This document shows positions 1 to 21,052 of a stretch of 21,052 bases of DNA, piece after piece. This DNA is from a virus: positions 1 to 21,052 of IMG/VR virus record IMGVR_UViG_3300035698_010750. The stretch is one strand, 5' to 3'. The notes under the pieces are model-generated. The model was not told where the DNA came from, ran no database searches, and saw nothing but the letters and a program-made list of their open reading frames with translations. The position numbers and the translations under genes are program-made. Position 1 is the first letter of the stretch, and every line of letters starts with the position of its first letter.

Positions 1-204
1 GCTGGGTATGCCGCTAGTGCTGCCGCTGGGGATGCCGCTGGGTATGCCGCTAGGTCTGCCGCTGGGTATGCCGCTAGTGCTGCCGCTGGGGATGCCGCTG
101 GGTATGCCGCTAGGTCTGCCGCTGGGTATGCCGCTAGGGATGCCGCTAGGGATGCCGCTAGGGCTGCCGCTTGGTATGCCGCTGGGGATGCCGCTAGGGA
201 TAAA
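1..204 (+). repeat. 12-bp tandem repeat with a perfect 60-bp higher-order duplication
   Basis: The unit has the form GCT-RGN-NNT-GCC, 12 bp, repeated about 17 times from the window edge. Positions 1-60 and 61-120 are identical over all 60 bases (five units each); units after 120 are more divergent. The array may extend upstream of the window. Because the unit is a multiple of three, copy-number change would keep the reading frame. Confidence 0.93.
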
Positions 205-333
205 CAAGCAAAACAATTTTTAAAGGTAGTTTGTCCTAAATGTAAAGAAAAAGGACATAAAGAATTATACTATAAAGATTATAAAGAAATTTATTTTGAA
301 AAGGATGAAACTGATGAAGATAGTATGCATTAG
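1..333 (+). CDS. Alanine-rich repeat protein, 3' part only
   Basis: This frame is open from the first base to a TAG at 331-333, so the gene enters the window from upstream. Residues 1 to about 67 are sixteen-plus copies of a four-residue unit, Ala-X-X-Ala, with X positions mostly Gly/Ser/Arg/Trp then Tyr/Asp/Ser/Ala. After this comes a charged tail of about 40 residues with one CPKC pair and many Lys, Tyr and Glu residues. Alanine-rich DAARAAA-type repeats are common in phage hypothetical proteins, and their function is not settled. The repeat DNA is far richer in G+C than everything downstream, which suggests recent repeat expansion or transfer. A second frame through the repeat would encode a Met-Pro-Leu-Gly polymer but stops at 223 without a domain, so I prefer this frame. 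The last 20 bases overlap the start of the next gene. Confidence 0.7.
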
Positions 334-991
334 TGATACCCATAGAATGTTTGCTAATCTAAAAATACCAGAAGCAGAAGTTTTAATTCACGCAGGAGAT
401 ATTGACTCTTATGAGTTTAATTCTGAACTAAAAGACTTTAATAAATGGCTAGGTACTATTCCATGTAAACATAAAATAGTAATAGCTGGTAATCACGATG
501 GTTTTATAGACAAAAACCCTAAACAAAAAACAATTGATATATTAACCAACGCTACTTACCTAGAAAGTTCAGGAATAGAAATAAATGGAGTAAAGTTTTG
601 GGGAGCACCCTTTACTCCTATCTTTAATAATTGGTTTTTTATGCTTCCTACTGATATGTTAAAAGAAGAATGGGAAAAGATACCATTAGATACTGATATA
701 TTAATTACTCATGGGCCACCAATGGGTATATTAGACCACGTTTGGATAGGAAATAGACACGTAGGCTGTCCTTTCTTAGCTCAACGAATTAAAGAAGTTA
801 AACCAAAGCTTCATGTATTTGGACATATTCATGAGCAATATGGAATTATAAGAGAAAGTTTTAGAGTTTCACCAACCGAAGTTCATAATATTACTTACAT
901 TAATTGTAGTGTAATGGACGAACAATATGACATGATTAATAGCCCAATATCACTCTATTATTATAAAGAAACTGGGGATGTTGTAACGTGA
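314..991 (+). CDS. MPPED-like calcineurin-type metallophosphoesterase
   Basis: A 225-residue protein with the full calcineurin-like two-metal phosphoesterase motif set: SDTH at residues 7-10, HAGD at 26-29, GNHD in the first third, THGPP in the middle and GHIHE near the C-terminus. The sequence around these motifs (SDTH, IHAGDID, FNKWLG, VIAGNHDGF, LTNATYL, FWGAPF, LITHGPP, HVFGHIHE) is the pattern of the MPPED1/MPPED2 class of phosphodiesterases rather than YfcE or Mre11. The likely reaction is metal-dependent phosphodiester or phosphomonoester hydrolysis; the substrate is unknown. I chose ATG 314 because AAGG at 301-304 sits 9 bases upstream and the protein then begins with the canonical hydrophobic strand. 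TTG 296 and ATG 305 are possible but less well placed. The gene overlaps the end of the repeat-protein gene. Confidence 0.88.
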   Translation: MKIVCISDTHRMFANLKIPEAEVLIHAGDIDSYEFNSELKDFNKWLGTIPCKHKIVIAGNHDGFIDKNPKQKTIDILTNATYLESSGIEINGVKFWGAPFTPIFNNWFFMLPTDMLKEEWEKIPLDTDILITHGPPMGILDHVWIGNRHVGCPFLAQRIKEVKPKLHVFGHIHEQYGIIRESFRVSPTEVHNITYINCSVMDEQYDMINSPISLYYYKETGDVVT

Positions 992-1001
992 AAAAAAAAT
1001 A

Positions 1002-1112
1002 ATGCCTTGGGAACATAAAGGAAATATAAGAAATATAATCTATTGTAAACGAAAGTTTACAATGAATAATACTTTATTAGATATATTAATTAAAAAGATA
1101 AAGGAATTATAA
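1002..1112 (+). CDS. Small hypothetical protein, 36 residues
   Basis: A short basic open frame filling the gap between two larger genes. It begins MPWEHKGNIRN and ends KKIKEL. Its stop codon shares one base with the ATG of the next gene (TAATG), a form of coupling used throughout this window, which is the main argument that it is real. Its ribosome binding site is poor. A strong hairpin lies inside it, so the stretch may instead be a regulatory leader for the next gene. Function unknown. Confidence 0.4.
   Translation: MPWEHKGNIRNIIYCKRKFTMNNTLLDILIKKIKEL
1042..1063 (+). promoter_or_regulatory. 9-bp perfect hairpin with GAAA tetraloop
   Basis: ATTGTAAAC at 1042-1050 and GTTTACAAT at 1055-1063 are perfect reverse complements around the loop GAAA, a stable GNRA tetraloop. 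No T-run follows, so it is not a standard terminator. It lies about 50 bases upstream of the cREC gene and could be an RNA processing site, a stabiliser or a protein-binding element. Confidence 0.5.
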
Positions 1113-1450
1113 TGAAAAAATTATTCTTAGATGATATAAGAGTCCCTCCAGATGAAACGTGGGATGTCGTAAGAAACTATAAAGAATTCATAGAGTATAT
1201 TACAAAAAATAGAGTTCCAGACTTTATTAGTTTCGATCATGACCTTGGTATAGAACATTATGCTGAGCTTTTTCAAGATATTAAAAAACACATCTTAGAA
1301 GAAGGATTTGTAGAAAAGACAGGGTATGATTGTGCTAAATGGTTAGTGGAAAATAATCATAAGATAAAAGAGTTTGGATGTCATTCTATGAATCCAATAG
1401 GTAAAGAAAATATATTAACATTATTACATAACTGGAAGTTATATTCATAG
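1112..1450 (+). CDS. Cyclic-phosphate processing receiver (cREC)-like protein
   Basis: A 112-residue protein with the pattern of the cREC family, receiver-like domains proposed from comparative genomics to process cyclic phosphate ends of RNA or nucleotides. The diagnostic pieces are LFLDDIRVPP at the N-terminus, ISFDHDLG in the middle, TGYDCAKWLVE and a C-terminal HSMNPIGKENI. The clustered acidic residues could hold a metal. It is a single complete domain, and AAAGGA lies 6 bases before its ATG. Nearby metallophosphoesterase and HAD genes would fit a phosphate-end repair or clearance theme, but that link is inference. Confidence 0.8.
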   Translation: MKKLFLDDIRVPPDETWDVVRNYKEFIEYITKNRVPDFISFDHDLGIEHYAELFQDIKKHILEEGFVEKTGYDCAKWLVENNHKIKEFGCHSMNPIGKENILTLLHNWKLYS

Positions 1451-1485
1451 GGATATGTTCAGGATATATTCAAGGAGAATTAGAA

Positions 1486-1785
1486 ATGAATAGATTTTCA
1501 AAAGAAGATATGGACAAGATTAAAAAAAGATGTTCGAAATACGACAAGATTAGAAGGGCAACTGACTATATGAAAAGTATAATCTTAAGACATAAACAAT
1601 ATTGGAAGTTAAATTCTAAAATTGTAGACGCAACTCTTGCTCATATGACGGATTGTTTAACCTATAAAGATAGGGAATGGGTTATGGATGAACTAAAACT
1701 ATTAAGAAAAAAATACAAAACTCAAATAGATAAGCTCAAAAAAGAAAAAGAATTAAAAGATTGTCAAATAAAACTAGGAGTATAA
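1486..1785 (+). CDS. Hypothetical basic helical protein, 99 residues
   Basis: I do not recognise this protein. It is Lys/Arg-rich and appears almost wholly alpha-helical; the last 35 residues have a charged heptad-like pattern suggestive of a coiled coil (LKLLRKKYKT, then IDKLKKEKE). There are two isolated cysteines and no obvious metal site or membrane segment. An AGGAGA site precedes the ATG. The stop codon abuts the ATG of the ParB-like gene with no gap, so the two are probably translated together. Confidence 0.7.
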   Translation: MNRFSKEDMDKIKKRCSKYDKIRRATDYMKSIILRHKQYWKLNSKIVDATLAHMTDCLTYKDREWVMDELKLLRKKYKTQIDKLKKEKELKDCQIKLGV

Positions 1786-2409
1786 ATGAAACTGTTTACA
1801 GACCAAATTCTAAACATACCTATTGATGATATTAAACCAAATAAAATCAATCCAAATAAGATGCCTCCTCCTACATTTGAAAAACTTAAATTATCATTGA
1901 AAAAATTCGGACAACTTAATCCTATCATTGTAAGGATAGTTCATGAAGAAGATGAATTTCCTGGAGGCGAAGGTTCAACAAAAATCTTTAAATATTATGA
2001 AATCATTGATGGAGAGTGGCGTTATAAGGCTTCAATAGAAATAGGTTTAAGAGAAGTCCAGTGTAAAGTCATTGAGGCTACTTCGGAAGAAGTCGCAGGG
2101 CTCATATTTGCTTCTACTATAAGAGGTAAACATGACGTTTATCACGCAACCGACCTTATAGAGAAGTTAGCAGAAACAGAAACTTCTGATAGTCTAAAGG
2201 CTATGAATCTAGACAAAGCTAAAGTAGAAAGAAAAACTAAATATCATGGCTCTGATAAGATTAAAGTAGTAGCACGAAAAGAAAGAGGCATGAAAGATGA
2301 AAAAGATTCAGGTAATGTTAAATCTATTGATAAATTTAAACAAATGATAATGTTATCAGAAGCTCCAAAACATTGTAAGATCGAAGCAGGAAAGGTTGTA
2401 TTAAAATGA
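1786..2409 (+). CDS. ParB-like nuclease (ParBc/Srx fold) domain protein
   Basis: A 207-residue protein whose first 120 residues match the ParB N-terminal domain: IPIDDIKPNKINPN, a helix with LKLSLKKFGQLNPIIVR, the EIIDGEWRYKASIEIGL signature (the ParB ING.RR.A motif), then a V-C-K-V strand. This fold binds and hydrolyses CTP in true ParB and acts as a nuclease or modulator in phage relatives. The C-terminal part is short and Lys-rich and lacks the full ParB dimerisation region, so a partition role is doubtful and a regulatory or DNA-processing role is more likely. No ParA neighbour is visible. AGGAG lies 5 bases before the ATG. Confidence 0.82.
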   Translation: MKLFTDQILNIPIDDIKPNKINPNKMPPPTFEKLKLSLKKFGQLNPIIVRIVHEEDEFPGGEGSTKIFKYYEIIDGEWRYKASIEIGLREVQCKVIEATSEEVAGLIFASTIRGKHDVYHATDLIEKLAETETSDSLKAMNLDKAKVERKTKYHGSDKIKVVARKERGMKDEKDSGNVKSIDKFKQMIMLSEAPKHCKIEAGKVVLK

Positions 2410-2561
2410 AAACAGAAAAATGTTATGGAAAATGTATGGTTTGTAAAAAAGACTTAGAAGTAATTAAAGTTGATAACGGAATAGATTGGTTATATAAATG
2501 TGCTCATTGTGGAGACTGGGTAGCTAGTAAATTTAAAGAGAAAAAGGCGGTGTTAAAATGA
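2406..2561 (+). CDS. Small zinc-ribbon protein, 51 residues
   Basis: The ATG overlaps the stop of the ParB-like gene (ATGA), and the stop in turn overlaps the ATG of the next gene. Cysteines at 10 and 13 (CMVC) and at 32 and 35 (CAHC), separated by a short strand-turn-strand stretch, form a classic two-knuckle zinc ribbon; Cys6 is an extra. Such mini zinc ribbons are frequent in phage early regions and may bind nucleic acid or protein. Specific function unknown. Confidence 0.7.
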   Translation: MKTEKCYGKCMVCKKDLEVIKVDNGIDWLYKCAHCGDWVASKFKEKKAVLK

Positions 2562-2743
2562 GAATATTAAAATATTTAGGACAATGTGGATTAGGAGTTA
2601 TTGGAACAATTCTAGCACTATTTATTTTACCTATTTGCTGTTTATTCTCTCTTTTATATACAGCAGGTGAACTTACTTTAGATTATATATTAGAATTATG
2701 GAAGATATTTGATTTGGAGGATAAAAATGAAACTAATGTCTAA
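2558..2743 (+). CDS. Small membrane protein, 61 residues
   Basis: After a short basic N-terminus there is a continuous hydrophobic stretch from about residue 9 to 36 (GLGVIGTILALFILPICC and on), enough for one transmembrane helix or a helical hairpin, followed by an acidic C-terminus. It overlaps both neighbours. The family is not recognised; roles such as membrane anchoring or superinfection exclusion are possible but unsupported. Confidence 0.65.
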   Translation: MRILKYLGQCGLGVIGTILALFILPICCLFSLLYTAGELTLDYILELWKIFDLEDKNETNV

Positions 2744-2924
2744 ATCAGAACAAAAACATTATTTAGTAAAAGAACTAAAAAATTTAATTAAAGAAATAAA
2801 TCATTGTCAAGAGTTAATAGCAGCAGAAATGAGTATAAATTATGAAGATATTCTTAATCCTCTTGAGAAAGAATCACTAGAAAGAAAATTTAAAACTATT
2901 GAACTAAGGATAAAATTACAATAA
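2727..2924 (+). CDS. Small hypothetical helical protein, 65 residues
   Basis: Starts at ATG 2727, chosen because GGAGG at 2716-2720 lies 6 bases upstream; an in-frame ATG at 2709 has no such site. It overlaps the membrane-protein gene by 17 bases. The product is charged and probably two helices (KELKNLIKEINHCQEL and LEKESLERKFKTIELRI) with coiled-coil character. No recognised domain. Confidence 0.62.
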   Translation: MKLMSKSEQKHYLVKELKNLIKEINHCQELIAAEMSINYEDILNPLEKESLERKFKTIELRIKLQ

Positions 2925-2936
2925 AGGAGTGAGAAC

Positions 2937-3233
2937 ATGCAAACAACAGGTACATACTTAGCCATACTTATAGATGAGCTTTTTACATCAAGAGGAGATA
3001 TAAAAGACAAATACCATGAATTTAGGGATAATGAGGATTTTGTAAAGATAGAAAGAAAGCTAGTATCACTCCACGCATCATTTCATTGTGATGTTGTTGG
3101 GATTCATAATTTTAAAGAAGCAAAAAAAGAATTATTTAGCTCTGCACAATATCCCTGTTCAACGGCACCATACCCACAATGCAACGGAGCAAATGGATGT
3201 GATACTTGTGAGCATCAACCAGAGGAGGAATAA
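2937..3233 (+). CDS. Hypothetical protein with Cys-rich C-terminus, 98 residues
   Basis: The gene is preceded by AAAGGAGTGAG. The N-terminal two thirds look alpha-helical (YLAILIDELF, FVKIERKLVSLHASFHCD). The C-terminus holds closely spaced cysteines in YPCSTAPYPQC, NGCDTCEH, which could bind a metal, and ends PEEE. I do not recognise the family. Confidence 0.68.
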   Translation: MQTTGTYLAILIDELFTSRGDIKDKYHEFRDNEDFVKIERKLVSLHASFHCDVVGIHNFKEAKKELFSSAQYPCSTAPYPQCNGANGCDTCEHQPEEE

Positions 3234-3235
3234 AA

Positions 3236-3400
3236 ATGCCTGACCCAAGAAACAGAGATTTAGACAAACCGTGGAATGAAACTTGTAGGCGTGATGATGT
3301 TTTTGAACCTTGGAATGACCCAATGAAAAAAGATGACCCTTTTGCCTGTTGGAATCAGATTGATGGGCAAGGGTTATATGAGGAGGAGTGTCGTGGATGA
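3236..3400 (+). CDS. Small acidic Trp/Pro-rich protein, 54 residues
   Basis: GAGGAGG lies just before ATG 3236. The product is rich in Asp, Pro and Trp, with a repeated PWN-type motif: KPWNET, EPWNDP and ACWNQ. That internal periodicity, together with the strong ribosome binding site, argues it is real although short. Its 3' end contains the ribosome binding site and start of the radical SAM gene. Function unknown. Confidence 0.6.
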   Translation: MPDPRNRDLDKPWNETCRRDDVFEPWNDPMKKDDPFACWNQIDGQGLYEEECRG

Positions 3401-4907
3401 TTTAAACATGGATTGTCAAGATATGGCAAATACATATAAGTATTTTAAGGAGAGGTTTGGAACTACTTGGGCACCAGGTATAAAGATGTTTTCAAACGGA
3501 CTTCCATTAAAATGTGATACGTACCAATCTTGTAGAAACTTTTGTAGATATTGTTATGCTAACGAATTGCGAGCTGCTACATTAGGTAGAGTAGGGATAA
3601 AACAAAATCTAAACGTAGCAAGACTACTTAATCTTAAACAACTAGGAACTTTCTTTGATAGAGCATATCAAAAGAAAGACGAGAAAACTCCGTTTATGAA
3701 TTGGGCTGTTCGAAATAAATACTTTATCGAACTAGGTACAACTGGAGAGACTTTTCAAGAGGCTGACTTAGACCTACGTGTCACCTATAACTACTTTAAG
3801 TTAATGTCAGAATATGAAATGCCTATCTTCGTTAACACTAAGCTAAATCTAATTTGTAGAAACGACGAGTACAAAAGACTTCTAATTGAACACAAGGCAC
3901 CTATAATTATTTGTCTAACTCTAACTACAGTAGATGATAAATTAGGAAAACTCTACGAGCCATTGTCTCCACTTCCTAGTGAAAGACTGGCTACAGTAAA
4001 GGAACTAGGTAAATATGACCATATTAAGACTATTGTATATATTTCTCCTTTCATGCCTGGTGTTACTAATATTGATAGTGAGACATACGTTGGTAAGATG
4101 ATAGACGCAGGAGTAGTATCTGCTCATATAAGAGATTTCTACATGCAAGGAAAAATGTTTCAAAGTTCTTTTTGGCAAAACTATATAAAAGAAAACAAGA
4201 AAGATATTGTACCTTTCTTTGGTGGTTATCATACTACTTACGAATCAAGAAAAAGATTTTTAATAGAAGCACAAGAATATGCTACTAAAAAAGACCCAAA
4301 TTTCGTAATAGTAGGTATGAAGAGCAAATGGTTTGAGTTAAATCCACATCATGGAAAAATGAACTACGATATTTTGGGAGACTCATTTAAGAAAGGAGTA
4401 ACAGACTTTACTGCTATTCCTATTATGAGAAAGATTAGAGAGAATAATCAAACTCCACAGCTATTGAAATGGAATAAGATTGGACACAGAGGTATTAATT
4501 TACCAGAAAGAATAAGAACCAATGAGGGTGGTATTAATAATTTAATGGAAGGATTATGTAATTGTAATACTAGTGACCACGATTATGAGATGACAGGACA
4601 AGATTGGCTAGTAGGTGGGTTGTGGAATGGATATATTGGAGACAAACCAGACGGGTTTTTCTCACATCTCGACTATATCTTCCCAGTCCACAACTCAGGC
4701 AACTATTTGAAAGACGAAGACGGAAATTATATTTACGCATATTTACCTAAGAAGGATTGGAACTTAGTAAAAGATAACGGACAAAACTTTCTATTCTTAC
4801 CAGAAAGTACTTCAAAAATGAAGAATCCTTCCGTAGATTATAGTATAGCAAAGGACTTCTTAGTTCCTGAACGACCAATAGGGATTGGGGATAAATGGTT
4901 AAAGTAA
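3393..4907 (+). CDS. Large radical SAM protein
   Basis: About 504 residues. CRNFCRYC (Cys47, Cys51, Cys54 from the chosen start) is the CX3CX2C motif that binds the 4Fe-4S cluster and S-adenosylmethionine. It is followed by barrel-like segments: FIELGTTGETFQEADLDL, MPIFVNTKLNL, IIICLTLTTVDDKLGKLYEP and TIVYISPFMPG. The arrangement loosely resembles spore photoproduct lyase/SplB-type proteins, but the 150-residue C-terminus (GGLWNGYIGDKPDGFF, with a CNCN pair) is not one I recognise. Such enzymes do radical chemistry on nucleic acids, cofactors or peptides; the substrate here is unknown. I chose GTG 3393 because AGGAGG at 3381-3386 is 6 bases upstream; ATG 3378 or 3408 are alternatives. It overlaps the preceding small gene by 8 bases. 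Confidence 0.85.
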   Translation: MDDLNMDCQDMANTYKYFKERFGTTWAPGIKMFSNGLPLKCDTYQSCRNFCRYCYANELRAATLGRVGIKQNLNVARLLNLKQLGTFFDRAYQKKDEKTPFMNWAVRNKYFIELGTTGETFQEADLDLRVTYNYFKLMSEYEMPIFVNTKLNLICRNDEYKRLLIEHKAPIIICLTLTTVDDKLGKLYEPLSPLPSERLATVKELGKYDHIKTIVYISPFMPGVTNIDSETYVGKMIDAGVVSAHIRDFYMQGKMFQSSFWQNYIKENKKDIVPFFGGYHTTYESRKRFLIEAQEYATKKDPNFVIVGMKSKWFELNPHHGKMNYDILGDSFKKGVTDFTAIPIMRKIRENNQTPQLLKWNKIGHRGINLPERIRTNEGGINNLMEGLCNCNTSDHDYEMTGQDWLVGGLWNGYIGDKPDGFFSHLDYIFPVHNSGNYLKDEDGNYIYAYLPKKDWNLVKDNGQNFLFLPESTSKMKNPSVDYSIAKDFLVPERPIGIGDKWLK

Positions 4908-4932
4908 ACTAAAGAAGTAAAGGGAGAATAAA

Positions 4933-5100
4933 ATGAAAAGACCACAGAAAAAAAGTATAAAAGGTTATGAAGGTACTGGAATAGATGATGAGATAAGAAT
5001 ATATAATAAATGTTGTGATGATTGGGAAAAATGGCTACAAGAAATAATATCTACAATAAATTGGGAAGATAATACTTGGAGAAAATTAAAAGGATGGTAA
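4933..5100 (+). CDS. Small Trp-rich hypothetical protein, 55 residues
   Basis: AGGGAGA precedes ATG 4933. The product has a basic N-terminus, then a helix with repeated Trp (CCDDWEKWLQ, INWEDNTW, LKGW). It resembles other small phage proteins only in size and context. It lies 25 bases after the radical SAM gene and 4 bases before the next small gene, consistent with one transcript. Confidence 0.6.
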   Translation: MKRPQKKSIKGYEGTGIDDEIRIYNKCCDDWEKWLQEIISTINWEDNTWRKLKGW

Positions 5101-5104
5101 TAAA

Positions 5105-5278
5105 ATGGAAAAACTAACCTTTTATATAGGAGTACATAACAAAAATTGTAAATTTCAACAAGAAGTAATTATTAGAGACGTTGAACTTAATAAAGGTAAG
5201 GCTTTAAAGCTATTACGAGCATTAAAAGCAATTTTTAACTATTTAACGACAGGAGATATTTCAGATGGTAGGATATGA
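5105..5278 (+). CDS. Small hypothetical protein, 57 residues
   Basis: Begins MEKLTFYIGVHNKNCKF with two predicted strands, then a basic amphipathic helix (GKALKLLRALKAIFNYL). The ribosome binding site of the following phosphatase gene lies within it, and it overlaps that gene by 14 bases. Not recognised. Confidence 0.58.
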   Translation: MEKLTFYIGVHNKNCKFQQEVIIRDVELNKGKALKLLRALKAIFNYLTTGDISDGRI

Positions 5279-5720
5279 CTTAGATGGCACTATTTGTGAG
5301 AGATGTGGTATAGATAAATCGTTTTTTAAGTGTACTGGAACGGAAAGAAAGGTTTTTAGGAAGATAAGAGAATACCATATAAAAACCGCTGAGGTTATCC
5401 GTAGACCAACGGAGAGTCAATACTATATAATTACTAGTAGACCCCTTAAAAGTCGCCTGATAACCCTGCAGTGGCTACAGGAGAAGGGTTTTAATCCGTT
5501 TGCCGTCTACTTTATGACATTAGCTCGAAAAAGAGAGAATATGATAATATATAAGTCTAAAATGATTAAAACTCTAGAAGTAAATAAATATTATGAAGAT
5601 GACCCTAAAATAGCTAAAGGAATAGCTAAAAACTGCCCTAATACAGAAGTGATTACAGTGGAACCAGTTATAAAAAATTACTCAATAAAAGAATTTTCAA
5701 ATAATTCTTTACAAATTTAG
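5265..5720 (+). CDS. HAD-like phosphatase
   Basis: A 151-residue protein beginning MVGYDLDGTI: Asp5 and Asp7 form the DxD motif, with Asp5 the presumed nucleophile. Further HAD features are IITSRP (motif II Thr/Ser) near residue 57, a Lys-rich stretch (ARKRENMIIYKSK) that can supply the motif III Lys, and YYEDDPKIAKGIA with the motif IV acidic pair. There is no large cap domain, as in phage nucleotidases and the 3'-phosphatase half of T4 Pnkp. It could be a 5'(3')-nucleotidase or an end-repair phosphatase. AGGAG at 5251-5255 is 9 bases before the ATG. Confidence 0.8.
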   Translation: MVGYDLDGTICERCGIDKSFFKCTGTERKVFRKIREYHIKTAEVIRRPTESQYYIITSRPLKSRLITLQWLQEKGFNPFAVYFMTLARKRENMIIYKSKMIKTLEVNKYYEDDPKIAKGIAKNCPNTEVITVEPVIKNYSIKEFSNNSLQI

Positions 5721-5737
5721 TTTTTTCGTTATATACT
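5708..5737 (+). promoter_or_regulatory. Candidate sigma70-type promoter
   Basis: TTTACA at 5708-5713 and TATACT at 5732-5737 each match the sigma70 consensus at five of six positions, with an 18-bp spacer. The -10 lies in one of the few short intergenic gaps, about 27 bases before the ATG at 5765. In AT-rich DNA such matches occur by chance, so confidence is moderate. Confidence 0.45.
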
Positions 5738-5764
5738 AACTGAGAAAAGAGAAAGGAGTTTAAG

Positions 5765-6097
5765 ATGAAAACTTTAAATGACGTAGGATTTTGTGACTTT
5801 TGTCAAAAAATTAATATAAACACCTATCCTATTTACAGGCTAGGGCTTAGAACAAATTTAGGAGAGTTTACAATAGGTATTTTAAATATAAATGATGAAT
5901 TTAGCGATTTTCTAATGAAAAAGAACTATTATATTAGTGCTACTCAAGCATTATTATTAAGACCTGATATAGTAATAGATTATTTAAAACAAAAATATAA
6001 TACTGATACGGAACACGTACTTGAACATAATTTAATAGAAGCTCAGATTTGTAAAACTTGTTTTAAACATTATAAAGAAGAAGTTCCAGAAAGATAG
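5765..6097 (+). CDS. Hypothetical zinc-binding protein, 110 residues
   Basis: CDFC near the N-terminus (residues 10-13) and CKTC near the C-terminus are two CxxC knuckles likely to join around one zinc ion, with a mixed domain between them (YRLGLRTNLGEFTIGIL and a helical TQALLLRPDIVIDYL). AAAGGAG precedes the ATG, and it is the first gene after the candidate promoter. I do not recognise the family. Confidence 0.68.
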   Translation: MKTLNDVGFCDFCQKININTYPIYRLGLRTNLGEFTIGILNINDEFSDFLMKKNYYISATQALLLRPDIVIDYLKQKYNTDTEHVLEHNLIEAQICKTCFKHYKEEVPER

Positions 6098-6111
6098 AAG
6101 ATAGGAGAAAT

Positions 6112-6423
6112 ATGAAAATAGAAGATTTTGAAAAACTAATAACAAAAGAATTACTACCTGTTTGTATGAAAATTATGGATAGTAAGGGTTTAGCATACTC
6201 TGGATTAGAGGATAAACTAGGAAACTTTAAAAGATGTGCTGCTTTATCTGGATTAACCCCCAAACAAGTTTGGTTTGTTTACTTCATCAAACACTATGAC
6301 GCTCTAACTAGTTATATTAGAGGAGAGTATTCAGATAGTGAACCAATCGAAGGTAGAATTCAGGATTTAATCAATTACCTATTTTTACTCTATGGGATAA
6401 TTAAGGAAGATAAAAATGTCTAA
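6112..6423 (+). CDS. Possible DUF1599/Nmad1-like phage protein
   Basis: A 103-residue all-helical protein. SGLEDKLGNFKRCA, TPKQVWFVYFIKHYDALTSYI and the C-terminal EPIEGRIQDLINYLFLLYGII fit the pattern of the small phage family annotated DUF1599 or nucleotide modification associated domain 1. The E..xxR..D..NYl.L stretch also recalls the helices of MazG-type nucleotide pyrophosphohydrolases, so all-alpha NTP binding is plausible. Assignment is from memory of the pattern and is moderate only. AGGAGA lies just before the ATG. The 3' end overlaps the next small gene by 8 bases. Confidence 0.6.
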   Translation: MKIEDFEKLITKELLPVCMKIMDSKGLAYSGLEDKLGNFKRCAALSGLTPKQVWFVYFIKHYDALTSYIRGEYSDSEPIEGRIQDLINYLFLLYGIIKEDKNV

Positions 6424-6574
6424 TCAGGATAATATACTAGGCTATTGCTACGAATGTAAATGTCTAATTACAACTGATGATGATTATGTAAAAGATAGAG
6501 GAAAAATATTTTGCGCTTATTGTTATAAGGTTAAGAATGATATCGTTGAGGAATTAAATTTTGACAGCGAGTAA
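6416..6574 (+). CDS. Small zinc-finger protein, 52 residues
   Basis: CYEC at residues 11-14, with an extra Cys16, and CAYC at 33-36 make a two-knuckle zinc finger of DksA/LIM-like spacing. The tail is acidic. AAGGA precedes the ATG. It overlaps the upstream gene by 8 bases and the exonuclease gene by 14. Probably a nucleic-acid or protein adaptor; exact role unknown. Confidence 0.68.
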   Translation: MSNQDNILGYCYECKCLITTDDDYVKDRGKIFCAYCYKVKNDIVEELNFDSE

Positions 6575-7364
6575 AATACTCTGGATTGATTTTGGATATT
6601 TTATGTTTAGAGCTATATATGGTTGGAAGAAAAACCCAGCTATACCACCTACCTATATGTGCTTGGTTTCTATAATATCTAATCTCAAAAAAGTCGGTTT
6701 AAATCCAGAAGATACTGTTATTATTGCTGTAGATAGTCCAAAAGGTAGTTGGCGTAAAGAAGTTGACTCGGACTATAAAGCAAATAGAAGAGCTCAAAGA
6801 GAGAAAGATGATATTGATTGGGATAGTATTTTCGAATCTTTTAATCTACTAATAGAGCAAATAGAAGCCTGTACTCCCTTTCACGCAATTGTTGTAGATA
6901 AAATGGAAGCAGATGATATTATAGCTTACGGTTGTAAGAAGTATCAAGATACTACATCTATTATTTTAAGTGCGGATAGCGATTTTGAACAGTTGTGTGC
7001 TTACCCAAAAGTCCGAATTTTTAGTCCTTTATCTAAAAAATATAAAGAAGTAAAAAATCCTTATAAGGTAGTATTACAAAAAATAAGAAAAGAAGCCTCA
7101 GATAATCTTATTAGTCCTATTTTATCTAAAGCAGATTACGAAAGAAGAAATAAAATAGTTAATCTAATAAAGCTACCTGAAGAGATAGAAGCAACTATTT
7201 CTCCTTATTTTGATTTTTTACCAGAGAAGCCTTGGGATATAGAGAGTTTACCATTTGAAACTCTACACTCAAGATTACTTAATATCTACGCACAAGATAG
7301 AGTCGTAGGAAACAAACCAACGAGGAAGAAGAAAAAACCTTCCCCAAAACAAATTACTTTATAA
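6561..7364 (+). CDS. T4 RNase H-like 5'-3' exonuclease (FEN family)
   Basis: A 267-residue protein with FEN/PIN active-site motifs: KILWIDFGYFMFRAIYG at the N-terminus, the KANR arch segment, MEADDIIAYG (acidic cluster) and SADSDFEQL. The C-terminal stretch YERRNKIVNLIKLPEEIEATI closely resembles T4 RNase H. The family removes RNA primers and flaps from lagging-strand DNA. The usual GDxxDxI helix-hairpin-helix element that follows the second acidic cluster is reduced to KEASDNL. The start is taken as TTG 6561: it has GAGGA about 9 bases upstream and gives the complete first catalytic strand, whereas the next in-frame ATG (6603) would cut off the catalytic Asp. The last residues are very basic (TRKKKKPSPKQ). 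Confidence 0.82.
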   Translation: MTASKILWIDFGYFMFRAIYGWKKNPAIPPTYMCLVSIISNLKKVGLNPEDTVIIAVDSPKGSWRKEVDSDYKANRRAQREKDDIDWDSIFESFNLLIEQIEACTPFHAIVVDKMEADDIIAYGCKKYQDTTSIILSADSDFEQLCAYPKVRIFSPLSKKYKEVKNPYKVVLQKIRKEASDNLISPILSKADYERRNKIVNLIKLPEEIEATISPYFDFLPEKPWDIESLPFETLHSRLLNIYAQDRVVGNKPTRKKKKPSPKQITL

Positions 7365-7384
7365 AGGAAAGCTTTAAAGAGTAG

Positions 7385-7415
7385 TTAAAGACAAACTAAA
7401 GACAACTAAAGGAGA
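7385..7415 (+). repeat. Three short direct repeats (CTAAAGACAA type)
   Basis: TTAAAGACAAA, CTAAAGACAA and CTAAAGGAGA follow each other at 10-11 bp spacing in the gap between the exonuclease gene and the next gene; the third copy contains the ribosome binding site. They may be a weak iteron-like or operator array, or simple A-rich drift. Confidence 0.35.
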
Positions 7416-7423
7416 ATTAAAAC

Positions 7424-7729
7424 ATGGAACTAAAAGTACGAATGCAGTTAAATCCAAAACAAACAATCGAGGCGTCATTTGAAGGTGATAACATACAGGA
7501 AGCCGTATTGGCTGCTGGATGTTTAATTGCTTTTGACGGAGTGTGTGGTTATTGTAAAGGAGAAGAACACGTTCTTCAAACAAGAGTAACAAAAGAAAAA
7601 GGGTATAAATATACTGAATTCGTTTGTAAAGCTTGTGGAGCAAAGAGACAGATGGGTGAGTATCAAGGTGGAAAAGGATTTTTCCTTAAGAATTGGGAAG
7701 AACCGTATGATTCAGAAGCTAATAAGTAA
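7424..7729 (+). CDS. Zinc-ribbon protein, 101 residues
   Basis: The N-terminal half looks like a beta-rich or swapped-hairpin element (LKVRMQLNPKQTIEASF then a helix). It is followed by a zinc ribbon: CGYC, a beta-hairpin and CKAC about 25 residues later. The C-terminus KGFFLKNWEEPYD is conserved-looking. Its place between the exonuclease and the primase-helicase suggests a replication accessory or single-strand DNA related role, but I cannot name the family. AAAGGAG lies before the ATG. Confidence 0.68.
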   Translation: MELKVRMQLNPKQTIEASFEGDNIQEAVLAAGCLIAFDGVCGYCKGEEHVLQTRVTKEKGYKYTEFVCKACGAKRQMGEYQGGKGFFLKNWEEPYDSEANK

Positions 7730-7735
7730 ATAAGA

Positions 7736-7952
7736 AAAATTAGAAGCTAGTGGTGAAATAGGGAACACACCAGTCGGAAAAGCTGGTGATGGGAAGTACA
7801 ACCGTCCATGTAACGTGACTATACGAGTAAAAACATATCTATCCGATTGAGGGAGTATGGTTCCTCATCGGAGCCAGTGGATGATACAACCACAGTAAAA
7901 AACTATTTATGTTTACCATGCCTCGGCAAATCGTTACCTAGCTTTTAATTTT
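7736..7952 (+). ncRNA. Candidate large structured RNA of about 217 nt
   Basis: The stretch 7730-8021 has no credible gene. Its ends are complementary: 7736-7750 pairs with 7938-7952 over 15 bp with a single G-U. Inside, further helices nest without conflict: 7768-7773/7783-7788, 7789-7792/7806-7809, 7810-7815/7932-7937 (stacked on the closing helix), 7824-7827/7922-7925, 7831-7837/7908-7914, 7843-7852/7863-7871 (9 bp with one bulged U) and 7877-7880/7890-7893. G+C is higher than in the flanks. GGAAC at 7762-7766 could also pair with GTTCC at 7860-7864. I do not recognise the class. It may be a stand-alone RNA or the leader of the gene at 8022. Confidence 0.68.
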
Positions 7953-7996
7953 AAGAATATTAATAACCATGTTACATACTTTTTTAAAAATTAGTC

Positions 7997-8014
7997 CCCA
8001 TCCAAAAAGGAGGG
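7997..8014 (+). promoter_or_regulatory. Hairpin covering the ribosome binding site of the gene at 8022
   Basis: CCC (7997-7999) and TCC (8001-8003) can pair with GGGAGG read backwards, that is GGA (8009-8011) and GGG (8012-8014), around an AAAAA loop with one bulged A. The 3' arm is the strong AGGAGGG Shine-Dalgarno sequence, 7 bases before ATG 8022. Formation of this hairpin would mask the site, so it could be a translational switch linked to the RNA structure upstream. Confidence 0.42.
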
Positions 8015-8021
8015 TTCGGGA

Positions 8022-8411
8022 ATGCCAACTATTATAGCAATGACGAAAACAAAAGATGCTGCGAGAATAGGGAACAACTTCGCTCAGTCTACTTGGTATA
8101 GTTTAAAAAAAATTACAGATGTTGAATTAAGTAAAGGTGATGAAGTAGAGATGAAATATGAAAAAGAAGGTAGGGAAAATGTAATCACAGAGATTAGTGT
8201 TACAGGAAAAGCCCCTGCTCAAACTCCTGATGCTCCAGCTAAAAAAGAGTGGAGAAGTAAGAGTCCAGAAGAAAGCGATTGTATTCGTAGACAAGCAGTA
8301 GGAAAGATGGTAGCTGAATCAGTTAAAGCATTAAAAGATTTTTCATCTACTGAGGATTTGATAGCATCAATTGAAATTATATTTAAAACATACGACGAGC
8401 TAACTAAATGA
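8022..8411 (+). CDS. Hypothetical replication-region protein, possible OB fold, 129 residues
   Basis: The N-terminal 60 residues alternate strands in an OB-like order (STWYSLKKITDVELSKGDEVEMKYEKEG, then VITEISVTG). A Pro/Ala linker and a C-terminal helical domain follow (DCIRRQAVGKMVAESVKAL, IASIEIIFKTYDEL). This build, and its place directly before the primase-helicase with which it overlaps by four bases (ATGA), fit a single-strand DNA binding or primosome accessory protein, but no diagnostic motif is present. It has the strongest Shine-Dalgarno in this part of the window, inside a possible hairpin. Confidence 0.6.
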   Translation: MPTIIAMTKTKDAARIGNNFAQSTWYSLKKITDVELSKGDEVEMKYEKEGRENVITEISVTGKAPAQTPDAPAKKEWRSKSPEESDCIRRQAVGKMVAESVKALKDFSSTEDLIASIEIIFKTYDELTK

Positions 8412-11182
8412 AAGAAATATTAGAACACACAATAGAGTATCTTAAAAAAACAATTCCTGATTTTAAAAAAAATCGTAAGGAATTTACTTGTCCTAGTTGT
8501 AAAGCTGACCCCCCAACATGTAATTTTATTAGTGATTATCACTATATCATGGCTTGTTGTAAATGTGGGTTTCAAGGAGATTTAACAGAGTTAATTAATC
8601 CTGATAAAGACAAAGCGTTAGAACAAATAAGAGACTTCTTGGGATTAAAAATTAAAATAAATCCAGAATTAGATGGTCTTTTTTCTTTTTATACAGATAA
8701 TGCTTTTGATTTAGTACCTGTACAAAAAAATGGTAAAGCACCTATTGAAAAAGACTGGACTAATAAGAACCATAAGAACCCAGATGAATGGAAGATGTGG
8801 TTAGAACGTGGATTGAATTTAGGAGTTAAGACAGGTAAAATTAGTAATATAACAGTTATAGATATAGACGACCCTACTTTAGTTGAAGAGATTAAAACTA
8901 TTTTTAACCCTACTACTTATCAAATAACTAATAAGGGTGTTCATTATTTCTATAAGTATGAAGAAGATTTGCCTAAAACAAGAATAGACAAATATAAAAT
9001 AGACATTGAAAATAACGGTGGGCAGGTAGTTATTGCTCCCTCTACAGTTGACGGAATTGAAAGAACAATAGTAGTAGATAAAATAGCTACGATGTCTCCT
9101 GAACTTAAAGAGTGGTTAGTAAAACAAGGAGTTAAGAAACCTCCAAGAATTGATATAACTGAACAAGAAACAGGAGAGAATATAGACCTATCTGTAATAC
9201 CAGAGGGTGGCAGGCATCACATTCTTATGAAGATAGGTGGAGTATTAAGAAAAGAATTAAATACTTCTCAATTAACATTTTCTTTAGGAGTATTAAATCA
9301 ATTAGCTTGTAATCCTAAACTAAATAAAGACGAGTTTAACGCTATTATTCAAAGCCTAAATAAGTATGATGGTTTTGATGAAAAAGACTTAGCTAAAACT
9401 ATCTTAAAGTATCTCTCAATCGTAGAGGAATGTACAGCGAGAGACGTTAAGGAAGCTCTAGGATTTAAGAAAGAAAGAATTGATAAAGTTCTTAGTTATC
9501 TATTAAAAGAAGGCTATGTAGTTAAGAAGAAAAGAATGTATCAAATTGTAAGAAAAGCTGAGTGGCATGATACTTGGATGGAAGAAACAAATGAAGTTCC
9601 TTATAAGTTACCTTACTTATATGATGTAGGAAAGGTTAGAAATGGAGACTTAATTCTAATCGGTGGTAAAAGTGGTACTGGAAAATGTTATGCTAAAGGA
9701 ACTCCAATATTAATGTATAATGGAGAATTTAAGTTTGTAGAAACAATTAAACCTAATGATAAATTAATGGGTATTGACAGCAAACCTAGAAAAGTTATTA
9801 AAATAGGAAATGGAAGAGGCAAATTATTTGAAATAAAACCTAAAAAAGGAACTTCTTTTACCGTAAATTTTGAACATATGCTTTCTCTAAAAAAAGAAGG
9901 TACAAATAATACAATTAATATCTCTGTAAAAGAATTTTTAACTAAAAATAAAACTTTTCAAAAACAGCATAAATTATATAGAGTTCCTATAAATTTTAAA
10001 GAAAAAAATATTCCCTTAGAACCTTATTTTTTAGGTCTTTGGTTAGGAGATGGATGTTCTTATTCATCTGGAATTTGTAATAACGATAAAGAAGTTCAAA
10101 GTTATTGTAAATCTTACTCCAAAAAACTAGGATTAAAGTTTTGGTTTGAAAAAGGTAAAAACGGAAAAGCAGATAGATTTAAAATAACTTCTGGAAGAGG
10201 CGGTAAAAGAGATAAATATAATCTTTCAACCGTTCTAAGAAAATTAAACTTATTATATAATAAACATATACCTATAAATTATAAAATAAATTCTCGTAAA
10301 AAAAGATTAGAATTATTAGCTGGATTATTAGATTCAGATGGATATTTAGGGCAAAACACTTTTTATTTTAGTAATAAATCGGAAAAATTAATTGATGATG
10401 TGAAATATTTAGCTAGTTCATTAGGGTTTTTAGTAACTAAAAAACCTAAATTTGTTAGCGAAAAAAAATATTATAGATTATCAATAATAGGAGACGGTTC
10501 ACTTATACCTACAAAAATAAAAAGAAAAAAAGCTAAAAAAAGAAGAAAAGGTTGGAAAAACCCTTTATATACTGGTTTTTCTATAATTCCAAAAAATAAA
10601 GACAATTATTATGGATTTGAAACGGATGGAAATCATCTTCATATAGTAAAAGAATTTATAGTAAATCATAATACTCATATAGCTATGAATATGATTAAAG
10701 AATTTAAAGACCAAAATATAAAACCTCATTATATATCTTTAGAATCAGGTTCAAGGTTTGCTGAAATAGCTAAAGAGTTATGTTTAATAGAAGGTGATTT
10801 TAAATGGTGTACTCATTTTAGTCCAGAGAGTATTGAGTTAGAACCAAACGCAGTTACTATTCTCGATTGGTTACTACCTAGAGATTACGCTAGTACAGAT
10901 AAGACTTACGAGCATTTTGCTAAGCAATTAGTAAAGCAAGGGGGAATATTGATAGTATTTTGTCAGCTTAGAAGAGACGGAAGTTTCTTTGCTGAAGATA
11001 TGATTAAATTCTTTCCTTCAATTATTGCTAAGTTCTTATACTCTAAGGAAGATGATGGAGAGGCTAGTAAGTTTGAGATAGTTAAAGTTAGAGAGCCATT
11101 AGATAAGAGACAAGGATTTGTTATTCCATGTTTCTACGATTGGCAAGCTAAAAGACTAAAAAGAGTACCAGATAAAGGATAG
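8408..11182 (+). CDS. Primase-polymerase/helicase split by an intein
   Basis: A 924-residue precursor. Residues 28-53 form a primase-type zinc ribbon (CPSC, CCKC). Residues about 95-215 match a bifunctional AEP primase-polymerase domain: APIEKDW, NLGVKTG, the metal motif VIDIDD (Asp152, Asp154) and KGVHYFYK. A winged-helix-like segment (CTARDVKEALGF) leads to a RecA-like ATPase with Walker A GGKSGTGK at 419-426. The intein starts at Cys427, immediately after the catalytic Lys, and ends at Asn755; Thr756 then completes the P-loop GKT. Downstream are a Walker B-like TILDWL and VFCQLRRDG. After splicing, about 595 residues remain. The protein should prime and unwind DNA at the phage fork. The helicase part is short for a DnaB/T7 gp4 motor. 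Confidence 0.87.
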   Translation: MKEILEHTIEYLKKTIPDFKKNRKEFTCPSCKADPPTCNFISDYHYIMACCKCGFQGDLTELINPDKDKALEQIRDFLGLKIKINPELDGLFSFYTDNAFDLVPVQKNGKAPIEKDWTNKNHKNPDEWKMWLERGLNLGVKTGKISNITVIDIDDPTLVEEIKTIFNPTTYQITNKGVHYFYKYEEDLPKTRIDKYKIDIENNGGQVVIAPSTVDGIERTIVVDKIATMSPELKEWLVKQGVKKPPRIDITEQETGENIDLSVIPEGGRHHILMKIGGVLRKELNTSQLTFSLGVLNQLACNPKLNKDEFNAIIQSLNKYDGFDEKDLAKTILKYLSIVEECTARDVKEALGFKKERIDKVLSYLLKEGYVVKKKRMYQIVRKAEWHDTWMEETNEVPYKLPYLYDVGKVRNGDLILIGGKSGTGKCYAKGTPILMYNGEFKFVETIKPNDKLMGIDSKPRKVIKIGNGRGKLFEIKPKKGTSFTVNFEHMLSLKKEGTNNTINISVKEFLTKNKTFQKQHKLYRVPINFKEKNIPLEPYFLGLWLGDGCSYSSGICNNDKEVQSYCKSYSKKLGLKFWFEKGKNGKADRFKITSGRGGKRDKYNLSTVLRKLNLLYNKHIPINYKINSRKKRLELLAGLLDSDGYLGQNTFYFSNKSEKLIDDVKYLASSLGFLVTKKPKFVSEKKYYRLSIIGDGSLIPTKIKRKKAKKRRKGWKNPLYTGFSIIPKNKDNYYGFETDGNHLHIVKEFIVNHNTHIAMNMIKEFKDQNIKPHYISLESGSRFAEIAKELCLIEGDFKWCTHFSPESIELEPNAVTILDWLLPRDYASTDKTYEHFAKQLVKQGGILIVFCQLRRDGSFFAEDMIKFFPSIIAKFLYSKEDDGEASKFEIVKVREPLDKRQGFVIPCFYDWQAKRLKRVPDKG
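9686..10672 (+). mobile_element. Intein with LAGLIDADG endonuclease in the helicase P-loop
   Basis: This in-frame insertion of 329 residues lies within the primase-helicase. The splice ends are typical: it begins CYAKGTPI (block A) and ends GNHLHIVKEFIVNHN (blocks F and G), followed by extein Thr. The block B histidine is in FTVNFEHML. The homing endonuclease carries both LAGLIDADG helices, YFLGLWLGDG and LLAGLLDSDG, each with its catalytic Asp, so it may be active. The mid-section is Lys-rich and A+T-rich compared with the extein. Self-splicing is needed to rebuild GGKSGTGKT, so helicase activity depends on it. Confidence 0.93.
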
Positions 11183-11186
11183 ATAT

Positions 11187-11366
11187 ATGAAATGGTTAAT
11201 TTTAATATTAGTTGTATTAACTTATAAAATAGCGTTAGTTCTTTTGTTAGTAGATTTAATTAGAGTTATGTTTACGGAAGAAAACAAAGAAGATGAATCT
11301 TATTTTTTTATTTATTTAGATGCAGTTGAAAAAATAGCGAGGGAATTATGTATACAATTTATTTAG
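11187..11366 (+). CDS. Small single-span membrane protein, 59 residues
   Basis: Residues 3-28 are strongly hydrophobic (WLILILVVLTYKIALVLLLV) and preceded by one Lys, so one transmembrane helix is likely; an acidic soluble tail follows. There is no clear ribosome binding site beyond AAGGAT at the end of the helicase gene. It overlaps the next gene by 19 bases, whose GAGGGA ribosome binding site lies inside it. Function unknown. Confidence 0.55.
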   Translation: MKWLILILVVLTYKIALVLLLVDLIRVMFTEENKEDESYFFIYLDAVEKIARELCIQFI

Positions 11367-11875
11367 CAGGATATATTAGTGGTAAAAAAATTAAAGAGTG
11401 TATGGCTTGGAGAAAAGAAATAAGAGAGAAATATGACCATTGGAAAGAAAAATCAAATGTTGATATTACTGAAGTAGGGTTTAAAGATAATAAATCTTGG
11501 GAACGTTACCCTATATGTTGGTTAGACCCATTAAATGGACAACAGTTTGAAAGTATAGATAAAGAAGGATTACATTCTTCAGTTCCTGGTACTGCTTTAG
11601 TAAATAGAGATTACTGGTGCGTAAAAAAGTCTGATTTATTAATAGTAAATTTAGATACTTTTGGATGTACTAGACCATTAACTGGAACTATTTATGAATT
11701 AGCTTGGGCTTGGGAATTTAAAATTCCTGTAATAGCTATTAAAGGAGAAGACCATTATAATGATCATCCTTTCCTTAAAGACACTGTAAAGATTTGGGTA
11801 AATTCAATTGAAGAATTAATTGATAAGAAATGGATTAATTATTTTTATAAATCAAGTGTATCTGCTATATATTAA
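11348..11875 (+). CDS. Nucleoside 2-deoxyribosyltransferase-like protein
   Basis: A 175-residue protein with the family hallmarks: IYLAGYISG at the N-terminus, SDLLIVNLDTF in the middle and GTIYELAWAWEFKIPVIAI, where the Glu after Gly-Thr-x-x-x sits at the place of the catalytic nucleophile. This fold exchanges or hydrolyses bases on deoxynucleosides or nucleoside monophosphates. In phages it occurs with nucleotide salvage or DNA base-modification genes. Insertions around EGLHSSVPGTALVNRDY may define substrate choice. GAGGGA lies before the ATG. Confidence 0.8.
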   Translation: MYTIYLAGYISGKKIKECMAWRKEIREKYDHWKEKSNVDITEVGFKDNKSWERYPICWLDPLNGQQFESIDKEGLHSSVPGTALVNRDYWCVKKSDLLIVNLDTFGCTRPLTGTIYELAWAWEFKIPVIAIKGEDHYNDHPFLKDTVKIWVNSIEELIDKKWINYFYKSSVSAIY

Positions 11876-11886
11876 AAGGATTTATT

Positions 11887-12138
11887 ATGCCATATATTGA
11901 AGAATCACGCAGAAAAGAATTAGATACTTTAGACCAAGGGAGAAAAGCAACTACTTCAGGAGAATTAAATTACATGATTACTAGATTATGTTTAGGTTAT
12001 CTTAAAACGCATAAACTAACATATATTACTTGTAATGATATCATGGGGGCTTTAGATTGTGCGAAAAAAGAATTTTATCGCAGAATAATTACTCCTTATG
12101 AAGACTTAAAAATAGAAGCAAATGGAGATGTCTACTAA
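11887..12138 (+). CDS. DUF6899-like small phage protein, 83 residues
   Basis: Begins MPYIEESRRKELD and contains SGELNYMITRLCLGYL, CNDIMGALDCAKKEFYRR and a C-terminal PYEDLKIEANGDVY. This combination fits a widespread phage family I recall as DUF6899; its function is not known. It is all-helical apart from the ends. AAGGA lies before the ATG, and its stop codon abuts the next ATG. Confidence 0.68.
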   Translation: MPYIEESRRKELDTLDQGRKATTSGELNYMITRLCLGYLKTHKLTYITCNDIMGALDCAKKEFYRRIITPYEDLKIEANGDVY

Positions 12139-12756
12139 ATGATTGGAGACAAAATTATAATTACTTCTGCTCATAGAAAAAAAGCAAAAGTAATGTTTAC
12201 AACGTTCTTAAAAAAATATAAACAAGGCGCTAAATATGTTTTTTGTATTGGTGGAGAGGCAGGTACAGGGAAAACAGAAATTGCAATGGTATTAAGAACA
12301 ATGTTTTACGAACATAATTATAAAATTAGAGGAGAACTTGTTCATACAGATGATTATTATAGAACTAAATGGTCAGAAAGAAATCAGATAAGAAAACGAA
12401 CTGGACTTATAGGAAAAAAAGAATTAGATTGGGATAAGCTTAACGGAATAATTAATACTTATAAAACAGATTTTTATAATACTTTAATTATTCAAAGGAT
12501 TAATAAATTTACTGACTCTATAGAAAAAGCGATTTTAAATCATGATAAAATAGATGTATTAATAGTAGAGGGATTATATGCTCTCTATATTAAAAAACCT
12601 GATTTCTCAGTATTTTTAGAAGGAACTTATAAAGAAACAAAATCTTTTAGACAACTAAGAAATAAAGAACCTCAAAACGCTTTTAGACAAAAAGTATTAG
12701 CGAAAGAACATAAAGATGTAATTAAGAGTAAGAGATATGCGGATATAATATTATGA
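12139..12756 (+). CDS. Uridine kinase-like P-loop protein
   Basis: A 205-residue protein with Walker A GEAGTGKT at residues 39-46, then HTDDYY, matching the acceptor-site Asp-Asp-Tyr-Tyr of uridine kinase and phosphoribulokinase. GKKELDWDKLN follows, and then LIVEGLYAL, the Walker B-like VEG.. motif of the same group. The C-terminal helix is rich in Arg and Lys (lid-like RQLRNKEPQNAFRQK). It probably phosphorylates a nucleoside, a small molecule or a modified base; distant P-loop kinases act on modified thymine in other phages, but nothing here proves that. It overlaps the metallopeptidase-like gene by four bases. Confidence 0.77.
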   Translation: MIGDKIIITSAHRKKAKVMFTTFLKKYKQGAKYVFCIGGEAGTGKTEIAMVLRTMFYEHNYKIRGELVHTDDYYRTKWSERNQIRKRTGLIGKKELDWDKLNGIINTYKTDFYNTLIIQRINKFTDSIEKAILNHDKIDVLIVEGLYALYIKKPDFSVFLEGTYKETKSFRQLRNKEPQNAFRQKVLAKEHKDVIKSKRYADIIL

Positions 12757-13220
12757 AAACTAATAATGAAATAAAAAAACAGATGCCTAAGTGGAAATAT
12801 TTTATTAGGCAATTTAACTACTGGGTAGTTAGGTTGCTTGATAAAAATTATCCTCTAATAAAAGATAATCGTTGTGATTGTCATTTTTTAGTACATGAAG
12901 ACCCAGAAAATAAATCTATTGTAGTTCGTTATAATACAAGAAGATTAGGTAAGTGGCCAGATTATATGATTATAGCAGGTATCTTTCACGAGATAGGTCA
13001 TATTAAACAAAGGTTTAGTGCGTATGATACTGAAACACAAATGATAGAAAGTGAAAGAGACGCAGAAATATTTTCTATTCAGATGTTAAAAACGTATTAT
13101 CCACAATATTTAAAACCTGTAATAGTTTGGACAAAAAGAAAATTAAAAGATGCTAAATGGAAAAAAGAAAATCTTATCCATTGGAAAGCTTTGATACAAA
13201 TTAAGGAATATAAGATATGA
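12753..13220 (+). CDS. HEIGH zinc metallopeptidase-like protein
   Basis: A 155-residue protein with FHEIGHIKQ: His79, Glu80 and His83 form an HExxH zinc site. ESERDAEIFSIQML about 25 residues later can supply the third ligand (Glu or Asp) and resembles the small gluzincin arrangement. The N-terminal third contains many aromatics (KYFIRQFNYWVVRLL). There is no signal peptide, so it should act in the cytoplasm. Phage proteins of this kind have been proposed as self-processing or host-targeting proteases; the target is unknown. It overlaps both neighbours by four bases (ATGA). Confidence 0.72.
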   Translation: MKTNNEIKKQMPKWKYFIRQFNYWVVRLLDKNYPLIKDNRCDCHFLVHEDPENKSIVVRYNTRRLGKWPDYMIIAGIFHEIGHIKQRFSAYDTETQMIESERDAEIFSIQMLKTYYPQYLKPVIVWTKRKLKDAKWKKENLIHWKALIQIKEYKI

Positions 13221-13771
13221 AGAACTGGTTCAGTGCAGATACACATTTTGGCCACGCTAATATTTTGAAATACTGTAAGCGTCCGTTTAAAGATGTAACA
13301 GAGATGAATGAAACTATAATCAAAAACCATAATGCCAGAGTTAAGCCAGAAGATACTGTTTTTTTCTTAGGAGATTTCTGTTTCAGAAATAGTCCTGGTG
13401 GAAAAAAGGGTGAAGGAAACTTACAAAAAGCTGATTATTATATCAGTAAATTAAACGGTAACTTTGTTTTTATTAAAGGTAATCATGACAGAAATAATTC
13501 TTTAAAAACCCCTATTGAGAGAGTAATTATCCGTTATGGTGGGAAGAAGATGTGTCTAGTACACAATCCTATCCACGCAGATAGTAAATATCCTATTAAC
13601 CTATGCGGGCATGTACACGAAAAATGGGAAATAAGACTTCTTGGAGAGGATTCTTTCTTAGTTAATGTCGGAGTAGACGTATGGGGGTTTAAGCCTGTTA
13701 CTTATGAAGAAATAAATAAAAGATTAAGTAAATGGAAAAGAGAAAATGACAAAAGTAAAAAGACCACATAA
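13217..13771 (+). CDS. Calcineurin-like metallophosphoesterase (second type)
   Basis: A 184-residue protein with WFSADTHFGHANIL at the N-terminus, FFLGDF, IKGNHDR, LVHNP and NLCGHVHEKW: the metal-binding set DxH, GD, GNHD, H and GHxH. This is the common phage/bacterial small phosphoesterase type, distinct from the MPPED-like protein at 314-991. The substrate is not known. Its 3' end overlaps the HNH gene by 26 bases, and its last residues (KRENDKSKKTT) may be altered by that insertion. Confidence 0.87.
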   Translation: MKNWFSADTHFGHANILKYCKRPFKDVTEMNETIIKNHNARVKPEDTVFFLGDFCFRNSPGGKKGEGNLQKADYYISKLNGNFVFIKGNHDRNNSLKTPIERVIIRYGGKKMCLVHNPIHADSKYPINLCGHVHEKWEIRLLGEDSFLVNVGVDVWGFKPVTYEEINKRLSKWKRENDKSKKTT

Positions 13772-14171
13772 AGAGGATTGTAAATGTCCTTTTTGTAGCA
13801 ATAAAAATGGCAAAAACAATCCTTTTTATGGTAAAAAACATACAAAAAAATCTAGAGAAAAAATTAGCAAAAATCACGCAGACTTTAAAGGAATTAAAAG
13901 CTCTAAATTTGGAGTAAAAGTATCTAAAGAAACAAAACAAAAGATAAGTGATAATCACGCAGATTTCTCTGGAAATAAAAATCCAATGACTAAAAATAAA
14001 ATTATTAATCATCATATTTATCTACGTGGTTACGAAGATACTATTAAAATAGAAACAAATAAACATCGAGCTTTACACGCAAGAGCTTATGATTATATTT
14101 TAGATAAATATGGAAAAAAAGGTATTAATAATTATTTAAAATGGTTTAATAAAAAATACGGATTAAAATAA
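13746..14171 (+). mobile_element. Free-standing NUMOD3/HNH homing endonuclease 1
   Basis: A 141-residue protein. A CPFC knuckle near residue 15 is followed by NUMOD3-type DNA-binding repeats: NPFYGKKHTKKSREKISKNH and KFGVKVSKETKQKISDNH. The C-terminal nuclease has INHHIYLRG and HRALHARAYDYILDKYG, an HNH-like pattern. Such genes move by cutting intron-less or gene-less alleles. It starts inside the 3' end of the phosphoesterase gene and ends directly before a GTG-started gene, and both borders carry a similar sequence, suggesting insertion between two formerly adjacent genes. It is highly Lys-rich and A+T-rich. Confidence 0.8.
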
Positions 14172-14636
14172 GTGGAAAAGAAACCAAAAAAAGACATAGG
14201 AACAGCCAAGGAGAGGCGCAAGAAGTTTGATAAGTGGATTAGCATGGACCAATATTATAGTAGCCAAGGCAAAATCCGCCCAATCTATGCGCCCTCTTCT
14301 GGTAATAATTTTAAGAAAAAAAAGATTAAATGTTGTGTATGTAAAGACTTAGGGTTTAATAACTTTACATGTAAAGCAGATAATCAATGGTATTGCGAAG
14401 ACTGCGCTAAATATTATGACTCTAGAAATAAAGATAGACGCTTATTAAATTTGTTTCAAAATAAAACTAAATCAGATTTTGACAAAATATATGAGGCTAA
14501 AAAATGGTTACACTTAGTAATAAAGTACTTGAAAAAGCTTTTGATAAGAAAATTATCCCAAACATCACGTGCTTGGGAGTTGATACTGCAAGTCGTACAG
14601 GCTGGTGTAAAGCGACTACTACCAAAAAAGAAGTAG
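14172..14636 (+). CDS. Zinc-ribbon protein, GTG start
   Basis: A 154-residue reading frame. Residues 1-50 are basic (AKERRKKFDKW, GKIRPIYAPSSG). Residues 54-78 form a zinc ribbon with CVCK and YCEDC (Cys54/57 and Cys75/78). The final 44 residues lie over the start of the resolvase gene in another frame, look unlike the rest and may be non-functional read-through. The GTG directly follows the HNH stop codon and lacks a good ribosome binding site, as if the original ATG leader was displaced by the HNH insertion. Its first 130 bases are richer in G and C than the neighbours. Family not recognised. Confidence 0.65.
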   Translation: MEKKPKKDIGTAKERRKKFDKWISMDQYYSSQGKIRPIYAPSSGNNFKKKKIKCCVCKDLGFNNFTCKADNQWYCEDCAKYYDSRNKDRRLLNLFQNKTKSDFDKIYEAKKWLHLVIKYLKKLLIRKLSQTSRAWELILQVVQAGVKRLLPKKK

Positions 14637-15034
14637 TATTTGATTACGGCTTTATAGATGTTAAAAGTAATAATAAATACTTTAAGTATAATAGGTATAT
14701 AAAATTATTTTCTAATATAGTAAAGACTGATAAATTAATTATAGAAGAATCTTTTTACGGAAGAAATGTAAAAACATTTCAAATGCTATCTAGATTAGGT
14801 GGGTTTATATACGCTATTGCTCACCTTAATGGACAAAAAGATAAAGAGTTCTTACTAGCAACAACTGCTAGAAAACAACTAGGGTTTAAAGGAAATTTAA
14901 AGAAACAACTTATTCATCAACAGTTTCTTAAAACATTAAAACTAAAACTAGATGACGAGGACGTAATTGATGCAATGGTTCTCGCTATCAACGGAATACT
15001 AGACCATGAGAATACTATATCACTTCCTATCTAA
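14504..15034 (+). CDS. RuvC-like Holliday junction resolvase
   Basis: A 176-residue protein of the RNase H-like RuvC fold: LGVDTASRTGW with Asp27, LIIEESFYG with Glu81/Glu82, TARKQLGFKGNLKKQLIHQQF (KxxV-type basic helix) and the C-terminal acidic motif DDEDVIDAMVLAI. It would resolve four-way junctions and branched replication intermediates before packaging. The ATG has GAGG about 8 bases upstream. It shares 133 bases with the preceding zinc-ribbon frame, unusually long for this window. A second, unrelated resolvase candidate begins at 20856. Confidence 0.83.
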   Translation: MVTLSNKVLEKAFDKKIIPNITCLGVDTASRTGWCKATTTKKEVVFDYGFIDVKSNNKYFKYNRYIKLFSNIVKTDKLIIEESFYGRNVKTFQMLSRLGGFIYAIAHLNGQKDKEFLLATTARKQLGFKGNLKKQLIHQQFLKTLKLKLDDEDVIDAMVLAINGILDHENTISLPI

Positions 15035-15123
15035 AATTTTAAATGTCTACTATAATTGGAGAAGTAATTTTAATAGTAGACTCTTTGATTTTAAAAATAA
15101 AAAACATTTACGGAGAAAAACTA

Positions 15124-16068
15124 ATGTCTGATATTAAAACTTTAGTAAAAGAATTAAGTAAAGACGGTTTTGTAATTAAAACAGCTGATACTCTAAGGAA
15201 ACCAGAGAAAATTAGAACTGACGTATTCTCTTTAGATTTTGTTTTAGACGGAGGTATATCCCAATGTGAAGGCGGACATAGGTTAGAGTTTTGGGGAGCA
15301 GAGAGTAGTGGTAAAACAACTTTTGCTCTTCATGTTATTAAAAAGTATCAAAAACTTAAAAAGACTTGCGTATTTATAGACGCAGAAAGGTCTTATGATA
15401 CTGATTGGGGTAGTAAAATGGGAGTTGATAATAAAAACCTTATTATAGCCTACCCAAATACCTTAGAAGATTGTGGAGACTTATTAGTTAGACTTATACC
15501 TGAAGTAGATTTGATTGTCATTGATAGTATAGTAGGTTTAATTCCTATGGGAGAATCAGAAAGAGATACAGAATCTCCTCAAGTAGCATTACAAGCAAGA
15601 GTAAATTCTCTTATTACTAGAAAAATATACGGAACAGTAGGTGAAAGAGCTGTTACTTTTATATTTATTAACCAACTAAGACAAAAAATAGGAGGATATG
15701 GAAACCCAAATACTTCTGCTGGAGGTAACGCTTTAAAACATATGTATAGTACTAGAATAGAGTTTAAGAAAGCTAAACCTATTAAAGAAGGAGATGAAAA
15801 GATAGGAATAGAACTTAAACTAAACTGTATTAAGAATAAAAAAGGTCGTCCTAATAGAGTAGCTGAAATAGATTTTTATTTAGACGGTAGTTTAGATAAT
15901 ACAAAAAGTTTATTTTACGCAGGTTTAAAGTTTGGTGTTATAGAAAGAACAGGAAATACTTATAATTTTAAGGACAAAAAATCTGCTGGTAAGGATAAGT
16001 TTATTGAATTATTAGAAGAAAAAGATTGGAAAACAATGGAGAATGAAATATGGAAAACTTTAAAATGA
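15124..16068 (+). CDS. RecA/UvsX-like recombinase
   Basis: A 314-residue RecA-family ATPase. FSLDFVLDGGI, Walker A GAESSGKT at 58-65, FIDAERSYD (catalytic Glu region), Walker B LIVIDS, the L1-like region after PMGESERD, INQLRQKIG and the L2/C-terminal SAGGNALKHM are in the order of RecA and UvsX. It should form filaments on single-stranded DNA for recombination-dependent replication and repair. I chose ATG 15124 because GGAG at 15112-15115 is 8 bases upstream and the protein then begins in the normal place; the frame stays open to 15043 but that extension lacks a ribosome binding site. Confidence 0.9.
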   Translation: MSDIKTLVKELSKDGFVIKTADTLRKPEKIRTDVFSLDFVLDGGISQCEGGHRLEFWGAESSGKTTFALHVIKKYQKLKKTCVFIDAERSYDTDWGSKMGVDNKNLIIAYPNTLEDCGDLLVRLIPEVDLIVIDSIVGLIPMGESERDTESPQVALQARVNSLITRKIYGTVGERAVTFIFINQLRQKIGGYGNPNTSAGGNALKHMYSTRIEFKKAKPIKEGDEKIGIELKLNCIKNKKGRPNRVAEIDFYLDGSLDNTKSLFYAGLKFGVIERTGNTYNFKDKKSAGKDKFIELLEEKDWKTMENEIWKTLK

Positions 16069-16238
16069 GATTAACTCTTAGAGACGAAGTTCGACAAGTA
16101 GACATAACTTGTCATAGAGATTCAGATATTTTTGAAGTAATGAGAGAAATTAGAGGACTATTAATAGCTTGGGGATATCATGAAGCAACTGTACTTGAAG
16201 GTTGTGAATATATAGTAGAAGAATATAAGGAAGATTAA
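16050..16238 (+). CDS. Small acidic hypothetical protein, 62 residues
   Basis: Overlaps the recA-like gene by 19 bases and ends in TAATG shared with the second HNH gene. It has a beta-strand pair (MRLTLRDEVRQVDITC) followed by a helix (DIFEVMREIRGLLIAWGY) and a final strand, a compact alpha/beta build. GGAG-containing sequence precedes the ATG. It resembles many short phage proteins next to recombination genes but has no named family that I recognise. Confidence 0.65.
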   Translation: MENFKMRLTLRDEVRQVDITCHRDSDIFEVMREIRGLLIAWGYHEATVLEGCEYIVEEYKED

Positions 16239-16759
16239 TGGCATATTCTGGAAAACCAAGAGGTATGACTGGAAAAAAACATTCTACTATAGCTAAGAAA
16301 AAAATGAGTTTGGCTAAAGTTGGTAAACATCCTTGGAATTATAAACTAACTAAAGAAACAGATGAAAGACTTAAATTATGTAGTAAAAAATATAAAAACA
16401 GAAAGATTACTTGGAAAAATAAACTTAGAAAACCCCATAAGATGTCTGAAGAAGGGAAAGCTCAAATAAGAAAAAATGGTTTAGGACATAAAGTTAGCAA
16501 AAAAATTAGAAAAATAATAGCTGAAAAAGTTTCTAAAGCAACTAAAGGAAAAAAGAATATTAAAGTAAGACATCATTTATATGGTAAAAACTCTGAAGAG
16601 ATTTTAAATACAACTAGAAGTTTACATAGAAAAATACATAGTTCAGCTTATTGGTATTTATTAGAAGTTTTAGGAAAAAAAGAGATTGATAAATATATAA
16701 AATGGTTTTTTAAAAAACAGGGGAAAGAAAATTCAACTACAAAATATAGCAAACTTTAA
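16238..16759 (+). mobile_element. Free-standing NUMOD3/HNH homing endonuclease 2
   Basis: A 173-residue protein with three NUMOD3-like blocks (GMTGKKHSTIAKKKMSLA, PHKMSEEGKAQIRKNG, GHKVSKKIRKIIAEKVS) and a C-terminal nuclease with VRHHLYGKN and RSLHRKIHSSAYWYLLE, closely parallel to HNH 1, including a shared KWF.KK C-terminal pattern. That parallel suggests its natural end is near 16724; the final ten residues (ENSTTKYSKL) read over the start of the polymerase gene in a different frame. Its ATG overlaps the upstream stop codon. Confidence 0.78.
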
Positions 16760-19700
16760 AAGAAAAATTTATTTATTTATTAGAGAAAATGATGGTTCTC
16801 TAACAATAACAAATGATGATAAATTTTATCCTTTCTACTATGAACCTGCTGATGATGGAGATTATTATGGATATGATGGTATTCCTCTTAAAAAAATAAT
16901 AGTATCAGAACCAAATGAGATAGCAAAACAAAGGAGTTCTCAAAGTTATAGTGCTGATATTAAATTTGTAAATAATTATTTGATTCATAAAGTTGATAAA
17001 CTTACAGTAGCAAAACCTAAGTATTTGTTTATAGATATAGAGGTTGTATCTCCAAAGGAGTTCCCAGAACCAGCTCAAGCGAAATATCCAATTAGTTGTA
17101 TTACTGTATATAACTCTTTAGATAAAGACTATGTTACTTGGTGGTTACCTGATTATGAAAATGAAAAAGAAATGTTAGATGATTTTTGTTTCTACGTTCA
17201 TGGAGAAGCACCTGATATTATCTTAGCTTGGAATGTTCAGTTTGATTACACTTACTTACATAATAGGATTAAAGATTTTGCTAAAAGAATTAGTCCTATT
17301 GGTTTAAGTAGATACGGAGAAGGAGAGAATTTATTTTATCCTACTGGTATTAGTATAGTTGATTATCTAGGTTTATATAAAAAAGTATTTATGAGAGAAG
17401 CAAGCTATGCGTTAGATTATATAGCTCAAACTAGATTAAAAGAAAAGCCTTGGCCAAAGACAGACTTTGGAGAGGTAAGTGAATTAGTTAAAGCTAAGAA
17501 TATTAATGACGTTAAGAGAATGGTTAAGATTGAAACTAACGAACAGTTAATAGATTACTATAATGAGATTAGATGTTTAACTAAAACGAAGTGGGAAGAT
17601 TTATATTTTAATAGTAGGATTGTAGAAATGCTCTTACTAGAAGAAGCCAAACTTAAAAACGTAGTACTTCCTAATAAACAAAAAGTATCTGAAAAAGGAG
17701 AGTTTCAAGGAGCTACAAGAGAATCAGAACTTATGGGAGCCCAGTTTAATATAGGGAAGTTTGACTTAGGTTCAGCTTATCCTAATATGATAGTAAACTT
17801 TTGTTTAGACTCTCAAAATATAGACCCAGTTAAGCTAGACGAAAATATAGAAATAGACGGAGTTTATTATAGTCAAAATAAAGAAGCTCTATTACCTTCT
17901 ATCGTTAAAAAAATCTTAATTTTAAAAGATGACCTAAAAGTTCAACAAAAAAAAGACCCACGATTAAAAAAGAAGTACGATGGTATTAAGGCTGTGGTAA
18001 ACAGCACCTTTGGAGTCATGGGGAACCAATACTTTCGTTTATATGATAATAGAGTTGCTTCTAGTATTACATATTTAGTAAGGGATTTAATCCATTATAC
18101 TAGAAAACGTTTAAAAGAGAAGAATGTAGACGTTGTTTACTGGGATACAGACAGTTGCGCAAAAGACACTCCAATATTAATAAAAGAAAATAATAATATT
18201 AATATTATTCCTATTGAAGATTTATATTGTGCTCCTAAATCAAAAAATACAAAAGAAATAGAAATTAAAAATAATATAAAAATTTGGACTGATAAAGGTT
18301 GGAGTAAAATTAAATATGTATATAGACATAAAACCGATAAAACGATGTACAGAATTTATACTAGAAAAGGAATTGTTGAAGTTTCTGAAGACCATTCATT
18401 AATAATAAATAATAAAGAAATAAAACCAAACGAATTAAATATAGGAGATACTATAGATATTATTGATTTTCCTAAAATATATAATATTATTCAAGTAAAT
18501 TTAGATTTAGCTTGGATAATAGGATTCTTTTTAGCTGAGGGGCATTGTAATAAAATATTATATAAGAAAAAAGATGTTAAAAGACGTTGGACAATTTCGA
18601 ACCAAAATAAATTTTTATTACAAAAAGCCCAAAAAATATTAAATACATACGGATTTAATACTATTATAAAAGACTATAGAAAATCTAGTAATTGTTATAG
18701 TTTAAGACCTATTAAATCTAAAATTCCTTTACATTCTATTTTTGAATATTGGTGTTTAACAAAAACAGGGGATAAAAAAATTCCTAATTTTATTCTCCAG
18801 TCCTCAAAAGAATCTTTAAAATCTTTTTTAAAAGGATATTTTGAAGGAGACGCAAACATACAAAATAATATTACTACTGTAATGACAATTGATAAATCAT
18901 TAGCCCAAGGAGTTTGTTTTATTTTAAATAGATTAGAAATAGATTATTCTTTAGGATTGCGTAAAAATAAACCGAATGTAACTGTAATTAGATTAATAAA
19001 TAATAAACATGATAAAAGAATTAAACAATATAATAAAATTAAAAATATAATAAAATTTAAAGTTGATGATTATATTTATGATATAGAAACAGAAAATCAT
19101 CATTTTTGTGGTGGAGTTGGAAATGTTTTATTACATAATAGTGTCTTTACAACTACTATTGAAGACATTACTGAAGACCTAAACCAATATATTCAAGATT
19201 GGGGTAGACAATATAACAAAGATAGTATTGATATGAAGTATGATTATGAAGGATATTTCACTGCGGTCTTTTTCTTAGGAAAATGTCACTATTTCGGACA
19301 TATTTTTGGAAAGACAGAACCAGAGATTAAGGGAGTAGAAATTACTCGTAGTAGTTCTAGTAAATATGAAGCTCATTTTCAGCAAGAACTATTAGAACTA
19401 GTCTTAGCTAAAAAATCTAAAGATGAAGTTGTAGATTGGATTACTTCTGAAAAAGAAAGATTAAAAACTTTACCTATAGAACAAATAGGGTTTCCAGCTA
19501 AGATTCAAAATAAAGTATACAAGACTCTTACTATTTTTAAAAGAGCCTATGACCTTAGTAGAAGTATTAATTCAAAGTTTGAAGTAAATTCTGGAGAGCT
19601 GTTTTATTATATCTTTGTAAAACCTATTACTAAAGACGATAACGTATTAGCTTTTAAACAAGATAATAAAGACTTTATAGATTGGAGTATACATTTAGAT

Positions 19701-19811
19701 TGGGACGCTATTGCTAAGAGAAGTATTATTAAAAAAGCTAAGACTATATTTGAAGCCCAAGGTTGGGAGACAAGTAAACTTGATAACCCAGACCAACTAG
19801 GATTATTTTAA
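16731..19811 (+). CDS. Family B DNA polymerase with intein; non-ATG start
   Basis: Exonuclease motifs are YLFIDIEV, AWNVQFDYTYLHNRI and IVDYLGLYKK; polymerase motifs are A, FDLGSAYPNM; B, KAVVNSTFGVMGN; and C, YWDTDS, which is split by an intein and continues SVFTT. The frame is open from 16701, and the stretch before 16980 is clearly polymerase N-terminal domain (KRKIYLFIREND, FYPFYYEP, IPLKKIIVSEP, SADIKFVNNYLI), so the TTG at 16980 is not the start. No ATG, GTG or TTG lies further upstream in frame. ATT 16731, with AGGGG at 16719-16723, is my best guess; frameshifting from the overlapping HNH gene is the alternative. About 1026 residues before splicing and 698 after. It should be the replicative polymerase. 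Confidence 0.85.
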   Translation: MQLQNIANFKRKIYLFIRENDGSLTITNDDKFYPFYYEPADDGDYYGYDGIPLKKIIVSEPNEIAKQRSSQSYSADIKFVNNYLIHKVDKLTVAKPKYLFIDIEVVSPKEFPEPAQAKYPISCITVYNSLDKDYVTWWLPDYENEKEMLDDFCFYVHGEAPDIILAWNVQFDYTYLHNRIKDFAKRISPIGLSRYGEGENLFYPTGISIVDYLGLYKKVFMREASYALDYIAQTRLKEKPWPKTDFGEVSELVKAKNINDVKRMVKIETNEQLIDYYNEIRCLTKTKWEDLYFNSRIVEMLLLEEAKLKNVVLPNKQKVSEKGEFQGATRESELMGAQFNIGKFDLGSAYPNMIVNFCLDSQNIDPVKLDENIEIDGVYYSQNKEALLPSIVKKILILKDDLKVQQKKDPRLKKKYDGIKAVVNSTFGVMGNQYFRLYDNRVASSITYLVRDLIHYTRKRLKEKNVDVVYWDTDSCAKDTPILIKENNNINIIPIEDLYCAPKSKNTKEIEIKNNIKIWTDKGWSKIKYVYRHKTDKTMYRIYTRKGIVEVSEDHSLIINNKEIKPNELNIGDTIDIIDFPKIYNIIQVNLDLAWIIGFFLAEGHCNKILYKKKDVKRRWTISNQNKFLLQKAQKILNTYGFNTIIKDYRKSSNCYSLRPIKSKIPLHSIFEYWCLTKTGDKKIPNFILQSSKESLKSFLKGYFEGDANIQNNITTVMTIDKSLAQGVCFILNRLEIDYSLGLRKNKPNVTVIRLINNKHDKRIKQYNKIKNIIKFKVDDYIYDIETENHHFCGGVGNVLLHNSVFTTTIEDITEDLNQYIQDWGRQYNKDSIDMKYDYEGYFTAVFFLGKCHYFGHIFGKTEPEIKGVEITRSSSSKYEAHFQQELLELVLAKKSKDEVVDWITSEKERLKTLPIEQIGFPAKIQNKVYKTLTIFKRAYDLSRSINSKFEVNSGELFYYIFVKPITKDDNVLAFKQDNKDFIDWSIHLDWDAIAKRSIIKKAKTIFEAQGWETSKLDNPDQLGLF
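18156..19139 (+). mobile_element. Intein with LAGLIDADG endonuclease in polymerase motif C
   Basis: A 328-residue in-frame insertion directly after DTDS of motif C. It begins CAKDTPILIKEN (block A), has VEVSEDHSLI (block B His), two endonuclease helices, AWIIGFFLAEGH and FLKGYFEGDAN with Glu and Asp at the catalytic positions, and ends DYIYDIETENHHF then NVLLHN (blocks F and G); the next extein residue is Ser. Archaeal and viral family B polymerases carry inteins in the same catalytic motif. Splicing is required to restore the metal-binding Asp environment, so unspliced polymerase should be inactive. Confidence 0.93.
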
Positions 19812-20434
19812 TGATTGAATTTGTATCTCCGAAACAATGTATTGTTAGATATTGTACTTGGAGTAAAATTTCAAAGTTAATGAAACAATATCATTATAAA
19901 GAAGATCATATAGGTGGAAATATAGAAAAATGTTTTGGATTATATTTTCAAAATAGATTAATAGGTGGGATGGCGTTCGGTTATCCTAGACATAATAAGA
20001 AGTATTCACAAAATGGAAAATATAAAGTTTGGGACTTAAGAAGATTATGTTGTATAGACGATACTCCTAAAAATACAGAAAGTTATTTTATTGGAAAAGT
20101 ATTAAAAATTATAAGAGATAAAACTGACGTAGATTTTGTAATTAGTTATTCAGATACAACTGTAGGGCATTACGGTATTATTTATAGAGCTAGTAATTTT
20201 GAACAAATAGGAACTACTGGTAAATCCAAATATGTTTTATGGAATAATAAACGATATCATGTACGAAGCTTAACGATAGACAGACCTTATTCTTATAGAT
20301 TAAGAGAAGCAATAAAAACTGGAGAAGCTGAACTTAAAATAGGAAAAGAAAAATTTATATATAGATATAAAATTAGAAGGAAAAATAATATGAATAAGAT
20401 TAAACAATTAGTCTTATTTGAAGGAGGTGATTAA
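19811..20434 (+). CDS. Mom-like DNA adenine modification protein
   Basis: A 207-residue protein with the pattern of the phage Mu Mom family, a GNAT-related fold that converts adenine in phage DNA to a methylcarbamoyl form and blocks restriction. Supporting blocks are KLMKQYHYKED, LIGGMAFGYPRHN, KVWDLRRLCCIDDTPKNTESYFIGKVLKII, VDFVISYSDTTVGHYGIIYRASNFEQIGTT and a basic C-terminal segment. The R-L-x2-x-D-D-x-x-x-N-x-x-S and SY-D-x4-GH-G-x-IY-A-SN strings are the most telling. The ATG overlaps the polymerase stop, so the protein is probably made with the replisome. The exact chemical product cannot be read from sequence. Confidence 0.78.
   Translation: MIEFVSPKQCIVRYCTWSKISKLMKQYHYKEDHIGGNIEKCFGLYFQNRLIGGMAFGYPRHNKKYSQNGKYKVWDLRRLCCIDDTPKNTESYFIGKVLKIIRDKTDVDFVISYSDTTVGHYGIIYRASNFEQIGTTGKSKYVLWNNKRYHVRSLTIDRPYSYRLREAIKTGEAELKIGKEKFIYRYKIRRKNNMNKIKQLVLFEGGD
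20421..20431 (+). promoter_or_regulatory. Extended perfect Shine-Dalgarno sequence
   Basis: AAGGAGGTGAT is complementary to eleven bases at the 3' end of bacterial 16S rRNA, an unusually long match. It lies 9 bases before ATG 20441 when measured from its 3' end (13 from AGGAGG) and inside the end of the Mom-like gene. It supports a host with canonical Shine-Dalgarno initiation. Confidence 0.7.
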
Positions 20435-20440
20435 ATTCTA

Positions 20441-20656
20441 ATGAAAAGTTATATAGTTCTTTTGAGACACGATGAAACAAAAGAAATCAAAAGTACTCTT
20501 TGTAAGGATAATGATGAAGTTGCAACCTTACTAACTCATTTAGACACTGATATTTATTCAATAGAGAAAATTGAGGTAGTAAGTGAGTTTAATTCAGATT
20601 TAAAATATTTTTGTCTAAAACCAAAAAACTTAGAAACAGGTCAAAAGGAGGAATAA
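20441..20656 (+). CDS. Hypothetical protein, 71 residues
   Basis: Begins MKSYIVLLRHDETKEIKSTL, giving a beta-hairpin, then a helix (DNDEVATLLTHLD) and another strand (IEKIEVVSEF), with a polar tail. It looks like a small alpha/beta domain of the type often found in phages, but I do not recognise it. Its start follows the extended Shine-Dalgarno sequence at 20421. Confidence 0.66.
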   Translation: MKSYIVLLRHDETKEIKSTLCKDNDEVATLLTHLDTDIYSIEKIEVVSEFNSDLKYFCLKPKNLETGQKEE

Positions 20657-20659
20657 TTC

Positions 20660-20878
20660 ATGATTAGTAATAACGATCTATATAAAGAAATTAAGGTTAT
20701 GGAAACAGTGATTGAAGCTGAAGTAGATGTATATAAGAAAGCTATGCTTAAAGCTCAAGTATTAAGTTTAAAATTACTCCATAATCAAAGAAGTAATATG
20801 GTTCAAATAATGAAAAAAATAGGAGCTAATCCTATTGAACCAAAAGAGCGTAGAGATGTTAAAGAAAAAACTGAATAG
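20660..20878 (+). CDS. Hypothetical helical protein, 72 residues
   Basis: AGGAGG at 20647-20652 is 7 bases before the ATG. The product is two long helices (LYKEIKVMETVIEAEVDVYKK and MLKAQVLSLKLLHNQR) with heptad-like hydrophobic spacing, so a coiled coil is likely, and a charged tail. It overlaps the resolvase-like gene by 23 bases. Function unknown. Confidence 0.65.
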   Translation: MISNNDLYKEIKVMETVIEAEVDVYKKAMLKAQVLSLKLLHNQRSNMVQIMKKIGANPIEPKERRDVKEKTE

Positions 20879-21052
20879 CAAGAAAAAGGGTCAAAAATTT
20901 GAATCTAAAGCCTCTCGAACAATTCGTTCGGGAGGACTTTGGTGTGACCCTTTAGATATTAACTATAAAGATTTTTGCATAGAAGCAAAATACACTGATA
21001 AAAAAGGATACAGGTTTAGTTTAGAGTTATTAGAAAAGATTTGGGGACAAGC
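20856..21052 (+). CDS. Hjc-like Holliday junction resolvase, 5' part
   Basis: An open frame from ATG 20856 that runs off the window after 65 residues. The N-terminus is basic (MLKKKLNSKKKGQKFESKA), then SRTIRSGGLWCDPLDINYKDFCIEAKYTDKKGYRFSLELLEKIW. KGxxFE, D, and xIEAKYT form the PDDEXK nuclease motif of archaeal-type Hjc and related phage resolvases: the Asp of DPLDINYK and the Glu-x-Lys of IEAK. It would cut four-way junctions or act as a related nuclease. The ATG lies inside the upstream gene with only a weak GAG site. The first 100 bases can form nested stems. Confidence 0.7.
   Translation, partial: MLKKKLNSKKKGQKFESKASRTIRSGGLWCDPLDINYKDFCIEAKYTDKKGYRFSLELLEKIWGQ
20885..20953 (+). promoter_or_regulatory. 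Nested stem-loops within the start of the resolvase gene
   Basis: An outer stem pairs AAAGGGTCA at 20885-20893 with TGACCCTTT at 20945-20953 (9 bp, perfect). Inside it, CCTCTCGAAC at 20911-20920 pairs with GTTCGGGAGG at 20926-20935 (10 bp, one G-U) around a 5-base loop. Both stems lie inside the coding region. They may be an RNA element controlling translation or decay, or a cruciform in DNA. Confidence 0.5.

Follow-up and report, generated by a model that had tools for sequence, protein, structure and literature searches.

A GC-rich, end-paired element in a viral replication cassette as a possible orphan noncoding RNA gene

The window, that is, the whole stretch of 21,052 bases that was analysed, represents a record of an uncultured virus without close relatives in the collections searched. 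It contains a replication cassette in which the exonuclease gene, a zinc-ribbon-like gene, a further downstream gene and the prim-pol gene are all encoded on the plus strand, and which is interrupted by a gene-free gap of 292 bp (7730-8021). An element of 217 nt is located within this gap. The locus has the following features:

6561-7364, plus strand: 5'-3' exonuclease gene of the cassette (PF02739, E 1.2e-16)
7424-7729, plus strand: zinc-ribbon-like protein gene, directly upstream of the gap (four Cys, C-x2-C pairs)
7732-7735 and 7953-7956, no strand assigned: AAGA on both sides of the inverted repeat, a possible 4-bp target duplication that may be due to chance
7736-7952, plus strand: candidate structured noncoding RNA of 217 nt (fold z-score, GC content, no Rfam family, no ORF)
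7953-8021, plus strand: spacer of 69 nt; a weak hairpin (7997-8014; helices with p 0.74-0.83) surrounds the ribosome-binding site
8022-8411, plus strand: downstream gene, the product of which has a beta-rich N-terminal domain like OB/cold-shock folds (AlphaFold, Foldseek)
8408-11182, plus strand: gene of a prim-pol/helicase-like replication protein with an intein (matches to PF09250, Hom_end_hint and LAGLIDADG)

The first-pass annotation had described the gap as the only long one without genes, and this was essentially correct: the stretch 16760-16979 is in frame with the DNA polymerase, and 992-1111 comprises just 120 nt. No ORF of at least 50 amino acids is present in 7730-8021. The six-frame pieces of the element matched no Pfam family, and tblastn with its frame pieces yielded no matches. 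A decayed protein gene was thus ruled out as the origin of the element, as no protein remnant was found in any frame.

Folding of the element recovered the closing helix exactly where it had been placed, with AAAAUUAGAAGCUAG (7736-7750) pairing with CUAGCUUUUAAUUUU (7938-7952) in 15 pairs, one of which is a G-U. Its mean pairing probability was 0.90-0.94, whether the element was folded by itself or within 307 or 551 nt of context. The predicted structural features of the element are:

7736-7750, plus strand: 5' arm of the closing helix, alternatively a left terminal inverted repeat (p 0.94; frequency in gap shuffles 0.005)
7768-7788, plus strand: hairpin CACCAGU-CGGAAAA-GCUGGUG (mean pairing probability 0.89)
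7788-7809, plus strand: weakly determined hairpin, GAUGG/CCGUC or AUGG/CCAU (GAUGG/CCGUC p 0.40 or less)
7810-7815 with 7932-7937, plus strand: inner helix GUAACG/CGUUAC of the first-pass annotation, present in the minimum-energy drawing (ensemble p 0.12)
7842-7872, plus strand: long hairpin UCCGA-UU-GAGGGA...UUCCUC-A-UCGGA (mean pairing probability 0.96-0.98)
7877-7893, plus strand: hairpin GUGG/CCAC (mean pairing probability 0.95)
7938-7952, plus strand: 3' arm of the closing helix with a T-rich end, alternatively a right terminal inverted repeat (pairing probability)

It had been proposed that eight helices nest without conflict inside the closing helix. This is true for one minimum-energy drawing, but not for the Boltzmann ensemble, in which the only firm helices of at least 4 pairs were 7736-7750/7938-7952, 7768-7774/7782-7788, 7842-7854/7861-7872 and 7877-7880/7890-7893. 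A 3-bp helix at 7919-7928 was also firm. The contiguous packing of helices, which had been put forward as hard to obtain by chance, did not hold up in the ensemble either, where the probability does not exceed about 0.4 for the hairpin near 7789-7809 and is 0.12 for the helix 7810-7815/7932-7937. The argument from exact abutment was thus built on those helices that are the least certain. The element has no conspicuous promoter or intrinsic terminator.

The predicted folding energy was -60.2 kcal/mol, compared with a mean of -45.9 kcal/mol for shuffled sequences (z -3.57), and none of 200 shuffles reached a value as low. The minus strand folds equally well (z -3.66), with the G-U of the closing helix turned into a mismatch. 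The GC content of the element is 41%, compared with 30% for the contig; it lies in the top 1.1% of 217-nt windows and exceeds every contig stretch except the repetitive 5' end. Composition does set the element apart from the rest of the contig, and GC-rich noncoding stretches in AT-rich genomes are often a sign of structured RNA.

These values have to be weighed against the possibility that the element is a spacer or foreign DNA without any RNA function, which folds as is ordinary for its composition and was noticed because it occupies the one gap. In favor of this possibility, 12 of 384 tiled 217-nt windows of the contig, most of them coding, had a z-score of -3.2 or lower, and the whole 292-nt gap reached a z-score of just -2.1. 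Shuffling of the whole 21-kb window produced, per shuffle, about 3.8 stems of at least 15 pairs with a loop of 60-280 nt, and the equal folding of the minus strand points in the same direction. Against it stand the high GC content in a compact AT-rich viral genome, the 0 of 200 shuffles, and the gap itself, shuffles of which contained such a stem in only 0.5% of cases (p about 0.005). We regard the absence of an RNA function as unlikely. Nevertheless, the evidence for the element is weaker than the first-pass annotation had held, because coding windows have similar z-scores and a helix of this kind is to be expected somewhere in 21 kb.

Several additional features of the contig were observed. 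The DNA polymerase frame is open and protein-like back to 16701, with no ATG, GTG or TTG before 16980, and a homing-endonuclease-like ORF (16238-16759) overlaps its start; this arrangement in 16238-16980 suggests either that the polymerase gene carries an insertion at its 5' end or that it uses an unusual start codon. Both the prim-pol (8408-11182) and the B-family DNA polymerase (16980-19811) harbor inteins, which include LAGLIDADG endonuclease domains. A long nested hairpin at 20880-20965, AAAGGGTCA...TGACCCTTT enclosing CCTCTCGAAC/GTTCGGGAGG, lies within or overlaps the start of a nuclease-like ORF, and its windows have the lowest z-score of the contig (-4.7). The 5' end of the contig (1-333) consists of a GC-rich short tandem repeat that is open in several frames.

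The element is located directly upstream of the gene 8022-8411 on the same strand and ends 69 nt before its start. An AlphaFold model of the gene product, generated from eight relatives, had a pLDDT of 73.9 and contains a five-stranded beta-rich N-terminal domain followed by a helical tail. Foldseek yielded weak matches, mainly to CusF and cold-shock proteins, the best of which had an E-value of 0.012. It is a fair guess from this model that the product is an OB-type nucleic-acid-binding protein, possibly a single-strand-binding protein. In phage T4, a pseudoknot in the gp32 mRNA is the control element for the single-strand-binding protein. The element resembles translational operators of phage single-strand-binding proteins, such as the T4 gene 32 leader, in that a structured RNA precedes the gene of a possible single-strand-binding protein, but it is far larger, is 69 nt away and is not conserved with the gene. 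The element might accordingly be a private cis-acting leader or intercistronic element that tunes translation of the OB-fold-like gene or the stability of the prim-pol message, and the hairpin overlapping the ribosome-binding region would be in line with such a role. However, the OB-fold matches are weak, no leader whatsoever precedes the homologues of the downstream gene, and no alternative-structure switch is evident except for a 13-bp G-U-rich pairing, which was also seen in 4.5% of the shuffles. A private leader is an improbable explanation, on a par with the lack of any RNA function.

Protein-guided scans revealed about ten records with the same cassette. The zinc-ribbon-like gene is conserved in L003, L004 and L014. 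The zinc-ribbon gene is separated from the OB-like gene by only 4-12 nt in L002/L003, L004 and L014, with no element between them. In L016, the exonuclease gene runs directly into the OB-like gene, and the two overlap. Since the element is absent where the genes abut in the relatives, either about 290 bp were inserted here or they were lost in all others. Judged from this gene order, the element is apparently an insertion that, of the viruses sampled, only this one carries, and thus cargo rather than a conserved leader. A replication-linked RNA and a riboswitch-like leader had been among the options initially considered. A conserved role in replication or in the regulation of the downstream gene is not supported, as the relatives keep the genes without the RNA; the neighboring genes are all that links the element to replication. 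End-paired, GC-enriched gaps were also observed in the cassette of other relatives (L005 2974-3120, L002 1770-1876 and L004 2555-2650), and these are unrelated in sequence to the element and to Rfam.

The gene order in the relatives, which have the flanking genes without the insert, would also be compatible with a small non-autonomous mobile element similar to a MITE, inserted between two genes and bounded by 15-bp terminal inverted repeats and an AAGA direct repeat. The terminal inverted repeats are present, with 14 of 15 bases matching and one mismatch, and AAGA occurs on both sides; however, it comprises 4 bp only, and a repeat of this length is weak evidence in AT-rich DNA. Moreover, the element is present in a single copy in the contig, neither the 50,697 phage records nor the 72,556 plasmid records contained similar DNA, and a strong interior hairpin exists besides the paired ends. 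A mobile element of this type is quite improbable.

The DNA-similarity search of the phage and plasmid records was only one of several searches for homologues. A single-sequence covariance model (R1) yielded only chance matches in the relatives' loci and whole records, and its best match (L024, 12.6 bits) turned out to be unrelated on inspection. When viral contigs were scanned with 16-mers, a single match with unrelated surrounding sequence emerged, and an 18-mer scan of genomes gave none. A 14-mer scan revealed 121 places that share such a stretch, among them L101 4135-4204, a noncoding stretch next to tRNAs. Here, an identical nine-base loop (GAAGUACAA) belongs to a hairpin that is enclosed by a long end-paired helix. 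This place was set aside as a homologue: it had been picked from 121 places for its 14-mer, five-pair stems are to be expected in several of them, the remainder of the element does not align, and the L101 region itself finds nothing in the phage collection. The surrounding region, L101 3904-4376, comprises about 470 nt of noncoding sequence and immediately precedes tRNA genes in a viral contig of 90 kb; it has a z-score of -2.9 and no Rfam match except the adjoining tRNAs, and is a possible large RNA in its own right. Taken together, no homologue of the element was found in any of the Rfam, phage, plasmid, viral or genome scans made. The description as a large structured RNA is unproven because no homologue was available to show covariation; it is plausible, and for now the element is plausibly a one-off rather than an established new RNA class.

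That the element is unrecognised was confirmed. Rfam 15 gave no match to the window at gathering scores, so that group I and group II introns, tRNAs and other Rfam families were rejected as its identity, and a cmscan of 7640-8100 at E-values up to 10 yielded only three irrelevant sub-threshold matches. The element contains look-alikes of the cobalamin riboswitch (RF00174), namely the short stretch GUGAAAUAGGGAAC and a GCCAGUGG motif; a cobalamin riboswitch was ruled out, as neither an RF00174 search of the window nor the cmscan gave a match at E-values up to 10. GOLLD, ROOL and OLE are several times longer than the 217-nt element. They are like it in being structured RNAs without coding function, and GOLLD and ROOL are known from phage-related contexts; in contrast to them, the element has no Rfam match and no tRNA neighbors in the window. 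All three are counted among the large ornate RNAs of bacteria and phages (PMC12286853).

Three of 12 records with the cassette encode Ro60, a TROVE protein with a vWA domain, with Y-like RNAs beside the Ro60 gene. TROVE proteins have already been reported in jumbo phages (PMC7824862), and in Deinococcus bacterial Rsr is tethered to PNPase by a Y RNA (PMC7790460). In G007, five tandem Y-like RNAs (L216 4096-4652, plus strand) are located directly upstream of Ro60 (L011 594-2117), and in G010 four Y-like RNAs (L223 639-1044, minus strand) are located upstream of a Ro60 gene that is split over several frames (L016/G010). Both arrays are in or near the same replication cassette. Seven copies could be aligned. 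They have the frame GGUGNCGUAG...UACUUC...GUUNCC in common, and their inner helix covaries strongly, with changes on both sides in 6 of 8 pairs; 13 double-change cells were observed, compared with 5.6 in shuffles. A model built from the seven copies detected two held-out copies (E 4e-5 and 7e-7). Most copies are short and lack the tRNA-like part, and Rfam (YrlA, RF02553) recognises one of them, L216 4270-4380, with an E-value of 3.4e-8, below the gathering score. In the third record (L006), two strongly structured RNAs with z-scores of -6.3 and about -2.7 (1902-2090) are located between the OB-like gene and the Ro60 gene (2107-3624), which sits just before the prim-pol gene. Their sequence differs from that of the Y-like RNAs of G007 and G010, the layout is similar, and Rfam does not recognise them.

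The viral and bacterial Y RNAs, which associate with Ro60 or Rsr, resemble the element in being noncoding, with paired ends and several interior arms; the element differs from them in its uninterrupted closing helix. One reading considered was that of a divergent Y RNA whose Ro60 partner is encoded at another site of the virus or by the host. The element also has GGUGAAAUAG at the place of GGUGACGUAG of the viral Y RNAs. However, it does not match the YrlA model (7640-8100, E-values up to 10), which also misses the L006 RNAs, and the viral Y model built from the seven copies (R2), applied unfiltered to 7700-8050, reached at most 3.3 bits. The Ro60-site stem (GGUGNCGUAG, 8-bp inner helix, UACUUC, 3' loop) has no pattern match in the window, and the element lacks both the conserved UUACUUC motif and the inner helix. 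The 21-kb record, possibly a fragment, contains no TROVE/Ro60 gene. The element was thus rejected as a member of the viral Y RNA family on account of the model score, the missing motif and the absence of Ro60 from the record, and a divergent Y RNA with a partner encoded elsewhere is very improbable.

In summary, the element is a GC-rich noncoding insert that separates two genes adjoining each other in relatives; its ends are complementary, and several of its hairpins are firm. We favor the reading that it is an orphan noncoding RNA gene that is carried inside the replication operon, released via its end helix and active in trans, and we assign it a probability of roughly 45%. It is supported by the z-score of -3.57, the GC content of 41%, the robust closing helix and the absence of a protein remnant, and also by the fact that the cassette of relatives takes up other RNA genes (G007, G010 and L006). 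It is weakened by the lack of a homologue, the similar z-scores of coding windows, the uncertainty of most interior helices, and the fact that neither a promoter nor an intrinsic terminator is conspicuous. A private leader, an inverted-repeat insertion and chance are jointly about as likely as the favored reading.

As an orphan noncoding RNA gene, the element would be transcribed on the plus strand together with the operon. The end-to-end helix would hold the RNA together and mark it for excision, which might be performed by a double-strand-specific or a 5'/3' trimming RNase. The product would be a stable RNA with several arms and a function in trans, probably serving a protein as scaffold or decoy. 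More doubtful is the further proposal that the element represents a new class of virus-encoded, end-paired, multi-arm RNAs of about 217 nt, which are excised from the replication operon and serve proteins in trans as scaffold or decoy; the lineage would then be one in which structured RNA genes have entered the replication cassette again and again.

Taken alone, the element is a single-copy, single-genome prediction of a kind that is a common product of genome scans. If it is a real RNA, the replication operon of a virus lineage without close cultured relatives would gain a noncoding RNA of no known class, and the idea that folded RNAs travel as cargo in these compact genomes would be strengthened.

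Follow-up and report, generated by a model that had tools for sequence, protein, structure and literature searches.

The window analysed here, a 21,052-base viral record from IMG/VR, carries a RecA/UvsX-like gene, a small gene, the putative endonuclease gene HEG2, a DNA polymerase gene and a Mom-like gene in this order (Table 1). The polymerase frame is preceded by TAA at 16698-16700 and stays open from 16701 to 19811. Between 16701 and TTG 16980 it contains no ATG, GTG or TTG; the possible initiators in this interval are ATT 16731, ATA 16746, ATT 16767, ATT 16779, ATA 16806 and further ATN codons. The initial annotation had described this open frame and its missing start, the run TTTTTTAAAAAACAGGGG at 16706-16723, and an upstream gene (16238-16759, called HNH there) ending in the frame from which a +1 shift enters the polymerase, and every one of these details proved correct.

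Table 1. Features of the window around the polymerase start and the phosphoesterase-like gene.
Feature	Position	Strand	Remarks
Phosphoesterase-like gene	13217-13771	+	ATG start in the window; the L008 orthologue would start at ATT
HEG1, second window member of the HEG2 family	13746-14171	+	GTG-started ORF directly after, at 14172
RecA/UvsX-like gene	15043-16068		first in the gene order
Small gene	16050-16238	+	function not known; directly 5' of HEG2
HEG2, NUMOD3-containing putative free-standing homing endonuclease	16238-16759	+	
T6/A6/CAGGGG run	16706-16723	+	FFKKQG in the endonuclease frame
AGGGG, candidate polymerase Shine-Dalgarno sequence	16719-16723	+	inside HEG2, 7 nt before ATT; from duplex energy
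ATT, inferred polymerase start codon	16731-16733	+	homologous to the ATG of relatives
Polymerase N-terminal stretch, 83 codons	16731-16979	+	missed by start-codon rules; from homologues and AlphaFold
T4 gp43-like family B DNA polymerase	16731-19811	+	1026 codons including the intein
Mom-like gene	19811-20434		3' of the polymerase

Exonuclease motifs (FIDIE, WN..FDY, YNEIR) and polymerase motifs (DLGSAYP, KAVVNSTFGV, DTDS) place the product among the T4 gp43-like family B DNA polymerases. Position 12 of the phrog_262 (DNA polymerase) profile aligns with residue 15 of the open frame, and RB69 gp43 is the best fold match of an AlphaFold model computed from a 23-row alignment. The window enzyme resembles RB69 and T4 gp43 in fold and in the order of the N-terminal and exonuclease domains, whereas sequence identity is about 20% and the window polymerase has an intein in motif C. 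The exonuclease I Asp is residue 102 in the window polymerase; its RB69 counterpart is residue 114. Unless translation starts at ATT 16731, the exonuclease domain is not preceded by an N-terminal domain of normal length.

The intein in motif C (WDTD^SVF; 329 aa, 18153-19139) contains a LAGLIDADG domain. Polymerase inteins of relatives lie at other motifs (near motif A in locus L012 and near motif B in L037; L numbers denote the retrieved loci), and the L001 polymerase has no intein. A second intein of about 329 aa (9686-10672) occupies the Walker A GTGK site of a primase/helicase-like gene (8408-11182). In L033, on the minus strand, the polymerase ORF continues into a domain resembling the Mom-like protein of the window (33% over 105 aa, E 9e-16), which makes it a polymerase-Mom-like fusion. 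The contig edge (1-220) is a low-complexity repeat with repetitive peptides in two frames. A megablast search against phages gave no match, and no polymerase relatives were found in genome contigs.

HEG2 contains a NUMOD3 motif (PF07460, E 4.1e-5, above the curated cut-off). Its first codon shares bases with the stop of the small gene before it (TAATG), and its 3' end overlaps the inferred polymerase start by 29 nt. Twelve members of the HEG2 family, one of them broken, were found in these viruses. They share the C-terminal stretch HH.YL.....H...LH..AY.Y...G..GID.YLKWF.KK.G, and they are scattered over different insertion sites and absent in relatives. A His-Me-finger (HNH-type) catalytic fold is a candidate for this region, in which HH.Y...H...H is invariant and two strands and a helix are predicted in the order strand-strand-helix. 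HEG2 is a putative homing endonuclease, which may cleave DNA and home. Searches for a nuclease domain gave no Pfam nuclease match for HEG2, no credible match of its C-terminal domain profile to PDB sequences, and no significant match in a fold search, where the model had a pTM of 0.37 and the result is uninformative either way. No HEG2 relatives were detected in phages (down to E 0.1) or in genome contigs.

The stop codons of this family usually touch the start of the next gene. The junctions comprise ATGA overlaps (L022, L023), an ATG just before the stop (L020), an ATG just after it (L021, L028), and the GTG after HEG1. The latter gene sits just 3' of the phosphoesterase gene, and related endonucleases occupy the same place in L021 and L023. 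In L027 (2050-3103) a family member is fused in frame, with no intervening stop, to a cytidylyltransferase-like protein. The first codons of that protein (MKLVYTY; ATG AAA TTA GTA TAT ACT TAT) are also present 5' of the endonuclease as a short copy, which looks like a start that was duplicated or rebuilt on insertion. The same polymerase gene is preceded in L069 (5223-6014) by a putative homing endonuclease of a different kind, with a 14 nt overlap and the ATG kept, and the polymerase start seems to be a repeated insertion site. In L077 (2842-3258) the small gene just 5' of the polymerase apparently has an HNH-like domain (HHRDGDQHNN) joined to its N-terminus.

The likely beginning of the polymerase emerges from a comparison with 21 non-redundant relatives that have a complete 5' end and were obtained from scans of viral contigs. 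Sixteen of them (L007, L008, L009, L031, L033, L037, L064, L065, L066, L069, L070, L072, L073, L075, L077, L079) have ATG exactly in the column of ATT 16731, five start 1-4 codons earlier (L010, L011, L067 with GTG, L074, L078), and none starts later. The correspondence is visible codon by codon, as L007 reads ATG AAG CTA TTA AAT ATT GCT AAT and the window ATT CAA CTA CAA AAT ATA GCA AAC. The 83 codons from 16731 to 16979 are true polymerase sequence, carried by the 16 homologues from their own ATG and conserved in all 21 relatives. Together with the phrog_262 alignment, this bears out the view of the initial annotation that the residues upstream of TTG 16980 are genuine family B N-terminal sequence; relatives lacking the stretch, which would have spoken against it, did not appear. 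In the AlphaFold model, pLDDT is about 88-97 for residues 1-83 and 95 for residues 1-10, counted from ATT; residues 1-83 are predicted to form six strands of the N-terminal domain, the first of which spans residues 3-9. In the window, ATT thus takes the place of the homologous start codon, and no standard start lies nearby in frame.

Initiation signals were scored by the pairing energy between the 16S tail and the bases from -18 to -4 relative to each start. ATT 16731 is preceded by AGGGG at a spacing of 7 nt, within the 5-9 nt range of a Shine-Dalgarno sequence, and the energy of -6.5 kcal/mol falls among those of most other genes in the window (about -5 to -9 kcal/mol). For the remaining in-frame ATN codons that were scored, the energies lie close to zero or above it.

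A second case of the same kind occurs in L008. There, an endonuclease gene of the HEG2 family (446-913) lies directly 5' of the phosphoesterase gene. In L007 the same two neighbours are joined without an endonuclease, and the junction reads AAAAAAGGATTAATATAA A ATG CGT TAT TTT TTT ACA. In L008 the end of the upstream gene is followed by the endonuclease and then by TTTGGAGGTGATTAAA ATT CGT TAT TGG TTT ACA. The homologous ATG is exactly replaced by ATT, behind an extended GGAGGTGAT with an energy of -13.6 kcal/mol. A GTG three codons 5' of this ATT overlaps the Shine-Dalgarno sequence and has none of its own. Since an arbitrary triplet in the window is ATT only about 3.6% of the time, and since the same replacement is found at the same column in L008, the ATT of the polymerase is not readily put down to chance. 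Among the 175 genes of the retrieved loci whose starts were compared, ATT at a homologous ATG occurs only in the window polymerase and the L008 phosphoesterase; elsewhere, departures from this pattern are GTG starts or reflect homologues of another N-terminal length. ATT starts are thus associated with two of about ten genes behind endonucleases of this family and with none of 165 others (Fisher p = 0.003, calculated post hoc on genes that are not independent), which is a pointer to an association of endonuclease and ATT, not proof.

Initiation at ATT 16731 is the best reading of these data; a fusion by frameshift, an indel and a protein shortened at its N-terminus are less convincing. Among the three options named by the initial annotation, the ATT start with its AGGGG is favoured by the homologous column, the strength of the Shine-Dalgarno sequence and the L008 case, while the fusion and the indel fared poorly. 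Probably, then, a NUMOD3 endonuclease gene was inserted where the polymerase gene begins, ATT 16731 is used as start codon, and a full-length polymerase is made.

The alternative that fares best accepts the ATT start and regards the change as an ordinary point mutation unrelated to the endonuclease. ATG and ATT differ by one base, and most endonucleases of the HEG2 family leave ATG starts; however, only two cases are found in 175 genes, both directly behind endonucleases of this family, and such a coincidence appears unlikely. Not every such insertion alters the start codon: most endonuclease relatives stand before ATG-started genes and the L069 endonuclease leaves the polymerase ATG intact. 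These observations speak against a causal link. A relative with the same gene order and no endonuclease at the polymerase site was not found, nor were near-identical copies of the junction, with any base at 16733, in viral contigs.

An error of assembly or sequencing, either an indel in the T6, A6 or G4 run or a wrong base at 16733, could hide a normal start. The sequence is a single copy in a metagenomic contig, homopolymers are near, and one added T would bring ATG 16702 into frame. However, the endonuclease frame continues across the run to give the KWFxKKxG end conserved in the family, and an added T would turn it into KWFF-stop. An indel is unlikely because the T6 and A6 lengths are needed for this conserved end; moreover, ATG 16702 has no Shine-Dalgarno sequence and no indel would create an ATG in the homologous column. 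As for a wrong base at 16733, the independent L008 case lowers its probability, because there the same ATT occurs in another contig and another gene without such runs. Overall, an error is very improbable.

A fusion of endonuclease and polymerase, made by a programmed +1 shift where the endonuclease gene ends, has still less in its favour and is hardly to be expected. The endonuclease frame does enter the polymerase by +1, and the related endonuclease of L027 reads in frame into the cytidylyltransferase-like protein. Yet the slippery heptamer A-AAA-AAC supports a -1 shift, which leads to the wrong frame, and a reading of AAAAAAC as a -1 site was rejected on this ground. Neither a stop nor a rare codon is evident as a stimulus for +1, and the separate Shine-Dalgarno sequence and homologous start make a fusion unnecessary.

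Two further readings have next to no likelihood. TTG 16980 is the first standard in-frame start codon, but its energy of +0.8 kcal/mol indicates no Shine-Dalgarno sequence, and a start there would remove the conserved domain encoded by the 83 upstream codons, as no relative begins later than the ATT column. The other, just as remote, places the endonuclease within an unrecognised intron. Joining ATG 16238 to CAA 16734, or ATG 446 of L008 to CGT, the codons after ATT, would produce a perfect gene with an insert of about 490 nt. The 5' exons of group I introns end in U, and group II introns begin with GUGYG; here the 5' exon would end in G and no GUGYG follows. In addition, the ORF fills the whole insert, and a search for a structured ribozyme core gave no Rfam intron match at gathering or relaxed thresholds. 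Bypassing of the T4 gene 60 type was also considered and rejected: the distance to be skipped would be about 490 nt, and ATG as take-off codon does not match ATT as landing codon.

In the favoured reading, insertion of a free-standing NUMOD3-type homing endonuclease gene with initiation of the polymerase at ATT, the last endonuclease codons would hold the polymerase Shine-Dalgarno sequence AGGGG and overlap the first ten polymerase codons. Ribosomes would bind AGGGG in the endonuclease message, and AUU 16731 would be read by initiator tRNA as fMet. The product would be a normal full-length T4 gp43-like polymerase that starts where its relatives use ATG. Initiation at AUU would probably be well below that at AUG, and ribosomes that end the endonuclease at 16759, 26 nt past AUU, could add re-initiation. 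Because the endonuclease carries the polymerase ribosome-binding site, the phage could not simply delete it, and its loss would be costly. Against the proposal, AUU is inefficient and thus odd for an essential enzyme. A more tentative extension, which we regard as doubtful, is that the HEG2 family inserts at or just after start codons, takes the ATG and ribosome-binding site, and supplies a 3' replacement (a Shine-Dalgarno sequence plus AAAATT). The ATT would then bring back translation of the displaced essential gene, yet avoid recreating the ATG-containing target, and leave a self-immune, hard-to-delete cassette.

Parts of this arrangement have precedents. The homing genes of T4-like phages (mobE, segG, mobA, and seg43 of Aeromonas phage 25), as portrayed in the relevant part of PMC2988022, likewise are promoter-less cassettes between or over essential replication genes, show UAAUGA-type overlaps with the upstream gene, and hold expression signals of the downstream essential gene; the T4 gene 32 promoters, for example, lie within segG (PMC2988022). 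In that account the endonucleases start with AUG or GUG and no AUU-started downstream gene is described, whereas in the window it is the downstream start that differs. Rare AUU or AUA starts with a Shine-Dalgarno sequence are used by infC and pcnB of E. coli and by cvfC1 and ccpN of S. aureus, and the same lower, IF3-sensitive initiation would be expected here; in S. aureus, such starts with strong Shine-Dalgarno sequences reach about 10% of AUG (PMC13009471). However, those are stable, conserved chromosomal regulatory starts, while in relatives of the window polymerase the start is ATG, and the change is found together with a mobile gene. The ShiLan element in phage methylases is also an HNH endonuclease that overlaps its host gene in another frame, but translation passes through it in frame within the host protein, in contrast to the window endonuclease, which sits before the start (PMC11855218). 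AUU starts are known, and so are homing genes before T4-like genes; an earlier report of their combination was not found in the literature on homing endonucleases and AUU or non-canonical phage starts, a search that lay mostly outside subscription journals and is weak evidence of absence.

If correct, this reading would mean that a replication enzyme essential to a phage depends on AUU, which would be unusual. Standard gene callers take mainly ATG, GTG and TTG, and genes of this kind would come out of annotation either shortened or joined to an endonuclease. Should ATT starts prove to recur in genes that follow homing endonucleases, a mobile element may reshape the initiation of essential replication genes and thereby gain protection from deletion.
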